A stretch of DNA of 44,792 nt from an uncultured bacterium. GTDB taxonomy: Bacteria > Bacillota > Clostridia > Oscillospirales > Oscillospiraceae. The translations under genes were made by a program, and so were the position numbers. The stretch is from NCBI GenBank assembly GCA_947383145.1, contig CANDCH010000017.1, forward strand, positions 1 to 44,792. The letters run 5' to 3'. The notes under the pieces were generated by a model. The model did no database searches, was not told where the DNA came from, and saw nothing but the letters and a program-made list of their open reading frames with translations. Position 1 is the first letter of the stretch. Every line of letters begins with the position of its first letter. Of the stretch, positions 1 to 44,792 are shown one piece after another.

Positions 1-9
1 GGTTTCGGC

Positions 10-85
10 TGGTGGAGACTACAGAACTCGAATCTGTGACCTCTTGCGTGTGAAGCAAGCGCTCTACCGGCTGAGCTAAGCCTCC
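10..85 (-). tRNA. tRNA-Val (anticodon CAC)
   Basis: Read on the minus strand, this folds as a complete 76-nt cloverleaf. The acceptor arm GGAGGCT pairs with AGTCTCC, the T-arm has GTTCGAGTTC-like sequence, and the 3' CCA is encoded. The anticodon stem CTTGC/GCAAG holds loop TTCACAC, giving CAC, which reads GTG (Val). It is the last of three tRNAs transcribed leftwards from one promoter. Confidence 0.95.
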
Positions 86-89
86 ATAT

Positions 90-164
90 TGGTGACCCGG
101 ACGGGAATCGAACCCGTGTTACCGCCGTGAAAGGGCGGTGTCTTAGCCGCTTGACCACCGGGCC
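90..164 (-). tRNA. tRNA-Glu (anticodon TTC)
   Basis: A 75-nt minus-strand cloverleaf with encoded CCA. The acceptor GGCCCGG pairs with CCGGGTC (one wobble), and the anticodon stem CCGCC/GGCGG holds loop CTTTCAC with anticodon TTC (GAA, Glu). Only four bases separate it from tRNA-Val, so the two are surely co-transcribed. Confidence 0.96.
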
Positions 165-230
165 GTGGCGCCCGAGGCGGGCAGGGTCAGAGCGGGGCCC
201 GAAGAAGCGGCCATCGCCGCTTCTTCGGGA

Positions 231-307
231 TGGTAGCGGCGACTGGATTCGAACCGGTGACAACTCGGGTATGAACCGAGTGCTCTAGCCAACTGAGCTA
301 CGCCGCC
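231..307 (-). tRNA. tRNA-Met (anticodon CAT)
   Basis: A 77-nt minus-strand cloverleaf with encoded CCA. The acceptor GGCGGCG pairs with CGCCGCT, and anticodon stem CTCGG/CCGAG holds loop TTCATAC. The acceptor arm and T-arm look like an elongator Met tRNA rather than an initiator, which would show a 1:72 mismatch of the C-A type. A lysidine-modified tRNA-Ile with CAT cannot be excluded by eye. It is first in the Met-Glu-Val transcript. Confidence 0.93.
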
Positions 308-347
308 ATTTTGTCCTACTGATGCCGCCCTGACAGGGGCAAGTGAT

Positions 348-376
348 AGTGTACCCCATTTTCTCGGAAATGTCAA
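348..376 (-). promoter_or_regulatory. Promoter of the tRNA cluster
   Basis: On the minus strand a TTGACA -35 box (371-376) and a TACACT -10 box (348-353) are separated by exactly 17 bases. The first tRNA (Met) begins about 40 bases downstream. Confidence 0.85.
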
Positions 377-397
377 CCTTTTTTTCGCGGGTTTTTG

Positions 398-435
398 AAA
401 AAATCCGGGGACCGCCCTTTGGCGGCCCCCGCGGT
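398..435 (-). terminator. Intrinsic terminator after the LtaS-like gene
   Basis: On the minus strand a GC-rich hairpin (GGGGGCCGCC with loop AAAG and GGCGGTCCCC) is followed directly by ATTTTTT. It lies 15 bases past the stop codon of the sulfatase-fold gene. Confidence 0.85.
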
Positions 436-449
436 GTAGTCAAAACGGC

Positions 450-2306
450 TCAGCCGTCAAAATGGTGGAGCCGGTAGTAGCCTAATTCCCGGAATGTCCG
501 AACCAGCTCCGCCTGGTCCGCGCTGGGCTCCCGCACCAGCTCGCCCCCGGCGGTGAGGCAGGCGCCGTAGTTGTGGATCACCGGCAGCTCCCTGCGGATG
601 CCCTCCACCGCCTGCATATAGGCGTCCCCGTCCCAGCCCAGCCGTTCAAACAGCACATTCATCAGGAAGCAGGGGGAGATGTCCGGTCCCCGGCCCGTCA
701 TCTGGGTGCCCAGCGCCGCCTTGGCGGCGTCGTTGGCCCAGATCAGGTAGCTGGTGGACCAGTAGTCGTAAAAGCTGTCCTTGGAGCCCTGACTCAGATC
801 GACGCCAAGACCCTGGTATACGCTGTTGCCGTTGCCCAGCCAGGGCTTGTGGTCGCCGAAGAGCACCAGAACAATGGGCTTGTCCGACGCCCGGAAGGCG
901 TCCACCATCACCTTGAGGTGCTCCTGGGTGTTTTTCACCGACCCCAGGTAGTTGGATAAAATATACCGGGAGGCCTCGTCCAGCTCCTGATTTCCAATGA
1001 AATCCTCCGCCTCACCCCACCAGCACTCGTCGCCGCCGTAAGGCCCGTGGCCCTGATAGGACACGGAGAAGGAGAACAGCGGCGCGTCCCCCTCCAGCTG
1101 CTCCAGGATGGAGGCGGTGAGGGTGGGCATAAAGGTGTAGTCCCAGGCGGTGGGCTCGCCGGTGAGGGCGTAGTAGCAGTCCTCGGTGAAGCGGTAGGCG
1201 TCAAAGCCCAGGTAAGCGTTGACGTTCTGCCGGTTATAGAACCAGTTGTAGCTGGGGTGGTCGCCGGTGGCCCGGTAGCCCTGGCTCTTCAAGTACCACA
1301 CGTAGGAGGAGGTGTCCGTCCGGAAGTCGTAATCCTCCCCGCCCGCGCCGGTGAGGAAGGCCCGCTCGGTGTTGACGGTGCCCCCGGCGAAGATGTTGGT
1401 GAGCAGGCGGCCGGAATAGCTCTCCTCCTCCAGGGCGTGATAGTAGGCGTACACGTCTTCGCTGAGCTCCACCTCCTCCAGGTCGGAGAAGTCGCTGAAG
1501 GCCTCCAGCATGATCCCCACGATGTTCACCTTTTTGTCCTCCGGGATGTCCCCGTCCTCATACTGTGCCAGCAGCCGGGCGGCCTCCTGGGCGTCGTAGC
1601 CCTCCGGCGGGCGGGGCAGGGCGGATTTGACGCTGTGGAGGAAGGGGTAGAGCAGCCCCCGGGACACATACTGTTGGGTGGTGGACCACTGGTTGATGTG
1701 CTCCAGATTGGCGTTGGCCTGATAGACCCGGTCGCTGCCGTACACCGGGGCCAGGGCCAGGGCGCAGGCCAGGGACAGTCCCGCCGCCAGCGCCCGCCCG
1801 CAGCCCCTGGGCCGTCCCCGGGCCAGCAGGGCCAGCAGGAGAATGGAGACCAGCGCGCCCGCCAGGGCGATTGCCAGCTTGCCGAAGAGGAACAGCCGGT
1901 ACTTGCCCGCCATGTTGCCCGCCTCTCCCAGCAGCAGCAGGTCGGCGGCCACCACGGGGTCGTCCCGGAAGAACAGCTTATAGGTGTTGCCCGCCGACAG
2001 CCCCAGCACCGGCAGGGCGGCGAGGGCGTAGGCCAGCCACGCCCGCCCGGTGAGCCCGTAGAGCAGGGCGGCCAGCACCACCGGCGGCAGCAGGTTGAGG
2101 GCCAGCAGGCCGGGGTGGGCCAGGTAGTCCCAGAACAGCTCCCAGCCGTACTGCCCCGGCGCCATCACCAGGGACAGCATTCCCAGGACCAGGGCCGCAC
2201 CCCCCAGCAGCAGGGCGTTCCACACCCAGAACGCCGCCCGGCGTCCCTTGGACAGCCCGTCCCCCGGGCGTGGCTGAAATAAGAAGCAGGAGAATAGACG
2301 TTTCAT
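450..2306 (-). CDS. LTA synthase-like membrane sulfatase-fold protein
   Basis: A 618-aa membrane enzyme of the LtaS/phosphoglycerol transferase family, which moves glycerol phosphate from phosphatidylglycerol to envelope glycans outside the cell. Five hydrophobic segments occupy about residues 24-190. The extracellular sulfatase-like domain starts near 260. Metal/active-site motifs are visible: MLEAFSD (Glu near 268), FAGGTVNTE (candidate catalytic Thr near 310), SYQGHGPY, and FGDHKPW (Asp/His near 485-486). The start was chosen at the second Met: a GGGAGG site lies 7 bases before it, and the upstream ATG at 2321 overlaps that site. The exact substrate (lipoteichoic acid or another glycerol-phosphate glycan) cannot be told from the sequence. 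Confidence 0.9.
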   Translation of the reverse strand: MKRLFSCFLFQPRPGDGLSKGRRAAFWVWNALLLGGAALVLGMLSLVMAPGQYGWELFWDYLAHPGLLALNLLPPVVLAALLYGLTGRAWLAYALAALPVLGLSAGNTYKLFFRDDPVVAADLLLLGEAGNMAGKYRLFLFGKLAIALAGALVSILLLALLARGRPRGCGRALAAGLSLACALALAPVYGSDRVYQANANLEHINQWSTTQQYVSRGLLYPFLHSVKSALPRPPEGYDAQEAARLLAQYEDGDIPEDKKVNIVGIMLEAFSDFSDLEEVELSEDVYAYYHALEEESYSGRLLTNIFAGGTVNTERAFLTGAGGEDYDFRTDTSSYVWYLKSQGYRATGDHPSYNWFYNRQNVNAYLGFDAYRFTEDCYYALTGEPTAWDYTFMPTLTASILEQLEGDAPLFSFSVSYQGHGPYGGDECWWGEAEDFIGNQELDEASRYILSNYLGSVKNTQEHLKVMVDAFRASDKPIVLVLFGDHKPWLGNGNSVYQGLGVDLSQGSKDSFYDYWSTSYLIWANDAAKAALGTQMTGRGPDISPCFLMNVLFERLGWDGDAYMQAVEGIRRELPVIHNYGACLTAGGELVREPSADQAELVRTFRELGYYRLHHFDG

Positions 2307-2331
2307 CGCAGGGCCTCCCATATCAGATGTA

Positions 2332-2367
2332 CAATACCGGCGGCGGGGATTCCCGCCGCCGGTATTG
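2332..2367. terminator. Perfect 16-bp hairpin between glyS and the LtaS-like gene
   Basis: Two perfectly complementary 16-base arms (2332-2347 and 2352-2367) flank loop GATT. It lies 60 bases past the glyS stop and 26 bases before the next start codon. No clear T-run follows on either strand, so it may be a weak terminator, a transcript-end stabiliser or an attenuator. Confidence 0.55.
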
Positions 2368-2428
2368 TATCACAGTTCAGCCCGCCGCGCACGGGCACAG
2401 TGGGTGTTTTAACGGAAAGTTAAGAAAC

Positions 2429-3853
2429 TCAGTAGGCCAGCTTTTCCTCCAGCCAGCTCTTCAGCTGGCTGATGGGCACCCGGACCTGATCCATGGTGTC
2501 CCGGTCCCGGATGGTGACGGCGTGATCCGCCTCGGTTTTGCCGTCCCCCACGGTGGCGAAGTCCACGGTGACGCAGTAGGGGGTGCCGATCTCGTCCTGG
2601 CGGCGGTAGCGCTTGCCGATGGAGCCTGCGTCGTCGAAGTCCGCCATGAAGTACTTGGACAGCTCTGCCTGGATCTCCCGGGCCTTGTCGGACAGCTTCT
2701 TGGACAGAGGGAGCACCGCGCACTTGAAGGGGGCCAGGGCGGGGTGGAGGCGCAGCACGGTGCGCACGTCGTTCTTCTCCGCGTCCACCACCTCCTCGTC
2801 GTAGGCGTTGCACAGGAAGGCCAGCAGCATCCGCTCCACCCCCAGGGAGGGCTCGATGACATAGGGGACGTAGTGCTCGTTGGTCTCCTGGTCGAAGTAG
2901 GTCAGGTCCTTGCCGGAGGTGTTCTGGTGGGCGGTGAGGTCGAAGTCGGTGCGGCTGGCCACCCCCCACAGCTCGCCCCAGTCGGTGAAGGGGAAGGCGA
3001 ACTCGAAGTCGGTGGTGGCGTTGGAGTAGTGGCTGAGCTCCTCGGGGTCGTGGTCCCGGAGGCGCAGGTTCTCGTCCCGGATGCCCAGGTCCAGCAGCCA
3101 CTGGTGGCAGAAGTTTTTCCAATACTTGAACCACTCCAGCTCGGTGTCCGGCTTGCAGAAGAACTCCAGCTCCATCTGCTCGAACTCCCGGGTGCGGAAG
3201 ATGAAGTTGCCCGGGGTGATCTCGTTGCGGAAGGACTTGCCGATCTGGCCGATGCCGAAGGGCAGCTTCCGCCGGGTGGTGCGCTGGACGTTGACGAAGT
3301 TGGTGAAGATGCCCTGGGCGGTTTCGGGCCGCAGGTAGACGGTGTTCTTGGCGTCCTCGGTGACCCCCTGGAAGGTCTTGAACATCAGGTTGAACTGGCG
3401 GATGTCCGTCCAGTTGAATTTGCCGCAGGTGGGACAGGGGATCTGGTGCTCGTCGATGAAGGCCTTCATCTCGGCCTGGCTCATGGCGTCCACGCTGCGG
3501 TCCAGCTGGAAGCCGTTCTCCTGGCACCAGTCCTCGATGACCTTGTCGGCGCGGAAGCGCTCGTGGCACTCCTTGCAGTCCATCAGCGGGTCGGAGAAGC
3601 CGCCCACGTGGCCGGAGGCCACCCAGACCTGGGGGTTCATGAGGATGGCGGCGTCCAGCCCCACGTTGTAGGGGTTCTCCTGGACGAACTTCTTCCACCA
3701 GGCCTTTTTCACGTTGTTTTTCAGCTCCACCCCCAGCGGGCCGTAGTCCCAGGTGTTGGCCAGCCCGCCGTAGATCTCAGACCCGGCGAAGATGAAGCCC
3801 CGGGCTTTGCACAAGGCCACGATTTTTTCCATGGATTTTTCGCTGTTTTTCAT
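2429..3853 (-). CDS. glyS: Glycyl-tRNA synthetase (single-chain, alpha2 type)
   Basis: A 474-aa class II synthetase that charges tRNA-Gly, of the length and type common in Gram-positive bacteria rather than the alpha2beta2 enzyme. It shows the N-terminal [16 protein letters not shown] signature, motif 2 FRNEITPG, motif 3 [10 protein letters not shown], and two Cys pairs (CKEC, CPTC) in the insertion that usually binds zinc. The start is supported by AAGGAG nine bases upstream. It is the second gene of a unit led by a T-box with glycine specifier candidates. A small membrane-protein gene lies between the T-box and this gene, with a 34-base gap. Confidence 0.97.
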
Positions 3854-3887
3854 AACATTACACTCCTTATCAGATAATTGACATAGA

Positions 3888-4217
3888 TTATTCCCGGTTC
3901 AGATAACGGTAGAGCCGCCAGTTGATGAAGACACCTGAGAAATAGGCGTAGGCCAGAACGATGCAGTTCCAGACTGTGTACCAGGGTTCCGGCATCCGGT
4001 CCATGATGAGATATTCCATCAAAAGGGTGGGAATGCCAAACACGCCGATGAACAGTCCGATCAGGCGTACCGTATAGCCACAATGCCGGTCAAATTCTTT
4101 TCCCGTGTACGTTGGTTTGCCGGCCAGGTACTGAACGGAGCGCTTCCCGTGCAGAAACGTCAGCCCCAAAAAGGACAGCCAGATAAACCAAGGCGCTTTG
4201 GGCCGGCCCTTCTTCAT
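3888..4217 (-). CDS. Small membrane protein, first gene after the glycine T-box
   Basis: A 109-aa protein with three hydrophobic stretches (about residues 8-24, 50-70 and 80-102) and a basic N-terminus. I recognise no family. The start was chosen at the Met preceded by GGGAGGTG with a 5-base gap; an in-frame ATG 15 bases upstream lacks a ribosome site. It lies directly downstream of the T-box terminator and upstream of glyS, so glycine-tRNA charging should control it too. A glycine or peptide transport role would fit, but nothing in the protein shows it. Confidence 0.75.
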
Positions 4218-4242
4218 GCAGACACCTCCCAAAAAACGAAAA

Positions 4243-4269
4243 CGCCCCGAGCCGGTATGGCTCAGGGCG
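4243..4269 (-). terminator. Terminator of the T-box leader
   Basis: Minus-strand hairpin CGCCCTGAGCC / GGCTCGGGGCG with a 5-base loop, followed by TTTTCGTTTTTT. It lies 14-26 bases before the Shine-Dalgarno of the membrane-protein gene. Confidence 0.85.
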
Positions 4270-4274
4270 AACAG

Positions 4275-4446
4275 TTGTCACGCTCCGCAAGGGTCTGGAC
4301 GCTCGGTCGCTTTCCCTTCGACTCGGGCCGGTCTGCGCCCGGGTCTCGCCTTCGGCTCGGTCGGCGGTAATCGCTTGCCGCCGGCAAGCACCGCCCCTCG
4401 CTCCGGTCCAAGCTCCCTCGCGGCCCCTTGCTCCGCGCTTCTTCTT
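4275..4446 (-). repeat. Structured intergenic repeat, copy C (inside the T-box leader)
   Basis: Minus-strand copy of the family also found at 5453-5726 and 8587-8880. In order it has GAAGCGCGGAGC, CCGGAGCGA, a middle stem GGCGGT / ACCGCC enclosing the hairpin GCTTGCC-GGC-GGCAAGC, then CCGAGCCGAAGG, and the 3' signature GCGGAGCGTGACAA. A second GAGTCGAAGGG motif is present, with an outer GGGCC/GGCCC pairing. Stem sequences differ from the other copies but keep pairing. Confidence 0.8.
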
Positions 4447-4639
4447 GTCCGCGGTTCCACCTGAATTCACGCCTGCGGCGTGCGCTCCTGCCCGGTAACG
4501 GCGGGGGCCGCCGGGCCATTTCCTGCCCGGACTCGGGAGGGCCTTCCCGCCGCGCCTTCGGGGGACTCGCACCGCCCGTCCCCTCTCTGAAAGCCCCGTG
4601 CGCGGGGTACTGTTCTCCGTCACTGCTTTGGTGGAAGCC

Positions 4640-4668
4640 ACTTTATCACCTTTTCCCCGGCCTGTCAA
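4640..4668 (-). promoter_or_regulatory. Promoter of the T-box-glyS transcript
   Basis: Minus-strand TTGACA (4663-4668) and TAAAGT (4640-4645) with a 17-base spacer, just upstream of the T-box. Confidence 0.85.
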
Positions 4669-4691
4669 GGGGTGGAACGGGAAAAGGGGGC

Positions 4692-4949
4692 TCAGCCCTC
4701 TTTTTTGGGGCGGATCAGGTGGATCAGGCCCAGGATCAGGAACACCGCGCCGATGACAATCAGCGCCGCCGCCCCCGCCATCAGGTACATCTGGGTGCGG
4801 CCCTCGCTCCGGGTGGTCACGCCCTCCACGAAGGTGAAATCCCCGCCCAGCACCCACATGACCGCCCCCAGCGCGGCCATGCCGGCGCCCTCCAGAAGCT
4901 CCTTGAGGGCGTTTTTTCGCGCCGTGGCGCGGTTTTGCTTGTCGTCCAT
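4692..4949 (-). CDS. Small two-helix membrane protein
   Basis: An 85-aa protein. A short charged N-terminus (residues 1-18) is followed by two hydrophobic helices (about 21-41 and 54-79) and a basic tail ending RPKKEG. AAAAGGAGG lies 9 bases before the ATG. It has its own promoter and sits divergently from zapA. I do not recognise a family, and nothing shows function beyond membrane location. Confidence 0.75.
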   Translation of the reverse strand: MDDKQNRATARKNALKELLEGAGMAALGAVMWVLGGDFTFVEGVTTRSEGRTQMYLMAGAAALIVIGAVFLILGLIHLIRPKKEG

Positions 4950-5000
4950 GCCAATACGCCTCCTTTTGGCCGCGTCCCCGGACGGGGCGCGTTTTCGAGA

Positions 5001-5029
5001 AGCATAGCATGGGCGGGCGGAAAAGTCAA
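5001..5029 (-). promoter_or_regulatory. Promoter of the 85-aa membrane protein gene
   Basis: Minus-strand TTGACT (5024-5029) and TATGCT (5001-5006) with a 17-base spacer. The TATGCT is preceded by TGC (extended -10). Confidence 0.8.
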
Positions 5030-5091
5030 GGCGGGCGCCGGTGAAAATTCAGCGGTCTTTTATACTTTTTTCATTTCCTTTTCCAAAGGGG

Positions 5092-5102
5092 TGTGCTATA
5101 AT
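5092..5102 (+). promoter_or_regulatory. Extended -10 promoter of zapA
   Basis: TATAAT at 5097-5102 is preceded by GTGTGC, giving a TGn extended -10. No good -35 box lies 17 bases upstream. The zapA start is 36 bases downstream. Confidence 0.6.
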
Positions 5103-5137
5103 ATACCGTATGAAAAACTGCTCAGGAGGGGACCGCC

Positions 5138-5452
5138 ATGCAAAACCGCATCACCGTCACCGTGGGTGGACTGAAATACACGCTGTTGGCCGCAGAGGAC
5201 GAGAGCTATGTCCACCGGGTGGCCGCCTATGTGAACGAGAAGCTGAAGGAGACGGCCAAGGCGGGGGGCGCGTCCCAGATGGACTGCGCCGTGCTCACCG
5301 CCATCAACATCGCCGACGACCGCTTCAAGGAGCAGGAGGCGTCGGTGGACCTGCGGCGGCAGATCAAGGACCTGCTGGAGGAGAACGCCAAGCTGAAGCT
5401 GGAGCTGAGCGAGGCCAAGCGGGAGATATTCAAATTGCAGCAGAAGCGGTAA
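5138..5452 (+). CDS. zapA: Cell division protein ZapA
   Basis: A 104-aa cytoplasmic protein of the ZapA family, which bundles FtsZ protofilaments at the division ring. The N-terminal part (ITVTVGGLKYTLLAAEDESYV) is the beta-rich head, and residues about 55-104 form a charged coiled coil rich in Leu, Glu and Lys. CAGGAGGGG precedes the ATG at a good distance. The stop codon is immediately followed by the first copy of the structured intergenic repeat; zapA, the U32 gene, maf, mreC and mutS all run in the same direction. Confidence 0.93.
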   Translation: MQNRITVTVGGLKYTLLAAEDESYVHRVAAYVNEKLKETAKAGGASQMDCAVLTAINIADDRFKEQEASVDLRRQIKDLLEENAKLKLELSEAKREIFKLQQKR

Positions 5453-5589
5453 GCGCGAGCTTAGGCGCGCCGCCCCGGATGGACCGGAGCGAGGATGAAA
5501 AACCAGGATTTGCGGAGCAAATCTGTTTTTTATCCGAGTCGAAGGGAAGCCGGGGCGGGCCGCGCGCCCAAAGCGAGCGTGATAAGGGA
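5453..5589 (+). repeat. Structured intergenic repeat, copy A1
   Basis: The first of two tandem units with a 137-base period, starting directly after the zapA stop. It pairs as an outer stem (GCCCCGG with CCGGGGC, extended by GGCGCGC with GCGCGCC), a middle stem (GGATGAAAAAC with GTTTTTTATCC) and an inner hairpin GATTTGC-GGA-GCAAATC. Unpaired CGGAGCGA and CCGAGTCGAAGGG flank the middle stem. The 3' end carries GCGAGCGTGATAA. Confidence 0.9.
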
Positions 5590-5726
5590 GCGCGAGCTTA
5601 GGCGCGCCGCCCCGGATGGACCGGAGCGAGGATGAAAAACCAGGATTTGCGGAGCAAATCTGTTTTTTATCCGAGTCGAAGGGAAGCCGAGGCGGGCCGC
5701 GCGCCCAACGCGAGCGTGATATCGTC
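5590..5726 (+). repeat. Structured intergenic repeat, copy A2
   Basis: Second tandem unit. It differs from A1 at only about two positions up to the GCGAGCGTGAT signature (CCGGGGC becomes CCGAGGC; CCAAAGC becomes CCAACGC). The near identity points to a recent duplication or ongoing homogenisation. Confidence 0.9.
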
Positions 5727-5787
5727 GGGGCAAGTTCCGCATCGCTCGTTTTCGCCTGCGGCGAAAGCTTGTTCGCTCCACTGCCCC
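5727..5787 (-). repeat. Related inverted element D
   Basis: On the minus strand an outer stem GGGGCA / TGCCCC encloses GTGGAGCGA, a CAAG / CTTG pairing and the hairpin TTTCGCC-GCA-GGCGAAA. It shares the GGAGCGA motif and nested layout of the family but lacks the GAGTCGAAG motif and has the opposite orientation. It may be a second subfamily. Confidence 0.55.
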
Positions 5788-5793
5788 TCCTCT

Positions 5794-5825
5794 CCCCGCA
5801 AAGCCTGACGGGCGGCTTTGCGGGG
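5794..5825. repeat. Perfect 12-bp hairpin before the U32 gene
   Basis: Arms CCCCGCAAAGCC (5794-5805) and GGCTTTGCGGGG (5814-5825) flank an 8-base loop. No T-run follows on the plus strand, so it may be an attenuator or RNA-stabilising hairpin rather than a classical terminator. It lies 58 bases before the U32 start. Together with the elements above it fills the 430-base gap after zapA. Confidence 0.6.
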
Positions 5826-5882
5826 GCCCGATAAGAGCCGCTCCCGCGGTACGATAAACAGCCAAGAAATGAGAGAACGACT

Positions 5883-7967
5883 ATGGAAATACTATCCCCC
5901 GCCGGCAGCCCGGAGGCGCTGCGCGCGGCGGTGTGCGCCGGGGCGGACGCGGTCTACCTGGGCTTCGGACAATTCAACGCCCGCCGGGGGGCGAAAAATT
6001 TTACCCGGGATGAGTTTGCCGCGGCGGCGGCCTACTGCCGCCTGCGGGGGGTGAAGGTATACCTCACCCTGAACACCCTGTGCGCCGACCGGGAGATGGA
6101 GGCGGCGGTAGACTGCGCCGTGCAGGCGTCCCAGCTGGGGGCGGACGCGGCGCTGGTCCAGGACATGGGGCTGGTGCGGGCCCTGCGGCAGGCCGCCCCC
6201 GACCTGCCCCTCCACGCCTCCACCCAGATGACCATCCACAGTCTGGACGGGGTGAAGCAGGCCGCCGACCTGGGCATGACCCGGGCGGTGCTGGCCCGGG
6301 AGCTGTCCCGCCGGGACATCGCCTATATCTGCGAAAAATCCCCCATCGAGATCGAGGTGTTCGTCCACGGCGCGCTTTGCATGTGCTACTCCGGGCAGTG
6401 CTTCATGTCCTCCGTCATCGGCGGGCGCAGCGGCAACCGGGGCATGTGCGCCCAGCCCTGCCGCCTGCCCTACGGCTGGGGAGAGGAGCTGGCGGGGGGC
6501 CATCCCCTCTCCCTGAAGGACATGTCCCTGGCGGGCCATCTGCGGGAGCTGCGGGACATGGGGGTGGCCAGCGCCAAGATCGAGGGCCGGATGAAGCGGC
6601 CCGAATACGTCTATATTGTGACCAAGGTGTACGCCGACGCCCTGCGGGAGGGCCGGGAGCCCACCCCCGAGGAGCTGTCCCGGCTGGAGCAGGCCTTCTC
6701 CCGCCAGGGCTTCACCGACGGCTATTTCATGGAGCGCAAGGGCCCGGATATGTTCGGCGTTCGGGAGGAGGCCAGAAACCCCAGGGAGCTGTTCGCCCAG
6801 GCCAAGGCCGCCTATGAGAAGGGGGAGGGCCCCGGCGTCCCCGTGAAGCTGTACGCCATGGTCCGGGCGGGGGAGCCCGTGCAGGTGGGGGTGGAGGACG
6901 GCCAGGGCCGGGTGGTCACCGCCGCAGGCCGCCCCCCGGAGGCCGCCCGGCGGCGGGCCGTCTCCCGGGCGGAGGTGGAGGCCCAGCTGGCCAAGACCGG
7001 CGGCACGCCCTACCGGGCGGTGGACGCCCGGGCCCTGGTGGAGGACGGGCTGGCGGTGCCCCTGTCGGCGCTGAACGCCCTGCGGCGGCAGGTGCTGGAC
7101 GGCCTGTCCGCCCAGCGCTCCGCCCTGCCCCGGCGCCGCCACGGCGCGTATAAGCTGGGCGCCCGGTATGAGAACTACCGGGGGGAGCCGGATATCTATC
7201 TCTCCCTGCGGCGGGCGTCCCAGATGACCTTCGAGCTGGTGAAGGCCAAGCCGGACCTCATCACCCTGCCGGTGGAGGAGGCCGCCGCCCACCCGGATGA
7301 GGTGAAGGGGGCCATTGAGCGGGGGGTGCCGGTGGCGGCGGTGCTGCCCCGGATCTGCTTCGACCGGGAGCTGCCCGCCCTGCGGGAGCAGCTGGAGGCC
7401 TGCCGGGAGGCGGGGATCAGCGATGTATACGTGGGAAATCTGGGCCTGATCCCTCTGTGCAGAGAGCTGGGCTTTGCCCTGCGGGGGGACTTCGGGCTCC
7501 AGGTGTTCAACAGCCAGGGGGTGAAGGAGTACAAGCGGATGGGGTTTCAGTCCCTCACCGCCTCCTTTGAGCTGAAGCTGGCCCAGATCCGGGACCTGTC
7601 CAAGGCGGTGGACCTGGAGATTATCGCCTACGGCCGCCTGCCCCTGATGATTACGGAGAACTGCGCCATTCAGAACCAGTCGGGCAGATGCGTGTGCTCC
7701 AACGTGAACCTGCTCACCGACCGCAAGGGAGTCCGCTTCCCGGTGGAACGCGCCTGGGGCTGCCGCAACGAGGTGCTCAACGCCAACAAGGTATTTCTGG
7801 CGGACAAGGCGGCGGACTGGAAGAAGGCGGGGCTGCGGGCGGTGCGGCTGCTGTTCACCACGGAGAACGGGGTGGAGTGCGCCCAGGTGCTGGAGGCCTA
7901 CCGGGGCAAGGGAAATTACGTCCCCAACAACTTCACCCGGGGGCTGTACTACCGGGATGTAGAATAA
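5883..7967 (+). CDS. U32 family peptidase-like protein (RlhA/YdcP type)
   Basis: A 694-aa cytoplasmic protein with an N-terminal U32 domain (residues about 1-300), a DUF3656-like middle part and a C-terminal Cys-containing segment. U32 signatures are visible: EILSPAGSPEALRAAV, GADAVYLG, HASTQMTIH and a Cys cluster at about 166, 168, 173, 189 and 193 (CMCYSGQC, CAQPC). More Cys residues lie near 590-605 (ENCAIQ, RCVCSN). The closest characterised relative in layout is E. coli RlhA, which is needed for 23S rRNA C2501 hydroxylation; Cys-rich U32 proteins are thought to hold iron-sulfur clusters. True protease activity is doubtful. It is followed by a short repeat element and maf. Confidence 0.9.
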   Translation: MEILSPAGSPEALRAAVCAGADAVYLGFGQFNARRGAKNFTRDEFAAAAAYCRLRGVKVYLTLNTLCADREMEAAVDCAVQASQLGADAALVQDMGLVRALRQAAPDLPLHASTQMTIHSLDGVKQAADLGMTRAVLARELSRRDIAYICEKSPIEIEVFVHGALCMCYSGQCFMSSVIGGRSGNRGMCAQPCRLPYGWGEELAGGHPLSLKDMSLAGHLRELRDMGVASAKIEGRMKRPEYVYIVTKVYADALREGREPTPEELSRLEQAFSRQGFTDGYFMERKGPDMFGVREEARNPRELFAQAKAAYEKGEGPGVPVKLYAMVRAGEPVQVGVEDGQGRVVTAAGRPPEAARRRAVSRAEVEAQLAKTGGTPYRAVDARALVEDGLAVPLSALNALRRQVLDGLSAQRSALPRRRHGAYKLGARYENYRGEPDIYLSLRRASQMTFELVKAKPDLITLPVEEAAAHPDEVKGAIERGVPVAAVLPRICFDRELPALREQLEACREAGISDVYVGNLGLIPLCRELGFALRGDFGLQVFNSQGVKEYKRMGFQSLTASFELKLAQIRDLSKAVDLEIIAYGRLPLMITENCAIQNQSGRCVCSNVNLLTDRKGVRFPVERAWGCRNEVLNANKVFLADKAADWKKAGLRAVRLLFTTENGVECAQVLEAYRGKGNYVPNNFTRGLYYRDVE

Positions 7968-7972
7968 TGAAA

Positions 7973-8005
7973 GAAGCGCGAGGACAGCCGCGCGCGGCAA
8001 TGAAG
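7973..8005 (+). repeat. Short derivative S1 of the structured repeat
   Basis: GAAGCGCGAGG joined directly to ACAGCCGCGCGCGGC and AATGAAG. This looks like the 5' end of the repeat fused to its 3' outer-stem part, with the central hairpin missing. It lies just after the U32 stop and carries up to the maf ribosome site (GCGGAGG). Confidence 0.5.
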
Positions 8006-8015
8006 CGGAGGTACT

Positions 8016-8606
8016 ATGGATATCATATTAGCATCCAATTCCCCCCGGCGGCGGGAGCTGCTGGGCAGGATGGGCCTGCGGGGCTTCCGGGTGGTGGCCC
8101 CCAACGTGGACGAGGGGGTGGAGGGCAACCTCCACCCCGCCCAGATTGTGGAGGAGCTGTCCCTGCGCAAGGCCCGGGCGGCGGCGGAGAAGGCGGACCC
8201 GGACGACCTCATCATCGCCGCCGACACGGTGGTGGCGCTGGAGGGGGCGGTGCTGGGCAAGCCCGCCGGCGAGCGGGACGCCTTTTCCATGCTGTCCGCT
8301 CTGTCCGGCAACCGGCACGACGTGTACACCGGAGTGACGGTGCTCCGGGGGGACCGGGTGGTGACGGAGCACGAGGCCACGGCGGTGACCTTCCGGGAGG
8401 TGGACCCGGAGGAGATTCTGGGCTATATCGCCACCGGCGAGCCCATGGACAAGGCCGGGGCCTACGGCATCCAGGGCCTGGGGGCGCTGCTGGTGTCGGG
8501 CATCCAGGGGGACTACTGCAATGTGATGGGCCTGCCGGTGTTCCGGCTGGGCCGCATTCTGTCCCGGTTCGGCGTGGATTTGCTGCGAAGCGCGGAGCCG
8601 TCGTGA
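8016..8606 (+). CDS. maf: Maf family nucleoside triphosphate pyrophosphatase
   Basis: A 196-aa cytoplasmic enzyme of the Maf/HAM1-like superfamily that hydrolyses dTTP/UTP or modified nucleotides to monophosphates and has been linked to septum formation. It shows the Maf signature ASNSPRRRELL (residues 6-16), AADTVVAL with the conserved Asp70, GKP (81-83), HDVYTGV (101-107) and DKAGAYGIQG near 150. GCGGAGG lies 5 bases before the ATG. The last residues, RSAEPS, and the stop codon are encoded by the first 20 bases of a repeat unit that is then repeated downstream. The C-terminus may therefore have been reshaped by the repeat. Confidence 0.94.
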   Translation: MDIILASNSPRRRELLGRMGLRGFRVVAPNVDEGVEGNLHPAQIVEELSLRKARAAAEKADPDDLIIAADTVVALEGAVLGKPAGERDAFSMLSALSGNRHDVYTGVTVLRGDRVVTEHEATAVTFREVDPEEILGYIATGEPMDKAGAYGIQGLGALLVSGIQGDYCNVMGLPVFRLGRILSRFGVDLLRSAEPS

Positions 8607-8721
8607 GCAGCGCGGATGGAGCGGAGCGAAAGCAAAAGCCAAGCGTCCGCGGAGCGGGAAGGGGTTTTGCTTGAGACGGAGCGAAGCCGCGCGTGGCGAA
8701 CAGGCGGAGCGTGACAACATC
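8587..8721 (+). repeat. Structured intergenic repeat, copy B1 (overlaps the maf 3' end)
   Basis: A unit of 135 bases. The outer stem is GCGCGG with CCGCGC, the middle stem AAGCAAAA with TTTTGCTT, and the inner hairpin CCGC-GGA-GCGG. Motifs GGAGCGA and GAGACGGAGCGAAG flank the middle stem, and the 3' end is GCGGAGCGTGACAA. Its first 20 bases are the end of maf, including the stop. Confidence 0.9.
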
Positions 8722-8856
8722 GAAGCGCGGAGCCGTCGTGAGCAGCGCGGATGGAGCGGAGCGAAAGCAAAAGCCAAGCGTCCGCGGAGCGGGAAGGGGT
8801 TTTGCTTGAGACGGAGCGAAGCCGCGCGTGGCGAACAGGCGGAGCGTGACAACATC
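8722..8856 (+). repeat. Structured intergenic repeat, copy B2
   Basis: A second 135-base unit, identical to B1 by eye at every position. A perfect tandem duplication of this length indicates a very recent event or active homogenisation. Confidence 0.92.
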
Positions 8857-8880
8857 AAAGCGCGGAGCCGTCGTGAGCGC
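8857..8880 (+). repeat. Partial third B unit
   Basis: AAAGCGCGGAGCCGTCGTGAG followed by CGC repeats the first 20-odd bases of the B unit with one change (G to A at the first base), then breaks off 37 bases before mreC. With B1 and B2 it fills the 311-base maf-mreC gap. Confidence 0.8.
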
Positions 8881-8917
8881 GGGGCGGCAGATCAGAAAAT
8901 AGGAGAACAGATCATCT

Positions 8918-9748
8918 ATGAGAGGCTTTTTCCGAAATAACGGCGGGCTGCTGCTGGTGGCGGCGGCCCTTTTGGCGGGGGTGCTGGCCCTGGGGTCTCA
9001 GATTCTGGGCTTTGATCCCCTCACCAGCGCCATGGAGGTGCTGGCCACCCCCTTCCGGGCGGCGTCCGCCGCCGTGACGGACTGGACCCAGGAGCGGTAT
9101 GAGCGCGCCTTTCGGTTTGACGAGCAGGCGGCCCAGATCGAGGCCCTCCAGCGCCGGGTGGCGGAGCTGGAGCGGGACGCCAACGCCGGACAGGACGCCC
9201 AGCGGGAGAACGAGCGCCTGCGGGACCTGCTGGGCCTGCGGGAGGAGCGGCCCGAGCTCCAGTACCGGGACGCGGCGGTGGTCCGGCGGTCGTCGTCCAA
9301 CTGGGCGTCCAACCTGACCATCGACCGGGGGACCTCCGGCGGCGTGGAGGCGGGGGACTGCGTCATCGACCAGTACGGCCACCTCATCGGCGTGGTCACC
9401 GAGGCGGACCCCAACTCCTCCCTGGTCACCACCATCCTGGACCCCACCCTGGAGCTGGGGGGCCGGGTGGCCCGCGCGGACGAGGACGCCATTCTGGAGG
9501 GAGACTTCACCCTGATGCTGGAGGGGCTGCTGCGGCTGTCCTTCCTGTCGGAGGAGGCTCAGCTGGTCACCGGCGACCAGGTGACCACCTCCGGCCTGGG
9601 GGGGCTGTACCCGGCGGGGCTGGCGGTGGGCACGGTGCGCACCCTCTACGTGGAGGAGGACGGCGTGAGCCGCTACGCCCAGGTGGAGCCCGCCGCGGAC
9701 ATCGCCGGGGCGCGGTACGTGTACGTGATTGTGGATTACGGAGAGTAG
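8918..9748 (+). CDS. mreC: Rod shape-determining protein MreC
   Basis: A 276-aa single-pass membrane protein that organises the elongasome (MreB, RodA, PBP2) on the outer face of the membrane. The N-terminal helix is at about residues 9-27. A coiled coil follows (about 68-108, rich in Glu, Arg and Leu), then the double beta-barrel MreC domain with SSNWASNLTIDRGTSGGVEAG and the GLGGLYPAGLAVGTV stretch typical of the family. TAGGAGA lies upstream. No mreB or mreD is adjacent: maf lies before and mutS after, so the usual mreBCD order is broken here. The G of the stop codon starts the S2 repeat element. Confidence 0.93.
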   Translation: MRGFFRNNGGLLLVAAALLAGVLALGSQILGFDPLTSAMEVLATPFRAASAAVTDWTQERYERAFRFDEQAAQIEALQRRVAELERDANAGQDAQRENERLRDLLGLREERPELQYRDAAVVRRSSSNWASNLTIDRGTSGGVEAGDCVIDQYGHLIGVVTEADPNSSLVTTILDPTLELGGRVARADEDAILEGDFTLMLEGLLRLSFLSEEAQLVTGDQVTTSGLGGLYPAGLAVGTVRTLYVEEDGVSRYAQVEPAADIAGARYVYVIVDYGE

Positions 9749-9799
9749 AAGCGCGAGGATAGCCGCGGGGCCAATCCGAGCGTGACCGTGACAATGAAG
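9748..9799 (+). repeat. Short derivative S2 of the structured repeat
   Basis: GAAGCGCGAGGATAGCCGCGG is followed by CGAGCGTGACCGTGACAATGAAG. It has the 5' and 3' signatures of the family without the central hairpin, as in S1 but with the GAGCGTGAC end retained. It begins at the last base of the mreC stop codon. Confidence 0.55.
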
Positions 9800-9902
9800 A
9801 AGCCCGGGGACAAATACGGGCGCATTGGCGTGATGGATTTTGAATAGATGATGCGCATCCTCCCGGCGTGCGTGTTGTTCATTAGAAAGAGAAGGTGAAC
9901 CC

Positions 9903-12536
9903 ATGGCGGAGCTGACCCCCATGATGAAGCAGTACTGGAAGGTGAAGGAACAGCACCCGGACTGCCTGCTGTTCTTCCGGCTGGGCGATTTTTACGAGAT
10001 GTTCCACGAGGACGCCAAGCTGGGGGCGGAGGAGCTGGGGCTGACCCTCACCACCCGGGACCGGGGCAAGCCGGAGGCGGAGCGCACCCCCATGTGCGGC
10101 GTGCCCTACCACTCCGCCCAGAGCTATATCGCCCGGCTCATCAAGCGGGGGTACAAGGTGGCCATCTGCGAGCAGATGGAGGACCCCGCCGCGGCCAAGG
10201 GGCTGGTGGACCGGGACGTGATCCGCATCGTCACCCCCGGCACCGCCATGGACGACGAGATGCTGGACGAGAGCCGGAACAACTATATCTGCGCCGTCTA
10301 TGAGGACAGCGCCGGGGCCGCCCTGGCCCGGTGCGACCTGTCCACCGGGGAGTTCAAGGCGGTCCCCTTTCAGGGGAAGGACTTCCGCACCCACCTGCTC
10401 AACGCCCTGTCGGCCAGCCCCCCCAGCGAGGCCATCCTGTCCGACGCCGCCGCCTGCGACCGGGAGCTTGACGCCTTTCTCCGGGACCGGCTGGGCTGCC
10501 TGTGCCAGCCCCGGCCGGAGGCCTGCTTCCGGCCCGCCCAGGCGGGGTCGGCGCTGTGCGCCTGCCGCCTGTGGCAGGAGGGGGCGCCCTTCCCGGAGGA
10601 GGACGGCCCCCGGCTGTGCCTCCAGGCCGCCGGGGCGCTGGCGGCCTATCTGGCGGAGACCCAGAAGACCGACCTGGGCCACCTGGGCCCGCTGGTGCTG
10701 GACGGGGAGCGGGCCCAGCGCTTTCTGGAGCTGGACCTCACCGCCCGGCGGACCCTGGAGCTCACCGAGACCATCCGGGGGGGCGAGAAGCGGGGCTCCC
10801 TGCTGTGGGTGCTGGACAAGACCCGCACCCCCATGGGCCACCGGCTCATCCGGTCCTGGATGGAGCAGCCCCTCTGCGACCCCGCGGGAATCCGCGTCCG
10901 GCAGGACCAGGTGGCCGCGCTGACGGCGGACGGGGTGGTGCGGGAGGAGCTGTCCCGCACCCTGCGCCAGGTGCCCGACCTGGAGCGGCTCATCGGCAAG
11001 GTGGTGTACGGCTCCGCCAACGCCCGGGACATGCTCACCCTGGCGGAGGGGCTGGCCGTCCTGCCCCAGCTGGCCGGTCAGGCCGCCCCCATGGCCCAGG
11101 CCGCCCCCCGGCGCTTTGACTTTCTCAAGGAGTTCACCGGCCTGACCGGCCTCCAGGCCCTGCTCAGTCAGGCCATCCGGGACGACGAGGACGGCCACCG
11201 CCTGCCCTTCACCATCCGGGAGGGGGACTTTATCCGCCGGGGCTACGACCCGGAGGTGGACCGCCTCCGGGACATTCTGGACCACGGCGCGGACCTGGTG
11301 GCCGCGCTGGAGGGCCGGGAGAAGGAGCGCACCGGCATCAAGAGCCTGAAGGTGCGCTACAACAAGGTGTTCGGCTACTACATCGAGGTGTCCAAGAGCT
11401 ATTACAGCATGGTGCCCGAGGACTACGTCCGCAAGCAGACCCTGGTCAACTGCGAGCGGTTTTTCACCCAGGAGCTGAAGGACCTGGAGCACGAGATTCT
11501 CTCCGCCCAGAGCCGGGTGACGGCGCTGGAGTACGACCTGTTCTGCAAGCTGCGGGACGCCGCCTCCCAGCGGGTGCGGCAGGTGCAGGACGTGGCCCGG
11601 GGGGTGGCCTATCTGGACGTGCTGGCCTCCTTCGCGTCGGCGGCGGTGAGCAACGGCTACGTCCGCCCGGAGGTGGACGGGGGCGGCGTTATCGACATAC
11701 GGGAGGGCCGCCACCCGGTGGTGGAGCGGATGCTGAAGGACGCCCTGTTTGTCCCCAACGACACCCACATGGACGGCGGGGACCACCGCCTGTCCATCAT
11801 CACCGGGCCCAACATGGCGGGCAAGTCCACCTATATGCGCCAGGTGGCCCTGATTGTGCTCATGGCCCAGATGGGCTCCTTCGTCCCCGCCAAGTCCGCC
11901 CGCATCGGGGTGGTGGACCGGGTGTTCACCCGCATCGGCGCCTCCGACGACCTGTCGGCGGGCCAGTCCACCTTCATGGTGGAGATGACCGAGGTGGCCC
12001 AGATGCTGAAAAACGCCACCCCGCGCTCCCTGCTGATTCTGGACGAGATCGGCCGGGGCACCTCCACCTATGACGGCATGTCCATCGCCCGGGCGGTGCT
12101 GGAATACTGCGCGGACCGGGGCCGTCTGGGGGCCAAGACCCTGTTTGCCACCCACTACCATGAGCTCACCGAGGTGGAGCGGGCCATCGAGGGGGTGCGC
12201 AACTACCACATTGCCGCCAAGAAGCGGGGGGACGGCATTGTGTTCCTGCGGAAGATCGTCCCCGGCGGGGCGGACCAGAGCTACGGCGTGGAGGTGGCCA
12301 GGCTGGCGGGGGTGCCGGACCGGGTGGTGGACCGGGCCCGGGAGATTCTGGCCGAGCTGGAGGCCCAGGGCCATGCCGCCCCGGCGCCCCGGCCCCGGGA
12401 GGAGGCGGACGCCCAGGTGTCCCTGGGGGACATGGCCGGGGCGGCGGTGCTGGAGGACCTGCGGTCGGTGTCGGTGGAGACCCTCACCCCCATCGAGGCC
12501 ATGAACCTGCTCTATCAGCTGAAGAGCCGTCTGTGA
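9903..12536 (+). CDS. mutS: DNA mismatch repair protein MutS
   Basis: An 877-aa mismatch-recognition ATPase. The N-terminal domain carries the mismatch-wedging Phe-X-Glu (F30-Y31-E32 in GDFYEMF). Connector, lever/clamp and ATPase domains follow. Walker A GPNMAGKST is near 634-642, the conserved DDLSAGQSTFMVEM follows, and the Walker B/signature LDEIGRGTSTYDG is near 712. AAGGTGA precedes the ATG. It ends the zapA-maf-mreC gene run and is closed by a strong terminator. The partner mutL is nearby (13167-15242) but convergent, not in the usual mutSL operon. Confidence 0.98.
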   Translation: MAELTPMMKQYWKVKEQHPDCLLFFRLGDFYEMFHEDAKLGAEELGLTLTTRDRGKPEAERTPMCGVPYHSAQSYIARLIKRGYKVAICEQMEDPAAAKGLVDRDVIRIVTPGTAMDDEMLDESRNNYICAVYEDSAGAALARCDLSTGEFKAVPFQGKDFRTHLLNALSASPPSEAILSDAAACDRELDAFLRDRLGCLCQPRPEACFRPAQAGSALCACRLWQEGAPFPEEDGPRLCLQAAGALAAYLAETQKTDLGHLGPLVLDGERAQRFLELDLTARRTLELTETIRGGEKRGSLLWVLDKTRTPMGHRLIRSWMEQPLCDPAGIRVRQDQVAALTADGVVREELSRTLRQVPDLERLIGKVVYGSANARDMLTLAEGLAVLPQLAGQAAPMAQAAPRRFDFLKEFTGLTGLQALLSQAIRDDEDGHRLPFTIREGDFIRRGYDPEVDRLRDILDHGADLVAALEGREKERTGIKSLKVRYNKVFGYYIEVSKSYYSMVPEDYVRKQTLVNCERFFTQELKDLEHEILSAQSRVTALEYDLFCKLRDAASQRVRQVQDVARGVAYLDVLASFASAAVSNGYVRPEVDGGGVIDIREGRHPVVERMLKDALFVPNDTHMDGGDHRLSIITGPNMAGKSTYMRQVALIVLMAQMGSFVPAKSARIGVVDRVFTRIGASDDLSAGQSTFMVEMTEVAQMLKNATPRSLLILDEIGRGTSTYDGMSIARAVLEYCADRGRLGAKTLFATHYHELTEVERAIEGVRNYHIAAKKRGDGIVFLRKIVPGGADQSYGVEVARLAGVPDRVVDRAREILAELEAQGHAAPAPRPREEADAQVSLGDMAGAAVLEDLRSVSVETLTPIEAMNLLYQLKSRL

Positions 12537-12540
12537 CGAA

Positions 12541-12576
12541 CGCCGCCCTTCCCCGGCCGGGGGAGGGCGGCGTTTT
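12541..12576 (+). terminator. Terminator of mutS
   Basis: 14-base arms CGCCGCCCTTCCCC and GGGGGAGGGCGGCG (one mismatch) with a GGCC loop, followed by TTTT, five bases past the mutS stop. Confidence 0.88.
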
Positions 12577-12645
12577 GCGGTTTGGCGCGCCGGGGTTTTT
12601 CCGCGGACTGCCGGGAATTCGGGCGCAAGCGTACGGTTTGCGCGG

Positions 12646-12674
12646 TGGACGCCGTTCCCTTTGCCGTCTATAAT
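12646..12674 (+). promoter_or_regulatory. Promoter of the XRE regulator gene
   Basis: TGGACG (12646-12651) and a consensus TATAAT (12669-12674) with 17 bases between. The start codon is 31 bases past the -10 box. Confidence 0.75.
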
Positions 12675-12704
12675 GGGGAGGAACAAACGAAAGGAGTGGA
12701 AGCT

Positions 12705-13163
12705 ATGAGCTTGGGAGCAAATCTGTGCCGGGCCCGGAAAAAGAGCGGACTGTCCCAGGAGGCGGTGGCGGAGAAGCTGGGGGTGAGCCGCCAGACCGTC
12801 TCCAAATGGGAGACGGACGAGACCCTGCCCGACATCCGTCAGGCCAAACGGATGGCGTCGCTGTACAGGCTGTCGTTGGACGAGCTGATCGACTTTGACC
12901 TGGAGGTGCGGGAGATTCAGGAGGCCATCCAGCGCACCAGCGGCGAAACGACGGAGAAAATCGACTGGACGAAGGCCTGGGGGAAGCGGTACCCCGTGCT
13001 GCTGTCCTACCCCGAGCGGGTGGACCCCGCCCCCTACGCCCAGGGGCTGGCGGAGCTGCTGGACCGGCTCAAGGGGGAGTCTGGCTACGGCGAGCTGGAC
13101 GCCTTTCTGGTGCTCAAGGACATTCTGGCCAAGGTGTGGCAGGCGCGGAAACAGGGCTCCTGA
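12705..13163 (+). CDS. XRE-family helix-turn-helix transcriptional regulator
   Basis: A 152-aa DNA-binding protein. The N-terminal HTH (residues about 4-60) has GLSQEAVAEKLGVSRQTVSKWE, the recognition-helix pattern of the Cro/CI family, with the DETLPDI extension common in clostridial members. The C-terminal 90 residues have no domain I recognise. The start was chosen at the ATG 8 bases after AAAGGAG; a longer reading frame upstream overlaps the promoter and is not used. The stop lies 3 bases from the convergent mutL stop, with no terminator between them. Targets are unknown. Confidence 0.88.
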   Translation: MSLGANLCRARKKSGLSQEAVAEKLGVSRQTVSKWETDETLPDIRQAKRMASLYRLSLDELIDFDLEVREIQEAIQRTSGETTEKIDWTKAWGKRYPVLLSYPERVDPAPYAQGLAELLDRLKGESGYGELDAFLVLKDILAKVWQARKQGS

Positions 13164-13166
13164 CCC

Positions 13167-15242
13167 TCACGCCCGCCGGAACTGCTTTTCCAGCTGCCTG
13201 CGGGTGAGCTCAACGGCCACCGGCCGGCCGTGGGGGCAGTACTTCACCGCCCCGGACACCACCAGCCGGGCCACCTCCTCCAGCTCCTCCCGGCCGCTGC
13301 GCCAGCCCCCCTTGATGGCCGCCTTGCAGGCCATGGTGTGGAGCAGCTCGTCCCGGGCGGCGGCGGGGTCCGCCGTCCCCGCCTCCCGCAGGCGGCGGGC
13401 CAGCTGGCACAGGGCGGACTCAATGTCCCCGGCGTCCAGGTAGTCCGGCGCGGACCGCACCGCCAGAGCGCCGCCGCCGAACTCCTCCACCTCGAAGCCG
13501 AACCGGGCAAGCAGCTCCGCCTGCTCCAGCAGGACCGCCCGCTCCTCCGGGGCGGGGGCGAAGGTCACGGGGGTGAGCAGCTCCTGGACCATGGGCCGGT
13601 AGTCCGCCGCCTTGAGGCGGTCGAAATTGGCCCGCTCGTGGGCGGCGTGCTTGTCGATGAGCAGGACCTTGTCCCCCTGCTCCACCAGGATGTAGGTGCG
13701 GAACAGCTCCCCCCGGACCACCCAGGGCTCCTCCTCCTGGGGGGCGGGGGGGTCCTGCGCCGGGGCGGGCGGCTCAGGGACGGGGGCGGATTCCTGTTTC
13801 GGAGCCGGGACGGGCGCCTGCGCCGGGGCGGGTTTTTCCTCCGCCCGCATTTGGGCCGTCTTTTTTTCCGGAATCGCTACAGGCCGCTCCTTCCCGGCCC
13901 ATGCCGCGCCGGAGGGAGCGTCCGCCGCCTCCTTCACGGGAGGCGTCTCCTTTTTCTCCGGCAGGGGGTCCACCCACTGAAAGGGGGAGCCCTCCTTTTT
14001 TCGCGCCGGAGGGGGGGCCGGGGCCTCCGCCGGGGCGCCGGGGCGGCGCGGGGAGGCGGCTCCCCCCGGCAGTCCCGCCCCGGTCAGGGGCTGAAACCGG
14101 GCGGAGGGCATGAACCGGGCCCCGGCGGGCTCTGACGCGCCGTCCCGGAGGGTGAGGGGAGACGCCGCGCTCTTTTGGAGGGGCAGGGCGGTCTGGTTGG
14201 GGGTGACGGTGTCCGCGGGCTTCACCCCCGGCAGCACCGCCTGGGGGCGGGAGCGGTCCCGGTCCAGGGCGGACAGCACCCCGTAGTACACGGTGGAGAA
14301 CACCTGCTGTTCCCGCTGGAATTTCACCTCGGTTTTGGCGGGGTGGACGTTCACATCCACCTCGGAGGGCTTCACGGCGAGGTGGATGACACAGCCGGGA
14401 AATTTGCCCACCATCTTCTGATTTTTGTAGGCCTCCTCCACCGCCGCCGTCATGATCCGGCTCTTCACATACCGGCCGTTGACGAAGAAGTGCTGATAGC
14501 TCCGGCTTCCCCGGCAGCAAGCGGGCAGGGAGGCGAAGCCCTCGGCGGTCATGCCCTCCCCGGACCCCTTCACGGGCAGGAAGCCCAGGGCGATGTCCCG
14601 GCCCATGACGGCGTAGACGGCGCTTTTCAGCTGGCCGTCGCCGGGGGTGAGCAGCTCCTGCTTTCCGTCCCGGATGAACTTTACGCTCAGCTCCGGGTGG
14701 GACAGGGCGGTGCGCTGGACGGCGGCGAACACCGCCGCCCCCTCGGCGGCGTCCTTTTTCATGAACTTCAGCCGGGCGGGGGTGTTGAAAAACAGGTCCC
14801 GCACGGCGATGGCGGTGCCCTGGGGGCAGCCCGCCTCCTCCTGGGCGGTCACGGTCCCGGCCTCCACCGTCAGGGACGCGCCCAGCGCCTGGTCCTGGGT
14901 GCGGGTGAGCAGCTCCACCCGGGACACGGCGGAGATGGCCGCCAGGGCCTCCCCCCGGAAGCCCAGGGTGCCGATGGCCTCCAGGTCGAGCTCGGTGGAG
15001 ATTTTGGAGGTGGCGTGGCGGAGGAAGGCGGTGGCCGCCTGATCCGCCGGGATGCCGCAGCCGTCGTCCGTCACCCGGATGAGGGTCATGCCCCCGTGAG
15101 CGATCTCCACGGTGACGGCGGAGGCCCCGGCGTCGATGGCGTTCTCCATCAGCTCCTTCACCACGCTGGCGGGCCGCTCCACCACCTCTCCGGCGGCGAT
15201 CAAATCGGCCACATGGGGGTCTAATTGTTTAATCATCGCCAT
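13167..15242 (-). CDS. mutL: DNA mismatch repair protein MutL (endonuclease type)
   Basis: A 691-aa protein that couples MutS recognition to strand removal. N-terminal GHKL ATPase motifs are ELMENAIDAGA (near 31), DDGCGIP (near 60) and GFRGEALAAIS (near 95). A long Pro/Ala/Glu-rich linker spans about 330-500. The C-terminal domain keeps a metal-binding DKHAAHERANFE-like motif (Asp530, Glu537; Lys where Gln is usual) and CPHGRPV near the end, so nicking activity is expected, as in other bacteria without MutH. The start is one base after the dtd stop, with GAGG six bases upstream, so the two genes are translationally close. Last gene of the HIT-mnmE-dtd unit. Confidence 0.97.
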   Translation of the reverse strand: MAMIKQLDPHVADLIAAGEVVERPASVVKELMENAIDAGASAVTVEIAHGGMTLIRVTDDGCGIPADQAATAFLRHATSKISTELDLEAIGTLGFRGEALAAISAVSRVELLTRTQDQALGASLTVEAGTVTAQEEAGCPQGTAIAVRDLFFNTPARLKFMKKDAAEGAAVFAAVQRTALSHPELSVKFIRDGKQELLTPGDGQLKSAVYAVMGRDIALGFLPVKGSGEGMTAEGFASLPACCRGSRSYQHFFVNGRYVKSRIMTAAVEEAYKNQKMVGKFPGCVIHLAVKPSEVDVNVHPAKTEVKFQREQQVFSTVYYGVLSALDRDRSRPQAVLPGVKPADTVTPNQTALPLQKSAASPLTLRDGASEPAGARFMPSARFQPLTGAGLPGGAASPRRPGAPAEAPAPPPARKKEGSPFQWVDPLPEKKETPPVKEAADAPSGAAWAGKERPVAIPEKKTAQMRAEEKPAPAQAPVPAPKQESAPVPEPPAPAQDPPAPQEEEPWVVRGELFRTYILVEQGDKVLLIDKHAAHERANFDRLKAADYRPMVQELLTPVTFAPAPEERAVLLEQAELLARFGFEVEEFGGGALAVRSAPDYLDAGDIESALCQLARRLREAGTADPAAARDELLHTMACKAAIKGGWRSGREELEEVARLVVSGAVKYCPHGRPVAVELTRRQLEKQFRRA

Positions 15243-15243
15243 A

Positions 15244-15678
15244 TTATACCTCGAGTAATATGGTCACCGGGCCGTCGTTCTGGGAGAACACCTGCATGTC
15301 CGCCCCGAACTCCCCGTGCTCCACCCGGAAGCCCCGCTCCCGGCACTGGGCCATGAACCGCTCGTAGAGGGGAACGGCCACATCCGGCTTGGCGGCGTGG
15401 GAGAACCCCGGCCGGCGGGAGGAGGTGTCGGCGTACAGGGTGAACTGGCTCACCACCAGCAGGGCCCCGCCCACCGCCTCCAGGTTTCGGTTCATCTTCC
15501 CGTTTTCGTCCTCGAAAACCCGCAGGTTGCAGATTTTCTCCGCCAGCTTGTCCGCCTGGGCGGCGGTATCCTCCGGGCCCACCCCCAGCAGCACCAGAAA
15601 GCCCGTCTCAATGGCCCCGTTGATTTTGTTGTCGATCTCCACCCGGGCGTTTTTCGCCCGGGTCACTACGGCCCGCAT
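15244..15678 (-). CDS. dtd: D-aminoacyl-tRNA deacylase
   Basis: A 144-aa cytoplasmic homodimeric enzyme that removes D-amino acids (and Gly from tRNA-Ala) from mischarged tRNA. Family landmarks are the N-terminal [16 protein letters not shown], the SQFTLYAD segment near residue 78, and the C-terminal cis Gly-Pro motif in DGPVTI, which checks chirality. Length is typical. The start was chosen at the Met after AAGGAGGG; an upstream ATG would overlap the preceding gene. It sits one base from mutL. Confidence 0.95.
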
Positions 15679-15713
15679 TGCGCAGCCCTCCTTATCGTTT
15701 GTCTCGGTTTTCG

Positions 15714-16454
15714 TCAAAATTTTGTTTCAGTACCCGCTCCTGCGGGGCCGCGGAAGCGGTAAAACGAACCTGACCGCATCTCCCGCCTGAGTTCACAATT
15801 CCGTTCCACGAACCGGGCCAGCCCCGGCCCGCACACAAAAATGCCCAGTTCCCGGCCCAACTCCTCCGCGATGTTGGGGAACGGCTTCCCCAACATCCCA
15901 TCCCAGAAATCCGGCCGGGAAAACATCCCGCCCAGCCGGTCCATCAGCGCGTCAATCTCCGCAATTTTTGGTGGTTTGCAGACGCCGTTCTCTTTTTCCA
16001 ACTCAATTTGACAGATGCATTTTCCATCCGCGCCCCAAGTCAGGGTGAGCAGTTCCCGGCCCTGGGGAGTGTATGTCTCAGGAAACTGCTCCAGGCCGGG
16101 GTGCTCCCGGCGGCGTTGCTCCAGCAGCACCCGTTCCTCCCTGGCGGTGTACCGCCCATACTCCGCCACCAGCACCGAGGCCTTCCGGTGTTTGGACATT
16201 GCCGCCGCCTCGTAGTCCATGGCGTACAAGCTGTAATCGTTAACCCGCGAAACGGCATGGCTGTATTCAATCACCCATTCAAGGGACTGCTTCCCGTGTG
16301 TCTGGTCAAACGCCGCAGAATCCATCCCCGCCGCGGCCCACACTTCTATCAGGGACGCCCGCTGCTTTTCCTCCCGCTGGAATTCCCGGACATAGGAGCG
16401 CACACACAGGCCGGGCCGGTCCGTGAAAATATGGAGCACATGTTGGAACAGCAT
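15714..16454 (-). CDS. Hypothetical protein in the mnmE-dtd-mutL operon
   Basis: A 246-aa soluble protein with no signal peptide or membrane helix and no family I recognise. It is rich in charged residues with Cys at several places (LCVRSYV, KCICQIE, FVCGPG). A mid-region [26 protein letters not shown] looks helical. GGGGGGA lies 6 bases before the ATG. It starts 44 bases after mnmE and ends 36 bases before dtd, so it is almost surely co-transcribed with tRNA-modification, proofreading and repair genes. Co-transcription alone does not define its job. Confidence 0.75.
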
Positions 16455-16497
16455 AGCGCATCCCCCCAGACTGCTGAAAGCCCGCCCCCGTCACGGC

Positions 16498-17904
16498 TTA
16501 TTTTCCCACGCAGAACCGCTCAAAAATCCGGGCGGTGACGTCCTCCCGGACGGTGCGGCCTGTCAGCTCCCCAAGGGCGGACATGGCCTCCTCCACGTCG
16601 GCCACCACCGCGTCGGGGGGCATCCCGGCCTGGAGGGCCTCCGCCCCCCGCCGGAGGGCCTCCAGGGCCCGGTTCGCCGCCTCCGCCTGCCGGGCGTTGG
16701 TGAGCAGGGCCCCGGCCTGGCCGGCCGGGGGCTCGGGGAACAGCGCCGCCACCGCCGCCTCCAGCTTGTCCAGCCCCTCCCCGGTTTTGGCGGACAGCTC
16801 CACCGAAGCGGCCAGGGTGGATTTTAATGCGGCGGGTCCGCCGTCGCCGCCGGTGACGCAGCCCACCGCCCGGCTGTTTTTGACCAGATCCTTTTTCGCG
16901 GCGATGAAGATCCATGGCTTCCCGGTCCGTTCCACCGCGCGCAGGAGCGCTATATCCTCCGGGGTGACGGGGGCGGAGGAATCCACCACCGCCAAAATCA
17001 GCTCCGACCCCTCCATGGCCGCCCTGGAGCGCTCTACCCCCAGCCGCTCCACCGCGTCCTCCGTGTCCCGCAGGCCCGCCGTGTCGATGAGCCGCAGGAG
17101 GGTCCCGCCGAAATTCACCCGCTCCTCCACGGTGTCCCGTGTGGTGCCGGGGATATCGGCGACGATGGCCCGCTCCCGGCCCAGCAGGGCGTTGAACAGG
17201 GTGGATTTGCCCGCGTTGGGCCGCCCCACGATGGCGCAGGGGACTCCCTCGTTCAAAAGCCGTCCCCTCTCATAGGTCGCGGCCAGCTTGTCCAGCTCTG
17301 CCGCGGCGGCGGACAGCGCCGCGGAAAGCTCCTCCGCCTCAAAGGGCGCGATGTCCTCGTCGGGGTAGTCCAGCACGGCGTGGAAGTGGGCGCACAGGCC
17401 GGCCAGCCGGTCGTAAACGCCGTCCGCCGCGCGGGCCAGCGCGCCCCCCAGCTGGCCCGCGGCCTGCCGCACCGCCGCCGGGGTCTCGGCGTGGATCAGG
17501 TCGGCCACCGCCTCGGTGCGGGTGAGGTCCAGCTTGCCGTTGAGAAAGGCCCGCCGGGTGAACTCGCCGGGGAGGGCCTGCCGCGCCCCGGCGGCGAAGA
17601 GGGCCTCCAGCCCCAGGGCGAGGGCGGCGGGGGAGCCGTGGCATTGGAGCTCGGCGGCGTCCTCGCCGGTGTAGCTGCGGGGGGCCCGGGAGACGGTGCA
17701 CAGGCAGCGGTCGATGACCGCCCCCTCCCGGTCGTGGAGCGCCCCGTATACCAGGACCCGTTCGGGACGCCCGGACATGGGCCCGCCCCGGAAGGGAGCG
17801 AACACCCGGTCCACGGCGGCCAGGGCCCCCGGCCCGGACAGGCGGAGGATGCCCACGGCGGAGGGGAGCGGGGGGGTGGCGATGGCGGCGATGGTGTCGT
17901 TCAT
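16498..17904 (-). CDS. mnmE: tRNA modification GTPase MnmE
   Basis: A 468-aa GTPase that, with MnmG, installs the carboxymethylaminomethyl or aminomethyl group on wobble U34 of tRNAs. It has the N-terminal tetrahydrofolate-binding domain (DTIAAIATPPLPSAVGILRLSG), a helical domain, and an inserted G domain (G1 GRPNAGKST near 225, DTAGLRDTED, switch region). The C-terminal FCVGK (CxGK motif) carries the catalytic Cys. Length is standard. mnmG is not in the window. It lies between the HIT gene and the 246-aa gene on the same strand. Confidence 0.97.
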   Translation of the reverse strand: MNDTIAAIATPPLPSAVGILRLSGPGALAAVDRVFAPFRGGPMSGRPERVLVYGALHDREGAVIDRCLCTVSRAPRSYTGEDAAELQCHGSPAALALGLEALFAAGARQALPGEFTRRAFLNGKLDLTRTEAVADLIHAETPAAVRQAAGQLGGALARAADGVYDRLAGLCAHFHAVLDYPDEDIAPFEAEELSAALSAAAAELDKLAATYERGRLLNEGVPCAIVGRPNAGKSTLFNALLGRERAIVADIPGTTRDTVEERVNFGGTLLRLIDTAGLRDTEDAVERLGVERSRAAMEGSELILAVVDSSAPVTPEDIALLRAVERTGKPWIFIAAKKDLVKNSRAVGCVTGGDGGPAALKSTLAASVELSAKTGEGLDKLEAAVAALFPEPPAGQAGALLTNARQAEAANRALEALRRGAEALQAGMPPDAVVADVEEAMSALGELTGRTVREDVTARIFERFCVGK

Positions 17905-17994
17905 ACTCGGCCTCCCTCAAATTTCTTGACGCAGGTTTACGATATCACGGACCGGCGGGCGGTCCGATGCCGCGGGCGGCGGGGCCGCTCCGGG

Positions 17995-18423
17995 TCACAG
18001 GGCGGCGCGGATGCGGCCGGCCATGTCCGCGTACTCCTCCGGGGAGAGGGTCTCCCGCTTGGGGTCCATCTGGAACACGCCGCCCCACTCAAAGCCGTCC
18101 CGGTACTTGGGCACCAGGTGGAAGTGGAGGTGCCGCCCGGTGTCGCCGTAGGCGCCGTAATTCACCTTGTCCGGGTGGAACACGGCGTGGACGGCCTTGG
18201 CGGCCCGGGCCACGTCGGCGAAAAAAGCGTTCCGCTCCTCCTCCGTCAGGTCTGTCAGCTCGCCCACGTGGTCCCGGTAGGCCACGATGCACCGGCCGGG
18301 GTGGCTCTGCTCCTTGAACAGAATGAGGCTGCTGACGCTGAGCTCGCAGATGAAAACGCCGAAGGCGTCCAACAGCTCCCCCCGTTCCTCCCGCATACAG
18401 TAGGCGCAATTTTGATCTTTCAT
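17995..18423 (-). CDS. HIT family (histidine triad) protein
   Basis: A 142-aa nucleotide hydrolase/transferase of the HIT superfamily. The triad is seen in GRHLHFHLVPKY (His98, His100, His102), and an N-terminal CAYC could bind zinc as in some HIT members. Substrates of this subgroup are usually AMP-linked compounds such as dinucleoside polyphosphates, but cannot be set here. The start was chosen at the ATG 9 bases after AAAAGGAG; the frame stays open for 63 more codons upstream but crosses the promoter. First gene of the mnmE-dtd-mutL unit. Confidence 0.92.
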   Translation of the reverse strand: MKDQNCAYCMREERGELLDAFGVFICELSVSSLILFKEQSHPGRCIVAYRDHVGELTDLTEEERNAFFADVARAAKAVHAVFHPDKVNYGAYGDTGRHLHFHLVPKYRDGFEWGGVFQMDPKRETLSPEEYADMAGRIRAAL

Positions 18424-18478
18424 GGCGATCCGCTCCTTTTCGTAGGTCCGGCGGGTGGCCCCGCCGGGGTATGCACTG

Positions 18479-18508
18479 AGTATAGCACAGACCGGGGGCG
18501 GAGCACAA
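18479..18508 (-). promoter_or_regulatory. Promoter of the HIT-mnmE-dtd-mutL unit
   Basis: Minus-strand TTGTGC (18503-18508) and TATACT (18479-18484) with an 18-base spacer and a TGC extended -10. The divergent 307-base gap to the GH3 gene is AT-richer in its middle and has another possible -10 (TATGCT at about 18659-18664, plus strand, preceded by GTGTGC). Nothing else is recognised in it. Confidence 0.7.
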
Positions 18509-18730
18509 GGCCGGAACGGACCATGCTCCGCCGGGGCCTTTTGTGAAAATCCACAAAATCCACCGCGCTCAATTATAAAATCTGCATAGGTCAGAACGCA
18601 GTTTGATGCCAAAACCGTGCAGTTTGCGCAAAAATCCGCACAGGTGGGAAAAGTGTGCTATGCTGGCCTCATCAAAAAAACGGGACCGGGCGGACCCGCC
18701 GGACCCGCCATGAAAGGAGCGGCGTCAGCA

Positions 18731-21148
18731 TTGAAGCATGAAAACATTGTCAAGCAGATGACCCTGGAGGAGAAGTGCTACCTCCTGTCGGGCAAGGACT
18801 TCTGGCAGACCCGGAGCGTGGAGCGGCTGGGCGTGCCCAACATGACGTTGTCCGACGGCCCCCACGGCATCCGCAAGCAGGCCGGGGAGGGGGACCAGCT
18901 GGGGCTGAATCCGTCCCTGCCCGCCACCTGCTTCCCCACGGCGGCCACCGTGGCCAACTCCTGGGACCCGGCGCTGGGGGAGGAGATCGGCCGCCATCTG
19001 GGGGCGGAGGCCGCCTCCCAGGGGGTGGGCGTGGTACTGGGCCCGGGGCTCAACGTGAAGCGCTCTCCCCTGTGCGGGCGCAACTTTGAGTACTTCTCCG
19101 AGGACCCCTTCCTGGCGGGCAAAATGGCCGCCAGCTATATCCGGGGCATCCAGAAAAACGGCGTGGCGGCCTGCCCCAAGCACTTCGCCGCCAACTCCCA
19201 GGAGCTGCGGCGGATGGCCTCCGACTCCGTGATGGACGAGCGCACCCTGCGGGAGCTCTACCTCACCGGCTTTGAGATCGCGGTGAAGGAGGGCGGGGCC
19301 AAGGCCATCATGTCCTCCTACAACCGGATCAACGGCGCCTACGCCAACGAGAATGAGCACCTTTTGCAGGAAATTCTCCGGGGCCAGTGGGGCTTCGACG
19401 GCTTTGTGGTGTCCGACTGGGGCGGCTCCAACGACCACGTGGAGGGGGTCCGCGCGGGGTCCCATCTGGAGATGCCCACCACCGGGGGCGACTCCGACCT
19501 GGAGCTCATCGACGCGGTGAAGACCGGCAGGCTCAGCGAGGAGCTGCTGGACCGGCGGGTGGATGAGCTGCTGGACGTGATTCTCTCCGTGACGAAGGCG
19601 GTGCAGCCCCTGGAGGGCAAGCCCTTTGACACCGACGCCCACCACGCCATGGCGGCGAAGGCCTCGGAGGAGTCCATTGTGCTGCTGAAGAACGAGGACG
19701 GTATTCTGCCCCTGAAAAAGGGCGCGAAGGTGGCGGTGATCGGCGAGTTCGCCCAGAAGGCCCGGTATCAGGGGGCGGGCTCCTCGGTGGTCAACCCCAC
19801 CAAGCTGGACCACGCCATGGACGTGATCGGGAACTTCGGCCTGGACGTGGCGGGCTTCGAGCCGGGCTATCCCCGCTCCGGCAAGGGGAACCCCGAGATG
19901 CAGGCCAAGGCGGTGGAGCTGGCGAAGCGGGCGGACGTGGTGCTGCTGTACATCGGCCTGGACGAGATCAGCGAGGCGGAGGGCCTGGACCGCTCCCACA
20001 TGAAGCTGGCCCAGAGCCAGGTGGAGCTGATTGAGGCCGTCAGCGCCGCCAACCCCAACGTGGTGGCGGTGATGTCCGCCGGGTCCGCGGTGGAGATGCC
20101 CTGGCTGCCCCGTGTGAAGGCCCTGGTCCACGGCTACCTGTGCGGTCAGGCGGGCGCCAGCTCCGTCCTCAAGGCCGTCATGGGCGAGATCAATCCCTCC
20201 GGCAAGCTGGCGGAGAGCTACCCCGTCCGTTACGAGGATGTGTCCTCCGCCCCCTATTTCCCCTCCAAGGAGCGCAACGCCGAGTACCGGGAGGGCCTGT
20301 TCGTGGGCTACCGCTACTTCGAGACGGCGAATGTCCCCGTTCTGTTCCCCTTCGGCTTCGGCCTGAGCTACACCACCTTCGAATATTCCGAGTTGAAGGT
20401 GAGCGAAAAGGAGGCCAGCTTCACCCTGAAAAACACCGGGAACATGGACGGGGCCGAGGTGGCCCAGCTGTACGTGTCCAAGCCGGACGGGGACGTGTTC
20501 CGCCCCGCCAAGGAGCTGAAGGGCTTCGCCAAGGTGTTCCTGAAGGCGGGCGAGTCCAAGCGGGTGACCATCCCCCTGGACGACAAGGCGTTCCGCTACT
20601 TCAACGTGGACACCAACCAGTTCGAGATCGAGGGCGGCGAGTGGACGGTGATGATCGGCGCGTCCTGCGCGGACATCAAGCTGAGCGGCGCCGTCAGCGT
20701 CCAGGGCTCCGGGGCCAGGTCCCCCTATGACAAGGCCAGGTTCGCCAAGTACTTTTCCGGCGACATCAAGAATATCTCCGACGGGGAATTCGAGACCCTG
20801 CTGGGCCGTCCCATCCCGGACGGCCACTGGAGCGGCACCCTGGACATGAACGACGCCATCTGCCAGCTCTACTACGCCAAGAGCTGGATCGCCCGGAAGG
20901 TGTACGGCATCATGACCAATATGCTCAATAAGAGCATTGCCAAGGGCGAGCCGGATTTGAACATCACCTTTATCTACAACATGCCCTTCCGGGGCATCGC
21001 CAAGATGGCGGGGGGCATGTGCACCATGGAGATGGCGGAGGGCATCCTCACCATCTGCAACGGGCACTTCTTCAAGGGCCTGGGCCGGGTGATCGGCGGG
21101 TTCTTCCGCTCCGGCAAGAAGCGCAAGGCGGCGGACGCCATCCATTGA
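18731..21148 (+). CDS. Glycoside hydrolase family 3 beta-glucosidase
   Basis: An enzyme of about 805 aa that cleaves terminal beta-linked sugars, probably intracellular because no signal peptide is visible. The GH3 N-terminal barrel contains the nucleophile motif GFVVSDWGG (Asp229), with KHFAANSQE and RNFEYFSEDP upstream. The C-terminal sandwich follows (AKASEESIVLLKNEDGILPL), then a fibronectin III-like domain (YRYFETANVPVLFPFGFGLS onwards). A final segment of about 100 residues after the FN3 domain is rich in aromatic and Met residues. The TTG at 18731 is preferred because AAAGGAG lies 11 bases upstream; an ATG at 18710 would put that site inside the gene. It pairs with the membrane gene 24 bases downstream. 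Confidence 0.93.
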   Translation: MKHENIVKQMTLEEKCYLLSGKDFWQTRSVERLGVPNMTLSDGPHGIRKQAGEGDQLGLNPSLPATCFPTAATVANSWDPALGEEIGRHLGAEAASQGVGVVLGPGLNVKRSPLCGRNFEYFSEDPFLAGKMAASYIRGIQKNGVAACPKHFAANSQELRRMASDSVMDERTLRELYLTGFEIAVKEGGAKAIMSSYNRINGAYANENEHLLQEILRGQWGFDGFVVSDWGGSNDHVEGVRAGSHLEMPTTGGDSDLELIDAVKTGRLSEELLDRRVDELLDVILSVTKAVQPLEGKPFDTDAHHAMAAKASEESIVLLKNEDGILPLKKGAKVAVIGEFAQKARYQGAGSSVVNPTKLDHAMDVIGNFGLDVAGFEPGYPRSGKGNPEMQAKAVELAKRADVVLLYIGLDEISEAEGLDRSHMKLAQSQVELIEAVSAANPNVVAVMSAGSAVEMPWLPRVKALVHGYLCGQAGASSVLKAVMGEINPSGKLAESYPVRYEDVSSAPYFPSKERNAEYREGLFVGYRYFETANVPVLFPFGFGLSYTTFEYSELKVSEKEASFTLKNTGNMDGAEVAQLYVSKPDGDVFRPAKELKGFAKVFLKAGESKRVTIPLDDKAFRYFNVDTNQFEIEGGEWTVMIGASCADIKLSGAVSVQGSGARSPYDKARFAKYFSGDIKNISDGEFETLLGRPIPDGHWSGTLDMNDAICQLYYAKSWIARKVYGIMTNMLNKSIAKGEPDLNITFIYNMPFRGIAKMAGGMCTMEMAEGILTICNGHFFKGLGRVIGGFFRSGKKRKAADAIH

Positions 21149-21172
21149 TTTGTGAAAAGAGGAGGAAAAATC

Positions 21173-21730
21173 ATGAAATTCTGGACTGATTTCGCGGAAA
21201 AGCACCCCAGCGCGGCCAAGTGGATTCGGGAGGGCGGCCTGTTCGTCATCGTCAGCAACCTCATCACCGTGATGAAGTATTTCATCCTCCAGTTCCTGCC
21301 CATGGCCTTCACCAGCCTGTCCAACGTGGACTTCGGCTGGCCCGGCATCCCCGTCACCCTGTTCGGCGAGACCTTCAAGTGGAACATCTTCGGCTACGAC
21401 GTGGCCCACGGCGGCCTGGGCTACTTCATCGCCTACATGATCGCCATGGCCATCGGCGAGATCATCAACTTCCCCATCCAGAAGAACTTCGTTTTCCGCA
21501 GCAAGGGCAACCTGGGCAAGCAGATCGCCTGGTACGTGGTGGCCTTCATCATCATCAACTGCATCGTCAACTCCATCAACTGCGTGTGGGTGGCGGTGGC
21601 CGGCAAGTTCGTCCCCGACTTCATCTATAACATCGGCACCGTGGTCCTCAACGGCGGCATCTCCATGGTCATCTTCTTCTTCGTGAACAAGATCATCTTC
21701 CCCGAGGGGGAGGCAAAAAAGGCGGCGTGA
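21173..21730 (+). CDS. GtrA-like integral membrane protein
   Basis: A 185-aa protein with four hydrophobic helices and the segment NFPIQKNFVFRSKGN, which fits the GtrA family pattern just after helix 3. GtrA-type proteins help move lipid-linked sugars across the membrane. GAGGAGG lies 7 bases before the chosen ATG; an upstream in-frame ATG at 21152 has no site. It starts 24 bases after the GH3 stop and is followed by a strong terminator, so the two genes form an operon. The operon suggests handling of a glycan or glycolipid, but the substrate is not visible. Confidence 0.8.
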   Translation: MKFWTDFAEKHPSAAKWIREGGLFVIVSNLITVMKYFILQFLPMAFTSLSNVDFGWPGIPVTLFGETFKWNIFGYDVAHGGLGYFIAYMIAMAIGEIINFPIQKNFVFRSKGNLGKQIAWYVVAFIIINCIVNSINCVWVAVAGKFVPDFIYNIGTVVLNGGISMVIFFFVNKIIFPEGEAKKAA

Positions 21731-21752
21731 CCTCCGCCGGACCAGACAGCGG

Positions 21753-21791
21753 AACAGGCCTCCGCCGGCGTCGCCGGCGGGGGCCTGTTTT
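21753..21791 (+). terminator. Terminator after the GH3-GtrA operon
   Basis: Long hairpin AACAGGCCTCCGCCGG / CCGGCGGGGGCCTGTT with a short loop, ending in TTTT. It lies between two convergent genes and may also stop the minus-strand PepSY transcript. Confidence 0.85.
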
Positions 21792-21793
21792 GA

Positions 21794-22765
21794 TCAGTCC
21801 TGGTCCTGCTCGTATTCCAGTACGTCTCCGGTTCGGGCGTCGATTTTGTACTCGTACTCCACCCCGCCGGAGCGGAACTCCACCTCGTATACCACCCGGC
21901 CGCCGTCCCGGTCCATCGTGGCCTTGGTGAACACCGCGTCCCCGGCGGCCAGCCCCGCATGGCTGAGGGCTGCGGCTTTGGCCTTGTCAATGCCGATGTT
22001 GGAGCCGGGGGCCTGGGCGGAGGGCTGGAAGGCCTCGGCGTTTTTGGAATAGACCCGGCCGGTGGCGGCTGTGATCTCGTACTCGTACTCGTGGGTGGAG
22101 GTGTGGAACTCAAGGTCGTAGACCAGCTGGCCGTCCTCGTAACCCTGTTCGGCTTTGGTGAAAACGGCCTGACCGGCGTCCACCCCGGCGTCGGCCAGGG
22201 CCGCGGCTTTGGCCTCCTCCAGGGTGAGCTGGGCGGCGCTCTCCTGGGCGGGGGGCTGGCTGGCGGCGGAGGGCGCGGCGGGGGCGCTCTCCTGAGCGGG
22301 GGGCTGGGAGGCCTCCGGCGCGGCGGAGGCGTATACATAGGTCTCAGAGGCCTTGCTGTAGACGGCCCCGGTGTTGGCGTTGATCTCGTAGGCGTAGCTG
22401 GTGTCTCCCGCGCGGAACCTGAACTCATACACCCAAATGCCGTTGCTGTCCGCCAGGGCCTCCCGGCTGACGTCGGCCTCCCCGTCGGACAGCCCCGCGT
22501 CGGCCAGAGCCAGCGCCCGGGCCTCGTCGATGGTCAGGGAGGGGACCATCCCCATCAGCGCGCCGGAATCTTCGGGCCCGTCCTCCGGGGCGGGGCTCGC
22601 CGTGGAGAGGGACGGAGGGGCGGGGGTTCCGGCGGGACCCTGCCCCGGCAGGACCAGCGCGATGTAAGCCGCGACGGCCCCCAGGGTGGCCAGGGCCGCG
22701 GCGGCGCAGATGACGGTGATGCGGGCCTTCTGGGGCGTCTCAAAAAGGCGTTTGAGGCCGGACAT
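21794..22765 (-). CDS. Membrane-anchored protein with three PepSY domains
   Basis: A 323-aa protein with one N-terminal membrane helix (about residues 16-40, KARITVICAAAALATLG). The rest is outside, made of three PepSY repeats of about 62 residues. Each begins with an (I/L)(T/D)xxxAxxxAL helix and ends in a strand pattern such as YEYEITAATGRVYSK. Pro/Ala/Gln/Ser-rich linkers (PPAQESA) separate them. PepSY domains are thought to inhibit proteases or bind peptides. AAAGGAG lies 8 bases before the chosen ATG; an upstream extension of 54 codons crosses the likely leader. It stands alone between two terminators. Confidence 0.88.
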   Translation of the reverse strand: MSGLKRLFETPQKARITVICAAAALATLGAVAAYIALVLPGQGPAGTPAPPSLSTASPAPEDGPEDSGALMGMVPSLTIDEARALALADAGLSDGEADVSREALADSNGIWVYEFRFRAGDTSYAYEINANTGAVYSKASETYVYASAAPEASQPPAQESAPAAPSAASQPPAQESAAQLTLEEAKAAALADAGVDAGQAVFTKAEQGYEDGQLVYDLEFHTSTHEYEYEITAATGRVYSKNAEAFQPSAQAPGSNIGIDKAKAAALSHAGLAAGDAVFTKATMDRDGGRVVYEVEFRSGGVEYEYKIDARTGDVLEYEQDQD

Positions 22766-22911
22766 GGCGTTCACTCCTTTATGTTCAAGGGGGTTCCAAA
22801 GGAGCGGACGCTTCCTTGGAAACCGGGGCGGGCCCGCCGCTTGCGCACGGCGGGCCGCCGCATATATTATACCTGGTTTCCCCCGGAATGGCAAGGAGGG
22901 AAAGAATGGAA

Positions 22912-22942
22912 CAGGCCCCGCTTTCACGGAAAGCGGGGCCTG
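22912..22942 (-). terminator. Terminator of the dhaKLM operon
   Basis: Perfect 14-base arms CAGGCCCCGCTTTC and GAAAGCGGGGCCTG with a 3-base loop. On the minus strand it is followed by TTCCATTCTTT, 43 bases past the dhaM stop. Confidence 0.8.
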
Positions 22943-22985
22943 CCTTGTCTGGGGGTAGCGTTCTGCGAGACAGGAAACAGGGGTG

Positions 22986-23366
22986 TTACAGCTTTTTTTG
23001 AGCGCCCACCTGGGCCAGGTCCTCTAAAATGTCCTCCAGGCTCATGCCTGCCTCCGCGCCCACGGTTCCTGTGACCGCGCCCTCGGCGATGGGGCAGTCG
23101 GCCATGACCAGCTTCCGGCCCTCCATGGACTCAATGACCATCTCGGCGGTCATGACGGCGCTGCCCATGTCCATGAGCAGAATCACGCCGTCCTCGGAGT
23201 AGACCTGGTCGATGGCGCTGGAGATTTTCTCAAAGCTGGTGCCGAAGGAGCCGTCCTCCAGCCCCCCGGCGGCGGCGATGGGCACGGACCTGGCCATCAT
23301 CCGGGCCAGGTCGGCCACCCCCTCCGCCAGCTTGGCGCTGTGGGACACGATGACGAAGCCAACCAT
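22986..23366 (-). CDS. dhaM: DhaM, phosphoryl donor of the PTS-type dihydroxyacetone kinase
   Basis: A 126-aa EIIA(mannose)-like protein. It takes phosphate from HPr at His9 (IVSHSAKLAEG) and passes it to ADP held by DhaL. It includes GGLEDGSFGTS and LLMDMGSAVMTAEM, typical of the family. Only the EIIA domain is present; the HPr- and EI-like domains of the long E. coli DhaM are absent, as is usual in Firmicutes. GAGGTG precedes the ATG, which follows the dhaL stop by one base, implying coupled translation. Confidence 0.95.
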   Translation of the reverse strand: MVGFVIVSHSAKLAEGVADLARMMARSVPIAAAGGLEDGSFGTSFEKISSAIDQVYSEDGVILLMDMGSAVMTAEMVIESMEGRKLVMADCPIAEGAVTGTVGAEAGMSLEDILEDLAQVGAQKKL

Positions 23367-23367
23367 G

Positions 23368-23988
23368 TCACACCTCGTTTGCCACAATCTCCAGCACCAT
23401 GGTGAAGGAGGTGGCGCCGGGGTCCTGGTGGCCGATGGACCGTTCGCCCAGGTAGCTGGCCCTGCCCTTGGTGGCGGCGATGGTCTTGGTGAACTCCACG
23501 CCCTCCCAGGCGGCGGCCACCCCGGCGGCAAAGGCCGCCCTGGCGTCGGAGGTCTCCGCCCACTTGGCCTCCATGGCCTCCTTGGCGGGGATCATGGCGT
23601 CCAGCATGGTCTTCTCGCCCTTGGTGGACCGCCCCCGCTGCATGATGCCCTCGATGGCCTGCTGGAGCCCCGCCAGGAAGCCGGGGACGGTGATCTCGGC
23701 CCGGCCCTTGAGCGCGCCGCCCAGCTTCATGAAGCCGGTGCCGTACAGGGGGCCGGAGGCCCCGCCCACGGTGGAGACCAGGGTCATGCCCACGGTCTTG
23801 AGCACGTCGCCGGGTTCCTTGCCCGCCATGCCGTCCAGCTTTTTCTCCACCTCGGCGAAGCCCCGGGCCAGATTGATGCCGTGGTCGCCGTCGCCGATGA
23901 CGTTGTCCAGCTCGGTGAGAAACGCCTTTTCTTCCTCGATTTTGGCCGCGATCTTGTGGATGACGGCGATGAGTTTATCCGTGTTCAT
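23368..23988 (-). CDS. dhaL: DhaL, ADP-binding subunit of dihydroxyacetone kinase
   Basis: A 206-aa subunit that keeps a bound nucleotide as a phosphate shuttle between DhaM and the substrate on DhaK. The Mg-chelating motif GDGDHG is at about residues 32-37, with ASGPLYGTGFM near 99 and GRASYLGERSIGHQDPGA near the C-terminus, all diagnostic. Middle gene of dhaKLM: 36 bases after dhaK and one base before dhaM. Confidence 0.96.
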   Translation of the reverse strand: MNTDKLIAVIHKIAAKIEEEKAFLTELDNVIGDGDHGINLARGFAEVEKKLDGMAGKEPGDVLKTVGMTLVSTVGGASGPLYGTGFMKLGGALKGRAEITVPGFLAGLQQAIEGIMQRGRSTKGEKTMLDAMIPAKEAMEAKWAETSDARAAFAAGVAAAWEGVEFTKTIAATKGRASYLGERSIGHQDPGATSFTMVLEIVANEV

Positions 23989-24024
23989 AAATGGTCAGCC
24001 CGCTTTCCTTGTGAAATATCCCGC

Positions 24025-25014
24025 TTACGCCTTGAAGCCCGGGGTGTCCGCCTTGGCGTCCAGAAGGCCCTTGAGCTGATCGTCCAGCTTCAGCAGGGAG
24101 ATGGAGAAGCCCGCCATCTCAATGGAGGTCATATACTCGCCCACAAAGGTCTTGTAGACCTTCACGCCCTTGTCCGCCAGCACGTCGGCCACGCGGTTGT
24201 TGATGATGAACAGCTCCATGAGGGGGGTGGCCCCGGAGGAGTTGATCATCACGGCCACCTCGCCGCCGGTGAAGTCCAGGTCGCCCAGAATCTGCTCCAG
24301 GAGCATATCCACGATCTCGTCGGCGGGGCGCAGCTTCTCCCGGTGGGTGCCCGGCTCGCCGTGGATGCCGATGCCCACCTCCATCTCGTCCTCGCTGAGC
24401 TCGAAGCCGGGCTTGCCCGCGGCGGGGACGGTGCACGGCTCGATGGCCGCGCCCATGGTGCGCACATTGTCGATGACCTTCTGGGCCACGGCCTGGACGG
24501 CGTCCAGGTCCGCGCCGGTCTCCGCCATGGCCCCGGCGATCTTGTGGACGAACACGGTGCCCGCCACGCCCCGGCGGCCCACGGTGTACAGGCTGTCCTT
24601 CACGGCCACGTCGTCGTTGACGACGACCTGGGCCACCTTGATGCCCTCGTCCCGGGCCATGTCGGCGGCCATCTCAAAGTTCATCACGTCGCCGGTGTAG
24701 TTCTTGACGACCATCAGCACGCCCGCGTCGGTGGCGATGGCCTTGATGCCCTCGTAGACCTGATCGGGGGTGGGAGAGGTGAACACGGCCCCGGCCACCG
24801 CCGCGTCCAGCATGCCCTCGCCCACATAGCCGCCGTGGGCGGGCTCGTGGCCGCTGCCGCCGCCGCTGATCAGGGCAACCTTGCCCTCCTTCTTGCTGGC
24901 GCGGACCACCACGTTGCCGCAGTCCAGCTTGCGCACGTACTGGGGATAAGCCTTGACCATGCCCTGGATCATCTGATCCTCTACCTTGTCTACCGCGTTG
25001 ATGAACTTCTTCAT
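24025..25014 (-). CDS. dhaK: DhaK, dihydroxyacetone-binding subunit
   Basis: A 329-aa subunit that binds dihydroxyacetone covalently as a hemiaminal through a His. His218 in GIHGEPGTH lies at the same residue number as the E. coli DhaK nucleophile, and GGGSGHEPAHGGYVG supplies His56. The product, dihydroxyacetone phosphate, enters glycolysis. AAAGGAG lies 9 bases before the ATG. It is divergent from glpP across 145 bases that include a small perfect hairpin, so the two sets may share control. Confidence 0.97.
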   Translation of the reverse strand: MKKFINAVDKVEDQMIQGMVKAYPQYVRKLDCGNVVVRASKKEGKVALISGGGSGHEPAHGGYVGEGMLDAAVAGAVFTSPTPDQVYEGIKAIATDAGVLMVVKNYTGDVMNFEMAADMARDEGIKVAQVVVNDDVAVKDSLYTVGRRGVAGTVFVHKIAGAMAETGADLDAVQAVAQKVIDNVRTMGAAIEPCTVPAAGKPGFELSEDEMEVGIGIHGEPGTHREKLRPADEIVDMLLEQILGDLDFTGGEVAVMINSSGATPLMELFIINNRVADVLADKGVKVYKTFVGEYMTSIEMAGFSISLLKLDDQLKGLLDAKADTPGFKA

Positions 25015-25075
25015 GTTGAAAACACTCCTTTGATTGAGATGTCAAGATTTTTCGGGGCAAGAGCGGGAAAAAGCG

Positions 25076-25104
25076 TTGCGGGAAGGGAAGAGAGGCGCTA
25101 TAAT
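25076..25104 (+). promoter_or_regulatory. Promoter of glpP
   Basis: TTGCGG (25076-25081) and consensus TATAAT (25099-25104) with a 17-base spacer, 56 bases before the TTG start. Confidence 0.85.
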
Positions 25105-25118
25105 CATGTGTTGAACAG

Positions 25119-25139
25119 CCGTCCGGGGGCGCCGGACGG
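25119..25139. promoter_or_regulatory. Hairpin in the glpP leader / dhaKLM upstream region
   Basis: Perfect 8-base arms CCGTCCGG and CCGGACGG with loop GGGCG lie between the glpP promoter and its ribosome site. No T-run follows on the plus strand. It could be an operator on DNA or a leader structure for autoregulation by the RNA-binding GlpP; neither is proven. Confidence 0.5.
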
Positions 25140-25159
25140 GCAGAAGAGGAGGGGTTGCT

Positions 25160-25729
25160 TTGGACCAGCGGTTTTACGACGCGGTGCTGGCCTCGCCGGT
25201 GATCGCGGCGGTAAAGGACATGGAGCAGCTGGAGGACTGCCTGACTCTGGACAACATCCAGGTGGTATTCCTGCTGTTCGGGGATCTGTGCTCCATCGGG
25301 GAGGTGGCGGCCCGGGCCAAGGACGCGGGCAAGATTGTGCTGGTCCACGTGGACCTGATTGCGGGGCTGTCCTCCAGCCAGGAGATCGCCGTGGACTTTC
25401 TGCGCCGGAACACCCGGGTGGACGGCATCATCACCACCAAGCCCAACTTTATCCGCCGGGCAAGGGAGCTGAAGCTGTTCACCGTCATGCGCCTGTTCGT
25501 CATCGACTCCATGGCGCTGGCGGGGATCAGCAAGCTGGAGAGCGTCAAGCCCGATTTCATCGAGGTGCTCCCCGGGGTCATGCCCAAGACCATCCGCAAA
25601 ATCGCCCAGACCACCCGCATCCCGCTGCTGGCGGGGGGGCTCATCGCGGACAAGGAGGACGTGGTGGCGGCGCTGTCCGCCGGGGCCATGGCGGTGTCCG
25701 CCACCAGCCGGGAGGTCTGGCGGATGTAG
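25160..25729 (+). CDS. glpP: Glycerol-3-phosphate-responsive antiterminator GlpP
   Basis: A 189-aa barrel-fold RNA-binding regulator. In Bacillus, GlpP with glycerol 3-phosphate binds leader RNA of glpD and glpFK and prevents termination. Typical stretches are HVDLIAGLSSSQEIAVDFL, DGIITTKPNFIRRA, FIEVLPGVMPKTI and PLLAGGLIADKEDV. The start is TTG, 7 bases after GAGGAGGGG. Likely targets in the window are the leaders of glpK, glpF and dhaKLM, but no classical GlpP target hairpin is recognised with certainty. Confidence 0.95.
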   Translation: MDQRFYDAVLASPVIAAVKDMEQLEDCLTLDNIQVVFLLFGDLCSIGEVAARAKDAGKIVLVHVDLIAGLSSSQEIAVDFLRRNTRVDGIITTKPNFIRRARELKLFTVMRLFVIDSMALAGISKLESVKPDFIEVLPGVMPKTIRKIAQTTRIPLLAGGLIADKEDVVAALSAGAMAVSATSREVWRM

Positions 25730-25765
25730 CCCCGGCGACGGAAAAAGCCGCCCAGGCGCGGGACG

Positions 25766-25801
25766 GACCCCCGCCCTCCCGTCAGGAGGGGCGGGGTCTT
25801 T
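25766..25801 (+). terminator. Terminator of glpP
   Basis: 14-base arms GACCCCCGCCCTCC and GGAGGGGCGGGGTC (one mismatch) with loop CGTCA, then TTTCC. Confidence 0.85.
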
Positions 25802-25839
25802 CCATGCCTGTACGGCTTTTCAGGGACGGGCGCGGGGCG

Positions 25840-26052
25840 TCACTTGCCCTCGCAGTTCATGTCGTCCAGGCTGCAGCTGGTGTCCTCGTCCTTGGTGACG
25901 GCGTTCATGTCGGTGATGGAGAAGCTCTGCTCCTCCTGACCCTCCAGGCAGTTCATATCGTTCAGGGCGCAGCTGCGGTCGTCGTCGCTGGTGATGCCGT
26001 TCATGTTGGTGATGCCCAGGCTGCTCTTGATCTTGGGGTCCTTCTGTTCCAT
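25840..26052 (-). CDS. Small Cys-repeat peptide with two CxLxDMNC units
   Basis: A 70-aa acidic peptide of unknown family, with no membrane helix or standard signal peptide. Residues 11-35 and 43-67 are two copies of one 25-residue unit (15 identities by eye), each with an IT-x-MN motif, an acidic TxDxD stretch and a closing C-x6-C pair, CALNDMNC (Cys28/35) and CSLDDMNC (Cys60/67). GAAGGAGGG lies 7 bases before the ATG and a strong dedicated promoter lies upstream. The repeated Cys/Asp/Asn-rich units suggest either a RiPP-type precursor with two cores or a metal- or redox-active peptide. No maturation enzyme is adjacent, so either reading is a guess. Confidence 0.8.
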   Translation of the reverse strand: MEQKDPKIKSSLGITNMNGITSDDDRSCALNDMNCLEGQEEQSFSITDMNAVTKDEDTSCSLDDMNCEGK

Positions 26053-26164
26053 GGTTTGGTCCCTCCTTCACTCACGGTTGTTGGCACGTCAATGACGCCG
26101 GCGGAGCCGAAACCGCTCCCCCGGGTGGTGCGTCAGCAATGCGAACGGATTGCTTTCATGGTAA

Positions 26165-26193
26165 AGTATAGCCCAACCTGCCCAAAAATACAA
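26165..26193 (-). promoter_or_regulatory. Promoter of the Cys-repeat peptide gene
   Basis: Minus-strand TTGTAT (26188-26193) and TATACT (26165-26170) with a 17-base spacer. It leaves a leader of about 105 bases before the ATG, GC-rich and without an obvious terminator. Confidence 0.8.
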
Positions 26194-26325
26194 GTGGACA
26201 AGGGGGAGCTTTTGACAAATCCGCTATTTTGTTGGAGGCAGAGCGGCTGGCGGCCGGGTTTTTTGTGAAAAAGACCGGCCCGCCGGAGAAGTTTTGGAAA
26301 AGGAGGAATTTTTTGGCCCCGCCGG

Positions 26326-26354
26326 TTGAAAAGTTCACAAAATTCTGGTATTGT
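26326..26354 (+). promoter_or_regulatory. Promoter of the ahpC operon
   Basis: TTGAAA (26326-26331) and TATTGT (26349-26354) with a 17-base spacer. The rest of the 371-base gap between the peptide gene and ahpC holds the divergent promoter above and a GGCCGG / CCGGCC hairpin near 26250-26283. I see no clear PerR or OxyR site. Confidence 0.65.
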
Positions 26355-26423
26355 GGGACAGGAAAGGCCGTCCGGGCGCGCCCGGACCAAATTTTGATCC
26401 CGAATATTCAGGAGGAATGTATC

Positions 26424-26990
26424 ATGGCGCATATGATTGGCAAGGAGCTGGAGCCCTTTTCCGTCATGGGCTACCACCAGGGGGCGTTCAGGCCCTTCAC
26501 CGAGAAGAGCCTGCTGGGCCATTGGTCGGTGCTGTTTTTCTATCCCGCCGACTTCACCTTTGTCTGCCCCACCGAGCTGAAGGACCTGGCGGAGCAGTAC
26601 GCCGGCTTCCAGGCGGAGGGCTGCGAAATCTACTCTGTCAGCGAGGATACCCATTTCGTCCACAAGGCGTGGGCGGACGCCTCCGACACCATCAAGGGCG
26701 TCCCCTACCCCATGCTGGGCGACCCGGCGGGAGTGCTGGCCCGCCAGTTCGGCGTGCTGCTGGAGGAGGAGGGTCAGGCCCTGCGGGGAACCTTCCTGCT
26801 GAACCCGGAGGGGAAGATCGCGCTGTACGAGATCCACGACCTGGGTATCGGCCGCAGCGCCCAGGAGCTGCTGCGCAAGCTCCAGGCGGCCAAGTTCGTC
26901 CATGAGCACGGCGACCAGGTGTGCCCCGCCCACTGGCATCCCGGCGAGGAGACCCTCACCCCCAGCCTGGACCTGGTGGGGCTGCTGTAA
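26424..26990 (+). CDS. ahpC: Peroxiredoxin AhpC (alkyl hydroperoxide reductase C)
   Basis: A 188-aa cytoplasmic 2-Cys peroxiredoxin reducing hydrogen peroxide and organic peroxides. The peroxidatic Cys48 is in DFTFVCPTEL and the resolving Cys167 in QVCPAHW near the C-terminus, with the usual HGEVCPA-like spacing. CAGGAGGAA lies 7 bases before the chosen ATG; the frame is open further upstream but crosses the promoter. The next gene starts at the base after the stop, and an AhpF N-terminal domain gene follows, so the three form one operon. Confidence 0.96.
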   Translation: MAHMIGKELEPFSVMGYHQGAFRPFTEKSLLGHWSVLFFYPADFTFVCPTELKDLAEQYAGFQAEGCEIYSVSEDTHFVHKAWADASDTIKGVPYPMLGDPAGVLARQFGVLLEEEGQALRGTFLLNPEGKIALYEIHDLGIGRSAQELLRKLQAAKFVHEHGDQVCPAHWHPGEETLTPSLDLVGLL

Positions 26991-27236
26991 ATGGTTACTG
27001 CGGCTGCTCGCGTCATTGCCGCCGCGGCTTATGCGGCCGTGGCGGTTGTGACCGTCATCAGCGGATTGAAAAGGGGCGCCGATAAAGGCTGGATGATTGT
27101 CGAGGCCGTTTCCTATCTGACGGTCGGGGCTTTGTTTCTGCTTGCTCCGGTGGAATATATCATCCTCCCGGCGGTGCTGGGCATGGTTCTATCGTTCATT
27201 CCGATGCTGCGCGGTGTGAAAAAGCGCGGACAATAG
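26991..27236 (+). CDS. Small membrane protein between ahpC and the AhpF-like gene
   Basis: An 81-aa protein with three hydrophobic stretches (about residues 4-24, 34-52 and 54-72) and a basic C-terminus (RGVKKRGQ). Its ATG directly follows the ahpC TAA, suggesting translation by ribosomes finishing ahpC rather than a separate site. No family is recognised. Its fixed place between two parts of a peroxide-reducing system makes a related membrane role possible, but the protein itself does not show it. Confidence 0.7.
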   Translation: MVTAAARVIAAAAYAAVAVVTVISGLKRGADKGWMIVEAVSYLTVGALFLLAPVEYIILPAVLGMVLSFIPMLRGVKKRGQ

Positions 27237-27254
27237 AAAAAGGAGGAGTCCTTT

Positions 27255-27920
27255 ATGCCGCTCCAACCCGAGAACTATCCCGCAAAAAGTCCCCTGATCG
27301 CCCCTGAGCTGGAGGGGCAGCTCAAAACGCTGCTGGACAAGCTGTCCGCCCCCGTGACGCTGGTGTGCCTGCTGGGAGAGGACGGCAAGAGCGCCGAGCT
27401 GGCCGCCTTTGTGAACCACATCGCGGGGCTGTCCCCTCAATTGTCCCGCAGGTTTCTGGCCCCCGGCGAGGACCCCGCCGCGGACGGGGCGCTGGACGCC
27501 TCCCTCCTGCCCGCCACGGGCGTTTACGCGGGAGAGGCCTTCGGCCGCATGGTGTTCCACGGCGTCCCCGGCGGCAAGGAGATCACCGGCTTCGCCGCCG
27601 CCCTGCTCAACGCCGGGAACGCCGCCAAGCCCCTGGACAAGCCCACCCTGAAGGATATCGCCAAGATCAAGAGGCCGGTGGATATCCGGGTGTGCGTCTC
27701 CCTGGCCTGCCACCACTGCGCCCAGCTGGTGATGAACGCCCAGCGGGCGGCCTGGGAGAACCCGCTTGTCACCGCCCACATGATTGACGCCAACCTGTAC
27801 CCCGAGCTGGTGGAGCGGTATCAGATCCAGCGGGTGCCGCTGACGGTGCTCAACGGGGAGAAGACAATCCCCGGCGGGAAGACCATGGCTGAGCTGACCA
27901 CGCTGCTGGCGAGGCTGTGA
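27255..27920 (+). CDS. Stand-alone AhpF N-terminal (double thioredoxin fold) protein
   Basis: A 221-aa protein made of two thioredoxin-like folds, matching the N-terminal domain of AhpF. The second fold carries an active-site pair Cys152-His-His-Cys155 (SLACHHCAQLV), close to the CHNC of AhpF; the first fold lacks a Cys pair. The C-terminal FAD/NADH domain of AhpF is absent. Electrons for AhpC must therefore come through this protein from a separate flavoenzyme such as a thioredoxin reductase. AAAGGAGGAG precedes the ATG. Third gene of the ahpC operon. Confidence 0.88.
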   Translation: MPLQPENYPAKSPLIAPELEGQLKTLLDKLSAPVTLVCLLGEDGKSAELAAFVNHIAGLSPQLSRRFLAPGEDPAADGALDASLLPATGVYAGEAFGRMVFHGVPGGKEITGFAAALLNAGNAAKPLDKPTLKDIAKIKRPVDIRVCVSLACHHCAQLVMNAQRAAWENPLVTAHMIDANLYPELVERYQIQRVPLTVLNGEKTIPGGKTMAELTTLLARL

Positions 27921-27943
27921 TCCCGCGGGAGGATGCCAAAAGG

Positions 27944-27984
27944 CTCCGCCGGCAGGATTTTAGTCCTCGCCGGCGGGATTTTTT
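27944..27984 (+). terminator. Terminator of the ahpC operon
   Basis: CCGCCGGC (27946-27953) and GCCGGCGG (27969-27976) are closed by a 15-base loop that can pair further (AGGA / TCCT), then GATTTTTT. Confidence 0.85.
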
Positions 27985-28082
27985 GGCGATTGTTTCAAAA
28001 TGAAAGGCAAAATTTTGTGAGAATTGTCGAAAATTACATAGGATTGCCAAATATTGTTGCTTTTCTTTTGCATATATGCTAA

Positions 28083-28213
28083 ATTAAGGAATAGAAATGT
28101 ATTGGATGGACATGACTCCCGACGGGGCAACTGAATACCATGAACCTTTGAGACGAGCGCTGCAGGGTCTGGACAGTGGGAAACCGCTGGCTTTGGTCCT
28201 GCGCTCTTTTTTT
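28083..28213 (+). ncRNA. Unidentified terminator-ended RNA upstream of the TetR gene
   Basis: The 350-base gap after the ahpC operon holds an AT-rich promoter zone (a weak TTGTTG / TATGCT pair with a 15-base spacer, -10 at 28075-28080), then a candidate RNA of about 130 bases. A first domain pairs GTATT with GAATAC around CCC-GACG-GGG and GCAAC. A strong terminator hairpin follows (28155-28206, with an inner CAGTGG-GAAA-CCGCTG) ending in seven T. It stops 58 bases before the TetR start, so it may be a riboswitch-type leader or an independent small RNA. It matches no class I can name. Confidence 0.55.
28155..28213 (+). terminator. Strong terminator ending the unidentified RNA
   Basis: GAGC...GCAGG pairs with CCTGC...GCTC, with an internal GAAA tetraloop hairpin, followed by TTTTTTT. 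Confidence 0.85.
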
Positions 28214-28270
28214 ACCCAAGGCGGGAGGCATGCCCGCCGCGGCCGCGATGTATAGGGGGAATGTATCAGA

Positions 28271-28828
28271 ATGTGCTGTAACACGAAGCAGAAAATCGCC
28301 CGGGCGCTGCGCCAGCTGATGAGCGAGCGCCCCCTGAGCAAGATCACCGTGCAGGACCTGATGGAGCGGACCCAGATGAAGCGGCAGAGCTTCTACTACC
28401 ATTTCCAGGACATCTACGACGTGCTGGGATGGATCTGTGAGCAGCAGCTGGGCGCCCCCCTCCGGGAGGACCCGGAGATGGACTTTGAGGAGTGGTGCCT
28501 GCGGCTGGTGGAGCTGATGGGGGAGGACCGGGGGTTTTACCGCAGGGTGTTTTTGGCGGGCAGCCCGGGGATCGTGCGGGATTTCTGCGAGGGGCTGGTA
28601 AGGCCCCGGATGGCCCGGCTGCTTTTCCTGACGGACGACCCCCGGCGGCTCCCCAAGGAGCAGGGATTCGTGGTGGACTTCTGCACCAAGGCCATCACCA
28701 GCTATTTTATCGAGCTGTGCGCCTCCCGCAAGGAGCTGGATTGGGCGGAGATCCGCCTTTGCCTCCACAGCCTGATGAGCGTGGTCCGTCCGGCGGAGGA
28801 GCTGTGCCTCCGCGTGCAGGCGGGCTGA
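28271..28828 (+). CDS. TetR/AcrR family transcriptional regulator (DhaS-like)
   Basis: A 185-aa regulator. The N-terminal HTH covers about residues 5-50 (KITVQDLMERTQMKRQSFYYHF, the classic TetR recognition region). The C-terminal ligand domain is short and resembles the one in DhaS-like proteins, which activate dihydroxyacetone kinase genes. It sits between the dhaKLM/glpP set and glpK, so control of glycerol or dihydroxyacetone use is the natural inference; a ligand cannot be assigned. GGGGGA lies about 8 bases before the ATG. Confidence 0.85.
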   Translation: MCCNTKQKIARALRQLMSERPLSKITVQDLMERTQMKRQSFYYHFQDIYDVLGWICEQQLGAPLREDPEMDFEEWCLRLVELMGEDRGFYRRVFLAGSPGIVRDFCEGLVRPRMARLLFLTDDPRRLPKEQGFVVDFCTKAITSYFIELCASRKELDWAEIRLCLHSLMSVVRPAEELCLRVQAG

Positions 28829-28899
28829 GCGGCTGGAAGCGCTTGACAGAGGTGGACAGTTTGTACAAAATCGGCGGCGGCGCCAGATGGGATTTATAA

Positions 28900-30579
<1,680 letters not shown>

Positions 30580-30635
30580 AGGTCCCGCCTGCGGCCTGAC
30601 CGCCGCGCATCCGTTTTTCGCCGTCTGTCTCCTGG

Positions 30636-30658
30636 GGCGGGGCCGGACCGGCCCCGCC
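30636..30658. promoter_or_regulatory. GC palindrome between glpK and glpF
   Basis: GGCGGGGCCGG and CCGGCCCCGCC are separated by one base. No T-run follows. It lies 35 bases before the glpF start and could limit read-through, protect the glpK mRNA end, or be an operator. Confidence 0.5.
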
Positions 30659-30692
30659 TGGGGATAGCGTATAAAAGAGGAGGGTTTTGTCA

Positions 30693-31415
30693 ATGTTAGT
30701 GAAGTTTTTAGCTGAGTTCTTCGGCACGATGCTGCTCATCATCCTGGGCGACGGCGTGGTCGCCAACGTCACCCTGAACAAGTCCGGCATGAAGGGCGCC
30801 GGGTCCATCCAGATCACCCTGGCCTGGGGCCTCGCGGTGATGCTGCCCGCGTTCATCTTTGGCGCGGCCTCCGGCGCGCACTTCAACCCCGCCCTGACCA
30901 TCGCCCTGGCGGTGGACGGCAGCCTGGGCTGGGCCGACGTGCCCGTGTACATCATCGCCCAGTTCGCCGGCGCCATCATCGGCGCGTGCATCGTCTACCT
31001 GATGTTCAAGGATCAGTTTGACGCCACCGACGACCCCGGCACCAAGCTGGGCGTGTTCTCCACCGGCCCGTCCGTTCCCAACCTGCCCCTGAACATCTTC
31101 TGTGAGGCCGTGGCCACCTTCGTGCTGGTCTTCGCCATCAAGGGCATCCCCGGCACCGTGGCCGGCGGCGTGAGCAACCTGTTCGTGTTCGGCATCATCG
31201 TGTCCATCGGCATGTCCCTGGGCGGCCTGACCGGCTATGCCCTGAACCCCGCCCGTGACATCGGTCCCCGTATCGCCCACTCCTTCCTGCCCATCAAGGG
31301 CAAGGGCGACTCCAACTGGGGCTATGCCATCGTCCCCCTGGTGGGCCCGATCATCGGCGCCGTCGTGGCCGTCCTGCTCTACATGGGCCTGGGCGCCGCC
31401 GGCGTGTGGGCGTAA
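30693..31415 (+). CDS. glpF: Glycerol uptake facilitator (aquaglyceroporin)
   Basis: A 240-aa MIP-family channel with six membrane helices and two half-helices carrying the NPA boxes: HFNPALT (65-67) and LNPARD (185-187). Asp189 after the second box is the mark of glycerol-conducting members. It lets glycerol diffuse in to be trapped by GlpK. The start was chosen at the ATG after AGAGGAGGG; a TTG two codons earlier is less well placed. Same direction as glpK, 113 bases downstream. Confidence 0.97.
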   Translation: MLVKFLAEFFGTMLLIILGDGVVANVTLNKSGMKGAGSIQITLAWGLAVMLPAFIFGAASGAHFNPALTIALAVDGSLGWADVPVYIIAQFAGAIIGACIVYLMFKDQFDATDDPGTKLGVFSTGPSVPNLPLNIFCEAVATFVLVFAIKGIPGTVAGGVSNLFVFGIIVSIGMSLGGLTGYALNPARDIGPRIAHSFLPIKGKGDSNWGYAIVPLVGPIIGAVVAVLLYMGLGAAGVWA

Positions 31416-31504
31416 GTCCAGCCGTCTGACAAGGCAGCCGCATAGAAAACCTGCGGGCCAAATAATCCCCTGGTCTCTCATGCGGAGTGAATGAGATGCT
31501 GTGA

Positions 31505-31554
31505 GCCGGGCAGCCCAGACCCCTCGAAAGGGGGGCCGGACCGGGCTGCCCGGC
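31505..31554. terminator. Long hairpin between glpF and the oxidoreductase genes
   Basis: Perfect 12-base arms GCCGGGCAGCCC and GGGCTGCCCGGC enclose a second hairpin CCCC-TCGAAA-GGGG. TTACTCTGTC follows, a poor T-run, so it may only partly stop transcription or act as an antitermination site; GlpP is encoded nearby. Confidence 0.5.
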
Positions 31555-31593
31555 TTACTCTGTCAAAAATGGTAGAAAAAGGAGTGAACCTGT

Positions 31594-33024
31594 ATGGTTG
31601 ATATCGTCATCATCGGCGCGGGCGTATCCGGCTGCGCCATCGCCCGGGAGCTGTCCAGGTACAAGGCGGACGTGCTGGTGCTGGAGCGGGAGGAGGACGT
31701 GTGCTGCGGCACCACCAAGGCCAACAGCGCCATCGTCCACGCGGGCTACGACGCCGCGAACGGGTCCCTCATGGCCAAGCTGAACGTGGCGGGCAGCCTG
31801 CTCATGCCCGAGCTGGCCCGGGAGCTGGACTTCGCCTATGAGCAGAACGGCTCTCTGGTGGTCATGATGAGCGAGGAGGACCGCCCCGCCCTGAACAAGC
31901 TGTACGCCAACGGCGTGGCCAACGGCGTGGAGGGCCTGCGCATTGTGGAGCGGAACGAGCTGGTGGAGATGGAGCCCAATATCAGCGACGAGGCCGTGGC
32001 GGCGCTGTACGCCCCCACCGGCGGCATCGTGTGCCCCTTCGGGCTCACCTTCGCCCTGGCGGAGAACGCCGCCCACAACGGCGTCAAATTCCAGTTCGAC
32101 AGCGAGGTAACCAATATTGAGAAGATTGACGGCGGCTGGAGGGTGTCCACCGTCAAGGGCGACGTGGAGGCCAGGGTGGTGGTCAACGCCGCCGGGCTGT
32201 ACTCCGACAAGCTGCACAACATGGTGGCGGATGACCAGATGACCATCGTCCCCCGCCGGGGCGACTACTTCCTGCTGGACCACACCACTCAGGGTTTTGT
32301 CAGCAACACCATCTTCCAGCTCCCAGGCAAGTACGGCAAGGGCGTGCTGGTGGCCCCCACCGTCCACGGCAACACCATCGTGGGCCCCACCGCCATCGAC
32401 ATTGAGGACAAGGAGGGCGTCAACACCACCCAGGCGGGCCTGGACGATGTGCGGGCCAAGTGCGGCATGGCGGTGAAGAACGTGCCCCTGCGCCAGACCA
32501 TCACCAGCTTCGCGGGCCTGCGGGCCCATGAGGCCCGCCATGAGTTCTTCATCGGCGAGATCAAGCCCGGCTTTGTGGACTGCGCCGCTATCGAGTCCCC
32601 CGGCCTGTCCTCCTCCCCCGCCATCGGCCGGATGGTGGCCGGCATCGTGAAGAACATCCTGGGCCTGGAGGTGGACCTGTCCTTCGATCCCCGCCGGAAG
32701 GGCATTCTAGACCCCAAGGCGCTGGACGACGAGGCCCACGCCGCCCTCATCAAGGAGAATCCCGCCTATGGCACCGTCATCTGCCGCTGCGAGACGGTCA
32801 CCGAGGGCGAGATCATCGACGCCATCCGCCGCACCCCCGGCGCCCGGAGCCTGGACGGCGTGAAGCGCCGGGTCCGGGCCGGTATGGGCCGGTGCCAGGG
32901 CGGCTTCTGCTCCCCCAGGGTGATGGAGATCCTGGCCCGGGAGCTGGGCGTGGACCAGAGCGCCATCACCAAGGCGGGCGCGGGGTCCGAGCTGATTGTG
33001 GGCGTCAACAAGGACGCCATCTAA
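31594..33024 (+). CDS. GlpA-like FAD-dependent glycerol-3-phosphate dehydrogenase
   Basis: A 476-aa flavoprotein. The N-terminal FAD-binding GAGVSGCAIARELS (8-21) is followed by a DAO-type oxidoreductase fold. The C-terminal BFD-like [2Fe-2S] domain has Cys pairs in ICRCETV (near 397-399) and GRCQGGFC (near 433-438). This layout matches GlpA-type anaerobic glycerol-3-phosphate dehydrogenases and related 2-hydroxyacid oxidoreductases. With the next two genes it would form a complex oxidising glycerol 3-phosphate to dihydroxyacetone phosphate. AAAAAGGAG precedes the ATG. No membrane anchor like GlpC is present in the window. Confidence 0.9.
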   Translation: MVDIVIIGAGVSGCAIARELSRYKADVLVLEREEDVCCGTTKANSAIVHAGYDAANGSLMAKLNVAGSLLMPELARELDFAYEQNGSLVVMMSEEDRPALNKLYANGVANGVEGLRIVERNELVEMEPNISDEAVAALYAPTGGIVCPFGLTFALAENAAHNGVKFQFDSEVTNIEKIDGGWRVSTVKGDVEARVVVNAAGLYSDKLHNMVADDQMTIVPRRGDYFLLDHTTQGFVSNTIFQLPGKYGKGVLVAPTVHGNTIVGPTAIDIEDKEGVNTTQAGLDDVRAKCGMAVKNVPLRQTITSFAGLRAHEARHEFFIGEIKPGFVDCAAIESPGLSSSPAIGRMVAGIVKNILGLEVDLSFDPRRKGILDPKALDDEAHAALIKENPAYGTVICRCETVTEGEIIDAIRRTPGARSLDGVKRRVRAGMGRCQGGFCSPRVMEILARELGVDQSAITKAGAGSELIVGVNKDAI

Positions 33025-33040
33025 AGGAGGGGCTGAAACC

Positions 33041-34306
33041 ATGAGAGAATACGAACTTGTCATCATCGGCGGCGGCCCCGCGGGGCTGGCCGCGGCGGTG
33101 GCCGCCCACGAGGCGGGCCTGCGCGACATCCTCATCCTGGAGCGGGACAACGAGCTGGGCGGCATTCTGAACCAGTGCATCCACAACGGCTTCGGCCTGC
33201 ACACCTTCAAGGAGGAGCTCACCGGCCCGGAGTACGCCGGACGGTTTATTGAGCAGGTGAAGGAGCTGGGCATCCCCTATAAGCTGAACACCATGGTGCT
33301 GGACCTGGCGGAGGATAAGACCGTCACCGCCATGAACCGGGAGGACGGCCTGTTCCAGCTTCACCCCAAGGCGGTCATCCTGGCCATGGGCTGCCGGGAG
33401 CGTCCCCGGGGCGCGCTGAACATCCCCGGCTACCGTCCCGCCGGCATCTACACCGCGGGCACCGCCCAGCGGCTGGTGAACATGGAGGGCTATATGCCCG
33501 GCCGCAAGGTGGTCATCCTGGGCTCCGGCGACATCGGCCTCATCATGGCCCGCCGCATGACCCTGGAGGGGGCCCAGGTCCAGGTGGTGGCCGAGCTCAT
33601 GCCCTACTCCGGCGGCCTGAAGCGGAACATCGTCCAGTGCCTGGACGATTACGGCATCCCCCTGAAGCTGAGCCACACCGTGGTGGACATCGAGGGCAAG
33701 AAGCGCGTCGAGGCCATCACCATCGCCCAGGTGGACGAGAAAAACCGGCCCATCCCCGGCACCGAGGAGCGCTATGAGTGCGACACCCTGCTGTTGTCCT
33801 GCGGCCTGATCCCGGAGAACGAGCTGAGCCGGTCCGCCGGGGTGGAACTCAACCCCGTCACCAACGGCCCCACCGTCAACGAGAGCCTGGAGACCAGCAT
33901 TCCCGGCGTGTTCGCCGCGGGCAACGTGCTCCACGTCCACGACCTGGTGGACTACGTCTCCGAGGAGGCGGGGGCCGCCGGACGCCACGCCGCCGGCTAC
34001 ATCGCCGCGGGCTGCAAGGCCGAGGACCACAAGGCCCTGCCCGTCAAGTGCGAGAACGGCGTGCGCTACACCGTGCCCGTGGCCATCCGGCCCGACGCGG
34101 CGGGGGACACCGTCACCCTGCGCTTCCGGGTGGGCAATGTGTATCAGAACAAGAAGGTGGCGGTCTACGCGGGGGACGCCTGCATCTTCAGCCGCAAGCG
34201 CCCGGTGCTGGCCCCCGGCGAGATGGAGACGGTGGTCCTCAAGACCGCCCTGCTGAAGGACCATCCCGAGGCGGACGGCATCACCGTGACTCTGGAGGAG
34301 GCGTAA
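33041..34306 (+). CDS. FAD/NAD(P)-binding oxidoreductase partner
   Basis: A 421-aa protein of the pyridine nucleotide-disulfide reductase fold. The FAD motif GGGPAGLAAAVAA is at about 9-21, a second nucleotide-binding motif ILGSGDIGLIMARR near 160, and a C-terminal FAD motif GVFAAGNVLHVHDLVD. It lacks the redox Cys pair of true disulfide reductases. It probably moves electrons between NAD and the GlpA-like subunit. AAAGGAGGGG lies 9 bases before the ATG. It starts 16 bases after the first gene and ends 4 bases before the DUF1667 gene, so the three are one operon. Confidence 0.9.
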   Translation: MREYELVIIGGGPAGLAAAVAAHEAGLRDILILERDNELGGILNQCIHNGFGLHTFKEELTGPEYAGRFIEQVKELGIPYKLNTMVLDLAEDKTVTAMNREDGLFQLHPKAVILAMGCRERPRGALNIPGYRPAGIYTAGTAQRLVNMEGYMPGRKVVILGSGDIGLIMARRMTLEGAQVQVVAELMPYSGGLKRNIVQCLDDYGIPLKLSHTVVDIEGKKRVEAITIAQVDEKNRPIPGTEERYECDTLLLSCGLIPENELSRSAGVELNPVTNGPTVNESLETSIPGVFAAGNVLHVHDLVDYVSEEAGAAGRHAAGYIAAGCKAEDHKALPVKCENGVRYTVPVAIRPDAAGDTVTLRFRVGNVYQNKKVAVYAGDACIFSRKRPVLAPGEMETVVLKTALLKDHPEADGITVTLEEA

Positions 34307-34310
34307 GAAG

Positions 34311-34679
34311 ATGGAAGAGAAGAATCTGATCTGCATCAACTGCCCGCTGGGCTGCCCGCTCACCGTGACCATGGAGGGCGGCGAGGTCAAAAAGGTGGAG
34401 GGCAACACCTGCCCCCGGGGCGAGGCCTACGCCAAGAAGGAGCTGACCAATCCCACCCGCATCGTCACCAGCACGGTGAAGGTGAAGGGCGGCAGGCTGG
34501 CCATGGCCTCCGTCAAGACCGCCAACGACATCCCCAAGGGCAAGATTTTCGACTGCGTGAAGGCCATCCAGAACATTGAGCTGGAGGCCCCCGTGACCAT
34601 CGGCCAGGTGGTGCTGGCCGACGTGTGCGGCACCGGGGTGGACATTGTGGCCACCAAGAACGTGCCCGCCAAGGGCTGA
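34311..34679 (+). CDS. DUF1667 Cys-rich subunit of the oxidoreductase complex
   Basis: A 122-aa protein of the DUF1667 family with an N-terminal Cys motif (Cys8, Cys11, Cys15 in CINCPLGC, and Cys34 in TCPRG), like the four-Cys cluster at the start of molybdopterin oxidoreductases. Metal or iron-sulfur binding is likely. The family is regularly found directly after GlpA-like and FAD oxidoreductase genes, as here, so it is probably the third subunit of an anaerobic glycerol-3-phosphate dehydrogenase. Confidence 0.9.
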   Translation: MEEKNLICINCPLGCPLTVTMEGGEVKKVEGNTCPRGEAYAKKELTNPTRIVTSTVKVKGGRLAMASVKTANDIPKGKIFDCVKAIQNIELEAPVTIGQVVLADVCGTGVDIVATKNVPAKG

Positions 34680-34694
34680 ACCCTCCCAAAGGCC

Positions 34695-34727
34695 AAAACG
34701 CCCCCGCCGGAATCCGGCGGGGGCGTT
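34695..34727. terminator. Terminator between the glp genes and pepF
   Basis: Perfect 12-base arms CGCCCCCGCCGG and CCGGCGGGGGCG with loop AAT. The minus-strand side has TTTT (for pepF) and the plus-strand side has TT, so it can serve both convergent units. Confidence 0.8.
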
Positions 34728-34855
34728 CGTGGTGTGTTGACGCTCTGATTGGGCGCGTGGCCGGGCCGCTTTTCCTCCGTCTCAGGCAAAACACGCGCCG
34801 TCAGACGGCGCTGGGCTTTTACCCCCGCTGCGGTCCAAACTTCCCCATGCGCCTG

Positions 34856-36658
34856 TCATCGCGCTATGGCTTCCATCTCGTCCAAAAGGGAGGAGAACAG
34901 GTCCAGGGCGTCCTGAATGGGCCGGGGGCTGGTCATGTCCACCCCGGCGTCCCGCAGCAGGTCGATGGGGTCCCGGGAGCTGCCGCCGGACAGGAAGCCC
35001 AGCATATCCTTCACGGCGGGCGCTCCCTCCCGCAGGATGCGGCGGGACAGGGCGATGGCGGCGGAGTAGCCGGTGGCGTACTGGTACACGTAGTAATTGT
35101 AGTAAAAGTGGGGGATACGGGCCCATTCCAGGGCGATGCGGCCGTCCGTCTCCATGTCCGGGCCGAAATATTTGGCGTTGAGGGCCTTATATTCGGCGCA
35201 CAAGAGCTCCGCGGTGAGGGGCGTGCCCTGGGCGTTCAGCTCGCCCATGCGCAGCTCGAACTCGGCGAACATGGTCTGACGGTACAGCGTGCCCCTAAAC
35301 TGCTCCAAGAAGTGGTTGAGGAGCCATGCCCGCTCCGTTTTGTCCGCGGTTTTGGCCAGCAGGTGCTCCATGAGCAGGGCCTCGTTACAGGTGGAGGCCA
35401 CCTCCGCCACAAAGATCACATAGTCCCGGTAGACGGGGGGCTGGGCCCTGTTGCTGAAATAGGTGTGCATGGCGTGGCCCAGCTCGTGGGCCAGGGTGAA
35501 CATGCCGTCCAGGTCGTCCTTGTAGTTGAGCAGGATGAAGGGGTGGGCCAGCGCGCCGCACATATAGCCCCCGGACCGCTTGCCCACGTTTTCGTACACG
35601 TCGATCCAGCGGTTTTCAAAGGCCTCCCGGATTACGGCCCGGTATTCCTCCCCCATGGGGGCCAGGGCGTCGTACACCGTAGCCTTGGCCTCCTCGAAGG
35701 GGATGGTTTTGGACGCGCCGGACACCATGGGGGCGTAGATATCGTACATATGCAGCTCGTCCACCCCCAGCAGCTTTTTCCGCAGGCGGACGTAGCGGTG
35801 GAGCTTGTCCAGGTTGGCGTTCACCGTGTCCACCAGGTTGCGGTACACCGCCGGAGGCACCCGGTTGGAGGCCGTGGCGGCGTCCAGGGGGGAGGCGTAC
35901 CTCCGGGCGGAGGAGAAGAAACGGCGCTTCTTCGCCTCCGCATCCAGAAGGGCGGCGGCGGTGTTTTGGAACTGCCCCAGAGTGTCGTAATAGGTCTCAT
36001 AGGCGGAGCGGCGCAGGGCCCGGTCCTCGCTCATCTCGTAGGGGACGAAGGAGGCGTTGGACAGGGGCAGGCGGTTCCCCTGGCCGTCCTCCGCGTCGGG
36101 GAAGGTGAGATCGGCGTTGGAGAACTTGGAGAAGATGTCGTCGGGGGCCTGGGCCATCTCCCCGGCGGCGGCCAGCAGCTTTTCTTCCCCGTCGGACAGG
36201 GTGTGCTCTTTTTTGTCCTGAAGAACGGCAAAGAACCGGCGGTACAGCTCCAGCCCCGGCTCGCCGGCGTAGAATTCCTCCAGCGTCTCCGGGGTGATTT
36301 TCAGCAGCTCCGGCGTGTCGAAGGCGGTGGCGGAGTTCAGCTCCACCCACAGGCTCACGGCCCTGCCCGCCAGGGTCTGGTATTGGGCCGCCCGGGTGTC
36401 CTCGTCCTGGCGCAGGCTGGCGTATTGGTGGAGCCGGGCCGTCCGCTCCACCGCCTGGTCGCACAGGGTGAGGTAGCCGTAGAGGGTCTGGGCGCTCTCG
36501 GCCAGGCGGCCCTGATAGGCGGAAAGGGATTGGACCAGCTCCTGGGTCTGCCGGAACTCGGCCTCCCAGGCCTGGTCGGAGGAAAAGATATCGGCGGTGT
36601 TCCAGGTATATTCCACCGGGATCTCGCCGCGCTGGGGGATTTTTTTTAGGTCCGCCAT
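34856..36658 (-). CDS. pepF: Oligoendopeptidase F
   Basis: A 600-aa cytoplasmic M3-family zinc metallopeptidase that cuts short peptides. The zinc motif HELGHAMHTYF (HExxH) is at about residues 391-401, with the downstream Glu in the EVASTCNEALL stretch. Length and the N-terminal PVEYTWNTADIF match PepF. GGAGG lies about 9 bases before the ATG. It is transcribed alone from its own promoter and ends before the shared terminator. Confidence 0.96.
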   Translation of the reverse strand: MADLKKIPQRGEIPVEYTWNTADIFSSDQAWEAEFRQTQELVQSLSAYQGRLAESAQTLYGYLTLCDQAVERTARLHQYASLRQDEDTRAAQYQTLAGRAVSLWVELNSATAFDTPELLKITPETLEEFYAGEPGLELYRRFFAVLQDKKEHTLSDGEEKLLAAAGEMAQAPDDIFSKFSNADLTFPDAEDGQGNRLPLSNASFVPYEMSEDRALRRSAYETYYDTLGQFQNTAAALLDAEAKKRRFFSSARRYASPLDAATASNRVPPAVYRNLVDTVNANLDKLHRYVRLRKKLLGVDELHMYDIYAPMVSGASKTIPFEEAKATVYDALAPMGEEYRAVIREAFENRWIDVYENVGKRSGGYMCGALAHPFILLNYKDDLDGMFTLAHELGHAMHTYFSNRAQPPVYRDYVIFVAEVASTCNEALLMEHLLAKTADKTERAWLLNHFLEQFRGTLYRQTMFAEFELRMGELNAQGTPLTAELLCAEYKALNAKYFGPDMETDGRIALEWARIPHFYYNYYVYQYATGYSAAIALSRRILREGAPAVKDMLGFLSGGSSRDPIDLLRDAGVDMTSPRPIQDALDLFSSLLDEMEAIAR

Positions 36659-36694
36659 GGTGTGAACAGCCTCCTGTCAAGTCAAAGTGGGGAT

Positions 36695-36723
36695 ATCATA
36701 TCACACGCGGGGCGGTTTTACAA
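36695..36723 (-). promoter_or_regulatory. Promoter of pepF
   Basis: Minus-strand TTGTAA (36718-36723) and TATGAT (36695-36700) with a 17-base spacer. Confidence 0.75.
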
Positions 36724-36736
36724 GGGCGGGGCCGCT

Positions 36737-37570
36737 TCAACCGGCCTCCCAGCGGGCCGCCAGCTGGTCCAGAGAGCCGAAGTCGTAGCCCCGGGCGCGG
36801 CATTCCTCAATGAACCGGCCCAGAATTTTTTGGGAGGTGGAGGAGTTGTTGTGCAGCAGGATGACTGAGCCGCCCCGGAGGCGGCTCAGCAGCGTGTCCA
36901 GGGCCTCCTCCTCAGAGGGCTGGTTGTCCACGTCCCAGTCGGCGTAGGTGGTCCCCCAGAAGATGGTGCGGTAGCCCAGCTTCTCATTCCAGCGCAGCAG
37001 GCGCCGGCTGAACCGGCCCTCCGGCAGGCGGCAGTACTTGTCCAGCGGCTTTCCCACGGTCTGCTCGTAGAGGAGTTCCACCTGGGTCAGCTGCTCCTCC
37101 CATTCGTGAAAGCTGTGGATGTCCGCCGGGTCCGGGTGGTTCATGGTGTGGCTGCCGATGATGTGCCCGCTGTCCGCCAGGGCGCGGACGGCGTCCGGAT
37201 TTCTCTTTACAAAGTTGCCCAGTAGGAAGAAAGCCGCGGGTACGTCGTACTCCTCCAGCGTGTCCAGAATGTCCAGGGTGGAGGAGCCGATTTCGTATCC
37301 GCAGTCAAAGGTGAGGTACAGGGTGGAGTCGTCGCTGGTGTAATAGGCGCGGTGCTTGGCGGCTTCCTCGGGCGGCAGGGCACCGCGGACAAAGCCCGCA
37401 GTATCATATGTGTTATACCAGTTTTTTACGGCGGTATCCGCCAGCCAGACCCAGCGGGCGGACCCCAGCAGGATGCCGGCGATGAGGAGGGCGTCGATAA
37501 AATGCCGCCGCCAGAAGTCCCCGCGCGGGCGCTCCGGCGAACCTGCGGGATTGTTGGCGCGTTTTCCCAT
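36737..37570 (-). CDS. Membrane-anchored polysaccharide deacetylase (NodB domain, PdaA-like)
   Basis: A 277-aa protein. A basic N-terminus and one helix (about residues 23-42) form a signal anchor, and the NodB deacetylase domain outside starts near 83. The first motif reads TFDCGYE (Asp89, Cys90) where TFDDG or TFDNG is usual; this resembles PdaA-type enzymes that deacetylate muramic residues in spore cortex, but with Cys at the variable place. The metal His pair is in SHTMNH (141 and 145), and LLHNN is the late His motif. The start was chosen at the ATG after GGCGG; an upstream ATG 13 codons earlier is possible. A role in cortex or peptidoglycan change is inferred. Confidence 0.88.
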   Translation of the reverse strand: MGKRANNPAGSPERPRGDFWRRHFIDALLIAGILLGSARWVWLADTAVKNWYNTYDTAGFVRGALPPEEAAKHRAYYTSDDSTLYLTFDCGYEIGSSTLDILDTLEEYDVPAAFFLLGNFVKRNPDAVRALADSGHIIGSHTMNHPDPADIHSFHEWEEQLTQVELLYEQTVGKPLDKYCRLPEGRFSRRLLRWNEKLGYRTIFWGTTYADWDVDNQPSEEEALDTLLSRLRGGSVILLHNNSSTSQKILGRFIEECRARGYDFGSLDQLAARWEAG

Positions 37571-37620
37571 AAAATGACCGCCTTTCCCCCAAATGGCCGT
37601 TTTTTTCAATAAATACGCAC

Positions 37621-37649
37621 ATTATAGCATCGGAGTCCTTCCCTGTCAA
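37621..37649 (-). promoter_or_regulatory. Promoter of the deacetylase gene
   Basis: Minus-strand TTGACA (37644-37649) and TATAAT (37621-37626), both consensus, with a 17-base spacer and TGC before the -10. Confidence 0.9.
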
Positions 37650-37665
37650 GCGGGAGGGCGGGCGG

Positions 37666-37707
37666 AAAACCGCCCCGCCGGGGGAGGATAGCTCCCGGCG
37701 GGGCGGC
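37666..37707 (-). terminator. Terminator downstream of the PspC gene
   Basis: Minus-strand hairpin CCGCCCCGCCGGGAG / CTCCCCCGGCGGGGCGG (small bulge) followed by TTTT, about 75 bases past the PspC stop. Confidence 0.8.
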
Positions 37708-37782
37708 TGACTGCCGGTCCCGGGCGGCGCTCCGGGCCGTTTGGACGGACGGCCTGGGCGCCGCTCACGGCGGCTGCGCGCG

Positions 37783-37965
37783 CTATTCCTTGGGCATAAT
37801 CAGGGCGGCGATGATATACACCCACAGGGACAGTCCCGCGAAGGCCACGAGCAGAACGGTGGCCACACGCACAACCGTGGGATCGACATTGAAATAACGG
37901 GCAATGCCTCCGCATACGCCGCAGATCATGGCGTCGGGGCCCGTGGTTCGGTACAGATATTTCAT
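37783..37965 (-). CDS. PspC domain protein
   Basis: A 60-aa protein consisting of one PspC domain: KYLYRTTGPDAMICGVCGGIARYF (the conserved GVCGGIA region) followed by a hydrophobic helix (about residues 33-57) and IMPKE. PspC domains occur in envelope-stress systems, often next to PadR and DUF4097 genes as seen here. GAAAGGAG lies 10 bases before the ATG. A 285-base gap separates it from the DUF4097 gene; that gap has a possible -10 (TATACT) just upstream of pspC and otherwise only a doubtful short reading frame. Confidence 0.9.
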   Translation of the reverse strand: MKYLYRTTGPDAMICGVCGGIARYFNVDPTVVRVATVLLVAFAGLSLWVYIIAALIMPKE

Positions 37966-38250
37966 AAAACACAGCTCCTTTCAAGTATAGCGTCCTGTAC
38001 ATCGCGGGGAAGCGCCCCGCATGGAAACGAAGCGTTTCAAAAGGCTCACAGGGGCCCCGGAAGGCCTCCGCAGGGACAGCGCCCCGGAGAGGGCGGGAAA
38101 TCGGGCGGAAACCGGCACAGCTCCGGCCCGGAGGGGCAGCAAAAGCGCCTTCCCCGCCCTCCGGCGGCCCCCAGGGCGATGCCCGCCCCGGGGACAAGGG
38201 GACCCCGAATGTCCCCGATGAAGATCCGGCGCATCTCAAACGCCCCTTTG

Positions 38251-39975
38251 TCAGCGGCGCTCCAGCGACACATCGCCGCTGACGCTGCTCATGGAGTAGA
38301 CGGGGCCGGTCCCGTCGCCGTAGACGTGGACCCCGTCGATATAGTTCATGGGGAATTCGCAGTCCAGCTCGCCGCTCACCGTCTTCATCCGCAGGGAGAA
38401 GGGCCCCGCGTCGGGAATGCGGGCCTCCACGTCCCCCGACTTGGAGGACAGCTCCATGGCCTGGGGCAGGGCGCGGAGATCCGCGCTCACATCGCCGCTC
38501 ATGGTGGAGGCCCGGAGCCGGGATACCAGGCCATCCAGCTCGATGTCGCCGCTGGCGGATTTCAGCACGGCGTCCTGAAATTCCCCCTCCAGGGAGATGT
38601 CGCCGCTCATGGTGTCGGCCCTGAGGGCGGCGCAGGTCCCCTTCAGGGTCAAATCGCCGCTGGCGGAGTGGAAGTCCAGCTGGCCGCAGGACTCCAGGCG
38701 CACGTTCAGGTCGCTGCTGGCGGTTTTGACGGAGAGCCGGTCCACGTCCAGCTCGCCCCGGTCGAAGTCCACGTCGCCGGTGCCGGTGGTGACGGAGATG
38801 CTCTCCCAATGGCGGCGGGGCAGGTAGAGCTCCACGTCGGCGGAGGCGAAGCCCCGGCGGGAGAAGAAGGAGGAGCTGGCGGTGCGGCCCTCCCGGATGG
38901 TGAGCACCCCGTCGGCGGAGCAGGTCACGTCCAGGTCGTCCACGTCGCCGTCAATGATCACCCCGGCGTCGGGGGCCTCGGACACGTGGATGGTCACGTC
39001 CCCCGTGTTGGTGAACACTTCAATGCCCCGCAGGTCCTTCAGGGCGGTGACGGAGTAGGAGCCGTCGTCATTGCCTTCCATGGAGGCGTCCTGGCCGGAG
39101 AAGCGGGGGCCGTGCACCTCCCAGCCGTCCTGGCATCCGCCCTTACACTCGCCCCACTGGGTGAAGAAGCCGCCCTTGGCCTTGTCGTAGCCGAAGCCGT
39201 AGATCACGTCCTTGCGCTCCTTGGGGCCCGCCCCGGCGAAGAACCGGCCCTCGCCGGAGTCCAGCTCGGCCTCGAACTCCCAGCCCCTTTCCTCGGGAGG
39301 CGTGGGCGGGGTGGGCGGCGTAGGGGGCGTGGGCGGCGTAGGAGGCGTCGGAGGTGTGGGCGGGACGGGCGCGCCGTCCGGACCGGCGTTGAAGTGGAAC
39401 TTCACCCGGCCCTTGTCCCGCTCCACGGTGGTGCGGCGCTGGAAGGCCTCCTTGGCCTGCTGGAGGGCGCTCTTGGCCTGGTCGATGGCCGCGTTGCAGG
39501 CCTCCTGAACTCCGGCCAGGATGGCGTCCAGGTCGCTTTGGGGGATCTGGCCGCTGTAGTTATAATGCACGCCGCCGCGCCCGTCGGCCCGGGCCCGTTT
39601 CTCATCGGCCTCAGCCTGCTCCTCGTCGGCGCGAGCCCGTTCCTCGTCCGCGGCCGGGTCCCCGGTGTTGATGATGATGGGCTTGCCGTCCTTGCCCTGG
39701 ATGGTGACGCCGCTGCCGTCCGGCTCTATGGAGATTTTCAGGTCCGGATCCGGCTCCACCCCCAGGTAGGCAAGCAGCTCGTCCACGTCGCCCAGGCCGT
39801 CCATGGCCTGCTGGAACGCCTTCTCCTCCGGCACGCCCGCGCCGGTCATCTCCAGAAAGCGGCGGTACAGGTTGTCGGACAGCTCCTCGATCAGCTCGTC
39901 CTTCTCTTTGGAAGCGGGGGCGGCGTTCAGCTGGGCGGCCACCGCCGCGCTCAGCCTCAGTCTGATGTCATCCAT
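38251..39975 (-). CDS. DUF4097 beta-solenoid protein with HAAS-like N-terminus
   Basis: A 574-aa protein. Residues 1-75 form a helical HAAS/DUF1700-like domain (EEKAFQQAMDGLGDVDELLAYLG). A charged (A/D/E/R)-rich segment follows (about 105-130), then a (PPT)n linker of seven units (near 205-225). A DUF4097 domain runs to the end, with repeated short strands such as GDVDFD, SGDLTLKG, SGDISLEG and SGDVEAR. No signal peptide is seen. DUF4097 proteins are found with PadR and PspC genes and are thought to sense or answer envelope stress. GAGGAGG lies 9 bases before the chosen ATG, inside the end of padR, whose stop it overlaps by 8 bases. Confidence 0.88.
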   Translation of the reverse strand: MDDIRLRLSAAVAAQLNAAPASKEKDELIEELSDNLYRRFLEMTGAGVPEEKAFQQAMDGLGDVDELLAYLGVEPDPDLKISIEPDGSGVTIQGKDGKPIIINTGDPAADEERARADEEQAEADEKRARADGRGGVHYNYSGQIPQSDLDAILAGVQEACNAAIDQAKSALQQAKEAFQRRTTVERDKGRVKFHFNAGPDGAPVPPTPPTPPTPPTPPTPPTPPTPPEERGWEFEAELDSGEGRFFAGAGPKERKDVIYGFGYDKAKGGFFTQWGECKGGCQDGWEVHGPRFSGQDASMEGNDDGSYSVTALKDLRGIEVFTNTGDVTIHVSEAPDAGVIIDGDVDDLDVTCSADGVLTIREGRTASSSFFSRRGFASADVELYLPRRHWESISVTTGTGDVDFDRGELDVDRLSVKTASSDLNVRLESCGQLDFHSASGDLTLKGTCAALRADTMSGDISLEGEFQDAVLKSASGDIELDGLVSRLRASTMSGDVSADLRALPQAMELSSKSGDVEARIPDAGPFSLRMKTVSGELDCEFPMNYIDGVHVYGDGTGPVYSMSSVSGDVSLERR

Positions 39976-40315
39976 TCTTTTGACCCTCCTCAATCGAAAT
40001 CAGCGCGTCCAGCAGGGCGCGGGTGTTTTCCCATTCCTGGCGGCCCTCCGCCCAGCGCGCGCGGCCCGCCTCGGTGATGGAGTAGTACCGCCGCCGGGCC
40101 CCCGGCCCGTCGTCCCCCCAGTAGGAGGCGATGAGGCCGGACTGCTCCAGCCGCTTGAAGGCGGTGTATAGGGTGGCCTCCTTGAAGCCATACTCCCCCT
40201 TGGTGCACTCTAAGATATTTTTGTTGATCTCATAACCGTAGTTGTCCCCGCGCATCAATTGTGCTAAAATGATGGTGTCCGTGTGGCCGCGCAGGGTGTC
40301 CGCTGAAATCGACAT
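39968..40315 (-). CDS. PadR family transcriptional regulator
   Basis: A 115-aa winged-helix regulator, of the short PadR class (NYGYEINKNILECTKGEYGFKEATLYTAFKRLEQSGLI, then a wing with RRRYYSITEAG). It is likely a self-controlling repressor: three copies of a GGTATCT motif lie in its own promoter region. GGAAGGAGG lies upstream of the ATG; a long upstream extension is not used because it crosses the promoter. The end overlaps the DUF4097 gene start by 8 bases, so translation is coupled. Confidence 0.93.
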   Translation of the reverse strand: MSISADTLRGHTDTIILAQLMRGDNYGYEINKNILECTKGEYGFKEATLYTAFKRLEQSGLIASYWGDDGPGARRRYYSITEAGRARWAEGRQEWENTRALLDALISIEEGQKNG

Positions 40316-40355
40316 GGCGTCCTCCCTTCCCGTTGTGGCTGCTGTCCGGGCATCT

Positions 40356-40437
40356 GAGATACCCGGTATATTAAGATACCTCGTGAGCCGAAGTAACTTT
40401 GTGAGCTTAATATAGCACGAGATACCTCGCCTGTCAA
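40356..40437 (-). promoter_or_regulatory. padR promoter with three operator-like GGTATCT repeats
   Basis: Minus-strand TTGACA (40432-40437) and TATATT (40409-40414) with a 17-base spacer. The spacer contains the palindrome CGAGGTATCTCG (40418-40429). Two more copies, CGAGGTATCT (40374-40383) and GGGTATCTC (near 40356-40364), lie downstream. All are in the same orientation, suggesting an autorepressor operator. Confidence 0.75.
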
Positions 40438-40455
40438 GGTATTTTTGAAAATTTT

Positions 40456-40483
40456 TTGCCGGGGCTATTTTATGCCCCGGCAA
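40456..40483 (+). promoter_or_regulatory. Hairpin before the mrp ribosome site
   Basis: Perfect 10-base arms TTGCCGGGGC and GCCCCGGCAA with an 8-base AT loop end just before AAGGAGA of mrp. It may modulate translation or separate the divergent units. A plus-strand promoter is not clear. Confidence 0.45.
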
Positions 40484-40502
40484 GGCAAGGAGATGTGTCA
40501 AA

Positions 40503-41330
40503 ATGAGCGAATGCACCCATGACTGCTCCTCCTGCGGCGAGAGCTGCGGGGAGCGCACCAGCCCCCAGGATTTCCGCAAGCCGGCCAACGCCCGCTCCCA
40601 CATCAAAAAGGTGATCGCCGTGGTCAGCGGCAAGGGGGGCGTGGGGAAATCCGCCGTCACCTGCACCCTGGCCGCCGCCATGGCCAAGCTGGGCAGGCGG
40701 GTGGGCGTGCTGGACGCGGACATCACCGGCCCGTCGGTGCCCCAGGCGTTCAATATCCACAGCCGGGCCCTGGGGGACGGGGACGGCATCCTCCCCGCCG
40801 TCACCGAGGGCGGCGTCAAGCTGATGAGCCTGAACCTGCTCATCGAGCACGAGACCGACCCGGTGGTGTGGCGGGGGCCGGTGATCGCCGGGGCGGTGGA
40901 GCAGTTCTGGACCGACGTGGTGTGGGGCGAGCTGGATTACCTGTTTGTGGACATGCCCCCCGGAACCGGCGACGTGCCCCTGACGGTGTTCCAGTCCCTG
41001 CCGGTGGACGGCGTCGTTGTGGTCACCGCCCCCCAGGCCCTGGTGGGCATGATCGTCACCAAGGCGGTGCGGATGGCGGAGATGATGCAGGTGCCCGTGC
41101 TGGGCCTGGTGGAGAACTACTCCTTCTTCCGCTGTCCGGACTGCGGCGGAGCGCACCCGGTGTTCGGGCCCAGCGCCATCGACGCCCTGGCGCAGGAGCT
41201 GTCCCTGCCGGTGCTGGCCAAGCTGCCCATTGACCCGGGGCTGGCCCAGGCCGTGGACCAGGGCCGGGTGGAGGGCTATCAGCCCAACCCCATGGCGGAG
41301 GTGGCCCGCCGCCTGGACCAGGAATCATAA
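40503..41330 (+). CDS. mrp: Mrp/NBP35 family iron-sulfur carrier ATPase
   Basis: A 275-aa cytoplasmic P-loop protein that holds and hands on iron-sulfur clusters. The deviant Walker A GKGGVGKS is at 43-50, DADITGPSVPQ near 75, and VDMPPGTGD near 157. The cluster-binding pair is FRCPDCGG (near 210-213). The N-terminus has an extra Cys-rich stretch (CTHDC, CSSCGESC), as in NBP35-type members. AAGGAGA precedes the ATG. Divergent from padR; followed by its own terminator. Confidence 0.95.
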   Translation: MSECTHDCSSCGESCGERTSPQDFRKPANARSHIKKVIAVVSGKGGVGKSAVTCTLAAAMAKLGRRVGVLDADITGPSVPQAFNIHSRALGDGDGILPAVTEGGVKLMSLNLLIEHETDPVVWRGPVIAGAVEQFWTDVVWGELDYLFVDMPPGTGDVPLTVFQSLPVDGVVVVTAPQALVGMIVTKAVRMAEMMQVPVLGLVENYSFFRCPDCGGAHPVFGPSAIDALAQELSLPVLAKLPIDPGLAQAVDQGRVEGYQPNPMAEVARRLDQES

Positions 41331-41334
41331 GAGA

Positions 41335-41370
41335 AAGCGCCCGGAGCGGTGAAGCTCCGGGCGCTTCTTG
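41335..41370 (+). terminator. Terminator of mrp
   Basis: Perfect 13-base arms AAGCGCCCGGAGC and GCTCCGGGCGCTT with loop GGTGAA, then CTTGTC. Confidence 0.8.
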
Positions 41371-41447
41371 TCTGGAAATTATTTGGAAAAAGTCCTTGAA
41401 AAACGCGTTCCGGAAGCCGTTTTAACCCGTTTGACCGAAGGTTGTTC

Positions 41448-41476
41448 TTGCCAAACCGGGGCAGGTCTGCTACAAT
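41448..41476 (+). promoter_or_regulatory. Promoter of the HATPase gene
   Basis: TTGCCA (41448-41453) and TACAAT (41471-41476) with a 17-base spacer and TGC before the -10. The expected start point is near 41483, inside the 0A-box array. Confidence 0.8.
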
Positions 41477-41480
41477 GGGA

Positions 41481-41511
41481 AAAATTCGACAAAATTCGAC
41501 AGCATTCGACG
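41481..41511 (+). promoter_or_regulatory. Triple tandem Spo0A-box array (10-bp period)
   Basis: Three tandem decamers: AAAATTCGAC, AAAATTCGAC and AGCATTCGAC. Read on the other strand, the first two give TGTCGAA, a perfect 0A box (consensus TGNCGAA); the third gives CGTCGAA. The 10-base period places all sites on one face of the helix, as in known tandem Spo0A operators. Lying across the transcription start, they would be expected to repress. Confidence 0.7.
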
Positions 41512-41626
41512 GCGTGCGGGGAAGCCATTCCCAGGAGAGGACAGGGCGGAACTGCATAGCATATAGTATCGTCGAGCGGGCGCAGGGGGACGGGGCAATC
41601 CGTGCCGGCCCAGAGGGAGGAACAGC

Positions 41627-42409
41627 ATGGACGATCCCAAATTGGACCGGGGGACGGCCCGGACCGCGGCGGAGCTGCGGCTTCAGCTGGCCCAGATGAC
41701 CATTGTCAGCCAGGTGCTGGGGAGCGGGGCCCGGGACAAGCGGAGCCGGGACTATCTGGCCCTGATGGACCAGAGCATCTGCCGGATGCTGCGCATTGTG
41801 GAGCGGATGGAGTTCTCCGACCGGCTGAGCGGGGCGTCCGAGGCCCGGCAGGAGCCGGAATTCGTGGACCTGAGCGGGCTGACCCGGGAGCTGGGAGAGC
41901 GGATGGCCGGACTGCTGGCCTATACCGGGGTGGAGCTGACGGTGGAGACGCCGGAGCGGCTGGGCGCCCGGGCGCACCGGTGGATGATCCGCCAGATGCT
42001 GATGGAGCTGGTGTCCAACGGGGCCAAGGCGGGAAAGCACGTGAAGCTCACCCTGGCACGCCAGGGGGACCGGGCGGTGTTCACCGTGGAGGACGACGGG
42101 CCGGGCATCCCTCCCGAGCGGCTGGCCCATCTGTTTTTCAGCGAGGAGGAGGCCGTGCCCGACTGGCGGCGGGGGGGCGTGGGCATCGCCATCGCCCGGC
42201 GGGCAGCCACCCTCCACGGCGGAACCCTGGTGGCCGACTGCGCCGGGGGCCGAGGCCTGCGGGCGGTGGCCTCCATCCGGCTGGGGCCGGTGAACGGGGC
42301 GGTGCTGGAGAGCGCACGGCTGGGCTGGGACGCGGGGGGCTTCAGCGACGAGCTGGTGATCCTCAGCGACCTGCTGCCCAGGGAGGCCTTCGGGCCGGAC
42401 AGCGAATGA
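41627..42409 (+). CDS. Soluble histidine-kinase-like ATPase lacking a phosphoacceptor His
   Basis: A 260-aa protein without membrane helices. Residues about 12-65 form a helical, DHp-like region (LALMDQSICRMLRIVERME) but contain no His, so classical autophosphorylation is unlikely. The HATPase_c domain (about 115-225) has the N box ELVSNGAKAGK (Asn131), the G1 box DDGPGIP (156-162) and the G2 box GGVGIAIARR. No response regulator is nearby. It may be an anti-sigma or antagonist-type ATPase, or act through a partner. AGGGAGGAA precedes the ATG. A triple 0A box array lies in its leader. Confidence 0.85.
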   Translation: MDDPKLDRGTARTAAELRLQLAQMTIVSQVLGSGARDKRSRDYLALMDQSICRMLRIVERMEFSDRLSGASEARQEPEFVDLSGLTRELGERMAGLLAYTGVELTVETPERLGARAHRWMIRQMLMELVSNGAKAGKHVKLTLARQGDRAVFTVEDDGPGIPPERLAHLFFSEEEAVPDWRRGGVGIAIARRAATLHGGTLVADCAGGRGLRAVASIRLGPVNGAVLESARLGWDAGGFSDELVILSDLLPREAFGPDSE

Positions 42410-42445
42410 GACGGGCCGGGAGGCGGGCAGGCGTCTCCCGGCCTT

Positions 42446-43498
42446 TCACACCCGCCCGCCCGCGCGGGAGATGGCCTCCGCCACGGCGGCCAGCACCTCC
42501 CCGTGGGTCTGGTCGAAGAGGTGGGTGTAGATGCGCTGGGTGATGGCGGGGCTGCTGTGGCCCATGGCCCGGCTGATCTGATACATAGGCACCCGGGCGC
42601 TGTTGGCCATGCTGGCGAAGGTGTGGCGCAGGCCGTGGAAGGTGATGGGGTCCAGCTTCCGCGCCGCCACAAACCCGGCCAGGTCGGAGGTCATCCGGTT
42701 GGGATGATAGGGGAGGCCGTCCTCCCCCAGCACCAGAAAGTCCCCGGGGGCGCAGGCCAGACCCTCCCGGAGGCGGTCCGCCCGGAGATCCCGGAGGAGC
42801 TCCAGAAGGCTGGGCAGGGCGGCGATGGACAGGGTGCGGAAGCTGCCCGCAGTTTTGGGGGGCTTCTCCACCACCTGGGAGCGCACCGTGGTCCGGGCCC
42901 ACCGCACGGTGAGCTGGCCGGCGTGGAGGTCCACGTCCCGCCAGCGCAGGCCCAGAATTTCCCCCCGGCGCAGGCCCAGAGAGCAGGCCAGCCGCACCGG
43001 CAGCTCCAGCGGATGGCCCGCCACCGCCCGGAGCAGCCGGTCCAGCCGGTCCGGGGTGTAGTAGGCTGCCTCCACCGGCACAGCGGGGGGCGGGGTGGCC
43101 CGCTGGATGGGGTTGGAGGGCACCACCCCCTGGCGGTAGGCGGATTTCAGGGCAGTGTGGAGCAGCACGTGGTGCTTGCGGATGGTGTTGGCGGACAGCC
43201 CCTTTTCCTCCGCCAACCAGCGGTAATAGCCGTTGACCAGCTCCGGGGTCAGGTCGGCCAGCCGCACCCCGCCCAGGGCGGGGCGGACGTGGTTGGCGAT
43301 GATGCCGTCATAGCCGCCGATGGTGGTGGCCGCCCGGGAGGGCTCGATGTCCCGCAGCATCCACAGGTCCAGCCACTGGGCCAGGGTGACGTCCGCCCCG
43401 GCGGGCGGGGCGGGCCGGGGCAGGGGGAAGCCCACCTGGGGCGGCGGGGCGATGGGGCGCAGGACCAGGCGCTTGGGGCGGAGACGGGGGTTGGACAT
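42446..43498 (-). CDS. Tyrosine recombinase / integrase, solitary
   Basis: A 350-aa site-specific recombinase with an N-terminal SAM-like core-binding domain (about 38-125) and a C-terminal catalytic domain. Catalytic residues are all visible: Arg177 (GLRRGE), Lys215, His288 and Arg291 (HGLRH), His314 (MGHSS) and Tyr324 (RIYTHLF). The layout resembles phage/Tn916-type integrases, with a Pro-rich N-terminal 30 residues in place of the arm-binding domain. AAAAGGAG lies 8 bases before the ATG. No excisionase, relaxase or phage gene is near; it is flanked by housekeeping genes. A perfect palindrome lies in its leader. Confidence 0.92.
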   Translation of the reverse strand: MSNPRLRPKRLVLRPIAPPPQVGFPLPRPAPPAGADVTLAQWLDLWMLRDIEPSRAATTIGGYDGIIANHVRPALGGVRLADLTPELVNGYYRWLAEEKGLSANTIRKHHVLLHTALKSAYRQGVVPSNPIQRATPPPAVPVEAAYYTPDRLDRLLRAVAGHPLELPVRLACSLGLRRGEILGLRWRDVDLHAGQLTVRWARTTVRSQVVEKPPKTAGSFRTLSIAALPSLLELLRDLRADRLREGLACAPGDFLVLGEDGLPYHPNRMTSDLAGFVAARKLDPITFHGLRHTFASMANSARVPMYQISRAMGHSSPAITQRIYTHLFDQTHGEVLAAVAEAISRAGGRV

Positions 43499-43540
43499 GA
43501 TAACAGCTCCTTTTCTCTGGTTTCGCGGCGGGGCCGCGGG

Positions 43541-43567
43541 CTGGAAATAACGGCGGGTTATTTCCAG
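43541..43567. repeat. Perfect 11-bp inverted repeat upstream of the integrase
   Basis: Arms CTGGAAATAAC (43541-43551) and GTTATTTCCAG (43557-43567) around GGCGG lie between the integrase start and a TATAAT -10 box on the minus strand (43576-43581). It could be an operator, a recombinase-binding site or an RNA hairpin; there is no T-run. Confidence 0.7.
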
Positions 43568-43658
43568 CTGGTTTGATTATATCGGAAACGGCGCTGGAAT
43601 GGTGCGGTTTGCGTTTTTTCCATGGGGGGATTCGTATGCGCGGCGGTGGGAAAGGGCC

Positions 43659-43687
43659 TTGACTTTTCCGCCGATTGGCAATACAAT
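43659..43687 (+). promoter_or_regulatory. Promoter of proS
   Basis: TTGACT (43659-43664) and TACAAT (43682-43687) with a 17-base spacer. The leader of about 55 bases is too short for a T-box. Confidence 0.85.
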
Positions 43688-43748
43688 ATGGAAAACCTGT
43701 CAACAGGATATGGAGAAAACCCACTTTATAATAAAGGATGAGAGCGAT

Positions 43749-44792
43749 ATGGCACAGGACAAAAGCAAGCAGGTGAGCCAGATCACCGATATGGACGTGG
43801 ACTTCGCCCAGTGGTACACCGACGTGTGCACCAAGGCGGAGCTCATCGGCTACGCCAAGACCAAGGGGATGTTCATTCTCCGGCCCTATGGCTACGCCAT
43901 CTGGGAGAATATCCAGGCGTACCTGGACCGGCGCTTCAAGGAGACGGGCCACCAGAACGTGGCCATGCCCATGCTCATCCCCGAGTCCCTGCTTCAGAAG
44001 GAGAAGGACCACATCGAGGGCTTCGCCCCCGAGTGCGCCTGGGTCACCTACGGCGGCAGCGAGAAGCTGGACGAGCGGATGTGCATCCGGCCCACCTCCG
44101 AGACCCTGTTCTGCGACCACTGGGCCGACGTGGTCCACTCCTGGCGGGACCTGCCCATGCTGTACAACCAGTGGTGCTCCGTGCTGCGCTGGGAAAAGAC
44201 CACCCGGCCCTTCCTGCGCCACCGGGAGTTCCTCTGGCAGGAGGGCCACACCCTCCACGCCACCGCCGAGGAGGCCATTGAGGAGACCGAGCGGATGCAC
44301 CGTATCTACGCCGAGCTGTGCGAGGATGTGCTGGCCATGCCGGTGGTGATGGGCATGAAAACCGACAAGGAGAAGTTCGCCGGGGCGGAGCGCACCTACA
44401 CCATCGAGTGCATGATGCACGACAAGAAGGCCCTCCAGAACGGCACCAGCCACTACTTCGGGGACGGCTTCGCCCGGGCTTTTGACATCTCCTTCGCGGA
44501 TAAGAACAACCAGCAGGCCGCCCCCTTTGAGACCTCCTGGGGCATCACCACCCGCACCATCGGCGGCGTCATCATGACCCACGGCGACAACCGGGGGCTG
44601 GTGCTGCCCCCCAGGGTGGCCCCCGTCCAGGTCATCGTCATCCCCGTGGCCCAGCACAAGGAGGGCGTGATCGCCGCCAACGAGGCCGTGATGGACCGGC
44701 TGCAAAAGGCGGGCTTCCGGGTGAAGATGGACGCCAGCGACAACTCCCCCGGCTGGAAGTTCGCCGAGTACGAGATGAAGGGCGTGCCCCTG
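43749..44792 (+). CDS. proS: Prolyl-tRNA synthetase (archaeal/eukaryotic-like type), 5' part
   Basis: The first 348 codons; the gene runs off the window end. It is a class II synthetase that charges tRNA-Pro. The start [23 protein letters not shown], then [12 protein letters not shown], motif 2 ([29 protein letters not shown]) and [16 protein letters not shown] belong to the shorter ProS group without the bacterial editing insert, common in Clostridia. AAGGATGAGAG precedes the ATG. The C-terminal anticodon-binding part starts near [11 protein letters not shown] and is cut. Confidence 0.97.

What the first reader, a model, noticed from the sequence alone, without database searches (positions are those of the whole stretch)
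4275..9799. A family of structured, sense-oriented intergenic repeats with compensating stem changes
At least three sequence types (A at 5453-5726, B at 8587-8880, C at 4275-4446 on the minus strand) and two short derivatives (7973-8005, 9748-9799) share one nested layout. An outer stem is followed by GGAGCGA, a middle stem, an inner hairpin with a 3-base GGA or GGC loop, the middle stem's return, GAGNCGRAG, the outer return and a GCGGAGCGTGAYAA end. Middle stems are GGATGAAAAAC/GTTTTTTATCC, AAGCAAAA/TTTTGCTT and GGCGGT/ACCGCC; inner stems are GATTTGC/GCAAATC, CCGC/GCGG and GCTTGCC/GGCAAGC. The sequences differ but all pair, while unpaired motifs are conserved. This pattern suggests selection on RNA (or hairpin DNA) structure. 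All copies are intergenic or in leaders, read in the direction of the adjacent genes, and cluster in one 5.5-kb stretch. I know no named class with this consensus. It could be a mobile hairpin element or an RNA-processing/operon-spacing element.
Basis: seen in the sequence. Interest (0 to 1): 0.8.

Follow-up and report, generated by a model that had tools for sequence, protein, structure and literature searches.

The report
Folding DNA repeats hugging stop codons
A family of about 130-base repeats that keep folding into the same long hairpin while their sequences change is scattered through gut bacteria of one family, usually placed right behind a gene's stop codon, and may be a so far undescribed type of tiny mobile genetic parasite or gene-end signal.

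Summary
The three types are copies of one dispersed family: a covariance model finds 69 copies at E<=1e-6 in this genome. It finds copies in 19 of 24 other genomes of the genus, from 1 to at least 84 each, and in none of 15 genomes from other families of the order. Stem pairing is kept through many two-sided changes. Orthologous sites differ between species in presence, copy number and arm type. I read it as a new family of modular, non-autonomous mobile hairpin repeats, comparable to REP and BOX elements, acting through the folded sense strand. The mobilising enzyme is unknown; 8 of 9 high-copy genomes lack a detectable REP-type transposase. RNA versus single-stranded DNA is undecided. No Rfam family and no paper found in eight searches matches it.

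The parts
5450..5583 (+). Copy A1 (arm type 2), directly on the zapA stop codon (TAA 5450-5452)
   Evidence: R1 hit, 119.8 bits; ZapA PF05164; fold z -5.8
5587..5720 (+). Copy A2, tandem duplicate of A1, 98% identical; the sister species G047 has one copy here
8587..8715 (+). Copy B1 (arm type 1); its bases supply the last codons and the TGA stop (ends 8606) of maf
   Evidence: R1 hit 125.1 bits; Maf PF02545
8722..8850 (+). Copy B2, identical tandem duplicate of B1; G047 has one copy
8858..8878 (+). Truncated third copy of B: only the first 21 nt
   Evidence: family D11
4277..4441 (-). Copy C: arm type 3-like shell with an inserted second hairpin module (GGCGGTGCTTGCC...GACCGAGCCGAAGGCGAGA); its 5' end overlaps the 3' end of a T-box-like leader match
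   Evidence: R1 hit 63.1 bits; T-box RF00230 4431-4632 minus, 53.2 bits, below its gathering score of 93
9748..9786 (+). Internally deleted copy: only the outermost stem of arm type 4, at the mreC stop codon; G047 has a full element here
   Evidence: R1 E 0.0009; MreC PF04085
7973..8005 (+). Probable shrunken copy behind the U32 peptidase gene
   Evidence: By eye; a similar derivative in G047 and a full element in G022 at this boundary; not found by R1
34737..34867 (-).
   Evidence: R1 hit 91.6 bits

Best explanation
It is a family of modular, non-autonomous mobile repeats of about 125-140 nt. Shown: full-length copies form a rod of short stems separated by G/A-rich internal loops, mostly capped by a C-[G/A]NA-G triloop; arms and inner modules come in several types; pairing is kept while sequence changes; most copies are sense-oriented and sit on a stop codon; sites differ between sister species in presence, copy number, length and arm type. 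Inferred: the sense strand, folded as a single strand, is the form acted on when copies spread; an unidentified machinery inserts it directly behind stop codons and some other 3' ends; once inserted, the hairpin base promotes tandem duplication, deletion and exchange of arms between copies; in the mRNA it forms a rigid rod just behind the stop codon and probably affects the upstream message as REP and BOX elements can. Which enzyme moves it is not known.
For: Dispersed copies on many contigs. Patchy copy number within the genus, 0 to at least 84, and matches in 12 of 106 genera of the family sampled. Orthologous sites: 12 of 17 comparable own/G047 sites differ in span by more than 20 nt. At the maf-mreC boundary there are two copies here, one in G047, another variant in G002 and remnants in G014 and G049, and no element in the other 20 of 23 relatives read (by eye). 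Different arm types behind the same gene in 8 of 19 multi-genome gene clusters, 7 of them at offsets within 1 nt. Covariation without filtering. Strand specificity: at the first four inner pairs of 139 unfiltered cores G.T 20 versus A.C 1, p 2e-5. Loop signature: 119 of 137 loops 3 nt versus 42 of 184 in terminator hairpins of the same contigs, Fisher p 6e-32. Host genes are unrelated, unlike a gene-specific regulator. In 13 of 21 tandem arrays the neighbouring copies are at least 97% identical, so local duplication is frequent.
Against: No transposase, no clear target-site duplication on single copies and no autonomous version was found. No match in the phage and plasmid collections and only 2 viral-contig hits, so no vehicle is seen. 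Recurrence of copies behind the same genes in several genera could also mean old, functionally retained elements. Empty sites are too diverged to show a clean insertion junction. Five of 17 own/G047 sites have nearly the same span. At one predicted pair inside the G/A-rich loop, A.C (13) exceeds G.T (8) among 149 cores.
Confidence: 0.65

Rival explanations
1. A host-beneficial cis-acting RNA of gene 3' ends. The rod behind the stop codon acts at translation termination or protects or processes the mRNA, and copies are kept by selection at useful places.
For: 98 of 134 sites start within 5 nt of or overlap the upstream stop, 1 of 134 ends within 5 nt of the next start. Sense:antisense is 138:17 between co-directional genes. 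G.T is tolerated more than A.C at the first four inner pairs (20:1), as in tRNAs of the same contigs (39:0). In E. coli, REPs within 15 nt of a stop codon are reported to stall ribosomes (PMC12306157, passages).
Against: Five of 24 congeners had no match and 7 more had only 1-4. Host genes share no evident function. Orthologous copies come and go and change type. Inner loops are mostly triloops of a type reported as stable in DNA rather than RNA tetraloops.
Confidence: 0.22
2. Apparent compensatory changes are mutational: template switching during replication repairs imperfect palindromes, so the stems say nothing about selection.
For: Palindromes are known substrates of such correction (recalled). 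Tandem duplication and length change at these elements is frequent.
Against: Correction should also erase the mismatched G/A internal loops, yet their motifs are invariant or nearly so in the alignment while neighbouring stem bases change. Loop type and the G.T:A.C asymmetry are not expected from a strand-neutral process.
Confidence: 0.05
3. A REP/RAYT system: repeats mobilised by an IS200/IS605-like Y1 transposase.
For: Dispersed intergenic palindromes, stop-codon proximity and mosaic arrays resemble REPs (PMC3733652, passages). 16 of 42 genomes of the genus do have a Y1 transposase.
Against: No Y1_Tnp in this genome (85% complete). Of the 9 genus genomes with at least 19 copies, 8 lack Y1_Tnp; G020 has one match of 30.5 bits. 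Unit length is about 130 nt and no GTAG or CGTC end tag was seen by eye.
Confidence: 0.05

Closest known systems
REP / BIME elements (GTAG and CGTC super-families)
   Same: High-copy intergenic palindromes near genes; termini may supply stop codons; mosaic arrays; a RAYT recognises single-stranded REP DNA (PMC3733652, passages)
   Different: Unit about 130 nt against 20-40 bp; no GTAG/CGTC end tag seen; no Y1 transposase in 8 of 9 high-copy genomes; nested multi-loop rod; 73% of sites between co-directional genes at the stop codon, against about 11% of E. coli REPs within 15 nt in PMC12306157 (an earlier study cited there: 260 of 496)
BOX elements of Streptococcus
   Same: Modular, variable inner modules, folded RNA predicted, treated as parasitic, one found joined to T-box riboswitches (PMC3049150, passages)
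   Different: Other host family; homology to boxA/B/C was not tested; stop-codon locking and arm-type swapping are not described in the passages read
Mitochondrial double-hairpin elements
   Same: Mobile hairpins inferred from presence/absence between relatives (PMC7218506, passages citing Paquin et al. 2000)
   Different: Organellar; not tied to stop codons in what I read
Integron attC sites (recalled)
   Same: Structure conserved more than sequence, recognised as a folded single strand, located behind genes
   Different: These elements sit behind chromosomal housekeeping genes; integrase and attC boxes were not searched for

Membership tests
REP (RAYT-mobilised) | 20-40 bp palindrome ending in GTAG (or CGTC) | tested here: not met
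   Elements 125-140 nt; ends are GAAGCGC and GCGTGACA (by eye). CGTC occurs inside arm type 1 only, not at an end
REP (RAYT-mobilised) | Y1 (IS200/IS605-like) transposase in the genome | tested here: not met
   Not found in own genome (85% complete) nor in 8 of 9 genomes with >=19 copies, own included; some of these assemblies are incomplete
REP (RAYT-mobilised) | Many copies, mostly intergenic | tested here: met
   gene overlap of more than 40 nt at 7 of 186 sites with genes on both sides
MITE (DDE transposase-mobilised, such as RUP) | Terminal inverted repeats and a target-site duplication | tested here: inconclusive
   Ends pair only imperfectly (GCGC/GCGT); no consistent duplication around single copies by eye (output partly cut); no clean empty site available
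BOX | boxA-(boxB)n-boxC order and sequence | not tested
   No BOX model was run; only passages of PMC3049150 were read
Any curated Rfam family | Score at or above gathering threshold | tested here: not met
   Only three tRNAs in the window; a low-threshold search of 4250-9820 gave a T-box overlapping the start of C and five other matches below their cut-offs
Structured RNA/ssDNA element under selection | Pairing kept through two-sided changes beyond chance | tested here: met
   R-scape itself not available
RNA-level element | Transcribed and functional as RNA | not testable with these tools
   No expression data

The most novel reading that the evidence does not exclude
A new class of selfish hairpin whose insertion is directed to translation stop codons (and other 3' ends), in sense orientation, by a machinery that is not a known REP transposase and that reads a folded single strand with DNA-type GNA triloops and purine mismatch loops; conserved ends let different inner cassettes be exchanged at the same stop codon.
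Probability: 0.25. Interest if true: 0.85.

Novelty: new variant of a known kind. Interest (0 to 1): 0.62.

Why it matters
Small interspersed hairpin repeats are widespread, but for many families the mover and the rule of placement are unknown. Here the placement rule is unusually sharp (stop codon, sense strand) and the structural grammar can be read from natural variation, so both the insertion mechanism and the effect of a rigid hairpin on termination and mRNA decay become testable in cultured relatives; isolates of Flavonifractor and Pseudoflavonifractor carry it (titles). It also matters for annotation: copies create C-terminal codons and stop codons (maf here), and several contigs of this assembly end in or near copies.

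Tried and rejected
dsDNA cruciform as the selected form: disfavoured, because at the first four inner pairs of 139 unfiltered cores single-sided mismatches are G.T 20 versus A.C 1. Results against or weakening this: a hand tally of the mixed alignment came out near symmetric. The unsplit count over eight inner positions gave G.T 43 versus A.C 63, mostly from positions 5 and 7 of a second inner type whose stem is only about 4 bp there. The split count (42 versus 6) used a filter that accepts G.T, so it is biased at positions 4-7 and I no longer lean on it; its A.C share was also above that of tRNAs (p 0.03), while the unbiased 20:1 is not (p 0.35). At the pair inside the G/A loop A.C 13 exceeds G.T 8. 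Outer stems show almost no mismatch of either kind (G.T 1, A.C 3 of 762 pairs). None of these counts is corrected for relatedness. RNA versus single-stranded DNA stays open: loops favour DNA, wobble tolerance fits both. The folding program's DNA parameters gave the tested triloops no bonus, so energies did not help.

Autonomous parent: no gene flanked by a 5' and a 3' half-element among the own, G047 and GTDB loci searched. RAYT association: negative. Replication-strand bias in the one-contig genome G183: 12 hits, too few and confounded with gene direction. Target-site duplication: the short flank repeats seen belong to tandem duplication (by eye). Integron attC: considered from memory only. 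Literature: eight searches listed nothing describing this family; preprints and most subscription journals are not held.

Limits: gene calls come from my own hexamer caller; the script did nothing useful, and the first calling favoured antisense frames and was discarded. They include contigs of G047 (identified by equal contig lengths), so the three site sets overlap; I discounted three of 22 clusters that compare G047 with itself. 19 of 203 arrays had no assigned arm type. In one search the partner column was the best of 20 and the set had a stem filter; one search repeats it at fixed partners without that filter. Copy numbers are lower bounds because the genome search scores a limited number of candidates.
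Full report
WHAT IS THERE. The window (G000:C17, a 2.48-Mb genome in 58 contigs, 85% complete) holds A as a tandem pair, B as a tandem pair with a truncated third start, C on the minus strand, two shrunken derivatives and one further copy at 34737-34867 minus. BLASTN with A, B and C gave 15, 54 and 34 matches in the same genome. A covariance model R1 from 28 copies gave 87 matches at E<=0.1, 69 of them at E<=1e-6. R1 matched 19 of 24 other genomes of the genus, with 1 to at least 84 matches each, and none of 15 genomes from other families of the order. Among 150 genomes drawn from the family, own genome included, 16 matched at E<=1e-6, in 12 of 106 genera. The 80 displayed titles name Oscillospiraceae, Flavonifractor, Pseudoflavonifractor, Lawsonibacter, Galloscillospira or Enterenecus, or are uninformative (Clostridiales, Bacillota, uncultured bacterium). 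Phage and plasmid collections gave no match to B and viral contigs gave two to the pattern.

ANATOMY. Copies begin near (GAA)GCGC and end near GCGTGACA. Between lie an outer arm in at least four types, the motif GGANCGNAGCGA, an inner stem-loop, GAGNCGNAGNGAA, and the returning arm. Arm types: 1, GCCGTCGTGAGCAGCGCGGATGG; 2, GCTTAGGCGCGCCGCCCCGGATGG; 3, GAAGCGGACAGCGAGGGAGCTTGG; 4, GATAGCCGCGCAGGGGAGCTTGG. A rarer fifth was seen, and 19 of 203 arrays were unassigned. C and several other copies carry an extra hairpin module ending GACCGAGCCGAAGGCGAGA, which also occurs alone in the own genome near C1:390485 and C4:11772.

COVARIATION. RNAalifold on 28 copies predicts 29 pairs, 25 with at least one two-sided change. 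In all 73 inner regions of 43 nt (70 distinct), taken without a stem filter, 14 of 16 fixed-register pairs form more often than in any of 1000 shuffles. Examples are 72 of 73 against a shuffled maximum of 52, 69 of 73 with all four pair types against 51, and 71 of 73 with four types against 55. One pair equals the maximum and one never varies. Parsimony on a FastTree tree of 72 of these cores gives 6, 3, 12, 5, 1, 1, 2 and 0 two-sided changes at the eight outer pairs of that stem. The shuffles do not correct for relatedness; the parsimony counts partly do.

WHICH MOLECULE FOLDS. At the first four inner pairs of 139 unfiltered cores, G.T outnumbers A.C by 20 to 1 (p 2e-5), so one strand, the sense strand, seems to be the folded one; 26 tRNAs from the same contigs give 39 to 0. 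Contrary or biased counts are listed under Tried and rejected. The inner hairpin has a 3-nt loop in 119 of 137 cases, is closed by C-G in 123 of 137, and 96 of the 119 triloops are [G/A]NA. At fixed positions it is 59 of 73 with C-G closing in 67; composition would give 17%. Terminator hairpins in the same contigs have 3-nt loops in 42 of 184. PMC5815330 (passages) describes d(GNA) triloops with a C-G closing pair as a stable DNA loop family behaving like RNA GNRA tetraloops. I take this as a lead for single-stranded DNA, not as proof.

PLACEMENT. With my own gene caller and nhmmer copies, sites between two co-directional genes are sense in 138 and antisense in 17 cases. After dropping 4 of the 138 that overlap a gene by more than 30 nt, 98 of 134 start within 5 nt of, or inside, the upstream stop codon. 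Uniform placement in the gap predicts 12.9, with a maximum of 29 in 20,000 simulations; 1 of 134 ends within 5 nt of the next start. Some copies supply the stop codon themselves, type 1 in one frame, types 2 and 4 in another (list partly cut). Maf in the window ends inside B1. Several copies without an adjacent upstream stop follow terminator-like hairpins or T-box-like sequences (by eye). C overlaps the end of a T-box match at 4431-4632 minus (RF00230, 53.2 bits, below its cut-off), upstream of a class II aminoacyl-tRNA synthetase gene. Upstream genes are unrelated: MreB, DnaK, GrpE, Hfq, IF-3, L9, glutamate dehydrogenase, acetate kinase, flagellin and others (35 of the 36 own genes listed were submitted, 33 had a Pfam match).

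TURNOVER. G047 is about 91% identical over the U32-maf region. Of 55 own sites, 17 could be compared. Twelve differ in span by more than 20 nt and five do not. Nine have no nhmmer copy in G047 at E<=1e-3, but one of these has a covariance-model hit (L256) and several keep a short 5' remnant. A and B are double here and single there, and the 9748 derivative is a full element there. At the maf-mreC boundary 20 of 23 relatives other than G047 show no element (by eye). Across genomes, the same gene carries elements of different arm type in 8 of 19 clusters, after discounting three that compare one genome with itself; in seven of the eight the offsets agree within 1 nt. In 13 of 21 arrays neighbouring copies are at least 97% identical; the others are 65-95%, three of them composite copies split into two hits. 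At E<=1, hits covering only the 5' half (32) outnumber 3'-half hits (8), some at contig ends.

MECHANISM. Shown: structure conservation, strand bias at the first inner pairs, stop-codon placement, turnover, type differences at one site. Inferred: spread as a folded single strand, a dedicated but unknown mover, exchange of arms between copies, and effects on the upstream mRNA. Y1 transposases do not explain it. Tandem copies start with a few bases of the gene-specific left flank (by eye), which fits duplication by polymerase jumping at a hairpin base; this is inference.

COMPARISON. The nearest kinds are REP/BIME and BOX. REP membership fails on length, end tag and transposase. BOX resembles it in modularity and parasitic distribution, and one was found joined to T-box riboswitches (PMC3049150, passages). 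In E. coli, REPs within 15 nt of a stop codon are reported to stall ribosomes; 446 of 4,072 REPs lie that close by one count and 260 of 496 by an earlier one (PMC12306157, passages). That gives a concrete functional model and a contrast to the 98 of 134 here. Papers were read only as passages, and no search listed this family.

Noticed in passing
window 5723-5836; also L042, L070, L289, L158 and others: A second dispersed hairpin repeat (about 110 nt, GTCGGGGCAAGCTNCGTATCNCTCG...CACTCATTCCGCTGCCCCTCCTCTCCCCRCAAAGCC..GGCTTTGCGGGGGCCCC): 7 copies in own, 8 in G047 and 8 in GTDB loci, at least one counted in two sets. Its outer stem also changes in a paired way by eye (GGGGC/GCCCC, GCCGC/GCGGC, GAGGC/GCCTC), and 8 of 23 copies lie within 40 nt of the 3' end of the stop-codon element.
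   Followed up: partly
window 4277-4632 (-): T-box-like leader followed by element C and then a terminator-like hairpin, upstream of a small ORF (3888-4217) in a stretch that G047 lacks and of a class II aminoacyl-tRNA synthetase gene; the element may alter T-box control.
   Followed up: partly
L101, L129, L153: Three elements in other genomes follow nearly the same 20-nt sequence (GATACCTTTCCGTCTGYACCGA or close to it), an unidentified shared 3' end.
   Followed up: no
L121, L119, L167, L077, L308 (EF-P); L107, L129, L172 (IF-1): Elements sit on the stop codon of the same translation-factor genes in several genomes (Pfam run only on L121 and L129); possible preference for highly expressed genes, not tested.
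   Followed up: partly
L131:1289-1410, L137:800-921, L122:5891-6014: Three copies that appear to lie inside called genes, contrary to the rule; they could be intragenic insertions or wrong gene calls.
   Followed up: no
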